Part shown: piece after piece, positions 1 through 64,000 of the stretch
How positions within the stretch are numbered: the stretch's first letter is position 1
How the letters are laid out: each line of letters starts with the position of its first letter
Source: Owenweeksia hongkongensis DSM 17368
GTDB taxonomy: Bacteria; Bacteroidota; Bacteroidia; Flavobacteriales; Schleiferiaceae
DNA length: 64,000 nucleotides
Direction of reading: 5' to 3'
Assembly: GCA_945907425.1 (NCBI GenBank)
Contig: CAMDTE010000003.1
Span: forward strand, 1-64,000
The notes under the pieces: generated by a model
What the model saw: the letters and a program-made list of their open reading frames with translations, nothing else
Databases searched by the model: none
What the model was told of the DNA's origin: nothing
Position numbers and translations under genes: made by a program

Positions 1-1070
1 ATGGGCAAGGACAGGACTTCTTTGGCCAATTGCTCTGCCACGGGGAACGATCCTTCGGGAACATTTGATTGTGCGTAGGCCTTTTGCAAATGCAGGGGGA
101 CGGGATAGTACACCATGCTGGGAATGCCCTCCTGAGCAAGAAAGGCCATTAATTCATCCCGACGACCGTTGAGAACACGCAGGGTATATTGATGAAAAAC
201 ATGGGTAGATTGGGTCACGCGGACAGGAATTCGGAGCCCATCGCAGTCAGCAAGCGCTGCATCGTAGAAGGCCGCCGCTTCGTTCCTCGCGGATGTATAA
301 GCTGCTAAAAAGGGTAATTTAATGAGCAAAATTGCCGCCTGGAGAGTGTCCAGGCGAGAATTTACACCAATCACATCGTGGTAATATTTGATCTTTTGCC
401 CGTGATTGGCTATCATCTTTAACTTCTCGGCGAGAGCATCGTCTTGTGTCAACAGCGCACCACCGTCACCAAAACAACCCAAATTTTTACTAGGGAAAAA
501 TGAAGTGGTCCCTATATGGCCCATCGTTCCAGCCTTCGCTGTTTTTCCATCGGAGAAAACAAACTCCGCCCCTAGGGCTTGGGCGGTATCTTCCACAACC
601 CACAATCCGTATTTTTTGGCCATATCCAACAGCTCCTCCATAGGAGCGCATTGCCCAAACAAATGAACCGGAACAATGGCTTTCGTTCGGGGAGATATTG
701 CCTTTCGCGCAGCCTCCACATCGATCATGAAGGTGTCGGGGTCAACATCCACCATCACCGGAATCAACTGCAATAAGGCTATGACTTCTGCAGTGGCGAC
801 ATAAGTAAACACGGGTACGAGCACCTCGTCTCCTGGCTTTAATTCCAAAGCCATCAAGGCCAACTGCAAAGCATCGGTTCCGTTAGCACAAGGAATAGCG
901 TATTTCACTTGTTGCGACAAAGCCAAAGACTGCGCAAAAGATTTCACTTCTGGACCTTGAATAAACGCCGCCGAGGACACCACGTTTTGCATAGCTTGGC
1001 TCAGTGCAGGCTGCAATTTCTCTGCCTGCGTCACCAAGTCTACCATTTGAATGGTTTTGTGATACCCCAT
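1..1070 (-). CDS. DegT/DnrJ/EryC1/StrS-family sugar aminotransferase (3' part beyond window)
   Basis: This family transfers an amino group to a keto-sugar nucleotide, using PLP, to make amino sugars for surface glycans. The visible 356 residues include IQMVDL near the N-terminus, which is typical of the family, an EDTAQALGA motif near residue 161, and the PLP-binding lysine in SFFPSKNLG (about K195). The C-terminus lies beyond base 1. The ATG at 1070 has a TATCTTTG box only four bases upstream. An in-frame ATG at 1046 (MVDL...) is an alternative start, and would give a short untranslated leader. The gene is divergent from the envelope gene at 1135. The exact sugar substrate cannot be told from sequence. 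Confidence 0.93.
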   Translation of the reverse strand, partial: MGYHKTIQMVDLVTQAEKLQPALSQAMQNVVSSAAFIQGPEVKSFAQSLALSQQVKYAIPCANGTDALQLALMALELKPGDEVLVPVFTYVATAEVIALLQLIPVMVDVDPDTFMIDVEAARKAISPRTKAIVPVHLFGQCAPMEELLDMAKKYGLWVVEDTAQALGAEFVFSDGKTAKAGTMGHIGTTSFFPSKNLGCFGDGGALLTQDDALAEKLKMIANHGQKIKYYHDVIGVNSRLDTLQAAILLIKLPFLAAYTSARNEAAAFYDAALADCDGLRIPVRVTQSTHVFHQYTLRVLNGRRDELMAFLAQEGIPSMVYYPVPLHLQKAYAQSNVPEGSFPVAEQLAKEVLSLP

Positions 1071-1074
1071 TGCA

Positions 1075-1082
1075 CAAAGATA
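1075..1082 (-). promoter_or_regulatory. TAnnTTTG -7 box (TATCTTTG), 4 bases before the aminotransferase start
   Basis: This is an exact match to the Bacteroidota -7 consensus on the minus strand, followed by TGCA and then the ATG at 1070. The spacing predicts a transcript starting at or next to the start codon. No clear -33 TTG lies at the usual distance. Confidence 0.6.
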
Positions 1083-1122
1083 CGTGATGAAACAAGGTCG
1101 TTACGCCTATTGGACTATGTGT

Positions 1123-1130
1123 TAGTTTTG
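1123..1130 (+). promoter_or_regulatory. TAnnTTTG -7 box (TAGTTTTG), 4 bases before the GTG start at 1135
   Basis: This is an exact consensus match followed by CATA and the GTG start codon. It faces away from the box at 1075-1082, so a 64-base intergenic region carries two divergent promoters. This box supports the unusual GTG as the true start. Confidence 0.6.
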
Positions 1131-1134
1131 CATA

Positions 1135-1902
1135 GTGCGCACTTTGTATTCCTTTTTATTCATCGCGTCCTTGAGCGTCCACGCCGAGGCTCAAACGCAA
1201 AAAGCCAAATCCACGGATGCCGGGATTTATATTCAAACGGGACTCAGCACGCTAACCCCTTTGGGGGATTGGAAACGCACCTATGCTTCGGGGATGGTCT
1301 TTGCCCTCGATCCGGGCTACAAAACAGGAAAACAATGGACTTTCGGCCTGTTGGGTCGCTCTCTCTATGGAATGCCTGTTCGCATCGAGGAGCAGATTTT
1401 GGGATTCTTGGAAACCGTGGACAATCAAATCTTGGGACTCAGCGGAAGCTATGCGGAAGTTCGGACAGAAGGTCGAGGGACTCAATTGGGGGTGTACCTA
1501 GGGAAAATTTTCCCGAAAACAGGACTGAATCCTCTCAGCGGCATAGAATGCAGAATCGGCGGAGGCTGGATGCAACACCGCATTGTTTTTACCAACCCGG
1601 AAACCTCCGTTCCTTTAGTGAACAAACCATATTCCGATGGATTTGATCGATTGCATCAAGGAGCCTTCTGGGAACAAAGCATTGGCTATTTTCACCGCGA
1701 TCCAAAGGGTAGTATCCATTACCAGCTGGGGTTGGATTTATTTCAAGCCCGTACCGTCAGCGCTCGCGGATACAATTACGATACGCGACTCCCCGACACA
1801 GAGAAGAAATGGGATCTGGGATGGCAAATAAGAGCCACTTGGTACCTCCCTCTTTTCAAATCTAGTCAACCCAAAACCGGCCCGCGGTTTTATGTGGACT
1901 GA
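1135..1902 (+). CDS. Predicted secreted/outer-membrane protein of unknown function
   Basis: The 255-residue product begins with a signal peptide (about residues 1-20, ending AEAQ). The rest alternates polar and aromatic residues, as in an outer-membrane beta-barrel (for example GIYIQTGLSTLTP near the start and IRATWYLPLF near the end). I do not recognise a named family. The GTG start is chosen because the signal peptide starts there and a -7 promoter box ends four bases upstream. The 3' end overlaps the start of the Kdo transferase gene by 11 bases, so the two are probably translated from one message. This hints at a role in lipopolysaccharide or outer-membrane assembly, but that is inference only. 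Confidence 0.72.
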   Translation: MRTLYSFLFIASLSVHAEAQTQKAKSTDAGIYIQTGLSTLTPLGDWKRTYASGMVFALDPGYKTGKQWTFGLLGRSLYGMPVRIEEQILGFLETVDNQILGLSGSYAEVRTEGRGTQLGVYLGKIFPKTGLNPLSGIECRIGGGWMQHRIVFTNPETSVPLVNKPYSDGFDRLHQGAFWEQSIGYFHRDPKGSIHYQLGLDLFQARTVSARGYNYDTRLPDTEKKWDLGWQIRATWYLPLFKSSQPKTGPRFYVD

Positions 1903-3082
1903 TCGACTTATTGCATCCCTCGCTGGGCGTGTATATTTTGTACTTGTCCACAGTGCTGCTGCGTTGGGCCATTCAAAAGCGCGCGCATTTTGTGCCATGC
2001 GTCGTCACCCTTGTCCCGATGGCCCCTTTGACCTGTGGGTGCACTGTTCTTCGTTGGGTGAATTGGAAACGGCTCGTCCCTTGTTGTTGCTCTACTCCGA
2101 AAAAAATCCAGGGCATTCTCTCCTCGTCACATTTTTCTCTCCTTCTGGATTCGATGCCGTTCAGGTTATCAGCGATACTGTTTCCATCACCGCTCTGCCA
2201 TGGGATATCCCCTCTTCGGTGAGACAATTTTTACAGAAAGCCCGACCGAAAAAAGCCGTTTTTATTCAATACGATCTTTGGCCCGCATTGATGCAAGGGA
2301 TGGATGCCCACCAAATCCCATGGGGAGTTGCCTTTTACAAACACACGAAGAAGGGTGGTTATTTCCATCGAATGCTACAGAAAGCTCATTTTGTCTCTAC
2401 CCAAACAAAAGAGGACGAATTCTTGCTGCGGTCTTTTCTTCCTGCCGATAAAGCCGTGTGTGTGGGGGATGGGCGGTTTGACAATGTGTTGCGTCGTGCG
2501 CAAACCATCCCCTCTTTTCCGCCGGCTTGGAATTCTTTCCATGACCTCACTGGCTACGGAGTCTTTGGGTCGATTTGGCCAGACGATGCCTCTTTGATTC
2601 TGCCTTTGTTGGCGCGATTTCCCCACCTGAAGTGGATCCTTGCACCCCACGACGTGTCTGAGAAAAATATAACTTTTTGGGAAGAGAAAATTCCCATGCC
2701 GTGGGTTCGCTTCTCCAAACTCTCCAATGAAACAGCTCCTGCAAAAGTCATTCTGTTGGACACTGTGGGGCATCTTTTCGATCTCTACAGCGGCGCTCAA
2801 TTTGCGTATATCGGAGGTGGAGTGCATCGAAAATTACACAACATACTAGAGCCCTTGGCGTGGAATGTTCCTACCGCCTTTGCCTCTTCAGGGGAAACAA
2901 ACCATTGGGAAGCCGTAGCTGCTGTGGAGTATGGCTGTGCCGCGTCCGTATCAACCCCTATAGAATTGGCTCGTAAAGTGGCCGAATGGGACAAAGAAAG
3001 ACCCAGAGCCGTCGACTTTATCCGAGAGCACACGGGAGCAACAGGGCGCTTGATGCGTTTAGTAGAATCCCTCCAAGGGTAA
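1892..3082 (+). CDS. waaA: 3-deoxy-D-manno-octulosonic acid (Kdo) transferase
   Basis: This enzyme adds Kdo from CMP-Kdo to the lipid A precursor at the inner membrane, the first step of LPS core assembly. The 396-residue length fits the family. A membrane-anchor helix near the N-terminus (about residues 6-25) precedes the motif HCSSLGELETARPL. Near residue 310 the sequence YIGGGVHRKLHNILEP matches the nucleotide-sugar-binding region, which ends in the conserved glutamate. The start overlaps the end of the upstream envelope gene by 11 bases. The last 24 bases overlap the convergent oligopeptidase gene. Whether it adds one Kdo (as in many Bacteroidota) or more cannot be seen here. Confidence 0.94.
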   Translation: MWTDRLIASLAGRVYFVLVHSAAALGHSKARAFCAMRRHPCPDGPFDLWVHCSSLGELETARPLLLLYSEKNPGHSLLVTFFSPSGFDAVQVISDTVSITALPWDIPSSVRQFLQKARPKKAVFIQYDLWPALMQGMDAHQIPWGVAFYKHTKKGGYFHRMLQKAHFVSTQTKEDEFLLRSFLPADKAVCVGDGRFDNVLRRAQTIPSFPPAWNSFHDLTGYGVFGSIWPDDASLILPLLARFPHLKWILAPHDVSEKNITFWEEKIPMPWVRFSKLSNETAPAKVILLDTVGHLFDLYSGAQFAYIGGGVHRKLHNILEPLAWNVPTAFASSGETNHWEAVAAVEYGCAASVSTPIELARKVAEWDKERPRAVDFIREHTGATGRLMRLVESLQG

Positions 3083-5134
3083 ATCCCCGGACTCGAGCCC
3101 CAAGAGAAAGGCGTATTCCATAGCCACTTCTTTGTATGCCTCAAAACGACCCGAGGCTCCACCATGCCCTGTTTCCATGTTGCAATGCAATAGTAAGGGA
3201 GTAGATTGGGTTCGCACATGGCGCATTTTAGCCACCCATTTGGCCGGTTCCCAATACTGCACCTGTGAATCGTGCAATCCCGTCGTCACCAATAAAGCAG
3301 GATAGGCTTTGGCTTCCGTTTGATCGTACGGAGAATACGATTTCATTCTAAAATAAGCATCTGCTTCGTTTGGATTACCCCACTCTTCGTACTCCCCCGT
3401 TGTCAACGGAATGGTTTCGTCGAGCATGGTAGTCACCACATCCACAAAGGGAACGGCCGCAACGACTCCTCGGAATAGCTCCGGTCGCTTATTGATGATA
3501 GCACCCATCAACAATCCGCCGGCACTCCCCCCCATGGCGTATAGATGCCCAGGCGAGGCCCATCCAAGGCGAAGCAAAGCATCCGTACAATCAAGAAAAT
3601 CGGTGAATGAATTCATCTTGTGCTCCATTTTGCCTTGATCGTACCAAGTTCTTCCCAAATCTTGCCCGCCGCGAATGTGCGCGATACAATACCCAAACCC
3701 TCTTTGGAGTAAACTCAATCTTGTACTGGAAAAAGAAGGATCTATGCTGATTCCATACGAGCCGTATCCGTACACTAAAAAAGGGATGGGCCCTTTGCGT
3801 TCTGCAGGGTAGACAATGGAGAGGGGAATTTGCGTTCCATCGACCGCTGTTGCCCACAATCGTTCCGTGGTATATGCTTTCTCATCGTATCCTCCCACTA
3901 CTTCCGCTTGTTTTCGCAGTCGTTTTTCACGCGTAAGCATATGGTAATCGTAAATAGACGAGGGGGTCACCAAAGAAGTGTATCCAAAACGCAACCAAGA
4001 GGAATCGAAGTCTGGATTGCTGCCAACAAACGCAGTGTAACAAGGCGCATCAAAGGACAATGCATGCCCTTGTTTTCCGTCCCATCGATGAATGTGGATT
4101 TTCGTCAAGGCGTTTTCTCGTTCCTCAATGACCCAGAAATCCCGAAACAATTCCATCCCTTCCAAAAACACCGAGGGTCGATGAGCTAAGAAATCGCGCC
4201 AATTCTCTTGGATCGTTTCTTCCTCTGGCGTGCGCATTATTTTAAAATTTGTAGCGCCGTCTTTGTTCGTTCGAATGAACCAACTCGAATCAAAATGGGA
4301 TGCACTGTACTCCAAGCCCGGCTCTCGTTTTTGAAACAACTGCGGCATGTCTGTGGGGCAATCAGCAGACCAATACCACAACTCATCGGAAGTGGAAGAA
4401 CCGCTTGAAATCAGTAGGTATTTTTTGCTTTTTGACTTGTACACGGAACAGGAAAAGGCTTCGTCGCTTTCCTCGAAAACCAATACCGGATTTTCATTTT
4501 TTTGACCGATCCTTTTTCGCCAGATTTGGTTGACGCGGAGCGTTTGCGTATCCTTCGTGGAATAAAAAATATGTTCGCCATCGTTTGCCCAGACCGCTGC
4601 CCCCGATGTGCTATCAATACATTCTTCGGAAACAACGCCCGTCACAAGATCCTTGAAGTAAATCGTGTACAAACGACGGCTGACAAAGTCTACGCCAAAG
4701 GCCATTTTTTGGCAATCGGGCGTTACAAACAAACCGCTGACAGAGCAATAAGTATGCTCTCTAGCGAGGTCATTGACATCTAAAAGGACTTCTTCCGCGC
4801 TGGCCATCTCCCCGTTTTCATCGCGCTTTCTGCAATGCAAAGGGTATTCTCGACGTTCTTCAAAACGGGAATAATACCAATACCCATTTTTGCATACCGG
4901 TACACTTTCGTCTTTGGGCGGGATGCGCGCTACCATCTCATCGAAAAGTGCTTTTTCCATCCCAGCAATGGGCTTAAAAACTTCTTCTCGGTAGGCATTT
5001 TCACTCTCCAAATAGGAAATAACCTCGGAATCTTCTCGGTTGTTCAGCCAATAGTAGGGGTCCCATCGTATGTCGCCGTGTTTTTCCAGGCGCATATCCT
5101 TTCGCAAGGCGCGGGGAGCTAGACTCTTTCTCAT
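3059..5134 (-). CDS. S9 family prolyl oligopeptidase (oligopeptidase B-like)
   Basis: This serine peptidase should cleave short peptides. The 691-residue product has the N-terminal segment DPYYWLNNRED, a beta-propeller middle, and a C-terminal alpha/beta hydrolase domain. The visible catalytic triad is Ser537 (GGSAGGLLMG), Asp622 (TGLHDSQV) and His657 (TGHGGASG). No signal peptide is seen, so it is probably cytoplasmic. Length and motifs fit oligopeptidase B, which prefers Arg/Lys, more than the Pro-specific enzymes, but specificity is inferred. The gene is convergent with waaA and overlaps it by 24 bases. It lies just upstream of, and in opposite reading to, no other peptidase gene. The TPR lipoprotein lies 7 bases upstream in the same direction, so they may be co-transcribed. 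Confidence 0.93.
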   Translation of the reverse strand: MRKSLAPRALRKDMRLEKHGDIRWDPYYWLNNREDSEVISYLESENAYREEVFKPIAGMEKALFDEMVARIPPKDESVPVCKNGYWYYSRFEERREYPLHCRKRDENGEMASAEEVLLDVNDLAREHTYCSVSGLFVTPDCQKMAFGVDFVSRRLYTIYFKDLVTGVVSEECIDSTSGAAVWANDGEHIFYSTKDTQTLRVNQIWRKRIGQKNENPVLVFEESDEAFSCSVYKSKSKKYLLISSGSSTSDELWYWSADCPTDMPQLFQKREPGLEYSASHFDSSWFIRTNKDGATNFKIMRTPEEETIQENWRDFLAHRPSVFLEGMELFRDFWVIEERENALTKIHIHRWDGKQGHALSFDAPCYTAFVGSNPDFDSSWLRFGYTSLVTPSSIYDYHMLTREKRLRKQAEVVGGYDEKAYTTERLWATAVDGTQIPLSIVYPAERKGPIPFLVYGYGSYGISIDPSFSSTRLSLLQRGFGYCIAHIRGGQDLGRTWYDQGKMEHKMNSFTDFLDCTDALLRLGWASPGHLYAMGGSAGGLLMGAIINKRPELFRGVVAAVPFVDVVTTMLDETIPLTTGEYEEWGNPNEADAYFRMKSYSPYDQTEAKAYPALLVTTGLHDSQVQYWEPAKWVAKMRHVRTQSTPLLLHCNMETGHGGASGRFEAYKEVAMEYAFLLGLESGDLPLEGFY

Positions 5135-5141
5135 AAAATAG

Positions 5142-6164
5142 TTAACGGGCTCTGAGCATCACAATCCGCTTCAACCCCTCTCGCGAGGGAAGGTGCTGAG
5201 GATTGTAAGACAGGGCTTTGCGGTAATCAGACTCTGCGCTCGCAACGTCTCCCGTCTTTTCCGCGCAATAAGCACGACCGTAATACGCTCGGTAATTTAC
5301 CTCTCGTGCCTGAATGCTCTGTCCAAAATAGGAGCGCGCTTCTGGTATCAGATTCAACTCTAAGTGAATAAATCCCAAATTGAAAAAGGGTTCCGGATTT
5401 TTTGGATCCAGCTGCGAACAGAGCGTAAAAGTCTCTATAGCAGGGTTGAAATCACGTTGCCCTAAATAAAACATACCCAAATTGTAGTGCGCATTGAAAT
5501 TGCTGGGATCCAACTCGATCAATCGCTGAAAGTAACCGGTAGCAAGCGGGCTTTTCAAAGCGGCGTGCAAAACTCCGGCCATATCCAATGCCACCGCATA
5601 GGATGGATCCAAATCAATGGCTTTTTGAATGTATTTCAGCGCCATCACTGTATCGCCTTTTCCGTCTCGGATATTCAACCCTTTGATATAATACGCAATG
5701 GGGTTTCGTGGATCCAACTCCATCACCTTGTCCACCAACTCGTTCGATTTACCGTGCTCTTGAACAATGGAGTACAGCTCCGCTAATTTCAATCGACATT
5801 CTATTGTCGCCGGATCCAGGGCAATGCACTTTTCCCATTCCAGCTTGGAATTACGCGTTTGATTCGATAAAAAGTACACCTCTCCCATGCGCAAATGGGC
5901 TGCTGCCAATCCAGAGTCCAAGGCCAAAGAAGCCTCTGCATCCGCTTTCGCGTAGGGTAAATTTTTATTTTCTAGATGCAATCCGGCACGGAATGCCAAA
6001 GCACTCGCATCCCTTGGATTTTGGGTGATGAATTCAGAAATGCTGTCCAAAAGTGTGACCGAAGAATCGCCATCTGTAGTGGAACCAGCCGATGCATTCC
6101 CATCGCCACAAGCCAGGAGGGTGGAAACAACACATCCTAGCCAAAGAAAATTCCTTTTACGCAC
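5142..6164 (-). CDS. TPR-repeat lipoprotein
   Basis: The 340-residue product starts with a lipoprotein signal peptide ([19 protein letters not shown], lipid-modified Cys about residue 19). It then consists almost entirely of tetratricopeptide repeats of about 34 residues, recognisable from recurring ALDP, ELDP and QLDP turns. It would sit on a membrane as a protein-interaction scaffold, with partner unknown. I chose the GTG at 6164 over an ATG upstream because it places the signal peptide at the N-terminus. The upstream option would read through the 3' end of recA in another frame. The GTG overlaps the recA stop region by 8 bases, so translation is likely coupled to recA. Confidence 0.85.
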
Positions 6165-7152
6165 GAAGAATTCCCACGATTTTAGCTTCCAACTCGTCCG
6201 CCAACTCCACATTGTCTTTTAACAGCTGTCTTACGGCGTCGCGGCCTTGACCCAGTTTGGTATCACCGTAACTAAACCAACTGCCACTCTTCGCAATAAC
6301 ACCATGCAAAACGCCAAAATCAATAATTTCACCGATTTTGGAAATTCCTTCACCGTAATAAACATCAAACTCGGCTTGACGGAAAGGAGGAGCTACTTTG
6401 TTTTTCACCACTTTTACGCGTACCCGATTGCCGATCACCTCATCGCCGTCTTTGATTTGTGTACTGCGACGGATGTCTATGCGAACGGACGAGTAAAACT
6501 TTAATGCATTTCCACCCGTGGTTGTTTCAGGATTCCCAAACATGACGCCGATCTTTTCCCGCAATTGGTTGATGAAAATACAGGTGCAATTCGTTTTGGC
6601 AATGGTACCCGTCAGCTTACGCAAAGCCTGAGACATCAATCGAGCGTGCAATCCAACCTTGGATTCGCCCATTTCACCTTCAATTTCACTTTTCGGTGTC
6701 AAAGCGGCAACAGAATCTATCACAATGATGTCGATAGCTCCAGACCGAATCAAGTTGTCTACTATCTCCAAGGCTTGTTCCCCATTGTCGGGCTGAGAAA
6801 TGATCAGCTCTTCTGTATTCACGCCTAAATTTTCTGCATAAACCCGATCAAAAGCATGTTCGGCATCAACGAACGCGGCCAATCCCCCATTTTTTTGTGC
6901 TTCCGCAATGGCATGCAAAGCCAACGTGGTTTTACCAGAGGATTCAGGCCCATATATTTCTACCACCCTTCCGCGCGGATAACCACCAATGCCCAGCGCA
7001 ATGTCAATGCCCAAAGAACCGGACGGAATGACTTCGATGTCTTCTACTGCTTTATCACCCATGCGCATGACCGCCCCTTTTCCATAGGTTTTGTCCAATT
7101 TTTCCATGGTTAATTTGAGGGCCTTCAGTTTGGCTTCTTTTTCTGTGCTCAT
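6157..7152 (-). CDS. recA: Recombinase A
   Basis: RecA polymerises on single-stranded DNA to drive homologous pairing and to trigger the SOS response. The 331-residue sequence contains the Walker A motif GPESSGKT (residues 68-75), the Walker B segment [10 protein letters not shown] and the DNA-binding loop region GNPETTTGG. It ends at ...KIVGILRA, so the long acidic tail found in the 353-residue E. coli protein is absent. A -7-like TATCTTTT box lies 27 bases upstream of the ATG (7180-7187), so this gene would have a normal leader. No recognisable LexA box was identified. The downstream TPR lipoprotein overlaps its last codons. Confidence 0.98.
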
Positions 7153-7261
7153 AGGGCAATGGATTGTAAGAATTTGGATAAAAGATAGGCCGAAGCAGGG
7201 CTGCGGCAGAAGACAAATTTAGGGCAATGTACATGCCCTACCTAACGATAAATACTTAAGT

Positions 7262-7720
7262 TTACTGACAGCGCAAAATTTGTTCCGCTGCGTCCTTAGT
7301 ATCCACAGAATCAATCACATGAGTGATGACTCCCGATCCGTCAATTACAAAAGTAACCCGGTAAACCCCATCGTACTCACGGCCCATAAACTTCTTGCGA
7401 CCCCATACCCCAAAGGCGGTAACTACTGACTTGTCTTCGTCCGAAATCAAATCAAACGGCAGATTGTATTTGGCAATGAACTTTAGATGTTTTTTGGGGG
7501 AATCCACAGACACTCCCACGATGGAATAGCCTGCGTGGAGCAATTCACCATAACCATCTCTCAAGGAACAAGCTTCTGCCGTACATCCTGGCGTATCGTC
7601 TTTTGGATAGAAGTACAACACCAGTTTCTTTCCGTCGAAGTCCTGCAAGGAAAGGCTCGATTCGTTTTGGTTGATCGATTGAAAATGTGGGGCTTTATCG
7701 CCTGGTTTGAGATGTGTCAT
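7262..7720 (-). CDS. bcp: Thioredoxin-dependent thiol peroxidase (bacterioferritin comigratory protein)
   Basis: This peroxiredoxin reduces hydroperoxides with electrons from thioredoxin in the cytoplasm. The 152-residue length is typical. The active site PGCTAEACSLRD gives the peroxidatic Cys46 and resolving Cys51 with the five-residue spacing of the Bcp/PrxQ group. The gene lies between recA and a secreted EEP-fold hydrolase, all on the minus strand. The 62-base gap to the hydrolase holds no convincing terminator. No clear promoter box was found immediately before the ATG. Confidence 0.96.
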   Translation of the reverse strand: MTHLKPGDKAPHFQSINQNESSLSLQDFDGKKLVLYFYPKDDTPGCTAEACSLRDGYGELLHAGYSIVGVSVDSPKKHLKFIAKYNLPFDLISDEDKSVVTAFGVWGRKKFMGREYDGVYRVTFVIDGSGVITHVIDSVDTKDAAEQILRCQ

Positions 7721-7782
7721 GGAAAAAGGTCTAAAGGATGGTTAAAAAGAAGTCATGGAACAAAAGAAAGCCGGCGATTGAA

Positions 7783-8628
7783 TTAGGGCAACGAAAAACG
7801 GAAAAGGAGCGGAAAATGATCGGAGGGATAGCTCATCCCAAAGGGGTCGATGATCCTCCGGCTCTTCTTCAGGGATAGGCCAGCGCTTCCAAAAACATAA
7901 TCAATGCACTTATCGTCTGTGGAATCTAGGGTAAACGCATTGAAAGTGGGTGGATTGCATTCCTCTCTTCCCGGCGCAGGGCAGGAGAAATCTATAAAAC
8001 GATTTTTCATTCGAGAAATTCCCGGATCCAACGGTTCCATATTGAAATCCCCCACTATCAAAACGGGTGCGTTTGTCCATTGCCTGCATTCTAAAGACTT
8101 ATCCATAACCAGGGAGATGGATTCCTGTCTTGCCACTTTTCCTCTGTGATCAAAATGTACATTGAGCACCCAGAAAAAAACAGCTTCTGCTTTTGCTTGA
8201 AACAAAGCATAGGTACAAATTCTGTTCAGGGCAGCATCCCAACCGCGGGAGGGAACACTCGGCGTAGAAGAAAGCCAAAAAGTACCTTCTTGGACTACCG
8301 TGTATCGCGTCGTGTCGTAAAAAATGGGGACAAATTCCCCGCCCCTCAAGCCGTCCTCTCTGCCTACTCCGACACTACGGTACGATGGGAGGAGTTCCAA
8401 TAAATCATCCAATTGATGAGAAAGCACCTCTTGAAGGCCTACAATACCCGCCTTCGAATCCCTTATCTGTTGTGAAATCGGTCCTTTCCGTTCCTGCCAA
8501 GTTTCACAAAGATCAGTGGGTCCATCGTATCGGATATTGTAAGTAATAAGGGTGTGCAAGCTTGTTTGGGCTAGGCATGCAAGGGGAAAGGAAAAACAAA
8601 AAACCCACCGTAACATTGGAGTTGTCAT
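7783..8628 (-). CDS. Secreted endonuclease/exonuclease/phosphatase (EEP) family hydrolase
   Basis: EEP-fold enzymes hydrolyse phosphodiester bonds in nucleic acids, phospholipids or inositol phosphates. The 281-residue product starts with a signal peptide (MTTPMLRWVFCFSFPLACLAQ). It shows the family landmarks ITYNIRYDG, VGLQEV (metal-binding Glu), VHFDHRG, VGDFNMEP (catalytic Asp-Asn) and a C-terminal SDHFPL (catalytic Asp-His). I chose the ATG at 8628 rather than the far upstream end of the open frame, because the signal peptide begins there. An ATG at 8616 is also possible. The substrate is unknown. Secretion suggests extracellular or periplasmic phosphodiester scavenging. Confidence 0.87.
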   Translation of the reverse strand: MTTPMLRWVFCFSFPLACLAQTSLHTLITYNIRYDGPTDLCETWQERKGPISQQIRDSKAGIVGLQEVLSHQLDDLLELLPSYRSVGVGREDGLRGGEFVPIFYDTTRYTVVQEGTFWLSSTPSVPSRGWDAALNRICTYALFQAKAEAVFFWVLNVHFDHRGKVARQESISLVMDKSLECRQWTNAPVLIVGDFNMEPLDPGISRMKNRFIDFSCPAPGREECNPPTFNAFTLDSTDDKCIDYVFGSAGLSLKKSRRIIDPFGMSYPSDHFPLLFRFSLP

Positions 8629-8768
8629 TGTATTCTTGTGTTCGTTAGGCCCTGGGGTTCGTGGGCATAAATGTATCCTATTGTTTCTGGTATTCCTACG
8701 CACCCTTTCGCTGTGCCTTCTTTCATCTGAACGCCGCATATCCTTCCAAAAGAAATAGCGCTTCGCCC

Positions 8769-8776
8769 TACTTTTG
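8769..8776 (+). promoter_or_regulatory. TAnnTTTG -7 box (TACTTTTG), 4 bases before the nth GTG
   Basis: This is an exact consensus match followed by CTCT and then the GTG at 8781. It argues that the gene starts here and not at the upstream in-frame ATG at 8661. Confidence 0.6.
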
Positions 8777-8780
8777 CTCT

Positions 8781-9404
8781 GTGACAAAAAAAGAAAAAGC
8801 ACATTGGATTCAAGGTGAGTTAGATAAACTCTACCCAGCCACCCCTATTCCTCTGCACCATACCAATCCTTTCACCCTCCTTGTGGCCGTTGTGCTGAGT
8901 GCGCAATGCACGGACGAGCGGGTAAATAAAATCACTCCTGGTCTTTTTGAAAAGGCACCCGACCCCATGGCGATGCGCGCATTGAGCGTAGAATCCATTG
9001 CGCAAATGATTCGGCCGTGTGGATTGGCCCCCAGCAAATCCAAAGCTCTTCAAGGCTTATCGGAACGCATTGTCTCACTGCACAACGGGCAGGTTCCCGA
9101 CACCTTCGAAGCATTGGAAGCCATGCCCGGCGTGGGACACAAAACGGCGAGTGTCGTGATGAGTCAGGCCTTTGGCCACCCCGCCTTTCCTGTCGATACC
9201 CATATCCATCGCTTGATGACTCGCTGGGGCTTGACTTCTGGGAAGAATGTGGTGCAAACAGAAAAAGACGCCAAATCTCTTTTCCCAAAAGACCGTTGGA
9301 ATACACTGCATTTACAGATCATCTTTTACGGCCGAGAATATTCTCCGGCCCGCGGATGGAATCTGGAAAAAGACTTCATCAGTAGGCGATTTTTGGTCCC
9401 ATAA
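8781..9404 (+). CDS. nth: Endonuclease III-type DNA glycosylase lacking the iron-sulfur cluster
   Basis: The enzyme removes oxidised pyrimidines and nicks the resulting abasic site in base-excision repair. The 207-residue product has the helix-hairpin-helix LEAMPGVGHKTASVV (residues 112-126), with catalytic Lys121 and Asp139 in FPVDTHIHR. The usual C-terminal four-cysteine [4Fe-4S] motif is missing: the protein ends YGREYSPARGWNLEKDF without any cysteine there. The GTG at 8781 is chosen because a -7 promoter box ends four bases upstream and family alignments start here. An upstream ATG at 8661 would add 40 residues unlike the family. A bidirectional terminator follows directly. Confidence 0.93.
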   Translation: MTKKEKAHWIQGELDKLYPATPIPLHHTNPFTLLVAVVLSAQCTDERVNKITPGLFEKAPDPMAMRALSVESIAQMIRPCGLAPSKSKALQGLSERIVSLHNGQVPDTFEALEAMPGVGHKTASVVMSQAFGHPAFPVDTHIHRLMTRWGLTSGKNVVQTEKDAKSLFPKDRWNTLHLQIIFYGREYSPARGWNLEKDFISRRFLVP

Positions 9405-9433
9405 AAAAGGGCGACCCTGCGGGTCGCCCTTTT
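9403..9433. terminator. Bidirectional Rho-independent terminator
   Basis: A perfect 9-bp stem (GGGCGACCC / GGGTCGCCC, loop TGC) is flanked by an A-run before it and a T-run after it. It can therefore stop both nth on the plus strand and the T9SS cargo gene on the minus strand. Confidence 0.9.
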
Positions 9434-9469
9434 CCATTCCATTTTTCGCGCCGGAGCGCCACAAAAAGA

Positions 9470-11491
9470 TTACTGAACAGAAACCTTCAAGGTCTTCACG
9501 GCTTGACCGTCTTTCAATGTTAAAGTATACATACCGGCGGACAAATCACCCACATACAAAGCACTGTACGTACCCGCAGAGGCATTCAATGTTTTCGCCA
9601 ACACTACTTTACCTGTCAAATCAACCAATGTAGCCTCAAACACACCCTCGGCAGAACCAAAGCTTACATTCAAGAAATCAGTGGCAGGGACAGGAGCTAC
9701 TGTAATGGTCTCCATAGCTTCCTCGTCCACAGAAATGCCCATACATGCGGCAGCTGTAGCGGAAGGACAAGTCGCTGAACGAATCCATGGATTCTCAAAA
9801 GAACGGCTAGAACTGTATCCAGTAAACCAACGGTTGTACGCTGTACCATTGACCGTAGTCAAATACATCATCGCGGAACCGGCGGCATTCTCAAAACTCT
9901 GGTCATTTTTCATGGCCACGGGCTTGGCGCCGTTGTTAGAATACATAGTGAACACGAAGAAATAAGAACCGGTTGGCAACGACAAAGGAAAGCCCGTCGT
10001 GGTACTGGTCAAATCAAAATACACATTCATCGCGATAGAATCGGCAGGGACCAAGGTCTTTTGGCTGTAGGCCAAAATAGCGTTTTGGTCAAATCCTGTA
10101 GTGAATCCATCAAAAGCAGAAGTGTCGTACACGGCCATCTCTACAATAGCGCCGCTGCGAGAACCAGTACGGCTGATGCCCACATTGACTCCAAACAAAC
10201 GCTCGGCGTTCAAGAAATCGTGACGGGCAGCAAAGGCAGAACCGTCTGTTCCAATGCTGGTTGTTCCGATGGAATTATCCCAGCGGCTGAAGTCCAATGC
10301 ATTTTTATCACTAGAAACATTTACTGTCATCGTATCGTTGTACACCAAGGTGATAGAATCCGACAAAACACGATAGGAAATACCGTAAACACCCTCCGAT
10401 GTAGGAACCCATGCAGAAGCCGTTGTGTTGAGGTCGTTGAAATCTAAAGTGTCGCCCGAAGTCAAGACAGATTTCACAGGTCCATTGATGGTTTGAACCA
10501 CCGTACCTGTGCTGTTCATAATCTTCATTTGCAATTTCACATTGGTTTGGTTACTAGAACCATTGTTGATCACGTTGCAGTCAAAAGTAATCGGGCGAAT
10601 TTGTTTCAGAGATACATTGCCCATTTTGGAGGAGCCTGCCGCTGGGCCATAAATAATGTCCACTTTGGGTGCTCCAGAAGGCAAGGCAATAAATTCCATG
10701 CGGTGTTTTGGCGTCTCGATGATTTTCAAATCGTCGACCATCCAGAAATAGTAATCACCATCAAAACGGAATCGGACTTGAACACTCGCTTGGCCTGCAA
10801 CGGCTGCAGGAATAGGTACAACGGCTACATCCGTACGAGGAGTGGCTGAGTTCACTGCAATGCCCGCATTCAGCATCACCGTGTAAGGAAACGTGGTACC
10901 GCCATTGATAGAGAAATCAATGTACGTAGCAGGAACCCCTTGGCCTGTGGGTCCGGAAAAGCGACGGTAGTACTGATTGAAAATCAAGTCCACTTCACTG
11001 TATCCCGTCAAATTGATGGTGCTGGTTGTCAAGTTTGCCGCATGAGGGGCAGCAGCCAAACCATTGCCGAAGTTTCCAGCAATTCCCGCATTGTCCAAAA
11101 AGTCAGAGTCAAAAATAACAAAACCATTGGCTGCTGTGGTGCTGAGGATGGGCAATTGACCGGTTCCTACAGGTCCTGCATAACCACCACGTGAGCCTAC
11201 GGCTACTCCTGGTGTTGTGCTAGGGCCACGGTAAGACCAAATAGCATCTGCATCCGCTGCTCCGTTGGCAGTGCCTGCATTGGTCCATGTAGAAGGAATG
11301 CCAGCAGAGAAATTCTCAGACCATACAACGGTCTCCACGCCATAGGTTGCCGGAGCAATCACTAGGTCTTTTCCAATGCGGCGTTGTTCCGATGCGTCTA
11401 CCGCACGAACATGGTCCACTCGGGTGATGGGTGATTGCGCAAATAACGCAAAACCACTAGCCATAAAGGCAAAAAGAGTAATTTTTTTCAT
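9470..11491 (-). CDS. T9SS-secreted protein with C-terminal sorting domain
   Basis: The 673-residue product has an N-terminal signal peptide (MKKITLFAFMASGFALFAQ). A jelly-roll-like module of the choice-of-anchor type follows (about residues 55-260: VWSENFSAGIPSTW to YYFWMVDDLKIIE). Next comes an Ig-like middle region. The last ~75 residues form a type A T9SS sorting domain (VAPVPATDFLNVSF, DLTGKVV, LSAGMYTLTLKDG, VKTLKVSVQ). It should cross the outer membrane by the type IX system and be anchored or released at the surface. No catalytic domain is seen, so a binding or adhesive role is likely. A CATCTTTG box lies 19 bases upstream of the ATG (11511-11518). PorX, a T9SS regulator, is encoded at 31986-33548. 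Confidence 0.92.
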   Translation of the reverse strand: MKKITLFAFMASGFALFAQSPITRVDHVRAVDASEQRRIGKDLVIAPATYGVETVVWSENFSAGIPSTWTNAGTANGAADADAIWSYRGPSTTPGVAVGSRGGYAGPVGTGQLPILSTTAANGFVIFDSDFLDNAGIAGNFGNGLAAAPHAANLTTSTINLTGYSEVDLIFNQYYRRFSGPTGQGVPATYIDFSINGGTTFPYTVMLNAGIAVNSATPRTDVAVVPIPAAVAGQASVQVRFRFDGDYYFWMVDDLKIIETPKHRMEFIALPSGAPKVDIIYGPAAGSSKMGNVSLKQIRPITFDCNVINNGSSNQTNVKLQMKIMNSTGTVVQTINGPVKSVLTSGDTLDFNDLNTTASAWVPTSEGVYGISYRVLSDSITLVYNDTMTVNVSSDKNALDFSRWDNSIGTTSIGTDGSAFAARHDFLNAERLFGVNVGISRTGSRSGAIVEMAVYDTSAFDGFTTGFDQNAILAYSQKTLVPADSIAMNVYFDLTSTTTGFPLSLPTGSYFFVFTMYSNNGAKPVAMKNDQSFENAAGSAMMYLTTVNGTAYNRWFTGYSSSRSFENPWIRSATCPSATAAACMGISVDEEAMETITVAPVPATDFLNVSFGSAEGVFEATLVDLTGKVVLAKTLNASAGTYSALYVGDLSAGMYTLTLKDGQAVKTLKVSVQ

Positions 11492-11605
11492 GTTTGGATT
11501 TTAATTGAGTCAAAGATGGCCTCCAAGATACAACAGAATTTGATCAAGAGGCCCCGTTGGAACGGAAAAGAGAGCTTTCAGACGTGTCCTAGTAAGGCGT
11601 AAAAA

Positions 11606-14467
11606 TTACACTGAACCGTAGGAATCCGTCGGGGCGCACGTGCATACCAAGTTCCGATCACCGTACGCATCGTCTACCCGACGAACCGTTGGCCAGAACT
11701 TATTGTCGGCTACATATTCTAAAGGATACGCTGCTTTTTGACGAGAATAAGGAAAATTCCATGCGTCGGAAGTGACCATACGCAAGGTGTGCGGGGCATT
11801 TTTCAACACATTGTTTGCTGCGTCCACTGTGCCTATGAGCACCTCTTCTATCTCCGCCCGTATCTGAAGCAGTGCATCGCAAAATCGATCCAACTCTGGT
11901 TTGGACTCCGATTCTGTGGGCTCAACCATCAATGTACCCGCCACTGGAAAGCTAACGGTTGGCGCATGAAATCCGTAGTCCATCAATCGTTTTGCAATAT
12001 CCGTCACCTCTATGCCTCCATCGCGTTTGAACGGACGGCAGTCCAAAATCATTTCGTGTGCGCAACGATCGTTGTTCCCGGTGTATAAAATAGGAAAGGC
12101 CTTTTCCAATCTAGCCTTCATGTAATTGGCATTGAGGATGGCGTATTTCGTCGACTCTTGCAATCCTTCGCCGCCCAACATTTTGATGTACGCATAGGAA
12201 ATCAACAACACCAGGCTGGAGCCATACGGAGCCGCAGAAACGGCCGAAATGGCTTTTTCTCCCCCTGTTTTCAGTAAAGGATGACCCGGTAAAAAAGGAG
12301 CCAAATGAGATTTTACACAAATAGGGCCTACACCCGGACCTCCCCCTCCGTGCGGAATGGCGAATGTCTTGTGCAAATTCAAATGACACACATCGGCACC
12401 AATCATGCCCGGAGAAGTAAGCCCCACTTGAGCATTCATATTGGCACCGTCCATGTACACCTGTCCTCCGTGTCCATGAATGATGTCCGTAATTATTCTC
12501 ACATCCTCTTCAAATACCCCGTGCGTTGACGGATAGGTAATCATCAAACAACTCAATCGGTCGCTGTATTTTTCCGCTTTCATTTGCAGATCAGCCACAT
12601 CGATATTGCCTCGCTCATCGCACGCGGTCACTACGACCTCCATACCCGCCATAACCGCAGAAGCCGGATTGGTTCCGTGAGCGGAGGAAGGGATAAGAGC
12701 CACATTCCGGTGTTCGTCCCCGCGCGATTGGTGGTACGCGCGAATCACCAGCAATCCAGCGTACTCTCCCTGGGCCCCAGAATTAGGCTGAAGAGAAGTG
12801 GCGTCAAAACCTGTTACCTCGGCCAAATCTTTTTCGAGCGCGGAAATGACCGCCGCGTATCCCGCTGCCTGATCAGAAGGAACAAAAGGATGTATTCCAC
12901 CCCACGCAGGCCAGCTCAACGGGAGCATTTCTGTGGCCGCATTCAATTTCATGGTGCAACTGCCCAGGGCAATCATGGAATGATTCAAAGACAAGTCCTT
13001 CCGCTCCAATTTTTTGATGTAGCGCATCATATCAGATTCTGACTTGAAGGAGTTGAAAACGGCATGGGTAAGGAACGGAGAAGTGCGCTGAACCTTATCC
13101 GACAAAGGAGAAACTCCTGTTTTCACCGAGGCGTCGGGTCGTTGTTTCGCTTCTGCAAAAGCGGCTACCAAATCCACCAAGTCATCGGCGGTTGCCGTTT
13201 CGTTCAAGGAAATCAATAGTCGGCCCTCTGTATACCCCACATTGATTCCGCGTGCCTCCGTCGCTTGACGCACAGACGCTTGGAGCGCAGCATCGGCCGT
13301 CAGGGACAAAGTGTCAAAATACATTGTGTTTTCTTGCGTGTATCCCAATGCTTTCAAAGAAGCGTCTAGATCACAGGCCAGGCCGTGCACTCGAAGGGCA
13401 ATTTCTTTCAAGCCCGCCGGGCCGTGGTAGACGGCATACATTCCTGCCATTACAGACAACAGGACTTGTGCTGTGCAAATATTCGAGGTGGCGCGGTCCC
13501 GCTTGATGTGCTGTTCTCGTGTCTGCAAAGCCATACGCAGAGCGGGTTGTCCGTCCGTGTCAATGGTCCGTCCAATGATTCGTCCCGGCATGAAACGCTT
13601 GTATTCTTCCTTGCTAGAAAAATAGGCCGCATGCGGGCCCCCAAAACCCAAGGGAATTCCAAAGCGCTGAGTAGTTCCTAGAACCACATCTGCTCCCCAG
13701 CTCCCGGGAGACTCTAGCAAGACCAAACTCAATAGGTCAGCTGCAACGGCCACTCGGATTTCATGGGCAGCGCAAACGGAAACAAAAGCGGCCCCGTCTT
13801 CTACCTCGCCCAGGGCATTGGGATACTGAATCAATGCGCCAAAAAAAGCATCGGAAGGTTGAAATTCCAACGGATTTCCTTCGATTATTTGCACCCCGAG
13901 TGGCACCCCGCGGGTGTGCAACAACGCTTTGACTTGAGGCAGTGCGTTTTCATCCAAAAAGAACCGGTTGGCTTCTCTTTTTTGTTGTTCGCGGCTGCGG
14001 GCTGCCAAAAGCAGCGTCATAGCCTCTGCGGCTGCCGTCGCTTCATCCAACAAGGAGGCATTCGCCAATTCCATTCCCGTCAAATCAATGATCATGGTTT
14101 GAAAATTGAGCAGCGCTTCCATTCGGCCTTGGGCAATTTCCGCTTGATAGGGTGTGTACGCCGTGTACCAACCTGGGTTTTCCAATATGTTGCGCTGAAT
14201 TACACTTGGCAACGGACTAGCATGGTAGCCCAACCCTATAAAACTGCGGAATATTTTATTTTTCTCTGAAAGGCCGTGGATATGGTATAAATACTCGGCT
14301 TCTGTCATGGGCTGCCCCGTTTTCAAAGGAGATTTCAACCGAATGGAAGCAGGAACTGTTTGTTCTATCAGTTCATCCACCGATGATACCCCCACGATTT
14401 TCAGCATTTCTTGTGTTTCTGAAGCGCTGGGGCCAATGTGCCGATAACTGAATTTCTGAGTATTCAT
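11606..14467 (-). CDS. gcvP: Glycine dehydrogenase (decarboxylating), P protein of the glycine cleavage system
   Basis: This PLP enzyme decarboxylates glycine and passes the aminomethyl group to the H protein. The 953-residue protein is the single-chain form with both halves fused. The PLP lysine lies in LNLHKTFAIPHGGGGPGVG at roughly residue 690-700. Other landmarks are the N-terminal FSYRHIGP and the segment LQPNSGAQGEYAGL. The T and H proteins are not adjacent. A TATTTTTG box sits 25 bases upstream of the ATG, which gives an ordinary leader. There is no room for a glycine riboswitch in the 74-base gap to the divergent kynU. Confidence 0.98.
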   Translation of the reverse strand: MNTQKFSYRHIGPSASETQEMLKIVGVSSVDELIEQTVPASIRLKSPLKTGQPMTEAEYLYHIHGLSEKNKIFRSFIGLGYHASPLPSVIQRNILENPGWYTAYTPYQAEIAQGRMEALLNFQTMIIDLTGMELANASLLDEATAAAEAMTLLLAARSREQQKREANRFFLDENALPQVKALLHTRGVPLGVQIIEGNPLEFQPSDAFFGALIQYPNALGEVEDGAAFVSVCAAHEIRVAVAADLLSLVLLESPGSWGADVVLGTTQRFGIPLGFGGPHAAYFSSKEEYKRFMPGRIIGRTIDTDGQPALRMALQTREQHIKRDRATSNICTAQVLLSVMAGMYAVYHGPAGLKEIALRVHGLACDLDASLKALGYTQENTMYFDTLSLTADAALQASVRQATEARGINVGYTEGRLLISLNETATADDLVDLVAAFAEAKQRPDASVKTGVSPLSDKVQRTSPFLTHAVFNSFKSESDMMRYIKKLERKDLSLNHSMIALGSCTMKLNAATEMLPLSWPAWGGIHPFVPSDQAAGYAAVISALEKDLAEVTGFDATSLQPNSGAQGEYAGLLVIRAYHQSRGDEHRNVALIPSSAHGTNPASAVMAGMEVVVTACDERGNIDVADLQMKAEKYSDRLSCLMITYPSTHGVFEEDVRIITDIIHGHGGQVYMDGANMNAQVGLTSPGMIGADVCHLNLHKTFAIPHGGGGPGVGPICVKSHLAPFLPGHPLLKTGGEKAISAVSAAPYGSSLVLLISYAYIKMLGGEGLQESTKYAILNANYMKARLEKAFPILYTGNNDRCAHEMILDCRPFKRDGGIEVTDIAKRLMDYGFHAPTVSFPVAGTLMVEPTESESKPELDRFCDALLQIRAEIEEVLIGTVDAANNVLKNAPHTLRMVTSDAWNFPYSRQKAAYPLEYVADNKFWPTVRRVDDAYGDRNLVCTCAPTDSYGSV

Positions 14468-14492
14468 AGTCTACTGATTGCAAAAGAGTCCA

Positions 14493-14500
14493 CAAAAATA
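14493..14500 (-). promoter_or_regulatory. TAnnTTTG -7 box (TATTTTTG) for gcvP
   Basis: This is an exact consensus match on the minus strand, 25 bases before the gcvP ATG. It represents the normal-leader class in this window. Confidence 0.5.
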
Positions 14501-14541
14501 ATCCAAAATGGGCTACCTTGCAGCGCACCGAAAGGGACTCT

Positions 14542-15828
14542 ATGGCTCAGTTATTCACACGTTATTTACCGATCGAGCAAGCCCTTGCTTTGGATCAATC
14601 GGACCCTCTATCGGGTGCGCGTCGATTGTTCTTCGTACCTCCTTTTGGAGAGGGTGATAGTATTTATTTGACCGGGAATTCGCTCGGCTTACAGCCTCGC
14701 TCAGCCCAAGCCTACCTTCAACAAGAACTCGACGACTGGAAGACGTTGGGCGTAGAGGGACACTTTCATGCAAAAAACCCGTGGATGCCCTACCACGAAA
14801 GCTTGGCCCCCTCGCTCGCGCGTTTAGTCGGCGGACTCCCCTCTGAAGTAGTGGCCATGGGTTCATTAACCCACAATCTACACCTCGCACTCGCTAGCTT
14901 TTACAAACCCTCCGGCAGCCGAACAGCCATACTAACCGAAGAGAAGTCCTTCCCGTCCGACCGATATGCTTTGACCTCGCACATTCAATGGCACGGGCTC
15001 CATGCAGCGACCGAATTGATCGAAGTTCCACCGATGGAGAACGGAAAGCCGCATTCGGAAGAGACTATTTTGCGAACCATCGATACCCACGGTGACCGCA
15101 TCGCCCTTTTTCTTTTTGGCGGTGTCAATTATTTCACGGGGCAGGTTTTTTGTATGGAGAAAATTACCCGAGCGGCTCAAGCCAAAGGAATCATCGTCGG
15201 TTGGGACTTGGCCCACGCGATCGGTAACGTTCCCCTGCAGCTTCACCAATGGAATGTGGATTTCGCGGCATGGTGCTCCTATAAATATTTGAACTCCAGC
15301 CCAGGAGGAGTGGGCGGATTGTTTGTACACGAGCGACACCACCACGACAAATCGTTGACACGACTGGCCGGTTGGTGGGGCCAAAACAAAGACCGTCGCT
15401 TTTTGATGGAGCCGGATTTTGATCCGATTCCATCAGCAGAAGCTTGGCAAGTCAGCAATGCTCCCATTTTAAGTATGGCTGTCCACCGTGCGGCCTTGGC
15501 TATTTTTGATGCCTACGATTTATCCCTGTTGCGACAGAAAAGTTTAGCACTCTCTCAGGCATTGATAGGCATCCTAGACAATGCCGCTGTTGTGACCGGG
15601 GAACCTATTGAAATTTTTACTCCCCGAGAAGAAGCACACCGCGGCAGTCAAATCAGTGTGCGCTTTCCCAAACGAGACAAGGCTTTTTTCAATGCACTCA
15701 CCCAAAAAGGGGTTGTTGCCGATTGGAGAGAGCCGGATTGCATCCGCATGGCACCGGTTCCTTTGTACAACTCTTTTGAGGATTTGTCTCGCCTAGAAAG
15801 CTTAATTCTTGAATTATTGTCCCAATGA
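14542..15828 (+). CDS. kynU: Kynureninase
   Basis: The enzyme cleaves 3-hydroxykynurenine (or kynurenine) to 3-hydroxyanthranilate (or anthranilate) plus alanine, using PLP. The 428-residue sequence shows family landmarks: YLTGNSLGLQP near residue 50, WDLAHAIGN with the PLP-contacting Asp, and the PLP lysine in WCSYKYLNSSPGG. The ATG at 14542 (MAQLF) is preferred to an open-frame extension at 14518, because homologs begin near here. Its stop overlaps the start of kmo in an ATGA arrangement, so the two form an operon of the tryptophan-to-quinolinate (NAD) route. Confidence 0.96.
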   Translation: MAQLFTRYLPIEQALALDQSDPLSGARRLFFVPPFGEGDSIYLTGNSLGLQPRSAQAYLQQELDDWKTLGVEGHFHAKNPWMPYHESLAPSLARLVGGLPSEVVAMGSLTHNLHLALASFYKPSGSRTAILTEEKSFPSDRYALTSHIQWHGLHAATELIEVPPMENGKPHSEETILRTIDTHGDRIALFLFGGVNYFTGQVFCMEKITRAAQAKGIIVGWDLAHAIGNVPLQLHQWNVDFAAWCSYKYLNSSPGGVGGLFVHERHHHDKSLTRLAGWWGQNKDRRFLMEPDFDPIPSAEAWQVSNAPILSMAVHRAALAIFDAYDLSLLRQKSLALSQALIGILDNAAVVTGEPIEIFTPREEAHRGSQISVRFPKRDKAFFNALTQKGVVADWREPDCIRMAPVPLYNSFEDLSRLESLILELLSQ

Positions 15829-17156
15829 AAAAAGCAACAGTTGTTGGCGCTGGTTTGGTAGGTTCCTTATGGGCTGTGTTGTTGGCCAAACGAGGCTATC
15901 GGGTAGATATGTACGAAAGGCGGGCAGATTCGCGCAAAGCGGGATACACCGGTGGTCGCAGTATCAATTTGGCCTTGAGCGATCGCGGCTGGAAAGCATT
16001 GGACAGAGCGGGTCTCAAAGAGGCCATTGCCAAAGAAGCCATTCCGATGTTTGCACGCACCCTACATGCCCTCGACGGGACACTCACGAAACAGCCCTAT
16101 GGACGCCCTGATCAAGCCATTTACTCCGTATCCCGCAGCGGATTAAACGAGAGTCTCCTTTCGTTGGCTGATCAATTCGAACACGTTCACTTGCATTTTG
16201 AACACAAATGCACCGATGTCGATTTGGAAACGGGTGCCGCTACATTTGAAAATACGCAAGGAGAATTAACAACCAGTACGCCGGGTTTGTTGTTTGCCAC
16301 CGACGGTGCTTACAGCGCTGTGCGTAGCGCCATGATAAAAACGGATCGGTACCAGTTTCAACAACAGTATATCGATCACGGATACAAGGAGTTGCACATT
16401 CCCGCCGCCTCAGACGGTTCTTTCCAAATGGAAAAAAACGTCTTGCATATATGGCCGCGTGGGGGATACATGTTGATTGCTCTGCCTAACCCGGACGGTA
16501 GTTTTACGCTCACCCTTTTCTTCGCCTGGGAAGGGGAAGAGAGCTTTGCCTCTCTTCGCACCTCCGGTGAGGCGGAATCCTTTTTTCAACGCGTTTTTCC
16601 GGATGCTTTGGCCCTGATGTCAGACTTCCAAGAGCAGTGGAACGCTAATTCAGCCAACAGTTTGGCCATTATGCGTTGTGATCCGTGGCAATTCAACGGC
16701 ACAGTGGCCTTGATTGGTGACGCGGCCCACGCCATCGTCCCGTTTTATGGGCAAGGCATGAATGCCGGGTTTGAAGACTGTACTGTTTTGGATGATATGC
16801 TTCAAGAGTGGGGAGAAGACTGGCAAAAAATCCTCCCTGCGTATAGCAAAATGCGCAAACCCAATGGCGACGCAATAGCCGAACTGACGCTTCTTAATTT
16901 TATTGAAATGCGCGACTTGGTCGGGAAACCTTCCTTTTTGTTGCAAAAGAAAATCGAAGCCCATTTTGCTGGAAAGCACCCCGATCGTTGGACCCCGCTC
17001 TACACTCAAGTCACTTTTTCTCATACCCCGTATGCGGAAGCTTTGGCCAACGGAAAAAAACAAAACGCCCTCATGGCGGAGGTATTGGCCCTGGAGGGTA
17101 TTGAAGAGCGGTGGGATTCACCGGAAGTGGAACAGTTTATTCTGGACCGTCTTTAA
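15825..17156 (+). CDS. kmo: Kynurenine 3-monooxygenase
   Basis: This FAD enzyme hydroxylates L-kynurenine with NADPH and O2 to 3-hydroxykynurenine. The 443-residue protein starts with the dinucleotide-binding motif VVGAGLVGSLWA, followed by GRSINLALSDRG. The second flavin motif is IGDAAHAIVPFYGQGMNAGFED near residue 300. The C-terminal region, as in other family members, is probably membrane-associated. Its ATG overlaps the kynU stop by four bases. With kynU it makes 3-hydroxyanthranilate. Tryptophan dioxygenase, formamidase and 3-hydroxyanthranilate dioxygenase are not in the window. The 3' end faces mlaF with only 11 bases between stops and no hairpin. Confidence 0.96.
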   Translation: MKKATVVGAGLVGSLWAVLLAKRGYRVDMYERRADSRKAGYTGGRSINLALSDRGWKALDRAGLKEAIAKEAIPMFARTLHALDGTLTKQPYGRPDQAIYSVSRSGLNESLLSLADQFEHVHLHFEHKCTDVDLETGAATFENTQGELTTSTPGLLFATDGAYSAVRSAMIKTDRYQFQQQYIDHGYKELHIPAASDGSFQMEKNVLHIWPRGGYMLIALPNPDGSFTLTLFFAWEGEESFASLRTSGEAESFFQRVFPDALALMSDFQEQWNANSANSLAIMRCDPWQFNGTVALIGDAAHAIVPFYGQGMNAGFEDCTVLDDMLQEWGEDWQKILPAYSKMRKPNGDAIAELTLLNFIEMRDLVGKPSFLLQKKIEAHFAGKHPDRWTPLYTQVTFSHTPYAEALANGKKQNALMAEVLALEGIEERWDSPEVEQFILDRL

Positions 17157-17167
17157 ATCCCGATTTG

Positions 17168-17926
17168 CTACCCTCGCAGCGCCTCTCGGACGCGCTTCAT
17201 GAGATGAGATCGAAAGACATAATCCTGCACGTCGGGCGTATCGGCACGAAGTATCTCCTCCTTACTACCCTCCCAAACTTTCAATCCTCCCTTCAACAAC
17301 ATCACGTGCTCTCCGATTTCTAAAACCGAATTCATGTCGTGTGTATTGACAATGGTCGTCATCCCGTACTCTTGGGTAATGTCCTGAATCAAATTATCTA
17401 TCACCATAGCGGTTTCTGGATCCAGTCCGCTGTTGGGCTCATCACAAAATAAGTATTTAGGATTCAACACGATAGCGCGCGCAATGGCCACTCTTTTTTG
17501 CATTCCACCGGATAGTTCAGCGGGAAATTTTTGCGCCGCGTTCTCGATACGGACACGATCCAAACAAAAATGCACCCGGTCCATTTTCTCCTCTTCCGAG
17601 AGAGAAGTAAAAAAATCGAGTGGCATTTTTACATTTTCCGCTATGGTGGACGATGTAAACAGGGCGCTGCCCTGAAATACCATTCCCATTTCTTGCCGAA
17701 GTTTTCTAGCCTCCTGGGGCACCATAGAAAGGATGTCTCGACCATCAAAAGCAATGGAGCCGGCCTCTGGATGAAGTAGTCCCAGCATGGATTTGAGCAT
17801 GACCGTCTTGCCAGAACCGCTCGATCCGATGATCAAGTTGCATTTGCCCGTGTGCATGACAATATCCAAACCCTTCAACACGGACTGGTCTCCAAAGGAC
17901 TTGTGCAAATTTTTTACTTCTATCAT
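17168..17926 (-). CDS. mlaF: MlaF-like ABC transporter ATPase (lipid transport)
   Basis: This is the ATPase of an MlaEF-type lipid transporter that moves phospholipid between the inner and outer membranes. The 252-residue protein has Walker A GSSGSGKT (residues 34-41), the signature LSGGMQKRVAIARA, Walker B YLFCDEPNSGLDP and the H-loop NTHDM. PNSGLDP is characteristic of this subfamily. I start it at the ATG at 17926, which overlaps the mlaE stop in an ATGA junction. The much longer open frame upstream runs through mlaE in another frame and is not real. No MCE-domain (MlaD) gene is adjacent. Confidence 0.93.
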   Translation of the reverse strand: MIEVKNLHKSFGDQSVLKGLDIVMHTGKCNLIIGSSGSGKTVMLKSMLGLLHPEAGSIAFDGRDILSMVPQEARKLRQEMGMVFQGSALFTSSTIAENVKMPLDFFTSLSEEEKMDRVHFCLDRVRIENAAQKFPAELSGGMQKRVAIARAIVLNPKYLFCDEPNSGLDPETAMVIDNLIQDITQEYGMTTIVNTHDMNSVLEIGEHVMLLKGGLKVWEGSKEEILRADTPDVQDYVFRSHLMKRVREALRG

Positions 17927-18669
17927 TTGAGCAAAAGGTCTGTCAGGATGTAGTTGAACACAATGATGGTCAGTATAGAGGCAATCACCGCTTTCGTACT
18001 CGCTTTTCCCACTTCCAATGCTCCCCCTTTGACCCGGAAGCCAAAATAAGAACTGATACTTGAAATGAAAAAAGAGAAAATCAACACCTTCGTCATAGAA
18101 TACACAATGTAAAAGGTATTGAACTCCAATCGCAATCCTTGAATGAAATCGCCCGGCGCTAGCATTTCCAACCACCATCCGGCCAAGTAACCGCCGAGCA
18201 ATCCGGAAAACATGGCAAAAATCAAATTAATGGGACTGAACAAGACAAAGGCGACAATTTTCGGCATGACCAAATAGGAAGCGGGATTGATTCCCATCAC
18301 TTCCAGTGCATCAATTTGTTCTGTGATGCGCATGTTTCCAATCGAACCACTGATGCTAGATCCCACAATTCCCGCCAATATAAGCGCCACAATGGTGGGA
18401 GCAAACTCCAACAGTATTCCTTCCCTCACCGCAATGGCAATATAATATCTAGGAATGAGGGGGTCCTCCAAATTGAGAGCCGTTTGAATGGTCAGTACGG
18501 CACCCATGAAAAAAGAAACGATAAATACCAACGGGATGGATTGCACACCCAAATCGTTGAATTCGCGCCAAAAACTTTTCAAATATTCTGATCCCTTCTC
18601 TGGTTTTTGGAAAACCTGCCGTAGAAATGCCCAATACGCACCCAGGCCAATAAGAAAACGGTATACCAT
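17923..18669 (-). CDS. mlaE: MlaE-like ABC transporter permease (lipid transport)
   Basis: This is the inner-membrane permease partner of MlaF. The 248-residue protein has the family's hydrophobic helices and the conserved LEVMGINPASYLVMPK and GSIGNMRITEQIDAL segments that mark the MlaE fold. A short amphipathic N-terminal region precedes the first membrane segment. A TAATTTCG sequence (one mismatch to the -7 consensus) ends four bases before the ATG, so it may be transcribed without a leader. It is divergent from the tiny lipoprotein gene at 18714. Confidence 0.94.
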   Translation of the reverse strand: MVYRFLIGLGAYWAFLRQVFQKPEKGSEYLKSFWREFNDLGVQSIPLVFIVSFFMGAVLTIQTALNLEDPLIPRYYIAIAVREGILLEFAPTIVALILAGIVGSSISGSIGNMRITEQIDALEVMGINPASYLVMPKIVAFVLFSPINLIFAMFSGLLGGYLAGWWLEMLAPGDFIQGLRLEFNTFYIVYSMTKVLIFSFFISSISSYFGFRVKGGALEVGKASTKAVIASILTIIVFNYILTDLLLK

Positions 18670-18713
18670 GCACCGAAATTACGGTATTTTTACCCCATTA
18701 AAACGCAGACTAT

Positions 18714-18818
18714 ATGAAACGACTCGCTTGGATAGTAGGTTTGGCTTTTGCCTTGGGACTTACGTCTTGCGGCAGTAGTCGCGGGTGCGATTGTCCTCAT
18801 TTCACGGCCAGCAGGTAA
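18714..18818 (+). CDS. 34-residue lipoprotein
   Basis: This very short gene starts with ATG at 18714 and ends with TAA at 18816-18818. The product has a signal peptide with lipobox LTSC (Cys about residue 19), leaving only some 15 mature residues, rich in Gly, Ser and Cys (CGSSRGCDCPHF). The next gene's GTG start follows the stop codon with no gap, so it is the first gene of the sprT-purK-purE operon. I recall similar tiny CDCP-containing lipoproteins in other Bacteroidota, but no function is known to me. Two extra cysteines may bind metal or form a disulfide. The clean signal peptide and tight packing support it as real. Confidence 0.75.
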   Translation: MKRLAWIVGLAFALGLTSCGSSRGCDCPHFTASR

Positions 18819-19478
18819 GTGAAAACCATTCATTGGTCAGAGAAAATGCCTTCACAAGAGGCCGCAGACCGTGTCCGCCCCTTAGTGGATGCCTTCAGCG
18901 GAACGGTGCACGTGGTCAAGCCGCGTCACAGCAAGTGGGGCGATTTTAGGCCTTCTTTTCGCGGAAGTCCTGCGCGGATTCGAATCAATAGTGACCTTCC
19001 CGCAGAATCCTTTTTGGTGACTTTGTTGCATGAATTAGCGCACGCGCACGTGGAAGAAGCGTGGGTTCGGGGGCCCGAGCCCAAAACCCTACTCCAAAAG
19101 TGGGGCCTAAGACGGCGAGTTCCTCGCCCTTTGCCGCACGGAGTGGAGTGGCAAAATGCGTACGCTGCCTTGCTCCGCCCTTTTTTGGAAGCTTCTATTT
19201 TTAGTTTTGTCGTGGCTCAGGCACTTCAAAAAAATGTGCACAAACCCAAAGCTTCCTGTGGCGCAGATACCGCTCTATTGAAAGCACTCATGCCACACCA
19301 AATCGCTGGTTTCACCGTTTCCGATGTGCAGGAGGGAAGTCAATTTCGATTGGAAAATGGACGTCGATTCATCAAAGGACCCAAAAGACGTACCCGATTT
19401 GCCTGTACAGATTGCGAGAGTGGTCGTACTTTTGCCGTGCACCCATTGGCCAGTGCTCTTTTAATAGATCCTGTATGA
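18819..19478 (+). CDS. SprT-family zinc metalloprotease-like protein
   Basis: SprT/Spartan-like proteins are zinc proteases, and eukaryotic members cut DNA-protein crosslinks. The bacterial role is unclear. The 219-residue product has the catalytic zinc motif HELAH at residues 71-75, and a CTDC pair near residue 194 that could form part of a C-terminal zinc site. The GTG start follows directly on the TAA of the tiny lipoprotein gene, and its stop overlaps purK by four bases. It is thus translationally embedded in an operon with purine-biosynthesis genes. Confidence 0.85.
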   Translation: MKTIHWSEKMPSQEAADRVRPLVDAFSGTVHVVKPRHSKWGDFRPSFRGSPARIRINSDLPAESFLVTLLHELAHAHVEEAWVRGPEPKTLLQKWGLRRRVPRPLPHGVEWQNAYAALLRPFLEASIFSFVVAQALQKNVHKPKASCGADTALLKALMPHQIAGFTVSDVQEGSQFRLENGRRFIKGPKRRTRFACTDCESGRTFAVHPLASALLIDPV

Positions 19479-20647
19479 CGACATCGCCTTTTTCCAACCC
19501 TCAATTTCAACTCGCCGTTGTAGGGGGTGGGCAATTGGGGAAAATGTTGGTTGCCGAAGCGCGAAGGATGGATATTTCCGTTCATATTTTGGACCCTTCG
19601 GCGGATGCGCCAGCCCAATTCGGAGCCCAGTCCTTTACGCAAGGATCTTTTCTGGATTTCGATACCGTGGTCGCTTTTGGTCGACAAGCTTCGGCAGTGA
19701 CCATTGAGCTAGAAGCTGTCAATGTGGATGCCCTGGAGCAATTGGAAAAGGAAGGAATTCCTGTTTATCCTGAGTCCCGCGTATTGCGACTCCTACAAAA
19801 CAAGCCATCGCAAAAAGACACATTTCAAAAGGCGGGCATTCCCACCTCTGCTTATGAGTCCTTCCCCTCCGTTCAGGCCCTCCATCAAGCCCGTGAATCC
19901 GGGAAATGGCCGCTACCCTTTGTGTGGAAAATTGCCATGGGCGGGTACGATGGGTTTGGCGTTACTATAGTAAAAACGGAAGAGCAGGCGCAACAATTAC
20001 CTGTTGGCCCTTGCCTTGTGGAAGAGTGTGTTTCCATCGCTCTGGAAGTGGCCGTTCAAGTGGCACGGCATCCCAACGGAACGGTGGCGGTCTATCCTGT
20101 GTGCGATATGGAGTTCCATCCAACGGCCAATCAAGTGGAATTTGTTCTGGCTCCGACGGTCCTTTCTTCTGCCTTGGCGTTAGAAGCACAGTCATTGGCT
20201 CTGCGTACCCTGGAAGCATTGGATATGCATGGTCTTTTATCGGTAGAACTGTTTTACACTACCGATGGGAATTTGTTGGTCAACGAAGTGGCTCCAAGAC
20301 CTCACAACTCAGGGCATTGGACCCTTGAAGGTGCAGCCACCTCTCAATTTGAGCAATTGCTGCGCCTGTGTGCCGATTTGCCTTTGGGATCTACCGAATT
20401 GCTTCACCCTGCCGCAATGGCCAACGTGGTCGGCGCAGAAGGCTACTCGGGACCTGTTTTTTACGAAGGTGTGCAGGAACTTATGGCGATGCCTTTGGTT
20501 TATTTGCATGTGTACGGAAAGTCCCACACTCGTTCTTTCCGGAAAATGGGACATCTCACTGCTTTGGGCGCGACGCGCGCAGAAGCTCGATCGCGCGCCG
20601 AGGCGGCGCGCGATGCTATTCGCGTTGTAACTTCACCTAAATTTTAA
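19475..20647 (+). CDS. purK: 5-(carboxyamino)imidazole ribonucleotide synthase
   Basis: PurK uses ATP and bicarbonate to turn AIR into N5-CAIR in purine synthesis. The 390-residue ATP-grasp protein shows [18 protein letters not shown] at the N-terminus, [15 protein letters not shown] (ATP-grasp loop) and [15 protein letters not shown] near residue 275, which are standard PurK motifs. The ATG at 19475 overlaps the sprT stop (ATGA). The upstream open-frame extension is not supported. purE follows after four bases. The last part of the gene contains a strong GC-rich hairpin (20590-20614). Confidence 0.97.
20590..20614. repeat. Perfect 11-bp GC-rich inverted repeat in the purK 3' end
   Basis: The arms ATCGCGCGCCG and CGGCGCGCGAT are separated by AGG, giving a very stable hairpin about 33 bases before the purK stop and 38 before purE. 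There is no T-run, so it is not a classical terminator. It lies in sequence coding for the Ala/Arg-rich helix [11 protein letters not shown]. Confidence 0.75.
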
Positions 20648-20651
20648 TCGT

Positions 20652-21125
20652 ATGGTTGGTATCATTATGGGCAGTAGCAGCGACCGTCCGGTCATGCAAG
20701 CAGCCGCCGATTTTCTGACAGAAATAGGTATTCCTTTTGAAATGACAATCGTTTCTGCCCACCGCACCCCTGAGAGAATGGTTGAATACGCAAAAACGGC
20801 TGCGGACAGAGGCCTTCAGGTAATCATTGCTGGCGCCGGAGGCGCCGCTCACTTGCCCGGCATGGTGGCCGCCATCACTCCCCTTCCGGTCATAGGAGTT
20901 CCAGTAAAATCCAGTAATTCTATCGACGGTTGGGATTCTGTATTGTCTATCCTTCAGATGCCTGCCGGAGTGCCCGTCGCTACGGTCGCCCTGAATGGCG
21001 CTACCAACGCGGGCATTTTAGCCGCTCAGATTTTAGGCGCTACCCAGTTGGAAATTCGAGCCAAAATTTCCTTGCACAAAGACAATTTGCGCGATCGTGT
21101 TTTGCGGATGGCGCAAGAATTTTGA
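20652..21125 (+). CDS. purE: 5-(carboxyamino)imidazole ribonucleotide mutase
   Basis: PurE rearranges N5-CAIR to CAIR, the step after PurK. The 157-residue length is normal for class I PurE. The motif [10 protein letters not shown] lies at the N-terminus, followed by SAHRTPERM and [14 protein letters not shown], which include substrate- and phosphate-binding residues. It starts four bases after purK, so both are co-expressed. The 3' end faces the LytTR regulator gene with only ten bases between stop codons and no clear terminator. Confidence 0.97.
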
Positions 21126-21135
21126 TAAAAAGAAT

Positions 21136-21891
21136 CTAAAGGGAGCGCAGCCGCGCAATCAGTACCTCTTTTTTCCTATTGGACACGGGAATATTCGAAT
21201 CGTCCTCTAATATAACATAGCCCCCATCGGAAGGGACATAGCGTTTGACGTAGTCCATATTGACCAAGTGACTTTTGTGTATGCGTTCAAAACCGAAAGG
21301 GGACAAGAGTGAATCGTACTCTTTCAATGTCTTGGAGGCGAGAAGTTTTTTTCCGGCCTTCAAGTAAAACTGGGTGTAATTGCTGGTAGACTCGCACCGA
21401 ATAATATCAGCTACACGTAAGATGTGCATACCATCGTGACAGGGAACGACTATTTTTTTTGCGCTAGCATTCCCTCCTTGCAAGTGCTCCAAAAGTACGG
21501 GGAGTCCCGGTTGTACCCCTTGACGCTTCTCCGCTTTACGTACAGCTTGCACCAATTCTTCCGGGTCGATGGGTTTTAGCAAATAGTCCAATGCGCTGTA
21601 GCGAATCGCTTGGATAGCGAATTCATTGTGGGCTGTCACAAAAATCACTTCTCCTGTAAATTCCACCTCGTGGGCCAAGCACTTTTCCAGCAAATCAAAC
21701 CCCAACTCGCCGGACAAGTGAATATCCAAAAACAAAATAGCGGGACGGTGTGTGAGGATGGATTGCCACGCTTCCTCCACTGTGGAGGCCTCGTATACAG
21801 GAGACACTTCTGGGCAAAACAAGTGAAGCTTACCCACCAAAGAGGCCCTTCCATTTGTTTCGTCGTCGACAATGAGTGCAGATAAATTCAT
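21136..21891 (-). CDS. LytTR-family response regulator
   Basis: The 251-residue product has an N-terminal receiver domain with acidic pocket D9-D10, phospho-acceptor Asp56 (LFLDIHL) and the conserved Lys of LLKP. A C-terminal LytTR DNA-binding domain follows from about residue 145 (IIRCESTSNYTQFYLKAGK to HKSHLVNMDYVKRYVP). It would bind direct-repeat operator sites. The gene starts six bases after the stop of the propeller-type sensor kinase, its obvious partner. Target genes are not indicated by the sequence. Confidence 0.94.
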   Translation of the reverse strand: MNLSALIVDDETNGRASLVGKLHLFCPEVSPVYEASTVEEAWQSILTHRPAILFLDIHLSGELGFDLLEKCLAHEVEFTGEVIFVTAHNEFAIQAIRYSALDYLLKPIDPEELVQAVRKAEKRQGVQPGLPVLLEHLQGGNASAKKIVVPCHDGMHILRVADIIRCESTSNYTQFYLKAGKKLLASKTLKEYDSLLSPFGFERIHKSHLVNMDYVKRYVPSDGGYVILEDDSNIPVSNRKKEVLIARLRSL

Positions 21892-21897
21892 ACTTTC

Positions 21898-24561
21898 TTA
21901 ATCTACTGTTTGAATCGGTAAAACAACCCTGGCAATCGTTCCCCCTTCGGGGGCATTGCGCAATGTTAGGCCAATACTCGGGCCGTATTCTTGCGCCAAA
22001 TGGTTCAATCTGGCTTTCAAAATAGTGGTGGCCGCGGAACGATGATTTTTTTCATCATCAGACGCTTTCGATGCAGAGGAAGACATGCCCACTCCATTGT
22101 CCTCTATCTCAATGGCCAATAATTTTTCAGAAACAAACATCCAACGAAGAATCAATAATCCGCCCTTCCCTTTAGGCCGAAGCCCGTGCAAGATGGCATT
22201 TTCTATGAGCGGTTGCAACACCATCGGCGGCATCTCTACGTCGGAAATTTCCACCTTCGCATCCATCTCCCAGACCACTTGGAAGGAAGAATCAAACCGC
22301 AATTGTTCTAAGGAAATATAATGCTCGAGGGCTGAACGTTCTTCCTCCGCAGAAATCCAGGGATGTTGTGAACTACTCAACGTGAATCGCATCAATTTGG
22401 CAAACCGATTGAGGTACCGCACCGCTTCCGCTGGTTCTTTTTTCACGAGAAAAGAAGAAATACTTTCCAGCGCATTGAACAGAAAATGCGGATTCATTTG
22501 CAAGCGAAGCGCTCTTCGTTCCAATTCTTCTCTCTCCGCCTTCCACTGTCTTTTCTCGCTGAGGCGTTTTCTTTGGATTCTCCGGAAGTATAAAAATAGT
22601 CCGACGCTAACAACCGCTGTTCCGCTCCATAGATACCCATTGAACCACCAAGGATAGTGAACCTCTACCGGGAAAATCGCTTGGGCCACCCTTTGCATAG
22701 TGTTGCGATCGTAGGCTTCCACTTCAATCTCCTGTAGGCCGTAGGGCAATTGAGGAAGCACTCCGTGGGGTTGTTGCGTAAATTCCATCCATGGCTTTGT
22801 GCCACGCAATCGGTAGTGGAAAAATAGGTGCTCTTCCCGCTGTACTCCGTCCAAAGAAAAGGAAAATCGAGCCGTCCGCTGATTTAGCCAAGAAACTCCA
22901 CCCCACACAAGCCGCGGCAAACCGAGCGTCGGGAAGGAGGCCACAGAATGCTTCAGCCACCATTGTCCCTGTTTTTTTCCTTCGACCTCCGTGATGGATC
23001 CGCGCGTTAACAGCGTGAAATCCAACTTGGATTTGGCCGTTACTCCCTCCCAACGCAACGCACCCGATGCGGCAGGATATACACTCCATCCCTTTTCTTC
23101 TTGCGATACCCACCAACGTCCACGAATGTCTCGCTCAGCAGAAACGGGTATACTGCCATCGGGCTGATTTTTGAGTGGTATCCATTTTCTTTTTTTAGCA
23201 TGAAAAACGACCAATCCATGGGTAGTCGTCAAAGCGCCCCATTCCCCCCGGAAGGGTCTTGTAAAAGACAGAATCATGGGGCCCTTTACCGTGTCTTTTA
23301 TGAGAAATGGGCCAGAACTTACTCCTTCGGCAAAATAGGTCTGATGCCCATCGGTGAGTGCCATCTGGTTGCCTTGTATACGAACATCCAAAAAGAGCCC
23401 TTGAAGGGATGCATCCGCCCACTTCCCCGACTCCCATCGGTACAAACCATCTTCCGTGGCCGCCCAAACCATCCCATCGGCCGATTTGTCCAAACTAAAC
23501 ACCACCCCGCGGGAGGGAGAGCGCATGGGCAGAAATTCAGATCCCCTTCGTTCCCACAGTCCATCCGAAGTGGCCAAAATACTGTGGTGCGGATCCAAGA
23601 CAAGGGTAGTGTACACATGGGAATTCTCGATCAGGGGAAGGGCATCGGACAAAAACCAACCCTCTGGCTCTGGAATTCTATAAATACCTTCTCTAGCAAC
23701 CACCCACAGCGCTCCGGCATGATCTGCCACGGCCACTTGAATATCTTCCAACGGTTGTCCCCTCTTATCGGTAAATGCCTGGGATTTTCCTTCCAAACCT
23801 CCGTACAATCCTGCTTTGCCCCAAGCCCAAATCCATCCGCTGGACAAAACAACCCCTCCTGAAAAGGATGCTTTCTGCGAATTCCATCTATCCCAACCGG
23901 CATCTTTTAAAATCCATGCGCCATCTTCTGCCGCAGCAAACCACAATCGCCCATTGGTGGCTACCGCTCTCAGGTCGTGATCGGGCAAATCCTGGGTCCA
24001 AACCCCCGCACTCGACCTGTACCAAACACCGTCGTCGGTGGAGAAAACAAACTGGTTAGAAGAATAAAGGATGTGACGGGTTTTAAACGGCTGAGGCCAG
24101 GGTTCCTTTTGCCAATCACTCGCTTTTGAGGTATGGTTCGTCCATTCTGACCACCGACCGGAAATCAATCCCGTGGGCGTGGCCAGCCAGAGGCGGCCGG
24201 ACTGGTCATGCGTTACGGCAGTTACAGGCTCTGCCGTAGGGAGAGATTGTTTTTCCCACGATTCGCCATCAAACAAGTACAAGCCGTCTTGCGCGCCTGC
24301 CAATATCCGCCCATTGGGCAAAATATCCAGACAATACACCAATCCTTGGCCCAATAGCCACGATTGTTTGTATTCCCCTCGTCGCATCGATACTCCCTGT
24401 CCTTCAAACGCCAACCAAAGCGCCCCATCAGGAGCCACTTGGGCGGCAGTAGCGCGTCCATTTGTTGGCCCAATTAATTGAATATCATGCCTTTGAGCAC
24501 TTAAATCGCTGAGTAGGCAAAACCACCCAAGCAGAAATAATGGTCGAAGTGCTTTGTGCAT
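21898..24561 (-). CDS. Propeller-type LytS-like sensor histidine kinase
   Basis: The 887-residue protein has a signal peptide (MHKALRPLFLLGWFCLLSDLSAQ). A long periplasmic region follows with repeated beta-propeller blades (GALWLAFEGQGV, GRLWLATPTGL, GALWVVAREGIYR, GMVWAATEDGLYRW). Next come a Y_Y_Y-like domain, one membrane helix near residue 640, and a cytoplasmic kinase module. The kinase has the phospho-His in LQMNPHFLFNALESI and the ATP-binding IENAILHGL and IEDNGVGM motifs. This resembles polysaccharide- or surface-sensing regulators of Bacteroidota. The ATG at 24561 is preferred to a TTG two codons upstream. A CATCTTTG box (24565-24572) ends three bases before it. The signal is unknown. 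Confidence 0.93.
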   Translation of the reverse strand: MHKALRPLFLLGWFCLLSDLSAQRHDIQLIGPTNGRATAAQVAPDGALWLAFEGQGVSMRRGEYKQSWLLGQGLVYCLDILPNGRILAGAQDGLYLFDGESWEKQSLPTAEPVTAVTHDQSGRLWLATPTGLISGRWSEWTNHTSKASDWQKEPWPQPFKTRHILYSSNQFVFSTDDGVWYRSSAGVWTQDLPDHDLRAVATNGRLWFAAAEDGAWILKDAGWDRWNSQKASFSGGVVLSSGWIWAWGKAGLYGGLEGKSQAFTDKRGQPLEDIQVAVADHAGALWVVAREGIYRIPEPEGWFLSDALPLIENSHVYTTLVLDPHHSILATSDGLWERRGSEFLPMRSPSRGVVFSLDKSADGMVWAATEDGLYRWESGKWADASLQGLFLDVRIQGNQMALTDGHQTYFAEGVSSGPFLIKDTVKGPMILSFTRPFRGEWGALTTTHGLVVFHAKKRKWIPLKNQPDGSIPVSAERDIRGRWWVSQEEKGWSVYPAASGALRWEGVTAKSKLDFTLLTRGSITEVEGKKQGQWWLKHSVASFPTLGLPRLVWGGVSWLNQRTARFSFSLDGVQREEHLFFHYRLRGTKPWMEFTQQPHGVLPQLPYGLQEIEVEAYDRNTMQRVAQAIFPVEVHYPWWFNGYLWSGTAVVSVGLFLYFRRIQRKRLSEKRQWKAEREELERRALRLQMNPHFLFNALESISSFLVKKEPAEAVRYLNRFAKLMRFTLSSSQHPWISAEEERSALEHYISLEQLRFDSSFQVVWEMDAKVEISDVEMPPMVLQPLIENAILHGLRPKGKGGLLILRWMFVSEKLLAIEIEDNGVGMSSSASKASDDEKNHRSAATTILKARLNHLAQEYGPSIGLTLRNAPEGGTIARVVLPIQTVD

Positions 24562-24649
24562 AGTCAAAGATGAACTCTTTTTTGCAAATCAAATGTATAC
24601 AAGTGTTTAAAATACGACTCTTGTTGAGCCATCGGCAGAAGTTTGTCCT

Positions 24650-25315
24650 GTGAAAATAACCTCGGCATGGCTACCCCTTTTTCTTGGTCTCTCTCTGAAT
24701 TGTCTTTCGGGACAGCCACTGGCCATTGGCGTTCATACTCCGTGGATTCATCCAACACCCAAAGCCTCTCGCTCTGAAATATACCTATGGCACGGTGGTT
24801 CTCGGCCCGGACTTTCCGCCATTCAATGGGGCGGCATAAAAAGGCATTTAGAAGTGGGTTTGCAATGGATGACAAGAGAGTGGCAAGGCCAGATAGGCGC
24901 TCGTTTAAGACATCGGGAGAATCAATGGGGGATGGCTGGCTTGATGGCGTCCTATGCTGTGGGCGCTCCACCTCGCGTATCGCCTTATATCGGTTGGCGG
25001 AACGACGATTTAGGGAACAAAGAAGCCTTGGAGGTTCGCGGATGGTTGACCCCCGTTGGTCCCTGTGTACTCATCGCGTTCGACAGCGGCCCCCGCTTCG
25101 CGGGTTGGCAGGGGTGTGTGAAATGGGTTCCAGTTCTTGGGCCTGAGGGGTGGGTGGGGTGGGAAAGTTCGGGAGAGTCCCGTTGCAAAATGTTCCTTTC
25201 AACCAAAAAAACCCTTCTGTTTCAATACCAAAGACAATGGTGGATTGTAGGCATCAGTTGGCACGGAATGGCCATACCCTATACATGGTGCGGTTATTCG
25301 CGGCCGTGGGATTGA
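24650..25315 (+). CDS. Predicted secreted protein of unknown function
   Basis: The 221-residue product starts with a signal peptide (MKITSAWLPLFLGLSLNCLSGQ). The rest is rich in Trp and Gly with alternating polar and aromatic stretches (HLEVGLQWMTREWQGQIGARLRHRE), consistent with an outer-membrane barrel. I do not recognise a family. The GTG start fits the signal peptide, and a GAAGTTTG sequence (one mismatch to the -7 box) ends four bases before it. It overlaps the next gene, a helix-hairpin-helix-type secreted protein, by 31 bases in another frame. The pair is probably co-transcribed. Confidence 0.65.
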   Translation: MKITSAWLPLFLGLSLNCLSGQPLAIGVHTPWIHPTPKASRSEIYLWHGGSRPGLSAIQWGGIKRHLEVGLQWMTREWQGQIGARLRHRENQWGMAGLMASYAVGAPPRVSPYIGWRNDDLGNKEALEVRGWLTPVGPCVLIAFDSGPRFAGWQGCVKWVPVLGPEGWVGWESSGESRCKMFLSTKKTLLFQYQRQWWIVGISWHGMAIPYTWCGYSRPWD

Positions 25316-26553
25316 CTCTGTTTTTCTTCCCGTCCCATGCACAATCTTCGTTGACCTTGCAGGTGCTAGTACGATGGGAACAAGAACAACAGAATACTTC
25401 CTTGAGCTCACGGGATTCTCTGTTGGAGTGGCTCACTCATTGTGAAACACATCCTCTCCCCTTGAATGAAATTCCCTTGGGTCAATTATTGGATTGGTGT
25501 TTTTTACGACCTTCCGAAGCCGTTGCTTTGGCCTTTTACCGAGACAAAGGGGGTTCTCTGATGTCTTGGAATGAGCTTCATTTTGTGCGCCCCTTGGATT
25601 CTCTATCCAAAAAAGCACTCAAAACATACTGCGGTTTACAAAAAACCCCCTACCCCACTTTTTGGCATGCTACCACACGGTGGACGGCTCAGATTCCGTG
25701 GACATGGGGGGTGTCCACCCGTATTTCAGGAAAAAAATGGAGTATAACAGCCGGTAGAAGCCCCTCCGCCGGCCAGTGGAGATCTACCGTTAGAGTCGGT
25801 CGATGGAGCGCCAACGGAACCTATGCACCCTCCAAAGGCATCAACCTGCGCATCGGTTTTCAACATCTATGGCCCGCAGGAAAAGGCTCGTGGTACGGGG
25901 GTTATTCTGCACAGGGTTTTCATTTTCAACACAAGGGGTCATACACCCTTCGTGAGAACCAATCCCTTCGTTGGCATTTTCAAAAAGAGCCGGCACCCTT
26001 GTGGGGTCAAAATCTTCTGGGTGAATTGGAATTTGGTAAACGATGGAGTGCTGTGGGCGGGGAAAGTACTTTGCACTTACAATGGACGCATTCCGAGTGG
26101 AGTTCGCCCTCAGGGCAATGGCGGTATATGCATTCTTTGCGTCAGCAAAACGTGACGTGGCGTTCCACCCTCTCCGCAGAATCCTCTGGATTGTGGAGAT
26201 TCTCTTTGCGCGCCTCTACTCCGGGGGGTCGTCTAACCTACTACGATGCATGGACAGCCCGCGGGAGGAGTCGCGTTTTAGAAGCACTTGTCCAAGTTCC
26301 ACTTCTGCCAAAGGGTCGGTTAGAATGCCACACGGCCGTAGTCCATGGTATGGGTTATGCTCCTGTCGTGTACGGAGTGCAGCCGTATGGAAAAAAACAA
26401 TGGATTTTGGACAATCATCTGACCTGGAACACCCGAAAGCTTCGATGCTCTCTAGGAATTCAATGCTCTCCCGGTCAAATCATACCCACGGGTCGGATAC
26501 AGATAGTTTTCGATAGGCAGCCCATTGCGACCAAAAATTCGGATAACTTTTAG
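25285..26553 (+). CDS. Secreted helix-hairpin-helix-domain protein
   Basis: The 422-residue product has a signal peptide (VRLFAAVGLTLFFFPSHAQ). A ~75-residue region then matches the ComEA-like helix-hairpin-helix modules of Bacteroidota envelope proteins: PLNEIPLGQLLDWCFL, then AFYRDKGGSLMSWNELHFV. A barrel-like region rich in Trp, Tyr and Gly follows. From memory, similar proteins are often several hundred residues longer, so this is a short or degenerate member. Their role is unknown. The ATG at 25285 is chosen because it begins the signal peptide. The gene overlaps the upstream gene by 31 bases, and its 3' end overlaps the convergent aroA by 74 bases. Confidence 0.72.
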   Translation: MVRLFAAVGLTLFFFPSHAQSSLTLQVLVRWEQEQQNTSLSSRDSLLEWLTHCETHPLPLNEIPLGQLLDWCFLRPSEAVALAFYRDKGGSLMSWNELHFVRPLDSLSKKALKTYCGLQKTPYPTFWHATTRWTAQIPWTWGVSTRISGKKWSITAGRSPSAGQWRSTVRVGRWSANGTYAPSKGINLRIGFQHLWPAGKGSWYGGYSAQGFHFQHKGSYTLRENQSLRWHFQKEPAPLWGQNLLGELEFGKRWSAVGGESTLHLQWTHSEWSSPSGQWRYMHSLRQQNVTWRSTLSAESSGLWRFSLRASTPGGRLTYYDAWTARGRSRVLEALVQVPLLPKGRLECHTAVVHGMGYAPVVYGVQPYGKKQWILDNHLTWNTRKLRCSLGIQCSPGQIIPTGRIQIVFDRQPIATKNSDNF

Positions 26554-27697
26554 AAACGCATTCGGGAGAGGTGATTTGAAGTGGACGAACGCAATCGACC
26601 AAGGCCAATGCAAAGGCATGGCGATGATCGTGGTGGGAAAAACATTGCCCTGGACGATGGGTTGGGAGGGTGCCAGATACAGCTTGCAATCGGTCGGAGG
26701 ATAAGGTGGTCGTTGCTCCCAGCAAATGCAGTGCCTCAGCCAGTGTATGTAGCCGATGACTTTCTTTTCCTGGAAGTGTTTGCAGGCCTCGAAAATCAAT
26801 CGACATTCCCGTTGCAATGGCAGCTACGGCCAAGGGTTGCACTATATCGGGCGTCTGCGAAAAGTCGTGATTCCATTGCGCTATCGGCATTTTCTTTTCA
26901 GAGGGAAAGGCCCTCACACCCTCAGAAGTGCATTGCACTTCCACGCCGAGTTTCTCCCAAAGCGCTGGGCCGATCGCATCCCCTTGCTCACTGACCCACG
27001 AGAGGCCTTGAAATAATACCGGTTTCCCGGTAATGGCTACAGCAGCTGCCCATACAGACGCTGCACTCCAGTCTTTCTCAACAGGGGGGGCAAACGCTTT
27101 CCCTGCGCTCTGCGGGTGGACAAAATACCCATCCGTTCTGCGGTCAATCTGCAGTCCTATGGAACGCATCATTTCTAGCGTCATCTGCACATACGGTTCA
27201 CTTACCAACGGTCCGCGGAATACAATATGCAGTCCCTGAACCGTCGAAGGCCCTATCATCAAGAGGGCTGATAAAAACTGACTACTCGTGCCGGCGGAAA
27301 TCGCCACTGTTCCCCCGTTAAGCTTTTTTCCACGGACTTTGTGCGGTGGGTATTCTCCCATTATATCTGCCCCGAGGTCGCGCAAGGCATTCACCAAGTC
27401 TACTATCGGCCGATCATTCAATCGCGCATCCCCGTGGACCTCTACCTCTGTTTCGGGAACAACGGCCAAGGCGGACAACCCGAAGCGCCAAGCAGTGCCC
27501 GCCAGACCCACATCCACCTTTTTCTCTTTTCCTAGTGCCCCCACCAAGGTGGACAGGGCTAATACATCGTCGGGCGCCACTCCGTGAATGGGATGGGGCC
27601 AATTCCGTAAATCCACTGCCAACGGGTAGAGTGCTTTGAGCACCAACCATCGATTCCAAACACTTTTGGACAGCGGCAAATCAACGATGAAGTCCAT
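26480..27697 (-). CDS. aroA: 3-phosphoshikimate 1-carboxyvinyltransferase (EPSP synthase)
   Basis: AroA joins phosphoenolpyruvate to shikimate-3-phosphate on the way to chorismate. The 405-residue sequence is divergent but keeps the substrate-binding sites: SKSVWNRW near the N-terminus, AGTAWRF, SSQFLSALLM, TPDIVQPLAV, KESHRL and DHRHAFALAL. Several positions differ from the enterobacterial motifs (for example AWR for the usual TMR), as seen in some Bacteroidota. It starts two bases after the aroB stop, so the two are an operon. The 3' end overlaps the convergent helix-hairpin-helix gene by 74 bases, an unusually long overlap. Confidence 0.93.
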   Translation of the reverse strand: MDFIVDLPLSKSVWNRWLVLKALYPLAVDLRNWPHPIHGVAPDDVLALSTLVGALGKEKKVDVGLAGTAWRFGLSALAVVPETEVEVHGDARLNDRPIVDLVNALRDLGADIMGEYPPHKVRGKKLNGGTVAISAGTSSQFLSALLMIGPSTVQGLHIVFRGPLVSEPYVQMTLEMMRSIGLQIDRRTDGYFVHPQSAGKAFAPPVEKDWSAASVWAAAVAITGKPVLFQGLSWVSEQGDAIGPALWEKLGVEVQCTSEGVRAFPSEKKMPIAQWNHDFSQTPDIVQPLAVAAIATGMSIDFRGLQTLPGKESHRLHTLAEALHLLGATTTLSSDRLQAVSGTLPTHRPGQCFSHHDHRHAFALALVDCVRPLQITSPECVSKSYPNFWSQWAAYRKLSVSDPWV

Positions 27698-27699
27698 CG

Positions 27700-28758
27700 T
27701 CAAGTCCCGTATTTTTCCACGGCATCCAACACAAGGGATCGACCCACTGGATAGAGAATGGGAACTTGCCCCAACGCGTGCAACAACACAAAGGTTACTT
27801 GCTCTGATTGATTCTTTTTGTCTCGGTGCATTTTTTTCCACAACAGATCAAAATCAACCCGCGGCAATCGTTTGTACCGCTGATCAATAGAAGAACGGAT
27901 TCGTTTTCCCGTGGATGAAGGCAATCCGGCCACCTGTTCGGCCAAAAGGGATTCTATCCACAGACCAGCGGCTACCGCCTCTCCGTGCGTCAGACCGGTT
28001 GACAAAAGGACCGATTCCAACGCATGTCCCACCGTATGACCCATGTTTAATGCGGCACGAATCCCCAAGTGATCGGATGGGTCGCGGTTCACAAAACGAG
28101 CCTTGCACTGGACGGATTCAACCAGAGCGAGGGCAAATTCCTCATTGCCCGTGGAGCTCAACGCTTCCCAAGAACTCAGAGCGGATTCCCCCATCAGCAA
28201 TGCGTGTTTCAGCATTTCAGCCAAACCACTCAATACCTCTTTCTCAGGTAGTGTATCCAAGAAGGGGGGATAGCAGTACACCCCTTCCGCAGGAGAAAAC
28301 GTGCCTATGCTGTTTTTTATTCCGGCCAAATTCACCCCTGTTTTTCCGCCAATGGATGCATCTACCATGCCCAACAGCGAAGTGGGAACGACCACATGAC
28401 GAATGCCACGCATATACAAAGACGCCACCAAGCCGCCCAGATCGGTTACTACACCTCCACCCAAAGAAAGCAGTAGCGAATTTCTATCCGCCCGATGCTC
28501 CTGTAAGGCCTCCAAAAGAGAGGTAACCATTTCTAACGACTTACTTTCCTCGCCGGAAGGAATTTCAAGAATCTCTACGGGCGGAAGGGAAGGCAGTGCC
28601 GCACAAAAAGTAGGCAGGCAGTGTTCGTGCGTATTTTCATCGACCAAAACAAAAACACGGGAAAGAGTGGGTTCTGCGTGTTTTAACCAATCATTCAAAC
28701 CGTCTAAGGCTTCTTGACCAATCAGCACAGGACCAAAAGTAGTTTCCACTTTTTGCAT
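27700..28758 (-). CDS. aroB: 3-dehydroquinate synthase
   Basis: AroB converts DAHP to 3-dehydroquinate, the second shikimate-pathway step, using NAD and a divalent metal. The 352-residue protein shows the NAD-binding GGGVVTDLGGLVASLYMRGI, PTSLLGMVDASIGGKTGVN, and metal-binding His residues in NMGHTVGHALE and THGEAVAAG. I start it at the ATG at 28758 (MQKVE). The open frame extends 12 codons further upstream without support. A CATCTTTG box ends four bases before this ATG. aroA follows. Proline dehydrogenase is divergent, 44 bases away. Confidence 0.97.
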   Translation of the reverse strand: MQKVETTFGPVLIGQEALDGLNDWLKHAEPTLSRVFVLVDENTHEHCLPTFCAALPSLPPVEILEIPSGEESKSLEMVTSLLEALQEHRADRNSLLLSLGGGVVTDLGGLVASLYMRGIRHVVVPTSLLGMVDASIGGKTGVNLAGIKNSIGTFSPAEGVYCYPPFLDTLPEKEVLSGLAEMLKHALLMGESALSSWEALSSTGNEEFALALVESVQCKARFVNRDPSDHLGIRAALNMGHTVGHALESVLLSTGLTHGEAVAAGLWIESLLAEQVAGLPSSTGKRIRSSIDQRYKRLPRVDFDLLWKKMHRDKKNQSEQVTFVLLHALGQVPILYPVGRSLVLDAVEKYGT

Positions 28759-28779
28759 ACTGCAAAGATGCTTCAAATG

Positions 28780-28787
28780 TATCTTTG
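28780..28787 (+). promoter_or_regulatory. TAnnTTTG -7 box (TATCTTTG) upstream of proline dehydrogenase
   Basis: This is an exact consensus match 15 bases before the ATG at 28803. It faces away from a CATCTTTG box at 28763-28770 that serves aroB. Confidence 0.5.
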
Positions 28788-28802
28788 TACACATTGCAAA
28801 CT

Positions 28803-29987
28803 ATGGACTTCAATAACACCGAATTGGCTTTTCGCAGCAAAAGCGCTGCCGATTTACGCCGTAGCTATCTCCTTTTTTCTGCGTTGAATCACCAGTGGCT
28901 CGTGAAATTAGGGGAATTGCTCGTCCGTTTGTCTTTTTTTCTACGCCTTCCCATTAAAGGGATAATCAAAAAAACGGTGTACAAGCAATTTGTTGGAGGG
29001 GAAACCATCGCCGATTGCACCCCTACCGTCCGTCATTTACTTCAATACCGCATCGAGAGCATTTTGGATTATTCTGTTGAAGGAAAAATTCGAGAAACGG
29101 ATTTTGACAGAACCACAGAACTCACGTTGCAAACGATGGCGGCACACAGCAAGTACCCCCATTTGCATCTGGCTGCATTCAAATGCACTGGATTAGCCCG
29201 ATTGGAATTGCTAGAAAAAATGAGCCGCGGTGACCTTTTGAATTCCAGTGAATCCGACGAATGGGATCGAGCCGTGGCCCGGATGCAGCGCTTAGCAAAA
29301 TATGCAAAAAAAGAAGGATGCGGGTTGATGATCGACGCGGAAGAAACATGGATTCAGCCGGCTATAGACCAGGCTGTGAATCAGTTGATGCGTGAATTTA
29401 ATACGGAAAGCTGTGTGATTTTTACCACTGTGCAATTGTACCGCACGGGCCGCATAGAAGTGCTTCAAAAAGAACTGAACGATGCGAAGGCGGGGGGTTA
29501 CCTGCTCGGGGTGAAAATTGTTCGGGGAGCTTACATGGAAAAAGAGCGGGAGCGCGCTTTAAAAGAAGGCTATCCATCTCCTATTCAGCCAGATAAACAG
29601 GCTACCGACAGAGATTTTGATCGGGCTATACACCTATTGACGGAGGGACTGGGAACCCCGCAAACTCCTACTGGAAATGCCTTGGTTATCGGCACGCACA
29701 ATGAACTCTCTACCCAAGCAGGTGTAGACGCCTTGGAGGCACACGGCTGGACTCCAGGACATGCTCCTGTTTGGTTTTCGCAACTGTACGGCATGAGCGA
29801 TCATATCAGCTATATCGTAGCTTCTCATGGACACCGAGTGGCTAAATATTTACCCTTTGGCCCTGTACAAGAGGTGATGCCGTATTTGTTTCGCCGAGCA
29901 GAAGAAAATACATCGGTGGCGGGCCAAACCGGAAGAGAATTGCGTTTGATTCAGCAAGAACGTCAGCGCCGAAAAAAGGCTCACTGA
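28803..29987 (+). CDS. Proline dehydrogenase
   Basis: This FAD enzyme oxidises proline to pyrroline-5-carboxylate and feeds electrons to the quinone pool. The 394-residue protein carries only the dehydrogenase domain and no aldehyde-dehydrogenase half, unlike the fused PutA. The conserved barrel segments GLMIDAEETWIQPA, LLGVKIVRGAYMEKER and RRAEENTSVAGQTGRE (substrate-binding Arg pair) are present. The enzyme is probably membrane-associated. It sits alone; a P5C dehydrogenase is not in the window. Its last seven bases overlap the convergent small membrane-protein gene. Confidence 0.93.
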   Translation: MDFNNTELAFRSKSAADLRRSYLLFSALNHQWLVKLGELLVRLSFFLRLPIKGIIKKTVYKQFVGGETIADCTPTVRHLLQYRIESILDYSVEGKIRETDFDRTTELTLQTMAAHSKYPHLHLAAFKCTGLARLELLEKMSRGDLLNSSESDEWDRAVARMQRLAKYAKKEGCGLMIDAEETWIQPAIDQAVNQLMREFNTESCVIFTTVQLYRTGRIEVLQKELNDAKAGGYLLGVKIVRGAYMEKERERALKEGYPSPIQPDKQATDRDFDRAIHLLTEGLGTPQTPTGNALVIGTHNELSTQAGVDALEAHGWTPGHAPVWFSQLYGMSDHISYIVASHGHRVAKYLPFGPVQEVMPYLFRRAEENTSVAGQTGRELRLIQQERQRRKKAH

Positions 29988-30361
29988 CCCTCCCCTCTGC
30001 GAATAGATGAAATTTCCGCGCGGTATCTAAATCCTTGAACACGTACTGCGTGAATCTCTCCTTTGTACGAGACCTGCAGTAAATAGTGATTCGTGGAATC
30101 CAAGGGATTCTCGGTCCGAGTGGCCATGGTACAGCTGTCCCAAACAACGTCGGACGTGTATTTCAGGGCCTCCACTAAGGTCGAATCAAGCGGCGATCCA
30201 TCCAACATCTCCCAACGCTTCAAACGCAAGTCGTACAGTACCCTGTCTTCTGGGAAATAATTGCACTGAATGTCGGTTCGGGCACCAAAAAAAAGATAGA
30301 CAACAAAAGACCCTATGGATACTCCTATAAAGAAGTATCCCAATCGTTTCCAAACATTCAT
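29981..30361 (-). CDS. Small membrane-anchored protein, possibly DUF4258-like
   Basis: The 126-residue product has one N-terminal membrane helix (about residues 8-26, YFFIGVSIGSFVVYLFFGA). A soluble domain follows with CNYFPEDRVLYDLRLKRW and, near the C-terminus, YLLQVSYKGEIHAVRVQGF. I recall a similar small gene (named after DUF4258) next to alanine dehydrogenase in other Bacteroidota, but I cannot confirm the match. The function is unknown. Its ATG overlaps the stop of ald by four bases, so it is co-expressed. The 3' end overlaps the convergent proline dehydrogenase gene by seven bases. Confidence 0.72.
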   Translation of the reverse strand: MNVWKRLGYFFIGVSIGSFVVYLFFGARTDIQCNYFPEDRVLYDLRLKRWEMLDGSPLDSTLVEALKYTSDVVWDSCTMATRTENPLDSTNHYLLQVSYKGEIHAVRVQGFRYRAEISSIRRGEGQ

Positions 30362-31533
30362 GAGAGTAGTAAATCGGTATCTGTATAGGGCAAATCAAAC
30401 CGATCTCCCAATGATTTGTGGGTCAACGTTCCGTTGAGAGAATAAATTCCTGCCCGAATGCCGGGGTTGTTTTTGGCTGCTTCCTCTACTCCACCCGCAA
30501 CAGCTACAAAGTCCAGCAACGGAGCTGTAATGGTATTCAATGCAAAACTTGCCGTGCGGGCTGTTCGAGCGGCCATGTTGGGTATTCCAATGTGAAGCAC
30601 TCCAAACCGTTCGAAAACAGGGGATTGCCATGTCGTAATTTCTGATGTTTCAAAACATCCCCCCTGATCTATGCTGACATCGACGATAATACTTCCGGGT
30701 TTCATCCGCGCAACCATGGCCGAAGACACCACACACGGTGTTCTGCCATTCACCGAACGCAAAGCGCCAATGACCACATCGCATTTTTCCAAGGCACCCT
30801 GCAACACTCTGGGTTGCATAGCTACCGTAAAGACTCCTTGTCCCAATTGGTTTTGCAGTCTTTGCAATCGCGTCAAGGAAGAATCAAAAACCTTGACGTG
30901 CGCTCCCATGCCCCTCGCCACGCGAGCTGCCACGGTACCCACGATGCCAGCGCCCAAAATGACAACCTCGGTGGGAGGAACTCCGGTTACCCCGCCCATC
31001 ACAAAGCCTCGGCCGTTCATGGTCGTTGATAAATAGTCTGCTGCCAAAACGATGGCAGTGGATCCCGCAATTTCTCCCATTGAACGCACGTAGGGCGTCT
31101 GGCCGTGCTCGTCCCTCAATTCCTCATAGGAAAGGGCTGTGCAATTTTTCAAAAGCAAGGCGGGAAGGTATTCCTTCGGTATGGCGTGGGGTTGGAGTGC
31201 GCTAAACAAGGTGGCACCGGGCCGCATCCACGACAATTCCTCCAGTGTAGGAGGCTGCACTTTCACAATAAATTCAGAGGCGAACGCTTCAGAGGCACTA
31301 GGGACTATGTGAGCACCCGCCTCACTGTACGCCGTATCACTGTACCGAGCCGCCTCACCAGCACCTGCCTGCACAACGACGCGATGTCCTCGGCTCACCA
31401 GCATATCTACTCCTTCCGGAGTCAGCGGGATACGGTTCTCGTTCCAAATAGACTCCTTGGGAACGCCAAAACCCATGGACTGCTTCTTGGCGCCCACGAG
31501 CAATCGCTCTTCTTGAGGAACATACAATTCCAT
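30358..31533 (-). CDS. ald: Alanine dehydrogenase
   Basis: The enzyme interconverts L-alanine and pyruvate plus ammonia with NAD. The 391-residue protein has VPKESIWNENRIPLTPEGV at the N-terminus, VKVQPP with the substrate-contacting Lys, and a Rossmann nucleotide site VVILGAGIVGTVAARVARGMGAHV. It is the Bacteroidota branch, somewhat unlike the Bacillus enzyme. The ATG at 31533 is preferred to a TTG three codons upstream. It begins five bases after the tsaE stop and overlaps the small membrane-protein gene downstream, giving a porX-tsaE-ald-small-protein row, all on the minus strand. Confidence 0.9.
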   Translation of the reverse strand: MELYVPQEERLLVGAKKQSMGFGVPKESIWNENRIPLTPEGVDMLVSRGHRVVVQAGAGEAARYSDTAYSEAGAHIVPSASEAFASEFIVKVQPPTLEELSWMRPGATLFSALQPHAIPKEYLPALLLKNCTALSYEELRDEHGQTPYVRSMGEIAGSTAIVLAADYLSTTMNGRGFVMGGVTGVPPTEVVILGAGIVGTVAARVARGMGAHVKVFDSSLTRLQRLQNQLGQGVFTVAMQPRVLQGALEKCDVVIGALRSVNGRTPCVVSSAMVARMKPGSIIVDVSIDQGGCFETSEITTWQSPVFERFGVLHIGIPNMAARTARTASFALNTITAPLLDFVAVAGGVEEAAKNNPGIRAGIYSLNGTLTHKSLGDRFDLPYTDTDLLLS

Positions 31534-31538
31534 AGGAT

Positions 31539-31952
31539 TCAAATACTTAGGCCCATCAGACGCACATTTTCACGCGTCGTTCTCTTGAGAAGGATGCGTT
31601 GAGCGTGGGACGGAATGAAGGTAGGAATTTTCTCAGACCATTCCACGAGACACAAGGCCCCGCTGTCAAAGTACTCCAACAATCCAATATCCAACGCCTC
31701 CGCTTCTGAAGCTATGCGGTACATATCCATATGATAGACGCATGGACCTGCAGCCGTGCCGTATTCATGGATCAATCCAAAGGTGGGACTTTGCACCCTG
31801 TCCTTCCATCCGAAAAAACGTCCCAAAGAGGCAACCAGTGTTGTTTTTCCAGATCCCATAGGGCCTTCAATGCACACCACACCCTGAAGACGTGGTGCCC
31901 AAGAGGCCACAAAATCATCCAGTTGTTCCAGCGACACCTCTGTCCATTCCAT
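31539..31952 (-). CDS. tsaE: tRNA threonylcarbamoyladenosine biosynthesis ATPase TsaE
   Basis: TsaE is the ATPase partner of TsaD and TsaB for making t6A37 in tRNAs that read ANN codons. It is usually essential. The 137-residue length is typical. The P-loop is GPMGSGKTT (residues 30-38), with PTFGLIHEYG and VYHMDMYRI following as in the family. An exact TACCTTTG box ends five bases before the ATG. porX ends 33 bases upstream. ald follows downstream. Confidence 0.95.
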   Translation of the reverse strand: MEWTEVSLEQLDDFVASWAPRLQGVVCIEGPMGSGKTTLVASLGRFFGWKDRVQSPTFGLIHEYGTAAGPCVYHMDMYRIASEAEALDIGLLEYFDSGALCLVEWSEKIPTFIPSHAQRILLKRTTRENVRLMGLSI

Positions 31953-31957
31953 GCGAA

Positions 31958-31965
31958 CAAAGGTA
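31958..31965 (-). promoter_or_regulatory. TAnnTTTG -7 box (TACCTTTG), 5 bases before tsaE
   Basis: This is an exact consensus match on the minus strand followed by TTCGC and the ATG at 31952. It suggests tsaE has its own start point independent of porX. Confidence 0.55.
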
Positions 31966-31985
31966 CGAGCCCTCCTCTTATCCCT

Positions 31986-33548
31986 TTAGCTTCTACTTTT
32001 CAGCCAAACGTAAGGAACAATCATTTCCTCTAGACTAATCCCCCCGTGTTGGTAGGTTTTCCTAAAATGTTGTGCGTAATAGTTGTACTGATTGGGATAA
32101 GCAAAGAAATCCGTGCCTTTAGCAAACACCACGGCCTCGCCGAGAGCTCTTTTGGGTAACCCGATTTTTTCGGAATCTTCAAAACGAACAGCTTCCTTGG
32201 CATTGTACTGCATCAATCTTCCTTGTTTGTACCGAAGGTTGGTCGTCAAATCTCTGTCTCCCGCCAACTTGACAGGCTCCTCCACCATAATGGTTCCGTG
32301 ATCGGTTGTGAGCAAAATGCTAAAATTCATTTCCAAGGCCGAAACAAGCCATGTCCGCAAAGGACTGTTTTCCCACCACGCCACGGTTAACGCCCTGTAG
32401 CCGGCATCGGAGGAGGCCAAATCTCGCACAATGCTCTGTTCGGCTTTGGCGTGAGACAGCATATCTATGAAATTCACTACAACCGCCACAAATTGCTTGT
32501 TCTTGCAGTTGGCCCATGTTCCTAAAAACTTCCGCTCACTTCCTTGGTGTGTCAATTTGGCGTACGCCCAAGAAATATCTTGCAGCCCTTGTGTTTTTAG
32601 TAATTCACCGAGCAGCTGTTCTTCGTAGGCATTCCGACCTTCTTCCGTATCTGCCCTGTCCGCCACCCAATACTGCGGGAATCGTTTGGAAATGCCCAGC
32701 GGCGTCAAGCCAGCAAACAAAGCATTTCTGGCATACTGCGTAGCCGTAGGCAAGAAACTCGCGTGAACTCCTTCTTCCTCTACGCGCCCTGCCGTTTCCA
32801 TCAAGGGTTGAAGAACTTTCCACTGATCCCACCGCAAATTATCCAAAACCAACAAAATCACTTTTTTCCCATCGCGCAATGCCGGAACGAGCTCTTTTTT
32901 CAACAGTCGATGGATTTGCAAGGGGGCTCCCCCTTCTTCGGTTATCCAATTTTGGTAATTCCTCTCAATAAAACGAGAAAACAGTGTATTTGCCTCTTCG
33001 CGTTGAGACTTGAGTAATCCAACAAACGCTTCATTCCCCGATCTGTCCAAAGCTATTTCCCAACGAGAGAGCGCTTGGTGAATGCGTACCCAATCCTCAA
33101 AGGTCTGGGCACCATTCACTTCCATGGAAAGATCACGAAATTCTTGCTGGTATTGATTTTGGGTGTGTTCTCCCGCCAATTTAGCCCCAGCCAACAACTT
33201 TGTCAGGCTTGTGAGCACTTGAATCGGGTGAACGGGTTTTAATAAATAATCAGAAATCTGCGCACCGATGGCCTCTTGCATGACCCCTTCCTCTTCGCTC
33301 TTGGTGATCATGACCACAGGCAAGGAGGGGCGTATGATTTTTATTTTTGGTAATAGTTCCAATCCTCCCCCACCAGGCATGTGTTCGTCCAATAGAACGG
33401 CATCAAACGCTTTCTCTTGTATTCTTTGCAAAGCATCCGATGCATTGTTGACAGTCTCCAATGAAAAACCACGCGCTTCTAAAAATAGCAAGTGCGGTTT
33501 TAGAGACTCCATTTCATCGTCTACCCATAAAATGCGCGCATTCTCCAT
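31986..33548 (-). CDS. porX: PorX-type response regulator with PglZ-like effector domain (T9SS regulator)
   Basis: In other Bacteroidota PorX, with the PorY kinase, controls type IX secretion genes, and its PglZ domain is a nucleotide phosphodiesterase. The 520-residue protein has a receiver domain with D10-D11 and phospho-acceptor Asp54 (VLLDEHMPGGGG), and the conserved Lys in YLLKPVHP. The large C-terminal PglZ-like phosphatase domain shows LVLDNLRWDQW (metal-binding Asp), NFIDMLSHA and LTTDHGTI (metal-binding Asp-His). It is divergent from the lipid A operon. porY is not in the window. A T9SS cargo gene is at 9470-11491. Confidence 0.93.
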   Translation of the reverse strand: MENARILWVDDEMESLKPHLLFLEARGFSLETVNNASDALQRIQEKAFDAVLLDEHMPGGGGLELLPKIKIIRPSLPVVMITKSEEEGVMQEAIGAQISDYLLKPVHPIQVLTSLTKLLAGAKLAGEHTQNQYQQEFRDLSMEVNGAQTFEDWVRIHQALSRWEIALDRSGNEAFVGLLKSQREEANTLFSRFIERNYQNWITEEGGAPLQIHRLLKKELVPALRDGKKVILLVLDNLRWDQWKVLQPLMETAGRVEEEGVHASFLPTATQYARNALFAGLTPLGISKRFPQYWVADRADTEEGRNAYEEQLLGELLKTQGLQDISWAYAKLTHQGSERKFLGTWANCKNKQFVAVVVNFIDMLSHAKAEQSIVRDLASSDAGYRALTVAWWENSPLRTWLVSALEMNFSILLTTDHGTIMVEEPVKLAGDRDLTTNLRYKQGRLMQYNAKEAVRFEDSEKIGLPKRALGEAVVFAKGTDFFAYPNQYNYYAQHFRKTYQHGGISLEEMIVPYVWLKSRS

Positions 33549-33569
33549 GTTAATTTGTTCCTTTGCAGT

Positions 33570-34832
33570 ATGGCCGCCATTCCGGAAACCAACAAGTTTA
33601 AGTTATTTAACGATCCAATCTACGGCTTCATTGCGTTGTCGTCGCCATTGGTGTTTGATATTATTGAACATCCCACATTTCAAAGACTTCGACGGATAAC
33701 CCAATTGGGATTGAGCTATTTGGTTTATCCTGGAGCCAATCATACCCGATTTCATCACGCATTGGGCTCGATGTATTTGATGGAGCGAGCAGTCGAGATA
33801 TTGCGTAGCAAGGGTCATGCCATTTCATCAGAAGAGAAAGAAGCGGTGTGCATCGCCATACTATTGCACGACATAGGGCACGGGCCCTTCTCTCATGCGC
33901 TGGAACACACACTGGTCGATGGCGTTTCCCATGAATCGATCTCTATTCAGCTGATGGAATCTCTGGATGGCCTATTTCAAGGACAATTGACGATGGCTCG
34001 CGCTATTTTCGAAGACAAGTACCCCAAACGATTTTTACATCAATTGATTTCAAGTCAATTGGATATGGACCGATTGGATTATTTGCGTCGAGATGCCTTT
34101 TATACCGGCGTTACAGAAGGCTCTGTCAATTCAGAAAGGCTACTTTCTATGCTTCAAGTACACAACGATGAATTGGTCATTGAAGCCAAAGGGATTTCCT
34201 CCGTAGAAAAGTTTTTGGTAGCCCGAAGCATGATGTATTGGCAAGTCTATCTACACAAAGCGGTTCTAAGTGCGGAAACTTTGTTGGTTCGCATACTGGA
34301 TAGAGCGGTCGAATTGGCCCAAGGAGGCACGCCACTCTTTGCTTCCAGTGCACTGGACGCCTTTTTGAAAAATAAACCTTCCGCCACAGATTTCGCTCAA
34401 GATTCTCAGTGGCTTGAGCGGTTTGTTCTCTTGGACGATGCCGATATACTGGGCGCCATCAAAGAATGGACCCTTCATGCCGATCCTGTTTTATCAGAGC
34501 TAAGTCAACGATTGGTAGACCGTCGTTTGTTCAGGATCCAATTTCTGAAACAACCTCTTTCTGATGCAAAACGTCAAAAAGCAATCATCGCTTTGGCAGA
34601 ACAAAAAAATTGCTCTCCTGAAGTGGCTGCTTATTTTCTGCACGAGGGTGTTTCTTCGAATATCCCGTACAAAAGCGATGCGGATCAAATTCATCTGCTA
34701 CAAAAGAACGGCACCCTTGTCACTCTGGCAGAAGCGGCAGAAATTCTCACGGGGGATATGCTGAGTCAGCGCATCACCCGGTATTTTGTTTGCTGGCCCA
34801 AAGAGTACTCCGCAGAGTCTTTGTACCTTTGA
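33570..34832 (+). CDS. HD-domain phosphohydrolase (dGTPase/SAMHD1-like)
   Basis: The 420-residue product has the metal-binding HD pattern of dNTPase-like proteins: NHTRFHHALG near residues 57-66 and AILLHDIGHGPFSHALE (His100-Asp101), with a later SQLDMDRLDYLRRDAFYTG segment. Such proteins hydrolyse nucleotides or related substrates. The true substrate is unknown. The ATG at 33570 is chosen rather than a TTG at 33555. A TTCCTTTG box ends four bases before it. Its stop is three bases before lpxD, which heads the lipid A genes. I recall this neighbourhood as common in Bacteroidota. Confidence 0.9.
   Translation: MAAIPETNKFKLFNDPIYGFIALSSPLVFDIIEHPTFQRLRRITQLGLSYLVYPGANHTRFHHALGSMYLMERAVEILRSKGHAISSEEKEAVCIAILLHDIGHGPFSHALEHTLVDGVSHESISIQLMESLDGLFQGQLTMARAIFEDKYPKRFLHQLISSQLDMDRLDYLRRDAFYTGVTEGSVNSERLLSMLQVHNDELVIEAKGISSVEKFLVARSMMYWQVYLHKAVLSAETLLVRILDRAVELAQGGTPLFASSALDAFLKNKPSATDFAQDSQWLERFVLLDDADILGAIKEWTLHADPVLSELSQRLVDRRLFRIQFLKQPLSDAKRQKAIIALAEQKNCSPEVAAYFLHEGVSSNIPYKSDADQIHLLQKNGTLVTLAEAAEILTGDMLSQRITRYFVCWPKEYSAESLYL
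34824..34831 (+). promoter_or_regulatory. TAnnTTTG -7 box (TACCTTTG), 4 bases before lpxD
   Basis: This is an exact consensus match that overlaps the last codons of the HD-domain gene, followed by AAAA and the lpxD ATG. It would let the lipid A genes be transcribed separately and without a leader, even though the gene gap is only three bases. Confidence 0.5.
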
Positions 34833-34835
34833 AAA

Positions 34836-35768
34836 ATGGTGTGGACGGTAAAAACCTGGGCGGAATGGCTCAATGGCACAGTGGAGGGAGACGATTCCCG
34901 ATGCCTTACTGGCGCGGCTACCCTAACGGAGGCAACCTCTGAGCACATAGGTTTTTTAGCCAATCCTATCTACACCGCTGAGGCGGAAAAATCCAATGCA
35001 GGAGCGATTGTGATCCAAAAGGATGTACTCCTTCGCGTGTCTCCCCAGACGGCGCTCATCCGGGTAGAAAATTCCTACCAAGCCTGGGCTTTGATCTTAA
35101 AAAAATTAAGCGATACTCCCTTTGCTAGCGGTATTTCTCCCCACGCGTGGGTAGATGCCTCGGCAGAAATAGATGCCTCTGCCACCGTCATGGAGGGCGT
35201 GTGGATTGGTGCTCGCGTTCGCATTGGAGCGGACTGCATCGTTTATCCCGGAGCGCGTTTGTACCCACACACAGAACTAAGGGAAAGAGTGATTGTTCAT
35301 GCCAATGCGGTAGTGGGTTCCGATGGATTTGGGTACACTCCTCCGCAGGGGACTCAGGTTGGGTTTGAGAAAATACCCCATATCGGAGGAGTCTTGCTTG
35401 AAAACGATGTAGAAATTGGAGCCAATACCTGTATTGATCGCGGGGTAGTGGGTCTAACACGCATTGGGGAGGGCACCAAAGTGGATAATTTGTGTCAGAT
35501 TGGCCACAATGTGCACATAGGAAAACACTGCGTATTGGCGGCACAAGTGGGCATTGCGGGGAGCACCGTCATTGGAGACTACTGTCAATTCGGCGGACAA
35601 GTCGGCATTATTGGTCACATCACCATAGGGAATCGATGTTCTGTGGGCGCTCAGTCCGGGGTCCCAAAATCTTTGCCCGATGGCAGTACTGTCTTTGGAT
35701 CTCCTGCTATGCCTCTGTCTCAATTCAAACGAGCTTGGGTGAAGTGGAAACAAAGCGGTCTTTCATGA
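34836..35768 (+). CDS. lpxD: UDP-3-O-(3-hydroxyacyl)glucosamine N-acyltransferase
   Basis: LpxD adds the second hydroxyacyl chain to the lipid A precursor in the cytoplasm. The 310-residue protein has an N-terminal uridine-binding domain (GAATLTEATSEHIGFLANP). A left-handed beta-helix of hexapeptide repeats follows (VWIGARVRIGADCIVYPGARL, IGHNVHIGKHCVLAAQ), with the catalytic His in QIGHNVHIG. The start overlaps no neighbour but is only three bases after the HD gene. Its stop overlaps lpxC-fabZ by four bases. Confidence 0.96.
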   Translation: MVWTVKTWAEWLNGTVEGDDSRCLTGAATLTEATSEHIGFLANPIYTAEAEKSNAGAIVIQKDVLLRVSPQTALIRVENSYQAWALILKKLSDTPFASGISPHAWVDASAEIDASATVMEGVWIGARVRIGADCIVYPGARLYPHTELRERVIVHANAVVGSDGFGYTPPQGTQVGFEKIPHIGGVLLENDVEIGANTCIDRGVVGLTRIGEGTKVDNLCQIGHNVHIGKHCVLAAQVGIAGSTVIGDYCQFGGQVGIIGHITIGNRCSVGAQSGVPKSLPDGSTVFGSPAMPLSQFKRAWVKWKQSGLS

Positions 35769-37144
35769 GCGCCTATACCTTAACTGCCCCTGTATCGCTC
35801 TCCGGAACGGGTATTCATACGGGTGTATCGGCTCACGTCACGCTCAAGGGCGCGCCTGCGGGGCATGGGATTGTTTTTTACAGAATGGATTTACCGGGTC
35901 AACCGGCCTTGCGGGCATCGGCAGCGCATGTCTCTCCCTCTCCGCGCTGCACCCTGCTAAAATCAGGAGAAACCACAGTGCATACACCAGAACATCTTTT
36001 GGCTGTGCTCACTCAATTGGGATTGTGGGATGTACGTATAGAAGTCAATGGCCCAGAAATTCCCATATTGGACGGCAGTGCTATGCCTTGGCTGCAAGAA
36101 TTATTGCCCGTCCGAGCGAAAAAGAAAACCCCCGCCAAGAATACGCTGTATTTAAAAGAAAGAATAGAATGGCACGATCCAAGCACCGGCGCACATTTTA
36201 TTGCGGAGCCACACCCCCGTTTGGACGTCACCATAGAACTGGACTATCCTTCTGAAGCCATCGGCCCAAGGAAAGCTCATTGGAATCAAGACCAGCCTTT
36301 GGCGGACATTGCTCGCGCGCGCACCTTTAGTTTCTTACACGAAATCAAGCCCCTTTTGCAGGCAGGCTTGCTTCAAGGGGTAGCTCTGGGCTGCGGAGTG
36401 GTGTACGTCCACCCCGATCACACAAAAGAAGACGATTTATCCTGGGCCGCGCCGCTGGGCGGAAATTTTACGTCACCTCTCCAGCCCGGACCGCTTCCTC
36501 AAACACCTACGTTGATGGAAAATGAAGCTGCCCGCCACAAATGTTTGGATTTGATTGGCGACCTTGCGCTCTTGGAAGCTCCTTTGTGTGTAAAAATTAC
36601 AGCGATTCGACCCGGTCACGCTGCCAACAATGCTTTTGCTAAATTGTTACTTGAAAAAATGGAAACAACCAAAAACCTAACACCCCCTTGGGACATCAAT
36701 GCAGCTCCGCTCATGGACGTTGTTCAAATCATGAATGTCCTTCCCCACCGCCCCCCCTTTTTGTTGGTGGATCGGATCTTAGAAATGTCTGAAGATCATG
36801 TGGTGGGCACCAAGGCTATCACCATGAACGAACCTTTTTTTACAGGACATTTTCCCGGCGCGCCTGTGATGCCTGGTGTATTGATCATTGAAGCCATGGC
36901 ACAGTGCGGGGGCATCTTGGCTTTGAGCACCGTACCGGATCCTGAAAATTACCTGACCTACTTCTTGAAAATGGACGAAGTGAAATTTAAGCAAAAAGTA
37001 ATTCCCGGTGATACCCTGGTATTCGTCCTTACATTGCTTGAACCCATTCGTCGAGGCATCGTTAAAATGAGCGGGAAAGCCTATGTTGGTGATAAGCTCA
37101 CAACAGAAGCACTACTTACTGCGTTAATAACAAAAGATAAATAA
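35765..37144 (+). CDS. lpxC/fabZ: Bifunctional UDP-3-O-acyl-N-acetylglucosamine deacetylase / 3-hydroxyacyl-ACP dehydratase (LpxC-FabZ fusion)
   Basis: This fusion combines the committed lipid A deacetylase with a fatty-acid-synthesis dehydratase. Such fusions are known in Bacteroidota. The 459-residue protein has the LpxC part first, with VHTPEHLLA (metal site, His77), DGSAMPWL and HKCLDLIGDLAL. From about residue 315 the FabZ hot-dog domain follows: LPHRPPFLLVDRI (catalytic His) and GHFPGAPVMPGVLIIEAMAQ (catalytic Glu). The ATG overlaps the lpxD stop, and lpxA follows after 11 bases. Fusion would keep acyl-chain supply and lipid A commitment in step. Confidence 0.96.
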   Translation: MSAYTLTAPVSLSGTGIHTGVSAHVTLKGAPAGHGIVFYRMDLPGQPALRASAAHVSPSPRCTLLKSGETTVHTPEHLLAVLTQLGLWDVRIEVNGPEIPILDGSAMPWLQELLPVRAKKKTPAKNTLYLKERIEWHDPSTGAHFIAEPHPRLDVTIELDYPSEAIGPRKAHWNQDQPLADIARARTFSFLHEIKPLLQAGLLQGVALGCGVVYVHPDHTKEDDLSWAAPLGGNFTSPLQPGPLPQTPTLMENEAARHKCLDLIGDLALLEAPLCVKITAIRPGHAANNAFAKLLLEKMETTKNLTPPWDINAAPLMDVVQIMNVLPHRPPFLLVDRILEMSEDHVVGTKAITMNEPFFTGHFPGAPVMPGVLIIEAMAQCGGILALSTVPDPENYLTYFLKMDEVKFKQKVIPGDTLVFVLTLLEPIRRGIVKMSGKAYVGDKLTTEALLTALITKDK

Positions 37145-37155
37145 ATATTTTACCC

Positions 37156-37929
37156 GTGCATTCACCTTTGGCCTACATTCATCCCAATGCCCAACTGGGC
37201 GCCCATGTGACCATCGATCCTTTTGCGGTTGTGCAAGAAGACACGGTCATAGGCGATCATTGCCATATTTACAGTCATGCCGTTATAATGCCCGGCACTC
37301 GGTTAGGAAAGCGCGTGCGTGTCTTTCCGGGAGCGGTCATTGGTGCCATCCCACAAGATTTAAAATTTGCCGGAGAGGAAAGTTCTGTGGTTATCGGTGA
37401 TGATTCTACCATACGAGAATCAGCTACGATCAACAGAGGAACAGCTGCCTATGGAAAAACAGTGATTGGCAAAGAATGCTTGATCATGGCCAATGCGCAC
37501 GTAGCCCACGATTGCATTCTGGGCGATCATGTCATTTTAGTCAATTCCGTGGCCTTGGCAGGGCATGTGGTGATTGGCGATTATGCTATTTTGGGCGGTT
37601 TGTCTGCCGTTCATCAATTCGTCCACATTGGAGCACACGCTATGATCGGCGGTGGCACATTGGTCAGGAAAGATATTCCCCCCTTTATCAAAGTAGCCAA
37701 AGAGCCGCTCGCATTTGAAGGCATTAATTCCATCGGTTTGGAACGCCGTGGCTTTTCTTCCGAACAAATAGAAGACATCCACCAAGCCTACAGATTGCTG
37801 TACCAAAGCGGACTAAACACTACACAAGCGGTAGAGAAAATAGTATCCGCTTGCCCGCCAACCCCCGAGCGAGACGCCATCCTCACCTTTGTTCAGACGG
37901 CAGAACGCGGCATTGTTAAGGGTCGATAA
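37156..37929 (+). CDS. lpxA: UDP-N-acetylglucosamine acyltransferase
   Basis: LpxA adds the first hydroxyacyl chain to UDP-GlcNAc, starting lipid A synthesis. The 257-residue left-handed beta-helix has the N-terminal IHPNAQLGAHVTIDPFAVV, the catalytic His in MANAHVAHDCILGDH, and the conserved AGHVVIGDYAILGGLSAVHQFV. The start is a GTG 11 bases after lpxC-fabZ. I found no better ATG. It is the last lipid A gene before an ABC ATPase gene. Confidence 0.97.
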   Translation: MHSPLAYIHPNAQLGAHVTIDPFAVVQEDTVIGDHCHIYSHAVIMPGTRLGKRVRVFPGAVIGAIPQDLKFAGEESSVVIGDDSTIRESATINRGTAAYGKTVIGKECLIMANAHVAHDCILGDHVILVNSVALAGHVVIGDYAILGGLSAVHQFVHIGAHAMIGGGTLVRKDIPPFIKVAKEPLAFEGINSIGLERRGFSSEQIEDIHQAYRLLYQSGLNTTQAVEKIVSACPPTPERDAILTFVQTAERGIVKGR

Positions 37930-37943
37930 GACATCCGATAGCC

Positions 37944-38576
37944 ATGAATGTAGCCATTGAACTGCACGGCGTCACAAAACGCTATGGCTCGACCTTGGTC
38001 ATCAAGGAACTAACCCACACTTTTGCCGCCGGAACCTGCACAGCAGTAGTAGGTCACAACGGATCGGGGAAAAGCACCCTTATCAAACTACTCAGCGGAC
38101 AAAGTATACCGAGCAAAGGAACCCTGACATCACAGGGAATGGATTCCGAAGAATGGGCCCTTCGCGTTGCTTTGAGCGCTCCCTACACTGAATTATTGGA
38201 GGAATTTACGCCTCTTGAATTTTTTCAGTGGCAGAAAAAATTTCGCTCTTTTCGGAATCGACTCAATCCAGAAGACGTAGCCGCTCGCTTGGAATTGCCG
38301 ATGCAGGCTTTACACAGACCTATTTCAACTTTTTCCAGCGGAATGAAACAACGTGTGAAGTTGGCGGCAGCCTGTTTTTCGGACACCCCTATACTTTTAT
38401 TGGATGAGCCTTTCAGTAATTTAGATGCTGATGCGCGTCGATGGGGGCATGAAACGATTCATGATTCTTTGATTCCCTCTGAAAAATGGGGAGAACGCCT
38501 GGTCGTCATTGCCAGCAATGCCGATGCGGAGGAGACGGCACATTGCTCTCATACCTTACCTTTGCCAAAATTTTAA
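37944..38576 (+). CDS. Solitary ABC transporter ATPase
   Basis: The 210-residue protein is a single ABC ATPase domain: Walker A VGHNGSGKST (residues 37-46), signature FSSGMKQRVKLAAA and Walker B LLLDEPFSNLD. The H-loop histidine appears replaced: the segment reads VIASNADAEE. No permease gene is next to it, so its membrane partner is unknown, or it may work as a stand-alone ATPase. It lies between lpxA (14 bases upstream) and efp (4 bases downstream). This suggests, without proof, a link to envelope assembly or translation. It is co-transcribed with both. Confidence 0.88.
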   Translation: MNVAIELHGVTKRYGSTLVIKELTHTFAAGTCTAVVGHNGSGKSTLIKLLSGQSIPSKGTLTSQGMDSEEWALRVALSAPYTELLEEFTPLEFFQWQKKFRSFRNRLNPEDVAARLELPMQALHRPISTFSSGMKQRVKLAAACFSDTPILLLDEPFSNLDADARRWGHETIHDSLIPSEKWGERLVVIASNADAEETAHCSHTLPLPKF

Positions 38577-38580
38577 TCTC

Positions 38581-39147
38581 ATGGCCAACACTTCTGAAAT
38601 AAAAAATGGGCTGTGCATTCAGCACAACCACGCACCGTACCAAATTATCGAATTTTTACACGTAAAGCCGGGAAAAGGCAACGCCTTTGTGCGTACCAAA
38701 ATGCGCAACCTCAACGATGGTCGCGTATTGGAACACACCTTTCCGAGCGGTGCGAAATTGGATGACATCCGTATCGAATACCGAAACTACCAATATCTAT
38801 ACAACGATGTGGACGGATACAACTTCATGAACATGGATAATTTTGAGCAAATCGTATTGCCCAAACACGTTATCAATGGCTCCGCTTTTTTAAAAGACGG
38901 AATGAATTGTGTCATTATGTGGCATGCGGATGAAGACAGGGCCATATCATGCGAAATCCCAGCGACGGTTGTATTGGAAATAACTTACACAGAACCCGGC
39001 ATGAAAGGGAATACCGCTACAAACACATTGAAATTGGCGACCCTAGAAACGGGTGCTGAAATCAGAGTCCCCTTGTTCATTGAAATTGGAGAAAAAATTG
39101 TTGTCAATACAGAGGACGGAACCTACAAGGAACGCTCTAAATCTTAA
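38581..39147 (+). CDS. efp: Elongation factor P
   Basis: EF-P helps ribosomes make peptide bonds at proline stretches. The 188-residue three-domain length is standard. Domain I carries the loop KPGKGNAFVR with Lys32 at its tip, the position modified or used in the P-site contact. The C-terminus has YTEPGMKGNTATN and the RVPLFIEIGEKI signature. The ATG at 38581 follows the ABC gene by four bases. The long upstream open-frame extension runs through that gene and is not real. A strong terminator follows 33 bases downstream. Confidence 0.97.
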   Translation: MANTSEIKNGLCIQHNHAPYQIIEFLHVKPGKGNAFVRTKMRNLNDGRVLEHTFPSGAKLDDIRIEYRNYQYLYNDVDGYNFMNMDNFEQIVLPKHVINGSAFLKDGMNCVIMWHADEDRAISCEIPATVVLEITYTEPGMKGNTATNTLKLATLETGAEIRVPLFIEIGEKIVVNTEDGTYKERSKS

Positions 39148-39180
39148 GAAGACCGACGCGAAAGCGCCCTGGTTTGTATG

Positions 39181-39210
39181 AAAAATCCCCGCCTCCGGCG
39201 GGGATTTTTT
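39181..39210 (+). terminator. Rho-independent terminator after efp
   Basis: A 9-bp stem (ATCCCCGCC / GGCGGGGAT, loop TCC) has an A-run before and a T-run after it, so it could act in both directions. It closes the lipid A-efp operon. A nearly identical element stands at 55705-55736. Confidence 0.9.
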
Positions 39211-39255
39211 GTGCCCTCCCATTTTTCTTTAGAAAAATGGAAAAAGTAAAAGGGG

Positions 39256-39290
39256 TATAAAAAATGCGCCCAGCCAAAGGCCGGGCGCAC
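39256..39290 (-). terminator. Rho-independent terminator after the susD-like gene
   Basis: Read on the minus strand, GTGCGCCCGGCC pairs with GGCTGGGCGCA across a TTT loop and is followed by a T-run. It stands 22 bases beyond the susD-like stop codon. Confidence 0.85.
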
Positions 39291-39311
39291 TGAACAATAA
39301 AGCGAGCAAAA

Positions 39312-40724
39312 TTAGTTTTTATCCCAAAACACTTTGGCAAAGGTGTCGTCTCCGTTCACCTTAGCTCCCGCTGCTTCGCAGTTCGTTTGGTTCAAAGTGT
39401 ACTCATCAATACCGTAGTTAAAACGGTAAGGAGTCACTGTGCCCGCTTCCACTGCAACATTCATCGCAGGGTAGTCGTACAACCGCTGAGTAGACCAGCC
39501 CTCCAGGCCACGATCATACATAGCCACCCATTTCTGGGTTCCGATCAACTCTTTTCCATTGGCTGCGCTATAGGCAACACCGGTTTGAGCTAAATAGGCA
39601 GCGGCAGCGGAAGCAGATCCACCCCATGCCTCAATAGAAGCGGTGATCGCTGCATCGTAGTGAGCCGCAGCACTTCCGGAGATAAAGCCACGACGGGCGG
39701 CATCAGCCAGTAAGAACTCCACTTCAATGTAGTCAATCAACGTAGCGGCAAAGGTGGGGTCTTCCAACACATCCCCTGGCTGCGAATGCGTAGCGTACGA
39801 AGATTGCTCACCATAGTTTGCTCCAATCACCGTGTCACCGTTTCCTAAATTGCGGAAATAAGCGCTGCGGCGTGGGTCGTTGTTGCTGTTCATGATATCA
39901 CCCAACGTGTTGGAAGCAACAAAGTCAGCACGACCAGACAATACCAAATCTTCAAACAATGGGTTGGTGTACGGAGGCGATGCCAAATAGTGCAACGTAG
40001 CATCATCCGCAGAGGAAGAGAACACCAAGGCTTGTGCTTGATTAGCTATGGCTGCTGCAGCCGTTGGATTGTGATCCGCCACACGGATAGCCATGCGCAA
40101 CGCCAAACTAGCGGCAAATTTCTTCCATTTGTCGGAGTCTCCACCGTAGATAAGATCGGATTCACCCCAGCCGTTGTCGCCACCCAATGTAGCGATATCA
40201 GCACTCAATCGAGTTACCAAATCCGTATAGATAGCTTCTGCATCGTCGTATACTGGCGTTACATCCGAACCCATCGCTTCAGAATAAGGGACATCTCCAA
40301 AGATGTCAACCAAAACTGAATAGGTGTACACCTCCAATACGTCAATAGTCGCCAATTGCTGCACTTTTATTGCTGCTGGCGTGTTGGCGTCATCGGCCAC
40401 AGCACCTCTCGCCTCTTGCAAGTCGCGCAATACAGTGGCGTACAGAATGTCAAAGGCTGAACCGTTTACATCGCGGCCGTCGATTCCAAAATTGGATTCA
40501 TCGGTATAGGTAGACTGCGTCCAGTGCTGTGACCACAAACGGAAATTGTTGATGTTCACGTTGGGTGAGGCCAAATAATCTACCAAGGCAATGGTAGAAT
40601 TGGCGAACAAAGTACCCGCTGGCACCTTTTCAGGTGCTTTTGGGTTTTTGTTCAGGTCGGTAATGTCTTTTGTACAGCCCACCAATAGTGTGGCGGCCAC
40701 TGCAAAGGCAAAGATCTTTTTCAT
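39312..40724 (-). CDS. SusD/RagB-like outer-membrane lipoprotein
   Basis: SusD-type lipoproteins form the lid of SusC transporters and capture glycan or peptide ligands at the cell surface. The 470-residue protein has a lipobox signal (MKKIFAFAVAATLLVGC, Cys17) and the early motif DLNKNPKAPE. Alpha-helical TPR-like segments follow, including LYATVLRDLQEARG and YTYSVLVDIFGDVPYSEAM. It looks like the SusD-like_2 branch. The gene follows the SusC-like gene by 19 bases, and a terminator follows it. No glycoside hydrolase, sulfatase or regulator gene is next to the pair. Confidence 0.93.
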   Translation of the reverse strand: MKKIFAFAVAATLLVGCTKDITDLNKNPKAPEKVPAGTLFANSTIALVDYLASPNVNINNFRLWSQHWTQSTYTDESNFGIDGRDVNGSAFDILYATVLRDLQEARGAVADDANTPAAIKVQQLATIDVLEVYTYSVLVDIFGDVPYSEAMGSDVTPVYDDAEAIYTDLVTRLSADIATLGGDNGWGESDLIYGGDSDKWKKFAASLALRMAIRVADHNPTAAAAIANQAQALVFSSSADDATLHYLASPPYTNPLFEDLVLSGRADFVASNTLGDIMNSNNDPRRSAYFRNLGNGDTVIGANYGEQSSYATHSQPGDVLEDPTFAATLIDYIEVEFLLADAARRGFISGSAAAHYDAAITASIEAWGGSASAAAAYLAQTGVAYSAANGKELIGTQKWVAMYDRGLEGWSTQRLYDYPAMNVAVEAGTVTPYRFNYGIDEYTLNQTNCEAAGAKVNGDDTFAKVFWDKN

Positions 40725-40743
40725 GATTCCTGATTTTCGAGGA

Positions 40744-43700
40744 TTAGAATTTCAATTTTACATTCAGACCCATCTCACGAACAGAAGGGTAGGCACCTGA
40801 CTGATAACCTTGTACGTTACCGGCAGATAGACCCGCTTCAGGATCAGCATAAGGGACATTTTTGTATAGAATCGCAAGGTTGCGACCCACCAAAGAAAAG
40901 TCCAATCCCTTCAACGAAGTGCTGGAAAGTTTCTCTGCAGGAACACTGTAGGTCAATGCCATTTCACGCAGCTTCACAAAAGAAGCGTCGTACACGTGCG
41001 CCTCACCTACCGAGCGAGCATACCCAAAGGTATTGCCGTAGTAAGTTACGTTCCCGTACAGGTCATCGCGTTCTGTGTAGGTATAGTCACCATTAGCATC
41101 TACAGAACGATACATTACGCGACCCATAGCGTAACCGCCAGTGCCGTCCATACCCGTTTCTGTTACTGCTCCTGGGTTTCCACGTACTTCACCGCCTTTG
41201 TCGTTCAGGCCAGCAGACCAGTCATACAAACCCGTTGCGTACCCGTACCATGTGTCCAAAGAAAAGACGCTTCCGCCTTTTTGGAAATCAATCAAGAAAG
41301 AGAAATTAACGTTTTTATAACGGAAACTGTTGTTCCATCCGCCAATCCAATCGGGGTTGATGTTTCCTATAACGTCTTTATCGCCTTTCACGTAGCGAAC
41401 ACCTCCACCAGTGGTAGAAGGCATGTCGTATACAATGGGTAGCCCTGTAGCAGAATCGCGCTCGTGCGTTGTTCCGTAAATGTTACCGTAGGCTTCACCT
41501 ACACGTGCTTCAATGGCAATACCGCCTTGTACAGAAGCCAATTGCAAGCTTTCAGCACCTTCAAACAAGGAAACCACCTTATTGCGGTTACGAGTCCAGT
41601 TCAAAGTTGTTTTCCACTCGAAATCGTCGTTGCTTACAGGAGTAGCATTCACGCTCAATTCAATACCACGGTTTTGGATGGTACCTGCATTTACATATTG
41701 ATAAATGCTACCGGTAGCAGAAGAAACACGGGCAGGCATGATTTGGTTGTACGATGTTGCATCGTATACAGAAGCATCAAAGCCTACTTTGTTTTGGAAG
41801 AACATCATTTCTAAACCCGCTTCCAAAGAACGTGTTTGCTCAGGAACCAAATTGCTATTATTCGATGTAGAAGGCGCTGATGCAGTAGAAACACTACCCC
41901 AAGCCGTACCCATTACATACGCATTGTACAATGCTTGCGCGGGAGCAGATGCTCCTACCTCGGCATAGTTCAAACGCAACTTACCAAAGCTCAAGGCATC
42001 GCTGCTCACCAGTTCGGAGAATACAATACTCAAAGAAGCCGAAGGGTAAAAATACCCGTTCTTGTCTGCAGGTAGCGTAGAAGAAATGTCATAACGACCT
42101 GTTAAATCAGCAAACAAGAAGTTCTTGTAGCCAAAAGAACCGCGACCGAAATAACCGTCTACACCGATAGTGCTTTGGGCTTCAGTGGGTGCGTTCGGAG
42201 TGCTCACGGAGTTGTTCAAAGCATATACTCCTGGAACAACCAAACCACCGTTGGTTGTAGCACTGATAAAGCTCTGGTACGTGCGACGTGAGTTAGTACC
42301 GAAGCTACCGTTGAAATTCAAATCGTCGCTCAAATCTTTGTTGACATTGAAGAACAAATCAAAATTCCTTTCTGTGAAAGAACGGTTGCGACGTGTGTAG
42401 CTAGACAAATCGGCAGAGCCCACAGCAATGCGCTCTTCTTGTAGATCTGTGTACGTATCCACTGAAGCGCGGCCGAACAAGCTCAACCAGCTGTTGATTT
42501 TGTACTCGCCCGCCACATTTCCAATGATACGATTTCTAGAATCTTGGTTGTAGTTCTGGTAGGCAGTAAAGTAGGCGTTGTCAGAATAAATAGGACGCAA
42601 CATGTCCGAACCGTAGCCATATCCATAAGGATTCCACGTGATGTTCTTACCCGTTTTGTCGTAATATTCTTTCAACTTCGCTACGTCTACACCCACATCC
42701 CACCACTGGCGGAATTGTTGATTAGGGTTCAAACCAGAGTAGCCCGTTCCGTAACGACCGGTTCCGCTTTGGTTGATGTAGTTGGCAATCGCCGTAACCG
42801 TCAATTTGTCGGATGCTTTAATGGAACCATTGATAGACATGTTGTTACGCACCAAACGAGAGTTGGGAAGAATTCCTCCCATATCAAATTGAGTTGCGCT
42901 AAAACGGAACGTACTGTTGTCGCTTCCACCATCAATAGCGATAGAGTTGTTTTTTGTTAAGGAACGCTGAAAGAAACTTGTTGGATCGTTGGCTCCAGCC
43001 ACGTGAGGGGAAGCCACACCGCCGTTACCCAAATCTCCAAACACAGACTCCCATGTGTACACCATCAAATTCGGATCGAACTTCAATCCAAAAGAAGCAT
43101 CTTCCGTAGTAGGAGTACAAATGTCCATGATGCCGTCGCCGTTGGCGTCGTATTCCACCATGTATCCTTGCGTGTAGTACCCAGCAATTGTGTCTGGACC
43201 GTAGTATTTACCGTATCCTTGACCGTATTCTTTTTGATACTTCGTATACGTGTTCAAATTGATTTGACCCACGGTCAAGCCAGAAGAAACAGTAACGCCT
43301 AAGCCGTTGCGCTTGGCTCCCTTTTTCGTAGTGATCATGATGACACCATTGGCAGCCCGGCTACCGTACAATGCTGTAGCGGCGGCGCCCTTCAAGATAG
43401 AAACCGACTCAACATCGTCTGAGTTGATGTCCATGGCTGCATTACCATAGTCGTATCCTCCGCGACCTGTTTGTTGGTTGCTTGTGTTGTTGATCTCATT
43501 AGAAATAGGAATACCATCGACTACAAACAACGCTTGGTTGCTTCCTGTCAACGATTTGAATCCGCGGACGACTACGCTAGATGAACCACCCATTGTGCCT
43601 GATTGACGAATGCTTACACCCGCTACCTTGCCCGAAAGTGAGGCCATGAAGTTGGCATCCTTTACTTTGGAAACCTCGGCACCCTTTACCTCTTGAACAG

Positions 43701-44058
43701 AATAACCCAGCGATTTTTTATCGCGGGTAATGCCCAAAGCGGTAACGACTACTTCGTCCAACTTGTTTACAGATTCACTCAAAGAAATGTTCACTACATC
43801 TCCAGAAGCGACCACCTCTTTGGTGGCAAATCCCAAAGCACTTACTACAAGAGTAGCGCCTTGTCTTGCTTTGATTACGTACTTACCATCGAAGTTTGTA
43901 ACCGCCGCATTGTTGGATCCTTTTTCCTTGACAGCAGCCGAAGGAATCGGATCTCCTGAGCCCGATGAGGACACCGTTCCGGCGATGTTCTGCGCGAACA
44001 GACTCATCCCAAAAAACAGCATCAACGCCGTGGCCGAAGCCTTAATTGTGCGTTTCAT
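40744..44058 (-). CDS. SusC/RagA-family TonB-dependent outer-membrane transporter
   Basis: This large barrel imports a glycan or peptide ligand captured by the SusD partner, driven by TonB. The 1104-residue protein has a signal peptide (MKRTIKASATALMLFFGMSLFAQ). A carboxypeptidase-like Ig domain follows (GTVSSSGSGDPIPSAAVKEKG), then a plug domain (DEVVVTALGITRDKKSLGY, the usual SusC signature). The C-terminal barrel ends REMGLNVKLKF, with aromatic terminal Phe. The ATG at 44058 is chosen because the signal peptide starts there. A TATGTTTA sequence lies 17 bases upstream. Substrate specificity cannot be read from the sequence. exbB-exbD-tonB genes lie at 59574-61455. Confidence 0.96.
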   Translation of the reverse strand: MKRTIKASATALMLFFGMSLFAQNIAGTVSSSGSGDPIPSAAVKEKGSNNAAVTNFDGKYVIKARQGATLVVSALGFATKEVVASGDVVNISLSESVNKLDEVVVTALGITRDKKSLGYSVQEVKGAEVSKVKDANFMASLSGKVAGVSIRQSGTMGGSSSVVVRGFKSLTGSNQALFVVDGIPISNEINNTSNQQTGRGGYDYGNAAMDINSDDVESVSILKGAAATALYGSRAANGVIMITTKKGAKRNGLGVTVSSGLTVGQINLNTYTKYQKEYGQGYGKYYGPDTIAGYYTQGYMVEYDANGDGIMDICTPTTEDASFGLKFDPNLMVYTWESVFGDLGNGGVASPHVAGANDPTSFFQRSLTKNNSIAIDGGSDNSTFRFSATQFDMGGILPNSRLVRNNMSINGSIKASDKLTVTAIANYINQSGTGRYGTGYSGLNPNQQFRQWWDVGVDVAKLKEYYDKTGKNITWNPYGYGYGSDMLRPIYSDNAYFTAYQNYNQDSRNRIIGNVAGEYKINSWLSLFGRASVDTYTDLQEERIAVGSADLSSYTRRNRSFTERNFDLFFNVNKDLSDDLNFNGSFGTNSRRTYQSFISATTNGGLVVPGVYALNNSVSTPNAPTEAQSTIGVDGYFGRGSFGYKNFLFADLTGRYDISSTLPADKNGYFYPSASLSIVFSELVSSDALSFGKLRLNYAEVGASAPAQALYNAYVMGTAWGSVSTASAPSTSNNSNLVPEQTRSLEAGLEMMFFQNKVGFDASVYDATSYNQIMPARVSSATGSIYQYVNAGTIQNRGIELSVNATPVSNDDFEWKTTLNWTRNRNKVVSLFEGAESLQLASVQGGIAIEARVGEAYGNIYGTTHERDSATGLPIVYDMPSTTGGGVRYVKGDKDVIGNINPDWIGGWNNSFRYKNVNFSFLIDFQKGGSVFSLDTWYGYATGLYDWSAGLNDKGGEVRGNPGAVTETGMDGTGGYAMGRVMYRSVDANGDYTYTERDDLYGNVTYYGNTFGYARSVGEAHVYDASFVKLREMALTYSVPAEKLSSTSLKGLDFSLVGRNLAILYKNVPYADPEAGLSAGNVQGYQSGAYPSVREMGLNVKLKF

Positions 44059-44148
44059 AAATGTTGTATTTGTGTTAAACATAGGGCAATGTAGGAATTA
44101 TTTTCATTGCCTATTCATTATATGCAACAAAAGAGCACTAAAAAGCGC

Positions 44149-45570
44149 CTATTCTCGCAAATTTCGTAGTTGCATGGCAACCAATAAGGCTGTAAAACCC
44201 CATACAGGAACAGAGGCTTTGTCTGTATCTAGGAAATTATTCAAAATGCCGTGGGTAAAATAGGTGACCAATCCCAAGACAGCGCACACCGCCAACCAAT
44301 AACTCCGCTCATCGGATAAAAGACGGTAGTTTGTGAGCACTTGGAATCCCGTCGTGAAAATCGCGGCGATTACCAACAGCACGACGATCAAACCGGGAAT
44401 CCCCTGTTCGGCCAAGGGACCAATATACTCCGAATGAGCATTGCCGTTGTCCCCATTGTTGGTCGAAATAATGGTGAGATCGCGTGAATTCTGAAAAGGG
44501 GCATACAAAAATTGATAGGTGCCTGGGCCCCATCCCACGCCCGGGCGCTCTTCAAACATGCGCAAGGCGGAATTCCATCGGTTCAACCTCTCTAAATTGG
44601 AAGCATCCGTAGACACATTGCTCATGGACTGCACGTGTTGGCCCAAATTTTCTGAGGAAACGGCATCGTTTTTTTCAAACGATCGAACGATTTGATCACT
44701 GGACAGATACAATCCAACCACCAATAGAAGGGCAGCAAAAACAGTAGTGCCCAATCCTATGCGCAAACGGTGAAGTACAAACACACCAGCTGCCACTACC
44801 ACACTTAGCCAAGCAGCGCGGGTATAAGACAACACCAAGGCAACCAGGAGTAAAAGCAATAAAGAGGTCGTCCCTATTCTGCTGAGCAAAGACTGCCTTC
44901 TGATCGCAAAGTAAAAAGCAATCGGGGTATACATCGCTAAGACAGCTCCGTACACTGTATGTTCCTTATAAAAAGGGAACGATACCCAGGTAGATGTTTC
45001 CTTGCTAAAACCAAAGGTGGAATGAACGGTCAACGTGTAGATGGCAGCAATGGACAAGGGAATATAGTAGAGCCAGAAGAACAAGTCGCGCCTTTTTGGG
45101 TCCATCAACACGTGCACCATCAAGAAGAAGAGGGGAACTATGAACCAAATACGAGCAATCCAGTGCTTCGCACTCACCAAAGGCAGCTCACTGGTCAAGA
45201 CGGTTAATCCCATCCAGCCTAGGTAAAAATAAAGGGCCCAACTGACCGGATGATTGGCCACGGCGGCGTTTACTTTTCCTCCGAGAATCAACCGGAAAAG
45301 CAACAGCAGGGTAATCCCAAAAAGTAAGGGCTCCGAAGGAATGCTGAGGCCTACATTGAAAGCTTCGTCTTTGAGGGTAACACTGAGGGGCGTGAGGGCC
45401 ACCGTGACCAGAAGCAACACATCCAATCGATTCAGAGCGAGCCACAAGACGGCAGCGCCGAAAGGCAACAACAAAAGAGCAAAATTTTCAGTAACAACCG
45501 CTGCAAACAGGCCCGCTACCAAAAAGGCACCAAGCCACCATAGCCACTTTTGTTCGTCGGGTTTCTTCAC
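44149..45570 (-). CDS. waaL: O-antigen ligase (WaaL family membrane protein)
   Basis: WaaL-type ligases join undecaprenyl-linked O-polysaccharide to lipid A-core at the periplasmic face. The 473-residue protein has about 11-12 membrane helices. A large periplasmic loop carries RLNRWNSALRMFEERPGVGWGPGTYQF and a HSEYIGPLAEQG segment, matching the family's conserved His-containing loop. The GTG at 45570 overlaps the stop of the chain-length gene by four bases, and the open frame further upstream is not coding. It could also be a polymerase of the Wzy type, since both families share this fold. Adjacent genes support a surface-polysaccharide role. Confidence 0.85.
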   Translation of the reverse strand: MKKPDEQKWLWWLGAFLVAGLFAAVVTENFALLLLPFGAAVLWLALNRLDVLLLVTVALTPLSVTLKDEAFNVGLSIPSEPLLFGITLLLLFRLILGGKVNAAVANHPVSWALYFYLGWMGLTVLTSELPLVSAKHWIARIWFIVPLFFLMVHVLMDPKRRDLFFWLYYIPLSIAAIYTLTVHSTFGFSKETSTWVSFPFYKEHTVYGAVLAMYTPIAFYFAIRRQSLLSRIGTTSLLLLLLVALVLSYTRAAWLSVVVAAGVFVLHRLRIGLGTTVFAALLLVVGLYLSSDQIVRSFEKNDAVSSENLGQHVQSMSNVSTDASNLERLNRWNSALRMFEERPGVGWGPGTYQFLYAPFQNSRDLTIISTNNGDNGNAHSEYIGPLAEQGIPGLIVVLLVIAAIFTTGFQVLTNYRLLSDERSYWLAVCAVLGLVTYFTHGILNNFLDTDKASVPVWGFTALLVAMQLRNLRE

Positions 45571-46577
45571 AAATCGTTGTTGACGCGTAATTCCTTTACC
45601 GCGTTCTTGACCAAAATAGCCAACATTGTGGCTACAAAAGAACCCATGGCAAAGACCACCACGATCAACCACCGCACGGGATAACTTTTCCTCTCTGCGG
45701 GAATCGCTTTGGTTACCCGGAAGGTAGCCGGCATGATTTGTTCCGCATCCACCCGTGCTTGATCTAATTTGGTGCGAATCTTTACCTCTTCTTGTTTGAG
45801 CAGGCTCAATTCATCCCGCAAACTGACGTAGCGACCGCCGTACTTCGCCAGCGTGTCCAGTGTGTTTTGCAGCGACCGAATACCCGACTTGCTGCCACCA
45901 GACACTTGCGCGATGGCCAATTGCTCTGAAATAACCGCACTTTGTTGTTCGTAATCGTGCACGCCCTTGGTACGCAAGATGCTCACCTCGTCCTCCATGG
46001 TCCTCAAATCCGCGCGAACCTTATTGTACTCCTTTTTAACAATAAGAAAGCCAAATTGTGCCCGATTGCGTTGGATTCTGCTTTTCGCACGGTCCAATAA
46101 GTCTGTTATTTCGTTGGCCATTTTGGCCGCTATTACAGGGTCTGTATCCAAAACCTCTATTTCCACGGACATAAACTGTGTGCGTTTGAAGGAAACCTTG
46201 TCTTTGAATTCTTCTCGCAGATAGGTCATTTTGTACGGTCCATTGGCATCCACACCGTAGTGTTTTAGTAATTCGAATTGAGAAGCAATGGTGTCAAAAA
46301 TTTGATCTGAATGAAGTATTTGCAACAATTGCTCAGCCTGCTCCTCGGCTCCAAACTCCAACATGTCTTCATCGCTGAAGGAGGTTTGCGGTAGCAGTGC
46401 TTTCGATACGGAGTTGGTGGTCGATGGAAAAACCACCACCGTGCTTTTGTACAAGGGCTGAATGAAAAGCGAACTGGATGCCAATGCGCCCAGTACGACG
46501 GAAATAAGAGGAATGACAAGGAGCGGTTTGCGCCATTGGTACAGAAAAAGTAGAAGATTGGTGGAGCTGTAATCCAT
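45567..46577 (-). CDS. Wzz/GumC-like polysaccharide chain-length or export protein
   Basis: Wzz-type proteins set polysaccharide chain length or couple to export. The 336-residue protein has two membrane helices, near residues 18-38 (LLVIPLISVVLGALASSSLF) and near the C-terminus (WLIVVVFAMGSFVATMLAI). A long periplasmic coiled-coil region lies between them. No tyrosine-kinase domain is attached, so a separate kinase would be needed if regulation follows the BY-kinase scheme. It lies between the sulfotransferase and the ligase genes and overlaps the ligase start by four bases. A TATCTTTA sequence lies 20 bases before the ATG. Confidence 0.85.
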   Translation of the reverse strand: MDYSSTNLLLFLYQWRKPLLVIPLISVVLGALASSSLFIQPLYKSTVVVFPSTTNSVSKALLPQTSFSDEDMLEFGAEEQAEQLLQILHSDQIFDTIASQFELLKHYGVDANGPYKMTYLREEFKDKVSFKRTQFMSVEIEVLDTDPVIAAKMANEITDLLDRAKSRIQRNRAQFGFLIVKKEYNKVRADLRTMEDEVSILRTKGVHDYEQQSAVISEQLAIAQVSGGSKSGIRSLQNTLDTLAKYGGRYVSLRDELSLLKQEEVKIRTKLDQARVDAEQIMPATFRVTKAIPAERKSYPVRWLIVVVFAMGSFVATMLAILVKNAVKELRVNNDL

Positions 46578-46585
46578 ACGATTGT

Positions 46586-47518
46586 TTATTTCTGCGGTAA
46601 AGATAGCAAGATGCGGTGGGTGCGGGCTTGATCATCGGCATATTCTCCACGAATCTTTTGAGCGATTTCCGTGGGCAAGTCCGGTTTTTTCACGGTTTGA
46701 AGGAGCAATTGTAACGCGTTTACTACGGCCGTAGGGATGAAGCGGCGCGCGGCCTGGGCCGCGCCGCTGGCGTGAAGCCAGCGGTTGAGCCGCGGGAACC
46801 GCGGCGGTCGCGCCGCAAATTGCGGAACATCGGGTAGGCTCGGAAGGGGGCTTACGCCCAGGTGGGAAAAAACCCGATGGGCTGTTTTTAAGGGCTGATG
46901 CATCAGATCATCCAAAGAAAGAACCAGTATGTTTTTTTTAGGGAAAACCGCTAAGAAACGCTCCAAAGCTTCTGCGTACAATCCCAATTCATAAAAATTT
47001 TCAGAGATTCCCCATCCTTTGGGCTGACGACGTCGATCCCTTTCCCATTCATCGGCAAAGGTACCCGAAACATATCCGTACCGAAGGGCCATCAAATAAT
47101 GCGAAAACGCCCGTTGCACCGGATCGCGTAAAACGATGATGATTTTTGCATCCGGAGAGAATGCAGCGATTTCATCGGGCGCTCTTTGACTGAAAAAATA
47201 CCCCGTACTGCACTCGCCCAGGACCTGATGCGGCAAAGCATCGGCAAACAATTGTAGGTATTTTTCCTGGTCTCGGACAAAAGCCAAATGCACTTTCTTC
47301 AACGGTCGTTTCTGAAAATACTCTTCCTGCAAAGGCGGCGTTTGGGCCAAATAGGCCGGGGAAAATAGGGCCGGGTCTATATCGGAACCGAAAAAATGAG
47401 GCTCTTTCACCGGGGAAAGAAATACGTCCGGATGAGCCTCCAGCCAACCGGCTAAGGTGGTAGTTCCACACTTGGCCGCTCCTACAAGAAAAAAAGACGG
47501 GCGATTCGTTGGCTCCAT
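46586..47518 (-). CDS. Sulfotransferase (PAPS-dependent)
   Basis: The enzyme should move a sulfate group from PAPS to a sugar or other hydroxyl acceptor. The 310-residue protein has the 5'-phosphosulfate-binding loop GAAKCGTTTLAGWL (from residue 13) and the 3'-phosphate-binding segment VLRDPVQRAFSHY near residue 137. The ATG at 47518 follows the flippase stop by eight bases. An open-frame extension uses a TTG inside the flippase end and is not supported. The neighbours (flippase, chain-length protein, ligase, glycosyltransferase) suggest that its acceptor is a surface polysaccharide. The C-terminal third contains the GC-rich hairpin cluster at 46741-46816. Confidence 0.9.
   Translation of the reverse strand: MEPTNRPSFFLVGAAKCGTTTLAGWLEAHPDVFLSPVKEPHFFGSDIDPALFSPAYLAQTPPLQEEYFQKRPLKKVHLAFVRDQEKYLQLFADALPHQVLGECSTGYFFSQRAPDEIAAFSPDAKIIIVLRDPVQRAFSHYLMALRYGYVSGTFADEWERDRRRQPKGWGISENFYELGLYAEALERFLAVFPKKNILVLSLDDLMHQPLKTAHRVFSHLGVSPLPSLPDVPQFAARPPRFPRLNRWLHASGAAQAARRFIPTAVVNALQLLLQTVKKPDLPTEIAQKIRGEYADDQARTHRILLSLPQK
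46741..46816. repeat. GC-rich cluster of overlapping inverted repeats inside the sulfotransferase gene
   Basis: Four perfect inverted repeats sit in 76 bases: 46741-46768 (AGCGGCGCG / CGCGCCGCT), 46764-46784 (CCGCTGGC / GCCAGCGG, loop GTGAA), 46789-46805 (GCCGCGG / CCGCGGC, loop GAA) and 46801-46816 (GCGGCG / CGCCGC). The first two share arms, as do the last two, so they form alternative pairs. The segment is about 80 percent G+C in a near-50-percent window. It codes for an Ala/Arg-rich stretch. Confidence 0.8.
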
Positions 47519-47526
47519 ATCTGCTG

Positions 47527-48798
47527 TTAACGCCAAAACAAAAAAGTTCTTATCCCTGTTTTTTTATACACCTCCCTTAACGCCCACACATTCCAAAGAA
47601 CAATGGTAAAAGAGGTGGCCATGGCTGATCCCAACAAGCCCAACCAAGGAATCAATAGGATGTTGCCCAGGATGTTGACAATAACGCCTAGAATTAAGGT
47701 GTTTCGGGCGGCTTTTTCATTTCCTGTCATGTTCAGTAGATAAAGAACGGGGCCGCACAAGGCGTTGGACAATTGTCCGATGGCTAACACCCGCAACAAA
47801 TCAGCGTACAATGCGAAATCAGAACCAAAGAAACCAAGAAAAAAGGGTGCCCCCGCAAACAAAACAACAAAAGCAGGGACGGAGATGACGGTATTAATCC
47901 AGGCAATTCTTTTCACGGCGTTTTGCAAGGAGTCCATTTTTCTTTTGGCCCAGTACCTAGAAATATCGGGCGCCAATTGGGCATTGACAGCAAACTGAGC
48001 AAAAATAATGAGCGTGGAAACTTTGTAGGCCACGCGGTATACACCCACGGAAGATTCATCTAAAAAATAACCAATCAAAAGGGTGTCTGACCACATCAAT
48101 ACGGTATACAATAAACTGCTGACAAAAAATACCGTCGCCGTAGGGAAATGCACCTTGGCATGAGACCACGCCTCTTTCCATGAAACACCGAACAATGGAA
48201 TCCACGATTTGATGATCCAAGGAATAAAAGGAAGAAGGGCGAGGAAGATATAAAGAATCGGGCTGTGCGCCTGAAAGAGCAACAAAAGAATGGATGCTAC
48301 GAAAGTCAAAGAACCATATTGCCAAAGGCCGTAGGCCAACATGTTGTTTTGCGCTCTCCATACATCGGATTGCAATTGAAACCAAGACCACGGCAACAAA
48401 AGAACGGCGACATACAACAGCGAATCTTCTAACGCGGGGGCGTGAAAGAGATTAGACAACAAACCGCGTGACAACACCAATAGGATGCTCAAGAGCAAGG
48501 CAAATCCTGTTACCAAAAGAAAGGAACCCGCAAGAATTCGTTTTTGCTCCTGCCACTGGCCTTTGTGCGCAGGGAGTTCCCGAACCACCAAACCATCGTA
48601 CCCCCAGCGAGCCACTACACCTGCCAGCGATAAAAAAGTAAAGACCAACTCAAAATGGCCATAGCCTTCTTTGCCCATGGTTTTAACCATGAGGTAGACA
48701 AAAGCATAACCAGAAAGCGCCCCCAGGACTTTGAGCGTTAAAACCATTCCGCTTCCCCTAAGTAATCGCTGCCAATACGGATTGAGTGGTGTGGCCAT
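47527..48798 (-). CDS. Polysaccharide flippase (Wzx/oligosaccharide flippase family)
   Basis: Wzx-type flippases turn lipid-linked oligosaccharide units over the inner membrane. The 423-residue protein has about 12 membrane helices, with the N-terminal GSGMVLTLKVLGALSGYAFVYLMVK typical of this family (shown in parts; residues 10-35). The ATG at 48798 is chosen because it starts the first helix region, and a GACCTTTG box ends five bases before it. It is divergent from the glycosyltransferase gene, with only 26 bases between the two start codons. Its stop is eight bases before the sulfotransferase start. Confidence 0.88.
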   Translation of the reverse strand: MATPLNPYWQRLLRGSGMVLTLKVLGALSGYAFVYLMVKTMGKEGYGHFELVFTFLSLAGVVARWGYDGLVVRELPAHKGQWQEQKRILAGSFLLVTGFALLLSILLVLSRGLLSNLFHAPALEDSLLYVAVLLLPWSWFQLQSDVWRAQNNMLAYGLWQYGSLTFVASILLLLFQAHSPILYIFLALLPFIPWIIKSWIPLFGVSWKEAWSHAKVHFPTATVFFVSSLLYTVLMWSDTLLIGYFLDESSVGVYRVAYKVSTLIIFAQFAVNAQLAPDISRYWAKRKMDSLQNAVKRIAWINTVISVPAFVVLFAGAPFFLGFFGSDFALYADLLRVLAIGQLSNALCGPVLYLLNMTGNEKAARNTLILGVIVNILGNILLIPWLGLLGSAMATSFTIVLWNVWALREVYKKTGIRTFLFWR

Positions 48799-48803
48799 GG
48801 CCG

Positions 48804-48811
48804 CAAAGGTC
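48804..48811 (-). promoter_or_regulatory. Near-consensus -7 box (GACCTTTG), 5 bases before the flippase ATG
   Basis: This has one mismatch to TAnnTTTG on the minus strand, followed by CGGCC and the ATG at 48798. It lies one base from the plus-strand box at 48813-48820. Confidence 0.45.
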
Positions 48812-48812
48812 T

Positions 48813-48820
48813 TACTTTTG
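48813..48820 (+). promoter_or_regulatory. TAnnTTTG -7 box (TACTTTTG), 4 bases before the glycosyltransferase ATG
   Basis: This is an exact consensus match followed by ATCC and the ATG at 48825. Any -33 contact for this promoter must lie in the coding sequence of the divergent flippase. Confidence 0.6.
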
Positions 48821-48824
48821 ATCC

Positions 48825-49970
48825 ATGCAGCGATCACTTTCTATTGCCGTCAATACGCGTTGGGTTTTGTCCCAAGGATTGGATGGCACCGGGTGGTACA
48901 CAAAGTCTTTGCTGGATCGATTGATTGTAGCCCATCCCGAGGTGACATGGCATTTATTGTTTGACCGCACACCCCCTACAGATTGGCAAGATGCTCCCAA
49001 CGTGAAAAGACATGTACTTTCTCCTCCGGCCCGGCATTGGAGTTTGTGGTGGATTTGGAACGAATGGAGTGTGCCCAAACTATTGGAAAGGGAAAAGGTG
49101 GACTTGTATTGGTCTCCCGACGGCATGTTGCCCAACGCACTTCCCTGCGTAGGGGTGGCTTCCATACACGATTTGAATTTTATTCACCACCCCGAATGGT
49201 TGCCTTGGACAGTAGCTCGATACTACCGTTGGACGTATAGAAAAAGTGCTCGTTTGGCTAATCATATTTTAACCGTTTCGGAAGCGTCTAAAAATGATCT
49301 TTTGGCTACGTATGGCCTATCGGCTGATCGAGTGACTTTTGCGTATAATGCGCCCCAAACTCACTTTACCCCATTGTCCGCCGAGGCACAGCGAGATGCG
49401 CGCGTCCGATGGACGGGTGGAAAACCCTATTTTTTGTTTGTCGGTGCCTTTACCGCCAGAAAAAATGTTTCGACTTTGGTCAGTGGTTTTGATGCGTTCA
49501 AAAAACGCACCCAATTGCCCCATCAATTGATTTTGGTGGGAGATTTTTTACATGCAGAGCCGGCATTGGACAAAGCATTGAAGGCTATGCAACACCGATC
49601 GTCGGTTGTTTTCCCCGGAAGGGCAAAATCAGCGGACTTGAACGAACTCTACGGAGCTGCGACCGCGTTTTGTTACCCCAGTTTGTTTGAAGGCTTTGGC
49701 ATTCCCCTAGTGGAAGCGATGGCTGCTGGATGTCCTGTCGTTTCTAGCCATGCCTCTTGTTTGCCGGAAATTGCCAGCGACGCCGCTTTGTTTTGTGATC
49801 CATTGGATGTCAATGCCTGGGACCAAAGCCTGTCCTTGTTGGCGCAGGAATCAACGGCGGCGAGGAATGAGCGCATTCAAGCGGGGATAGATCGGGCTTC
49901 CTCTTTTTCTTGGGAATCAACGGCGGAAACCGTTTGGTCTGTCATGCACACCCTTCTCCATCCATGGTAG
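48825..49970 (+). CDS. Family 4-like (GT-B) glycosyltransferase
   Basis: The enzyme should add a sugar from a nucleotide-sugar to a surface glycan. The 381-residue GT-B protein has an N-terminal AVNTRWVLSQGLDGTGWYTKSLLD, followed by FLFVGAFTARKN at the domain junction. The C-terminal E-x7-E donor motif appears in SLFEGFGIPLVEAMAAGCPVV. The donor and acceptor are unknown. It is divergent from the flippase and overlaps rnhB downstream by seven bases, so it also drives rnhB expression. Confidence 0.92.
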   Translation: MQRSLSIAVNTRWVLSQGLDGTGWYTKSLLDRLIVAHPEVTWHLLFDRTPPTDWQDAPNVKRHVLSPPARHWSLWWIWNEWSVPKLLEREKVDLYWSPDGMLPNALPCVGVASIHDLNFIHHPEWLPWTVARYYRWTYRKSARLANHILTVSEASKNDLLATYGLSADRVTFAYNAPQTHFTPLSAEAQRDARVRWTGGKPYFLFVGAFTARKNVSTLVSGFDAFKKRTQLPHQLILVGDFLHAEPALDKALKAMQHRSSVVFPGRAKSADLNELYGAATAFCYPSLFEGFGIPLVEAMAAGCPVVSSHASCLPEIASDAALFCDPLDVNAWDQSLSLLAQESTAARNERIQAGIDRASSFSWESTAETVWSVMHTLLHPW

Positions 49971-50542
49971 CGGGAGTAGACGAAGCGGGTCGCGGTTGTT
50001 TGGCTGGCCCTGTTGTCGCCGCAGCTGTCATCCTTCCCGAGGGCTATCGTTTATCGGGATTGACGGACTCTAAAGCAGTTTCTGAAAAAAATAGGACACT
50101 TTTACGGCAGCAATTGGAACGAGATATTCCAAAAAAACACTGGTCCATAGGAATGGCCACCGCCGCTGAAGTGGATCAATTCAATGTTTTACGGGCGACC
50201 TATATGGCCATGCACCGGGCTATTGCCGGCCTGCCGAAGGAGGACATTCATCTCTTACTGATCGATGGGAATCGGTTCGCCCCCGTGGAGGGATTGACCC
50301 ACCGCTGCGAAGTAAAAGGCGATGCCCGATTTGCTGCTATTTCAGCGGCCAGTATTTTTGCGAAGACAGAACGAGATACCCTTATGTTGTCTGCACACTG
50401 GGACCATCCGGATTATGGCTGGGCGCAAAACAAGGGGTATCCCACTGAACTACACCGGGATGCTTTGGAGCGTTTGGGCTTCAGTCCCCTGCATCGTCGT
50501 ACCTTTCAATGGAAATCGGTTCAATGGAAACTGCCCTTATGA
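49964..50542 (+). CDS. rnhB: Ribonuclease HII
   Basis: RNase HII removes RNA from RNA-DNA hybrids and excises single ribonucleotides from DNA. The 192-residue protein starts with the metal-binding VAGVDEAGRGCLAGPVVAAAV (shown in parts: Asp6, Glu7). A later Asp is in LLIDGNRF, and AAISAASIFAKTERD contains the conserved Ser/Lys region. The ATG at 49964 overlaps the glycosyltransferase stop by seven bases, and its own stop overlaps the lipoprotein start. The upstream open-frame extension adds residues unlike the family. Confidence 0.96.
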   Translation: MVAGVDEAGRGCLAGPVVAAAVILPEGYRLSGLTDSKAVSEKNRTLLRQQLERDIPKKHWSIGMATAAEVDQFNVLRATYMAMHRAIAGLPKEDIHLLLIDGNRFAPVEGLTHRCEVKGDARFAAISAASIFAKTERDTLMLSAHWDHPDYGWAQNKGYPTELHRDALERLGFSPLHRRTFQWKSVQWKLPL

Positions 50543-51745
50543 AGTTTTGGAAAAATAGGGTTCTACTGCTTGTAGGCGTACTCGGTTTGGTTGCTTGCCG
50601 TAGTCGGGAGTGGACCGATGATGCTTTGCATGCAGTGCCCGCGAGGAGTGGGGCCGTGATTCGTTTGGAGTGGCCCTCTGTAGAGGAACGGGCTGCAAAT
50701 AAAACATGGACAGCGCTCTTAGCCAGCGATAGTATTTTGCGTGCCATGTCCTACACGCTCGATAGTCACTGCTTGCCAGGCGCCTCGGGTTGGTTAGCCT
50801 ATCATGCCAGCGGCGCAAAAAAACACGATTGGGTAGTGGTATGGAATCAAGACCAGGTGCCTACCTGGACTGCTGATCGTATGCAAACTCAGCATAGTAT
50901 GGAAGGTCGTCCGTACAACCGCGGAATGGTTTGGTCCGTGACGAGCCCCGGCGGAGGATTGTTTTATTGGGGACAAAAAGAAGGCATTGTGACCTTGAGT
51001 GCTGCCGAAACATTGGTAGAAGAGGTGCTCCGGCGCGTCGACGAAACGGATCCAGGTTTTGCTTGCGATTCCGATGACCCTTTTGAAGGAAACATTGTAG
51101 GAGATGGCTTGCCCGAGGAATTTCCTTGGCGCATTTTGCATTCTCAATCGGCTGACGCGCGTATACAGTCCATTGTACACGATAGTATTTTTGGTTGGAC
51201 TGCTTCTGGGGAAGGATTGTGGGAAGAGGATCCTTTGATTTCCGCTGTAGGGGAAGCCGAGGCGGCCCCGTTGAAAATATCGGACTGGATTTTTCCCGGT
51301 CTGCAAAAATTGCGAGGACAAATAGCAGATTCTATGGACGTGGGTGTAGAATGGTACGGGCAGGGTACTTTTCGACGGCCACAAGCCAGAAAATATGAGC
51401 GCGCACAGGACTTTTGGATTGTTGCCACAGAAGATTCTGCATCGGCCCTAAAGGCAAAAGAAAAAGGTGTTTTTTGGAAAGAAATTCCAGAAACGGCCCT
51501 GAGTCAAACAACGCGGTGGGGAGTTTTGTGGTCAGAAGACGAGGCCACTTTGCGGAACGTCAGTCAATCGATTGGCCAATGGGCGTCATCCGATGGTTTG
51601 TTTTTAGCTGAACAATGGCCGGCTCGGTACCATGCTTTTGCCGTGGTCGCTCTACCTCAAGAACGCGCACCCCTTCGGTGGTTTGGAGTTGTCGTTCAAA
51701 AAGAAGGACGTCGGATGAAGTGGAACGCCGCTTTGGTTGGGAAAC

Positions 51746-51762
<17 letters not shown>
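50539..51762 (+). CDS. Lipoprotein of unknown function
   Basis: The 407-residue product has a lipoprotein signal peptide (MKFWKNRVLLLVGVLGLVAC, Cys20). The mature part begins near AVPARSGAVIRLEW, a pattern I have seen in large uncharacterised envelope proteins. No enzyme motif is visible. The ATG at 50539 overlaps the rnhB stop by four bases and gives the best signal peptide. Upstream in-frame starts at 50509-50524 would push it into rnhB. Its 3' end overlaps the convergent glucosaminidase gene by 17 bases. Confidence 0.75.
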
Positions 51763-52843
<1,081 letters not shown>

Positions 52844-52847
52844 GACC

Positions 52848-54851
52848 ATGCCATTCAAAGACGATATACTCCAAGGAATCCCCTCCTTTTTGCCTGCCTA
52901 TCCCGCTTGGGACGACACGGTTTCTCATGCGCCCAAGCGCAAAGATATTTTAACGGGCGAAGAGAAAATACTAGCCGTGAAAAATGCATTACGCTACATT
53001 CCGGCTGAGCACCATGCTGTGATGGCCGAAGAGTGTGCAGAGGAATTGCAACGCTTTGGTCGAATTTATTTGTACCGTTACCGCCCAACCTATGCCATGT
53101 TTGCGCGGCCCTTGAATCAATACCCTCACAAATCAAAACACGCCGCGGCCATCATGCTCATGATTCAAAACAACTTGAATCCGGAAGTGGCGCAACATCC
53201 GCACGAATTGATTACCTACGGAGGCAACGGGGCCGTTTTTCAAAATTGGGCCCAATACCTCCTCACGCTTCACTATTTGGCAACGATGACGGACAAACAG
53301 ACGTTGCATATGCATTCCGGGCATCCGCAGGGATTATTTCCCTCCTCATCGCAAGCGCCAAGAGTTGTCGTTACGAACGGGATGGTCATTCCCAATTATT
53401 CAAAGCCCGATGATTTGGAGCGCTTCAATGCATTGGGGGTGAGTCAGTACGGACAAATGACCGCGGGTAGTTTTATGTACATCGGCCCGCAAGGAATAGT
53501 CCACGGAACAACCATCACGGTAATGAATGCCGCACGAAAGTTCACCAAAGGTCCCTTGGAAGGAAAACTTTTTGTGACTTCAGGCATGGGCGGTATGAGC
53601 GGCGCCCAACCCAAGGCAGCCAAAATTGCCGGTCTGGTCAGTATCACCGCCGAGATCAATCCCGATGCGGCAGAGAAAAGACACGGGCAAGGATGGGTAG
53701 ATCGCTTAGCGTATACAACCGATCAGGCCATCGATTGGGCCTTGGAAGCACAATCCCAGCAAGCCAACACATCCATTGCGTTCGTCGGAAACACAGTAGA
53801 TCTTTGGGAACGCATCGTGGAGCGCGGTGTATCCGTCGATTTGGGATCGGACCAAACCTCTCTTCACAATCCGTGGGCCGGCGGCTATTATCCACAAGGG
53901 TACAGTTATGCAGAGGCCAATGTTTTAATGACACAAGACCCTGAAAAATTTGCATCGGAAGTGCAAGCCACTTTGCGTAAACAAGTAAAAGCTATCAACA
54001 TTCTTCATCAAAAAGGAATGTACTTTTTTGATTATGGAAATGCTTTCTTGTTGGAAGCCGGTCGCGCAGGTGCCGACGTGATGAAGAGCGACGGAGGTAA
54101 CTTTATCTATCCCAGCTACGTGCAAGATATTTTAGGGCCTTTGTGTTTTGATTATGGATTTGGCCCCTTCCGCTGGGTGTGCACATCGGGAAGACAAAAA
54201 GATCTTCGTGCAACGGATCAAATAGCCGCTCGTGTACTGCGAGAATTGGCCGTTCATGCGCCCGATGACATTCGGCTGCAAATGGAGGACAATCTGCGGT
54301 GGATTGAGCAAGCCGAAGAAAACCAGCTCGTGGTAGGTTCTCAGGCGCGCATTTTATACGCGGATTGCGTAGGGAGAATTGCTCTTGCCAAAGCCTTCAA
54401 TGAGGCCATTGCGAACGGAGAAATAGGTCCTATCGTCTTAGGACGTGATCATCACGATGTCTCTGGAACCGACTCCCCGTACCGTGAAACATCCAATATT
54501 TATGACGGATCGCGGTTCACCGCAGATATGGCAGTACACAATGCAATAGGTGACTCCTTCCGAGGAGCTACGTGGGTTTCCTTGCACAACGGCGGTGGCG
54601 TCGGCTGGGGAGAGGTGATCAATGGCGGATTCGGAATGCTGTTGGATGGCACTAAATTGGCTGACACGCGCCTAGAAAGCATGCTGTTCTTTGATGTAAA
54701 CAACGGCATCGCCCGTCGGGCTTGGGCCAGAAATCCAGAAGCGCTCACGGCCATCGGTCGAGAATTAAAGCGTACCCCCCAGCTTCGTGTGACTATCCCT
54801 CAATTGGCGAACGACGCCCTTGTGAGAGAAGCGGTAAACCTCCTATCTTAG
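52848..54851 (+). CDS. hutU: Urocanate hydratase
   Basis: HutU hydrates urocanate to imidazolonepropionate in histidine breakdown, with tightly bound NAD. The 667-residue protein is the longer Bacteroidota-type form. Conserved segments include ELITYGGNGAVFQNW, MHSGHPQGLFPS, TSGMGGMSGAQPKAA (NAD-binding) and VSLHNGGGVGWGEVINGGFG near the C-terminus. Other hut genes (hutH, hutI, hutG) are not adjacent. It follows DUF5522 by four bases and precedes the OmpH-like gene by four bases. Confidence 0.95.
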   Translation: MPFKDDILQGIPSFLPAYPAWDDTVSHAPKRKDILTGEEKILAVKNALRYIPAEHHAVMAEECAEELQRFGRIYLYRYRPTYAMFARPLNQYPHKSKHAAAIMLMIQNNLNPEVAQHPHELITYGGNGAVFQNWAQYLLTLHYLATMTDKQTLHMHSGHPQGLFPSSSQAPRVVVTNGMVIPNYSKPDDLERFNALGVSQYGQMTAGSFMYIGPQGIVHGTTITVMNAARKFTKGPLEGKLFVTSGMGGMSGAQPKAAKIAGLVSITAEINPDAAEKRHGQGWVDRLAYTTDQAIDWALEAQSQQANTSIAFVGNTVDLWERIVERGVSVDLGSDQTSLHNPWAGGYYPQGYSYAEANVLMTQDPEKFASEVQATLRKQVKAINILHQKGMYFFDYGNAFLLEAGRAGADVMKSDGGNFIYPSYVQDILGPLCFDYGFGPFRWVCTSGRQKDLRATDQIAARVLRELAVHAPDDIRLQMEDNLRWIEQAEENQLVVGSQARILYADCVGRIALAKAFNEAIANGEIGPIVLGRDHHDVSGTDSPYRETSNIYDGSRFTADMAVHNAIGDSFRGATWVSLHNGGGVGWGEVINGGFGMLLDGTKLADTRLESMLFFDVNNGIARRAWARNPEALTAIGRELKRTPQLRVTIPQLANDALVREAVNLLS

Positions 54852-54855
54852 GACC

Positions 54856-55413
54856 ATGAGAAACAGTCTATTCCTCCTAGTTATGGTAGCCGTCGCTGCT
54901 GTGGCTTGTTCCCCATCGGAACCGGTAAATACAAACACCGGCGGTCTGAAAATCGGATATGTCAAAGCAGATAGTCTAACCCAATTGTACGATTACCACA
55001 AAGAGCTCGAAAAACAGTTTGAACAAGAAACCAAGAAAATAGAAGCAGAATTGGTACGTGGGCAACAAAATCTGCAAACGGAATACCAGGTTCTAGAACA
55101 AGCGGCCCCTTCTTTGTCTAAAATAGAATTGCAACGAGCCCAACGAGACTTCCAGCGCATTCAGCAAAATTATAGCACGCTGGAACAACAACGTTCTGGT
55201 GAGCTAGCCGAGCAACAGGCCCGTATGAACAAGCAGATCAAGGAGCAAATGGACGAGGCTATGGCTCAATTGGCCAAGGAAGAAAACTACGATTTGATTT
55301 TGATTTACGAAGAGAATGTGCTGTACGGTAACGAGTCTTTGGACGTGACTCAAAAAGTAGCCACTATCCTCAATACCTTGAAAAAACCCACCGAGGAGTC
55401 AGGTAAAAAATGA
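54856..55413 (+). CDS. OmpH/Skp-family lipoprotein
   Basis: Skp-like proteins are trimeric periplasmic chaperones that hold unfolded outer-membrane proteins. The 185-residue product has a lipobox signal (MRNSLFLLVMVAVAAVAC, Cys18), the OmpH-type start LKIGYVKADSLTQLYDYHKELE, and long charged coiled coils. The C-terminal EENYDLILIYEENVLYGNESLDVTQKV matches the family's conserved end. Lipid anchoring differs from the soluble Skp of proteobacteria. It starts four bases after hutU. A TATCTTAG sequence overlapping the hutU stop ends four bases before its ATG, which may be a weak promoter. Confidence 0.88.
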   Translation: MRNSLFLLVMVAVAAVACSPSEPVNTNTGGLKIGYVKADSLTQLYDYHKELEKQFEQETKKIEAELVRGQQNLQTEYQVLEQAAPSLSKIELQRAQRDFQRIQQNYSTLEQQRSGELAEQQARMNKQIKEQMDEAMAQLAKEENYDLILIYEENVLYGNESLDVTQKVATILNTLKKPTEESGKK

Positions 55414-55704
55414 GCACTACTCTTTTTTCGCAGTCATTTGACAGGGCCTTTTCTTTCGTCTCATAGGCACTCTTTCTTGCGTCGTGCGAAGCGTAAGTTC
55501 TTTTGTGGTGTAGGGCGATGCAAACGGTACCCAATGGACCATTCCTTCCCAAACGGTCAATGACTTCTGGGTTTCTTGGTTTCTGGGCTCGCTTCGTACG
55601 CTGTTTTTAGCGGTACGTTCACCTACGGTTTAACCGTTCACGGTAGTTCTTCCAACGACTTCACTTCCGGGACTTGGAACCGTTGAAAAAGGCGAGTTGA
55701 AATG
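55414..55704. other. Unassigned region between the OmpH-like gene and a strong terminator
   Basis: About 290 bases hold no gene I can support. The plus strand is T-rich at first, and the minus strand A-rich. Inverted repeats are visible: ACGGTTTAACCGT near 55625, TTCCAA ... TTGGAA around 55650-55680, and CGAAGCG ... CGCTTCG spanning about 55486-55595. Open frames on both strands are short and unlike known proteins. One minus-strand frame would give a basic peptide of about 41 residues (MVHWVPFASPY... ending MTAKKE). It may be a long 3' untranslated region, a structured small RNA, or a decayed gene. Confidence 0.5.
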
Positions 55705-55736
55705 AAAAATCCCCGGCTGCGCCGGGGATTTTTTTT
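55705..55736. terminator. Bidirectional Rho-independent terminator
   Basis: A 10-bp stem (AATCCCCGGC / GCCGGGGATT, loop TGC) is flanked by A-rich sequence and an eight-base T-run. It ends transcription from the OmpH-like gene side and from the acyl-CoA dehydrogenase gene on the other strand. It closely resembles the terminator at 39181-39210. Confidence 0.9.
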
Positions 55737-55781
55737 GTCAGATCAGAAAATCCAATAGTCAACCAAGAGAACGCCATCTCC

Positions 55782-56936
55782 TTATACCACGGGGTTTTCA
55801 TTGAGATGAGCGCGGGATATAACAATGCGCTGAATTTCTGAAGTCCCTTCGTAAATCTGGGTAATTTTTGCATCTCGCATCAATCGCTCTACATGAAACT
55901 CCTTCACAAATCCGTAGCCACCGTGTATTTGGACGGCCTCCGTGGTCACCCACATGGCCACTTCCGAAGCATACATTTTTGCCATAGCGCTTTCTTTGTC
56001 GAAGGGAAGTCCTTGGTCCTTCAGCCAAGCAGACTTCAAAACCAACAACCGGGCTGCTTCTACCCGAGTGGCCATATCCGCCAGTTTAAAGGCAATCGCT
56101 TGGTGTTCGCAAATAAGTTTACCAAAGGTTTTGCGTTCTTGAGAATACTTGGTCGCCAATTCCAAGGCGCCAGAGGCAATTCCCAATGCTTGAGAGGCTA
56201 TACCAATACGACCTCCAGAGAGAGTTTTCATGGCAAATTTGAAACCAAACCCATCCTCTCCTACCCTGTTTTCCTTGGGGACTTTTACATCGGTAAATAA
56301 CAAAGAATGGGTATCGCTACCGCGAATACCCATCTTGTTTTCTTTGTTCCCGACCACAAAGCCGGGCATTCCTTTTTCTACAATCAAACAGTTAATGCCA
56401 CGGTGGCCTTTGGCCACGTCCGTCTGGGCAATCACCAAATACACACTGGCCGAATTACCGTTGGTAATCCAGTTTTTGGTTCCATTGAGCAGGTAATGAT
56501 CCCCTTTGTCCACAGCGGTTGTGCTTTGCGATGTCGCATCGGAACCGGCCTCGGGCTCGCTCAAACAAAATGCTCCCAGAATTTCCCCTTTGGCCAGCGG
56601 AACCAAATATTTTTGCTTTTGCTCCTCTGTTCCGTATTTTTCTAATCCCCAACACACCAAAGAATTGTTCACACTCATAGCGACAGAAGCAGAAGCGTCG
56701 ATTTTGGAAATCTCTTCCATTGCCAACACATAACTAATGGTGTCCATTCCGCTACCGCCGTACTCTGGAGAAACCATCATGCCCAGAAAGCCCAATTCGC
56801 CCATTTGACGCACTTGATCGGCGGGGAATTTCTGGTGTTCATCGCGCTCTATCACGCCAGACAACAATTCAGCACGCGCAAAATCACGCGCAGCATCACG
56901 AATCATTTTATGCTCTTCGGTCAATTCAAAATGCAT
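55782..56936 (-). CDS. Acyl-CoA dehydrogenase (short/medium-chain type)
   Basis: This FAD enzyme makes the first double bond in fatty acyl-CoA oxidation and passes electrons to ETF. The 384-residue protein shows GAFCLSEPEAGSDATSQ (FAD/substrate site), LNGTKNWITNG, RKTFGKLICEHQAI and the catalytic Glu in QIYEGTSEIQRIVISR near the C-terminus. The ATG at 56936 is chosen because homologs begin there; the longer open frame adds an unrelated N-terminus. An exact TACCTTTG box is 26 bases upstream, giving an ordinary leader. Chain-length preference is not certain. It is divergent from anmK. Confidence 0.95.
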   Translation of the reverse strand: MHFELTEEHKMIRDAARDFARAELLSGVIERDEHQKFPADQVRQMGELGFLGMMVSPEYGGSGMDTISYVLAMEEISKIDASASVAMSVNNSLVCWGLEKYGTEEQKQKYLVPLAKGEILGAFCLSEPEAGSDATSQSTTAVDKGDHYLLNGTKNWITNGNSASVYLVIAQTDVAKGHRGINCLIVEKGMPGFVVGNKENKMGIRGSDTHSLLFTDVKVPKENRVGEDGFGFKFAMKTLSGGRIGIASQALGIASGALELATKYSQERKTFGKLICEHQAIAFKLADMATRVEAARLLVLKSAWLKDQGLPFDKESAMAKMYASEVAMWVTTEAVQIHGGYGFVKEFHVERLMRDAKITQIYEGTSEIQRIVISRAHLNENPVV

Positions 56937-56962
56937 ACAGCAATTTTTGGTTTTTGTGTGAT

Positions 56963-56970
56963 CAAAGGTA
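56963..56970 (-). promoter_or_regulatory. TAnnTTTG -7 box (TACCTTTG) for the acyl-CoA dehydrogenase
   Basis: This is an exact consensus match on the minus strand 26 bases before the ATG at 56936. It belongs to the normal-leader class. Confidence 0.5.
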
Positions 56971-56996
56971 GGAAGCAAACAACGATCTTTGGGCGT

Positions 56997-58097
56997 ATGC
57001 GCATGGATTTCTCGGATCTGAAAAATCAGTCTTTTTTGGCCTTAGGCACGATGTCTGGAACCTCTTTGGATGGTTTGGATTTGGCGTTGGTGCGGTTTTC
57101 TGTTTCTGCTGCAGAGAAGTGGACTTTTGAACTTGTCAAGGGCCACACTGTTTCCTATGATTCCATTCCGTGGCGAGACACCTTACGAAATGCAGTCCAT
57201 TTACCCCCAGAGAAGTTGAACGAGATCTCTTTGAAATTCTCTCAGTTTATTCTGCAGGAAATGCATCAATTTTGGCGGGCGGAAGGTTCGCCTTCTTTGG
57301 ACGCAATCGGAAGCCACGGGCACACCGTTTTTCATGAACCAGCCAAAGGAATCACGGTACAGATAGGGAATACTCCCCTTTTGGCGCACGGATTCTCTTG
57401 CCCCGTGGTGGGTGACTTTCGCGTAGATGATGTGGCCCTCGGCGGAGAAGGAGCTCCCTTGGTGCCGATGGCCGATGCGCTCTTGTTTGCTGGGTACAGC
57501 CACTGCACCAACATAGGAGGTTTTAGCAATACGAGCTGTGTGATTCATGACCAACGTGTGGCTTGGGATATTTCGCCTGTAAACATTTTACTGAACGCTT
57601 TGTCAGAAAAAAAGGGATGTCCCTTCGATGACCGCGGTGGTTGGGCTCGTTCGGGTACACCGATCGGTCCGCTAGTGGATGCGCTGAACGCATTGCCGTA
57701 TTGCGTTGCCAAGGGGCCCAAGAGTTTGGCATGGGAAGATGTTGCACGAACCTACCTTCCCTTGCTCGTTGTCTATGAAAAAAAACATTCAATAGAAGAC
57801 ATGTTGGCATCCGTCGTAGAACATGCGGCACAGCAAATGGCCACAGCCTGGTTGCTGGGAGCTCCCGGCCCTGTCTTACTCACTGGGGGCGGTGTACACA
57901 ATGATTTTCTATGGGAACGACTGAGATACCATAGCGACAGAATCCTTGTAAAGGCAGAAAAAGATACGGCAGATTTCAAGGAAGCCATAGCCTTTGCTTT
58001 GCTCGGGTTGTTGCGTTCCAAAGGAAAAATAAACGTTTTATCCTCCGTTACGGGTGCCTCTAGGGATCATTCCGCTGGGAGAATTTTTTCTAATTAA
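56997..58097 (+). CDS. anmK: Anhydro-N-acetylmuramic acid kinase
   Basis: AnmK phosphorylates and opens 1,6-anhydroMurNAc, released from peptidoglycan turnover, so it can be reused. The 366-residue protein has ALGTMSGTSLDGLDLALV from residue 15 (ATP/substrate site), HGHTVFHEP, GAPLVPMADALLF and VLLTGGGVHNDFLWERL near the C-terminus. A GATCTTTG box (one mismatch) ends five bases before the ATG at 56997. A second ATG two codons later is also possible. nhaD follows downstream. Confidence 0.95.
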   Translation: MRMDFSDLKNQSFLALGTMSGTSLDGLDLALVRFSVSAAEKWTFELVKGHTVSYDSIPWRDTLRNAVHLPPEKLNEISLKFSQFILQEMHQFWRAEGSPSLDAIGSHGHTVFHEPAKGITVQIGNTPLLAHGFSCPVVGDFRVDDVALGGEGAPLVPMADALLFAGYSHCTNIGGFSNTSCVIHDQRVAWDISPVNILLNALSEKKGCPFDDRGGWARSGTPIGPLVDALNALPYCVAKGPKSLAWEDVARTYLPLLVVYEKKHSIEDMLASVVEHAAQQMATAWLLGAPGPVLLTGGGVHNDFLWERLRYHSDRILVKAEKDTADFKEAIAFALLGLLRSKGKINVLSSVTGASRDHSAGRIFSN

Positions 58098-58141
58098 CCC
58101 ATTGTTGATTTTACTTTTAAGCAACAACAACCTTTGATAGG

Positions 58142-58149
58142 TACATTTG
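58142..58149 (+). promoter_or_regulatory. TAnnTTTG -7 box (TACATTTG) for nhaD
   Basis: This is an exact consensus match 21 bases before the ATG at 58171. It supports that ATG as the start rather than the TTG at 58147, which overlaps the box. Confidence 0.5.
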
Positions 58150-58170
58150 ACAAATTTAAATTACGCGGTT

Positions 58171-59466
58171 ATGTATTTATTGATGATTCTTGTATTTATA
58201 GTCGGCTACGCCGCTATTGTTTTTGAACACAATTTGAAAATTGACAAAGCGGCGGCGGCGCTTTTTACCGGGATTGTCATCTGGTCTATTTACATACTGG
58301 GTGGTGTAGATATCCACGAAGCAGAGCACCAGCTTTTGGGGCATTTTTCCGAAATTTCCGGTATCCTGTTTTTCTTGTTGGGAGCCATGACTATCGTGGA
58401 AGTGGTCGATGCGCACGGGGGATTCAGTGTCATTACCGACAAAGTGCGCACCAACGATATTCGAATTCTGTTATGGATTATCGCATTGCTTACCTTCTTT
58501 TTGTCAGCTGTTCTAGACAATATGACTACTGCCATTATCATGATTTCTTTGCTGCGAAAATTGATTCACGACAAGGAAAAAAGATGGTTTTTTGCCGGTA
58601 TTGTCGTGATAGCAGCCAACGCCGGGGGCGCATGGTCTCCCATTGGTGACATCACCACCACGATGCTATGGATTGGAGGTCAAATATCGGCGGTAGCTAT
58701 CATGAAAGATATTTTCTTAACGTCGATGGTCTCCCTCGTTGTGCCTTTGTTGGTTCTTTCTTTTACCCTCCGCGGCACGGTGGAACGTCCAAAAGAAGCC
58801 CGCGGGAACGAAACATCCCATGTATCAGAAAATGAAAAGAAGGTGATTTTGTTGGCGGGTGTAGGCGGTCTGATTTTTGTTCCAATTTTCAAAACAGTCA
58901 CCCATTTGCCGCCTTTTATGGGCATGATGCTGAGTCTGTCTGTACTTTGGATTTTGACCGATGTGCTGCACCGAAAAAAACCTCATGAGCATCGTCAATC
59001 TTTAGGAGTTGTCGGCGTTTTGAAAAAAATTGACACCCCAAGTGTTCTCTTTTTCTTGGGAATTCTTTTAGCCGTTGTCGGGTTGCAAGCGGGCGGTCAG
59101 TTGCCTGATTTAGCGACACAATTAGACAAAACCATTGGCACTTCCACGGAAATGGGTGTGTTTGCCATTGGGGGCATTATTGGATTATTATCTGCTATCG
59201 TTGATAACGTCCCATTGGTGGCGGCTTCCATCGGGATGTACCCTCTGGGAGTCAATTCCTTCTTTGCTCCAGATGGTCTTTTTTGGGGATATTTAGCGTA
59301 CACCGCAGGCACCGGCGGAAGTATTTTGATTATCGGAAGCGCAGCGGGTGTAGCCGTGATGGGGCTAGAGAAAATTCCCTTCGTTTGGTATTTAAAACGC
59401 ATTTCCGGACTTGCCTTGATCGGTTATTTATCGGGCATCGTTGTTTACATTTTACAAAACGGCTAA
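58171..59466 (+). CDS. nhaD: NhaD-type Na+/H+ antiporter
   Basis: NhaD exchanges sodium or lithium for protons, often in salt-tolerant bacteria. The 431-residue protein has about 12-13 membrane helices. Conserved segments are the charged LDNMTTAIIMISLLRKL, the motif GGAWSPIGDITTTMLWIGGQ, and IVDNVPLVAASIGMYPL near the C-terminus. I start it at the ATG at 58171 instead of the TTG at 58147. Marine or salty habitat fits but is not proved. It lies upstream of exbB, 107 bases away. Confidence 0.92.
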   Translation: MYLLMILVFIVGYAAIVFEHNLKIDKAAAALFTGIVIWSIYILGGVDIHEAEHQLLGHFSEISGILFFLLGAMTIVEVVDAHGGFSVITDKVRTNDIRILLWIIALLTFFLSAVLDNMTTAIIMISLLRKLIHDKEKRWFFAGIVVIAANAGGAWSPIGDITTTMLWIGGQISAVAIMKDIFLTSMVSLVVPLLVLSFTLRGTVERPKEARGNETSHVSENEKKVILLAGVGGLIFVPIFKTVTHLPPFMGMMLSLSVLWILTDVLHRKKPHEHRQSLGVVGVLKKIDTPSVLFFLGILLAVVGLQAGGQLPDLATQLDKTIGTSTEMGVFAIGGIIGLLSAIVDNVPLVAASIGMYPLGVNSFFAPDGLFWGYLAYTAGTGGSILIIGSAAGVAVMGLEKIPFVWYLKRISGLALIGYLSGIVVYILQNG

Positions 59467-59529
59467 GCTTTCAACGGTTCTTTGTTCATATCTGTTGGAG
59501 TCAAGTAAAAAAACTTGACCGCATTGGTA

Positions 59530-59537
59530 TAAGTTTG
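59530..59537 (+). promoter_or_regulatory. TAnnTTTG -7 box (TAAGTTTG) for exbB-exbD-tonB
   Basis: This is an exact consensus match 36 bases before the exbB ATG at 59574, in the nhaD-exbB gap. It belongs to the normal-leader class. Confidence 0.45.
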
Positions 59538-59573
59538 GTCTATAAATTGCGTTAATTCACTAAAAAAGATATT

Positions 59574-60287
59574 ATGCCAACCTTTCTGCAAATCGATGTG
59601 GCCCCTACAGTAGAAGCTGTCAACACCCTTCCCATGGAGCCCCTGCCAGTAGAGAAAACCCAAACCATCCTCGAACTGGCTTTTTCTGGCGGAGCGGCCG
59701 GTAACTCCATCATGGTTTTGTTGTTTTTGATGTCCCTGTTGACCGTGTATTTGTTTGTTGAGCGCCTGAATGCTATCAAGCGCGCCAACAAAATGGATCC
59801 GCATTTTATGAACAATATCAAGGACCACATCGCCAACGGAAAAATTCAATCTGCCGTACAATTGTGTGAGCGAACGGACACTCCTGTTTCTCGTATGATT
59901 TTAAAAGGAATCTCCCGGATCGGAAAACCATTGCAAGACATTTCAGCAGCGATTGAAAACCAAGGAAAATTGGAAATCGCGCGACTAGAAGCAAACCTGA
60001 GTATGCTAGCCACGCTCGCAGGGGGCGCACCTATGATGGGCTTCTTGGGAACCGTTGTGGGCATGATCATATCCTTTCAAAAAATGGCCGATGCGGGCGG
60101 AGCGGTTCAAGTGGATATGTTAGCAGAAGGAATTTATATAGCGATGATTACTACAGTAGCTGGATTGGTCGTTGGGATTGCTGCTTATTTCGGATACAAC
60201 TATTTGGTGACTCGGGTAAGTTCCGTCATTCATACGATGGAAGTCCACTCCACGGATTTCATGGATCTATTGCACGAACCTTCTTAA
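59574..60287 (+). CDS. exbB: MotA/TolQ/ExbB proton-channel protein
   Basis: ExbB forms the membrane proton channel that energises TonB (or Tol-Pal). The 237-residue protein has a membrane helix near residues 42-62 (IMVLLFLMSLLTVYLFVERL), a cytoplasmic loop, then two C-terminal helices around GGAPMMGFLGTVVGMIISF and ITTVAGLVVGIAAYFGYNY. The conserved TVVGMI and AxITTVAGL patterns fit the family. exbD follows by ten bases and the TonB gene by a further three. Whether it is Tol- or TonB-type is not clear from sequence alone. Confidence 0.93.
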   Translation: MPTFLQIDVAPTVEAVNTLPMEPLPVEKTQTILELAFSGGAAGNSIMVLLFLMSLLTVYLFVERLNAIKRANKMDPHFMNNIKDHIANGKIQSAVQLCERTDTPVSRMILKGISRIGKPLQDISAAIENQGKLEIARLEANLSMLATLAGGAPMMGFLGTVVGMIISFQKMADAGGAVQVDMLAEGIYIAMITTVAGLVVGIAAYFGYNYLVTRVSSVIHTMEVHSTDFMDLLHEPS

Positions 60288-60297
60288 GCACATTGCC

Positions 60298-60690
60298 ATG
60301 AACTTAACCACACGAAACAAGGTCACACCGGAGTTCAATATGTCCTCCATGACCGATTTGGTGTTTTTGTTGTTGATTTTCTTCATGCTTACTTCCACTT
60401 TAGTGACCAGTAGCGCTTTGGATGTTATCTTACCCAAAAGCAAAGCGCAAACGGTTAAAAAATCTACCGTGGCTGTGACCATCAATAAAGAGCTACAGTA
60501 CAGCGTCAATCAAACGATTGTGAACGTTGAAGACGTTGAAGTTTTGATCCTTCAAGCGGCCGCTAATGACCCAGAAGCCGTGGTTGTTTTGCGCGCCGAT
60601 GAAAGCGTTCCCACAGGAGAGACGGTACGCATCTTGGACATCGCCTACCGGAACAAATTGAAAATGGTGCTAGCCACCGATCCGAAATAA
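60298..60690 (+). CDS. exbD: ExbD/TolR-family protein
   Basis: ExbD partners ExbB in the proton channel. The 130-residue protein has a single helix (residues 20-40) with the proton-carrying Asp20 in SSMTDLVFLLLIFFMLTST. A periplasmic domain follows with VVVLRADESVPTGETVRILDIA, the family's conserved C-terminal segment. It starts ten bases after exbB and ends three bases before the TonB-like gene. Confidence 0.94.
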   Translation: MNLTTRNKVTPEFNMSSMTDLVFLLLIFFMLTSTLVTSSALDVILPKSKAQTVKKSTVAVTINKELQYSVNQTIVNVEDVEVLILQAAANDPEAVVVLRADESVPTGETVRILDIAYRNKLKMVLATDPK

Positions 60691-60693
60691 ACC

Positions 60694-61455
60694 ATGGGTC
60701 AGTACCAAAAAAATGCCTCGAAAGACCGACGTACGGGATGGATAATCACGGTACTGGTACACAGCGCCCTCTTGGTACTTTTTGCATTTTACGGTCTGAC
60801 CTACCACGATCCGCGACCAGAGGACGGAATTGCGTTGGACTTTGGTTACCAAGAAGAGGGGTTTGGGCAAACAGATGCAGCCGCTTTGGCCAATCAAGAA
60901 CCGGCGCCAATCACCCCTTCTGACGCCTCCGACGTAGTGACTCAGGATCATGTAGACGCGACGGTCATCCAAAAAACGGACAGCCCCAAGAAACCCACAG
61001 AAATTACTCCTGAACCTGTAAAACCCCAACAACCCTCCAGTGCGTTGAGTTCTCGACTGAAAGGATTTAAGGAAGGTAACGCGACGGGTTCAGGGCAAGG
61101 AGATACCAAAGGCACAGGCAATCAAGGCGATCCTTCAGGCACAGCCAATGGCGGAAGGGGTTCTGGAGGTTCTGGAAAGAATGGCAATTATAGACTGGGC
61201 AATCGGGGTGCTGTGCAACGGCCTCTACCCCAGTACGACTGCGAGGGGGACGAGGGGCGTATCGTTGTCAAAGTGATGGTTGATCAAAATGGCCGTGTCA
61301 CATCGGCAGAAGCAGGTGTTTCCGGATCTACCGACGGATCGAGCTGTTTGATGGATCGCGCCAAAAAGGCGGCATTGCGCACTACGTGGGAACCCGATCC
61401 CAACGCACCGGAGTTGCAAATCGGCTACATTACCTACGACTTCGGACGCGTCTAA
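60694..61455 (+). CDS. TonB/TolA-like energy-transducer protein
   Basis: This protein should carry energy from ExbB-ExbD to outer-membrane proteins. The 253-residue product has one N-terminal helix (WIITVLVHSALLVLFAFYGL). A low-complexity periplasmic spacer with Pro- and Gly-rich segments spans about residues 60-165. The C-terminal TonB-like fold contains EGRIVVKVMVDQNGRVTSAEAG and AALRTTWEPDPNAPELQIGYITYDF. It follows exbD by three bases. folC starts 11 bases after its stop. It could equally serve the Tol-Pal system. Confidence 0.88.
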   Translation: MGQYQKNASKDRRTGWIITVLVHSALLVLFAFYGLTYHDPRPEDGIALDFGYQEEGFGQTDAAALANQEPAPITPSDASDVVTQDHVDATVIQKTDSPKKPTEITPEPVKPQQPSSALSSRLKGFKEGNATGSGQGDTKGTGNQGDPSGTANGGRGSGGSGKNGNYRLGNRGAVQRPLPQYDCEGDEGRIVVKVMVDQNGRVTSAEAGVSGSTDGSSCLMDRAKKAALRTTWEPDPNAPELQIGYITYDFGRV

Positions 61456-61466
61456 TATTTTATGGT

Positions 61467-62738
61467 GTGAATTACCGCGAAACCACGGAATGGCTCTTCG
61501 CGCAATTGCCTGTGTTTCAGCGCACAGGAGGCGGTCCTCAGTATAAAATTGATTTGGACAAAACGTTGGACTTGATGGGGGCATTGGACCATCCGGAGCG
61601 CTCTTTTGAATCCATCCATGTCGCCGGAACCAACGGAAAAGGATCGACGAGCCACCTACTCGCCTCTGTTTTGCAAAGCCAAGGCTATACCGTGGGGTTG
61701 TATACTTCGCCTCATTTGATGGATTTTCGCGAACGAATCCGCATCAACGGACGACCCCTTTCGGAAGAAGAAGTGGTTCGTTTTGTAGCGAATCACCAAG
61801 AGGCTATACAATCCTTGAGTTTCTTTGAAATGACCGTTGGGATGGCTTTCGATGCCTTCCGACGCCATGCGGTGGATGTGGCCGTGGTGGAAGTGGGCAT
61901 GGGCGGACGGTTGGACAGTACCAATGTATTGACACCTCGCGTTTCCGTCATTACCAACATAGGATTAGATCACACCGCGTATTTAGGATCGACAAGAAAG
62001 GCCATCGCTGCAGAAAAAGCAGGCATAATTAAACCGGGTGTTCCCGTCGTTTTGGGTGAGCGAGACGACGAGACGGCCGGCGTTTTTTTGGAGATAGCTA
62101 GAAAAAATAAGGCTCCTGTATGGTGGGCTCAAGAACACATACCCGAGCCCCTTCCCTGTGGATTGTTAGGAACCTATCAAAAACAAAATGTTCAGTGTGT
62201 CCAAACGACCTTGGAAGTCGTCCGTGAATATTGGCCCGTTAGCGTCGAAGCCATGCGGAAGGGCCTTGCGAATGTCTGCCAACTAACCGGATTGCGGGGA
62301 CGGTGGGAGATTTTGTCTTCGTCTCCTTTCACCATTGCCGACACAGGGCACAATGCTCACGGCATAGAGGTGGTTGCGCAACAGTTGAAAGACGTATGGG
62401 AAGAAAAAGGCGGGGAGTTATACTTGGTTTTGGGAGCAGTCAATGATAAAGATCCAAAAGAGACATTGGCACTGTGGCCTAAAGATGCGCACTTTGTGTT
62501 TGTACAGGCCCAAATACCTCGCGCTCTGCCGGCTAATGATTTGGCTTTAGAGGCTCAATCGCTTGGAATTCAAGGGCGTATCGGCGGTTCCGTAGCGGAA
62601 GGGCTCGACGCAGTGTACCGGCTGGCTGGACCTAACGACATCGTCTTTGTAGGGGGATCCACCTTTGTGGTGGCCGATGCGCTGACAATAAACGAGGCTA
62701 GAAACGGTACCCCAAGCCAGTGGTGGTCCCAAAAGTAA
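61467..62738 (+). CDS. folC: Bifunctional folylpolyglutamate synthase/dihydrofolate synthase
   Basis: FolC adds glutamate to dihydropteroate and to folates. The 423-residue protein has the P-loop VAGTNGKGSTSHLLA (residues 52-66), GLYTSPHLMDFRERI, EVGMGGRLDSTNV, TNIGLDHTAYLGST and, near the C-terminus, TIADTGHNAHGIE. The start is a GTG at 61467, 11 bases after the TonB-like gene. The ATG at 61462-61464 is out of frame. The last 41 bases overlap the convergent DUF481-like gene. Separate synthase functions cannot be distinguished by sequence. Confidence 0.94.
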   Translation: MNYRETTEWLFAQLPVFQRTGGGPQYKIDLDKTLDLMGALDHPERSFESIHVAGTNGKGSTSHLLASVLQSQGYTVGLYTSPHLMDFRERIRINGRPLSEEEVVRFVANHQEAIQSLSFFEMTVGMAFDAFRRHAVDVAVVEVGMGGRLDSTNVLTPRVSVITNIGLDHTAYLGSTRKAIAAEKAGIIKPGVPVVLGERDDETAGVFLEIARKNKAPVWWAQEHIPEPLPCGLLGTYQKQNVQCVQTTLEVVREYWPVSVEAMRKGLANVCQLTGLRGRWEILSSSPFTIADTGHNAHGIEVVAQQLKDVWEEKGGELYLVLGAVNDKDPKETLALWPKDAHFVFVQAQIPRALPANDLALEAQSLGIQGRIGGSVAEGLDAVYRLAGPNDIVFVGGSTFVVADALTINEARNGTPSQWWSQK

Positions 62739-63468
62739 ACTGAGGAACCCCCACCACTCCTGCCGGAAAGGCATCGTAGTTGACAAAACCACTGACCACA
62801 GCATTCAGCCGAGGCGTAATCGGTGAGCTCAATCTAGTATTTGCAACCATCCGAAAATCACTCAAATTAGTCAAGGAGGGTTGAAAATAAGCCACCGTAT
62901 TCCAGCGGATTTTACCAATCGTGGTATTGGAACTGACGTAGGTGCTCAAGCGCACATCGCTGCTGTGCTTACCGGTCACATCTTCTAGGTCAAATTCAAC
63001 CATCACCAAGGGACTCACATACACTTCCCATTTTTTAGCTTTGAATGCCCGTATGCGCGGTCCGACTCCCGCATTGTACCGCTGGTCAATGCGCAAGGGT
63101 TTATCGCTCTGCCATTGAAAAAATGCTTCCAAGGTCAGAAGGGGCGATAATTCCAAATTGTAACGGCCGTGTAAAAATCCATTGCGCTCAAACAACAATT
63201 GGTCTCCCCCAATGCGAGTCGCCCACGAACTGCTAACAATCCCAAAATAGGTTTCGTTGCCCACTGTTTTTCGCACATTGGCTGAACCGTATAACCGCAT
63301 CAAGACATTTTGTGCGCCTCCTAAATAAAATTGCCCATCCACAATGCCATGGGTTCCCACGGAGTCCCCAGTAGCTCCTCGCATGGATTCTACATTGACA
63401 ATTTGTGCTTTTCCTTGGAAAGTCCAAAGCAAAATCACAAGAAAAACAACTTTGTTCATTCCCATCAT
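62698..63468 (-). CDS. DUF481-like outer-membrane barrel protein
   Basis: The 256-residue product has a signal peptide (NKVVFLVILLWTFQGKAQ after the ATGs). It then shows a repeated alternating pattern typical of DUF481/YdiY-like outer-membrane barrels (LSPLLTLEAFFQWQSDK, YNAGVGPRIRAF, VVSGFVNYDAFP) and ends in GLGYRF with a terminal Phe. Its function is unknown. The ATG at 63468 is the first of three nearby in-frame ATGs (63468, 63465, 63459). An exact TATTTTTG box ends four bases before the first. It overlaps folC by 41 bases at the 3' end. Confidence 0.8.
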   Translation of the reverse strand: MMGMNKVVFLVILLWTFQGKAQIVNVESMRGATGDSVGTHGIVDGQFYLGGAQNVLMRLYGSANVRKTVGNETYFGIVSSSWATRIGGDQLLFERNGFLHGRYNLELSPLLTLEAFFQWQSDKPLRIDQRYNAGVGPRIRAFKAKKWEVYVSPLVMVEFDLEDVTGKHSSDVRLSTYVSSNTTIGKIRWNTVAYFQPSLTNLSDFRMVANTRLSSPITPRLNAVVSGFVNYDAFPAGVVGVPQFTFGTTTGLGYRF

Positions 63469-63472
63469 GGCA

Positions 63473-63480
63473 CAAAAATA
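63473..63480 (-). promoter_or_regulatory. TAnnTTTG -7 box (TATTTTTG), 4 bases before the barrel-protein ATG
   Basis: This is an exact consensus match on the minus strand followed by TGCC and the ATG at 63468. It shares a 29-base intergenic gap with a near-match (GACCTTTA, 63486-63493) for the gene at 63498. Confidence 0.6.
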
Positions 63481-63497
63481 GTTACGACCTTTACACA

Positions 63498-64000
63498 ATG
63501 GTGTTTTCTTGTCACATTCTGCGTCCAACGCACTCCCTTCTTTTGTTTTTAACGCTATCCGGAGCACTTTATGCGCAAAGCGCAGAAGATATTCGGCAGA
63601 GGACCTCTGCATTGGTACCCGCTTTAGGGGAAACGCATGACATTAAAATGCTCAATATTGCAGGGCCTTCCTTGCACTCTCTTCCCATTGACAAGGCGAT
63701 TTATACAACTCAAATGGAGTTTGTAGAAAAAACCAAAAGGAAAAACAACCTGGAAAATAAAGTCAAATTCAGCGTCGTCCTCACTCTTTTTGTCTTTGAA
63801 ACAACCGAAGACCGCGACTGGGCTTTGAAATCATTTTTCCGATCTTTCTTTGACGCGGGCTCCTTGCGTCCAGGGCGAGATGTAAAAACCCTGACCGGTC
63901 TATCTCCCGGAATCGTATGCATTAACTCCCATTCCATTAGTATTTTGACCATCCCGTGTGCTCAATACGACGCATTAGCCTTCCGGGATTGGAGAAAAAT
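63498..64000 (+). CDS. Predicted secreted protein of unknown function (3' end beyond window)
   Basis: The open frame runs from ATG at 63498 to the window edge, at least 167 codons. The N-terminus is a signal peptide (about residues 1-27, ending LSGALYAQS). The mature sequence has no recognised domain in the visible part. One stretch (VEKTKRKNNLENKVK) is strongly charged. A GACCTTTA sequence ends four bases before the ATG. It is divergent from the DUF481-like gene, with only 29 bases between the start codons. The missing part may hold the family signature. Confidence 0.65.
   Translation, partial: MVFSCHILRPTHSLLLFLTLSGALYAQSAEDIRQRTSALVPALGETHDIKMLNIAGPSLHSLPIDKAIYTTQMEFVEKTKRKNNLENKVKFSVVLTLFVFETTEDRDWALKSFFRSFFDAGSLRPGRDVKTLTGLSPGIVCINSHSISILTIPCAQYDALAFRDWRK

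Follow-up and report, generated by a model that had tools for sequence, protein, structure and literature searches.

A cluster of GC-rich hairpins in a sulfotransferase gene of Owenweeksia hongkongensis and its possible origin by template switching

The palindromic elements of Rickettsia are multi-copy insertions in which palindromic DNA is read in frame inside genes. Template switching has been described in other systems: quasipalindrome mutations in E. coli are reported to arise by a template switch (PMC7202029), the arms of inverted repeats in yeast genes to become homogenised (PMC8604942), and template switching to be a source of RNA stems (PMC8794818). Coding palindromes have also been described in the mitochondria of Nematomorpha, and the authors of that paper, who suggest template switching there too, refer to previous studies of quasipalindrome correction and of inverted repeats in Proteobacteria (PMC6649704).

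The locus described here lies in O. hongkongensis DSM 17368 (G000; contig CAMDTE010000003.1), within a window of 64,000 nucleotides that forms the whole stretch of DNA analysed, and was compared with its counterparts in two congeners (G001 and G002). Like the Rickettsia elements, it is palindromic DNA in frame within a gene; unlike them, it is neither inserted nor present in a second copy. It shares with the quasipalindrome template switches of E. coli and yeast the combination of perfect arms in coding DNA and replacement without a change of length, and in two other genes of the genome, a methyltransferase gene and one that we take to be PAP2-like, one arm is the exact reverse complement of a conserved arm. 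It differs from them in that the evidence is comparative, between species, and in that the donor arm of the sulfotransferase hairpins is not distinguishable. The Nematomorpha palindromes are likewise perfect inverted repeats in protein genes with both arms translated, and include overlapping, competing hairpins as the present segment does, but they are mitochondrial and reach 284 bp (PMC6649704), whereas here the DNA is bacterial, with stems of 7-9 bp at the locus and of 13-17 bp in the clear cases in other genes.

The sulfotransferase gene and its hairpins

The gene occupies 46586-47536 on the minus strand and consists of a 316-residue ORF with a TTG start; the true start may lie slightly further in. 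Its product matches Pfam Sulfotransfer_3 (E 9.3e-16) and Sulfotransfer_1 (E 5.7e-12), with scores above the curated cut-offs for membership of both families (PF13469, 59.2 bits against 27; PF00685, 46 against 22). With a profile of the homolog alignment, the top match among sequences of solved structure was 3rnl, a named sulfotransferase (E 9e-88). A structure model of the protein, built from 22 sequences (the window protein and those of 21 of 38 loci; model residue n is ORF residue n+8), had a mean pLDDT of 92.8. In the gene's own direction a 436-residue ORF lies upstream and a 336-residue ORF downstream, presumably flippase and chain-length genes, and in both congeners the sulfotransferase gene is flanked by ORFs of the same kind.

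The GC-rich segment, 46742-46816, is read on the minus strand as codons 241-265, which in the model form a loop and then two helices, close to the C-terminus. It has a G+C content of 0.84 and a GC3 of 0.92, and a counterpart at the DNA level was found only in the two congeners. The sequence-only reading had placed four perfect, GC-rich hairpins inside a sulfotransferase gene, in a stretch of about 80% G+C that stood far above the window average, and both observations were borne out. The stems are 7-9 bp long and lie within 46741-46805. A hairpin with a 9-bp stem and a loop of 10 (46741-46768), imperfect in the two congeners, encloses a perfect inverted repeat with an 8-bp stem and a loop of 2 (46747-46764). 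Hairpin 2 (46764-46784, 8-bp stem, loop of 5) has all eight of its pairs invariant across the three species, and hairpin 1 (46789-46805, 7-bp stem, loop of 3) is kept in all three, with one pair changed on both sides. Two further 8-bp arms, 46742-46749 on the left and 46809-46816 on the right, pair with each other and could close a cloverleaf, which is possible as DNA or as coding-strand RNA and whose outer arms enclose the hairpins.

Over 46742-46817 the G+C content is 82.9% (0.829), against a window mean of 48.9% (0.489, sd 0.060, for 76-nt windows over the 64 kb); the next separate 76-nt stretch in the window reaches 0.697. The segment is also the most GC-rich 76-nt stretch in a 384-kb sample of the genome, where the second, at 0.763, is another coding palindrome. 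Of 2000 dinucleotide shuffles of the segment, 0.3% had as many such hairpins, and when the window was resampled 20 times with a block-wise Markov model, one resample had a 76-nt stretch with four.

Folding was similarly extreme. All shuffle and permutation values for the segment are post hoc, since it was picked for being extreme: as minus-strand RNA, 46735-46822 folds with -56.9 kcal/mol (z -5.5 against dinucleotide shuffles), and when the G000 sequence was permuted with protein and codons kept (n=1000), 0.4% of the versions folded equally well, compared with 2.5% for G002 and 24% for G001, so that there is an excess of folding in G000 and G002 and not in G001. When 1312 coding windows of 87 nt, drawn from 43 genes of the window, were compared, the segment had the lowest energy, and the next separate one stood at -40.8. 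Its z against 60 codon permutations was -3.7 to -3.9, which was exceeded at one other place. This place, the coding stretch 19071-19157, ranks first among the tested windows by that z (-4.1).

Homologs, copies and conservation of the segment

A protein search of 99 genomes matched 47, and homologs were aligned from 24 of the 29 loci L007-L035, the five whose best hit lay on the minus strand being left out. All 24 have residues at the position of the segment (22 to 29, against 25 here, with exactly 25 in 15 of them), and the sulfotransferases of G001 and G002 align across it without a gap. These alignments speak against a palindromic element inserted in frame, which had been one suggestion made from the sequence. 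Another, that the segment is a site of phase-variable deletion, found no support: the perfect direct repeats that flank it are nothing beyond chance-like 7-mers, and all three species retain the segment. The nearest direct repeat is a 16-nt pair of 75% identity (46728-46743 and 46763-46778). For the sequence-only reading, homologs with the same residues in non-palindromic codons would have been a refutation. No such homologs turned up; in the two whose residues are nearly identical here, hairpins 1 and 2 retain their palindromic codons. In distant homologs the motif around PRFP-LN-WL recurs partly, with other codons.

A search of the genome for the same arms, which had been proposed as well, returned only matches of 17-19 bases elsewhere. 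At E 0.01 the DNA search matched 3 of 99 genomes (G000, G001 and G002), in the same gene each time, and the G000 genome held one full match to the segment and four of 17-19 bases. A covariance-model search matched 3 of 60 genomes, at one place each. In some genomes the candidates were scored only in part (in G001, 9 of 10 for the DNA search and 71 of 157 for the covariance model), so that a weak further copy could be missed. Phages and plasmids gave no match to the segment at E 0.01, and a virus search for hairpin 2 with one 23-letter pattern gave 0 matches. Within the window, the 18 bases at 36441-36458 are identical to part of the segment (E 0.0098); they are the only other match of the DNA search and probably a chance one.

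We rejected a known RNA family or tRNA gene at the segment, as none of its four weak Rfam matches reached the gathering score and no tRNA gene was detected in it. A repeat family was rejected as well, no second copy having turned up in G000 or in the relatives searched. The segment is resident protein-coding DNA and not an insertion.

The segment stands out in its similarity to the congeners. Its DNA identity is 85% to G002 and 83% to G001, compared with 53% and 54% for the remainder of the gene, and the match extends over 81-90 bp. In the congeners its G+C content is 0.80-0.83, against 0.63-0.64 for their sulfotransferase genes, and its GC3 is 92% in all three species, whereas that of the whole gene is 52% in G000 and 71-72% in the congeners. 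Codons 239-267 have a G+C content of 0.76, where 0.62 would be expected from the amino acids and the gene's usual third bases and the gene itself has 0.52; the rise from the expected 0.62 to 0.76 arises from third positions.

At residues shared by G000 and G002 the same codon is used in 15 of 21 cases within the segment and in 51 of 140 outside it (p 0.004), and the corresponding counts for G000 and G001 are 13 of 19 and 55 of 142 (p 0.024). When G001 and G002 are compared with each other, segment and remainder do not differ (20 of 22 in the segment, 219 of 253 outside). When the genes syntenic between G000 and G001 were divided into 75-nt bins with at least 18 shared residues, 17 of 392 bins, probably including that of the segment itself, reached 70% same codons, and two other syntenic regions had a larger local contrast in identity to their own gene. 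The identity peak was therefore rejected as proof of constraint at the DNA level, other syntenic windows reaching similar values. In the alignment of the three alleles, which are too few for selection on structure to be shown, two pairs have changed on both sides, a covariation equalled or exceeded in 104 of 500 shuffles. Only G000 has the third hairpin and the closing arms in perfect form; both are partly broken in the congeners.

Proposed template switching and its alternatives

What gave rise to the hairpins? We propose that the segment is GC-rich resident coding DNA whose hairpins were most likely made, or perfected, by template switching during replication, and we hold this with about even confidence. 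Codons for proline, arginine and alanine make the segment GC-rich, and the third positions of the genus add more. During replication the nascent strand would fold back at an imperfect inverted repeat close by, so that one arm is overwritten with the reverse complement of the other and the length stays the same. Hairpins 1 and 2 are common to the three species; the copying would have acted on a stretch that was GC-rich beforehand, and divergence would have followed.

Template switching at inverted repeats predicts exact arms, constant length and one conserved arm. The sulfotransferase gene does contain perfect inverted arms, with no change of length relative to its homologs. No single copying event is readable from the three alleles, and both arms of hairpin 2 differ from those of distant homologs. 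The stems, at 7-9 bp, are shorter than those of the clear cases (13-17 bp). That template switching made these particular arms is probable by analogy with the clearer cases elsewhere in the genus, which are described below. No function beyond coding is assigned to the segment.

A stretch rich in Pro, Arg and Ala with G- or C-ending codons could also give hairpins by composition, at what would simply be the most extreme place in the window. The sequence-only reading had allowed for something close to this, codon use for an Ala/Arg-rich helix, and that account largely stands: in the model the residues form a loop with two helices, and a G+C of 0.62 is already expected from the amino acids if the third bases are those usual for the gene. 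PRFPR written as CCG CGG TTC CCG CGG is palindromic through codon choice, codon-permuted versions of the G001 segment fold as well as the original in 24% of cases, and four hairpins in 76 nt arose in one of the 20 window-wide resamples. What goes beyond codon use is the third positions (GC3 of 0.92 in the segment, 0.52 in the gene) and the folding in G000, which 0.4% of codon-permuted versions equal; the sharing of codons between G000 and G002 (15 of 21 in the segment, 51 of 140 elsewhere in the gene, p 0.004) also counts against chance. We consider chance a serious contender, if a rather doubtful one. That selection maintains the hairpins for a role in mRNA or DNA, for example the slowing of ribosomes ahead of the C-terminal helix, seems to us improbable. 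Such selection would account for hairpins 1 and 2 in three species, for the pair of hairpin 1 changed on both sides and for the raised synonymous identity among G/C-ending codons (15 of 17 against 27 of 52 for G000-G002, p 0.0095; 13 of 15 against 31 of 53 for G000-G001, p 0.066). It sits poorly with covariation that does not go beyond shuffles, with a third hairpin and closing stem that are partly broken in the congeners, with G001 and G002 having no excess of synonymous conservation (20 of 22 against 219 of 253), with the 17 of 392 syntenic 75-nt bins that reach 70% same codons between G000 and G001, and with the lack of any Rfam family at its gathering score.

Two further explanations have the segment arrive from elsewhere. 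The climb in identity to the congeners, from 53-54% to 83-85% over a stretch of 81-90 bp, is what would be left if the AT-richer gene of G000 had received a short tract, by gene conversion or transfer, from a GC-rich relative. We regard such a tract as very unlikely, given that the segment has an extreme G+C content in the congeners as well (0.80-0.83 against 0.63-0.64), that it is similarly close to both of them (0.85 and 0.83), and that the local contrast in identity is larger still in two other syntenic regions. An in-frame insertion of a mobile palindromic element would explain a GC-rich, multi-hairpin stretch with sharp composition boundaries, but homologs have the residues, no further copy was found in G000 or in the relatives searched, and neither phages nor plasmids match at E 0.01; we give it almost no credence. 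By itself the cluster carries little weight; it illustrates that extreme-looking hairpins can turn out to be resident coding DNA.

Long perfect palindromes in other genes of the genus

For template switching, the long coding palindromes of the genus are a better lead than the sulfotransferase cluster. The PAP2-like gene, as we take it to be, has a 17-bp perfect stem with a 4-nt loop (L095 79-116, G000:C9). One arm codes for A-T-N-T-A of a conserved motif, and the other, its exact reverse complement, reads AAVLVA where the congeners have LALAIR or LALAFR. Seven of eight homologs are gapless at this palindrome, and the eighth (L173) is without one residue at its edge. The methyltransferase gene (PF10672) has a 15-bp perfect stem that encodes DSSARA / ARAEE (L094 19449-19482, G000:C8), again with one arm coding for conserved residues and the other its exact reverse complement; 7 of 7 homologs are gapless, and a further weak match, in G027, has a one-residue gap. 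An 11-bp stem lies in a YebC-like gene (PF01709; L089 3333-3357). A gene for a chorismate-binding enzyme (PF00425) carries an identical 16-bp palindrome in G001 (L038 14252-14287) and G002 (L216 1779-1814), and a Mur-ligase-like gene of G001, among others, contains further palindromes. In 100 kb of G001 the three most GC-rich 76-nt windows contain perfect palindromes, and the counterpart of the segment ranks fifth.

In 1053 kb of coding sequence from the genus (G000, G001 and G002) there were 11 intragenic stems of at least 13 bp, compared with 0.1 expected from codon permutation. Eight of the 11 are gapless against at least one homolog, the palindrome of the chorismate-binding enzyme being counted twice, once for each species. 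The remaining three are a terminator-like stem that is probably not in a gene (L040 7429) and two with no homolog through the stem among the sequences compared (L212 328 and L119 5867). The filters removed stems with an arm that begins with AAA or TTT and stems followed at once by TTTT or preceded at once by AAAA, and the ORFs counted were those of at least 150 codons, chosen by length, so that some may be false.

Nine other genomes of the family or order had 3 stems of at least 13 bp in 920 kb of coding sequence, and other bacteria had 0 in 289 kb; the latter set comprised 36 of 38 loci, the two congener loci being omitted, and its count carries no permutation control. The genus differed from the nine relatives with a one-sided p of 0.05 for stems of at least 13 bp, which became 0.11 when the terminator-like case was dropped and the shared palindrome counted once; for stems of at least 15 bp the one-sided p was 0.018, or 0.053 after the same exclusions. 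With counts of 3 in 920 kb of the relatives and 0 in 289 kb of other bacteria, the excess of long coding palindromes in the genus is only suggestive. An unfiltered count in a smaller sample gave 13 stems of at least 12 bp in 731 kb of the genus versus 5 in 602 kb of eight others. Stems of at least 9 bp in G000 were not far above expectation (12 versus 6.8). The coding sample of E. coli, at 41 kb, was too small as a baseline.

A wider reading, which we offer tentatively and with clearly less confidence than the local one, is that in this genus, where SbcCD was not recognised, long perfect palindromes arise in conserved genes by template switching and are retained, a single event rewriting a whole short peptide. 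The sulfotransferase cluster would then be an older, partly eroded product. If this were true, these small-genome bacteria would offer natural examples of template switching that rewrites conserved proteins, in which both arms and the homologs can be compared, with a possible link to the loss of the hairpin nuclease.

SbcCD cuts hairpins. SbcD had no match in G000, G001 or G002, and SbcC had none in G000 and only scraps of 19-20 bits in G001 and G002, these genomes being 84-94% complete. SbcD scored above its cut-off in 6 of the 40 genomes searched, and the same six have long SbcC matches; the cut-off for SbcC was reached by 0 of the 40, so its result says little. SbcCD went unrecognised in many relatives too, and the samples of three of them (G003, G007 and G010) contain no stem of at least 11 bp, while G009 has both SbcC and SbcD, yet also one 13-bp stem. 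Therefore, the absence of SbcCD does not alone explain the palindromes, and its loss was not supported as their cause.

Two further palindromes were seen. A genome from another genus of the same family (G013) has an 18-bp perfect palindrome in a putative 221-codon ORF (L123 19410-19449), and the window itself contains an 11-bp GC-rich hairpin at 20590-20614, near the 3' end of a PurK-like gene.
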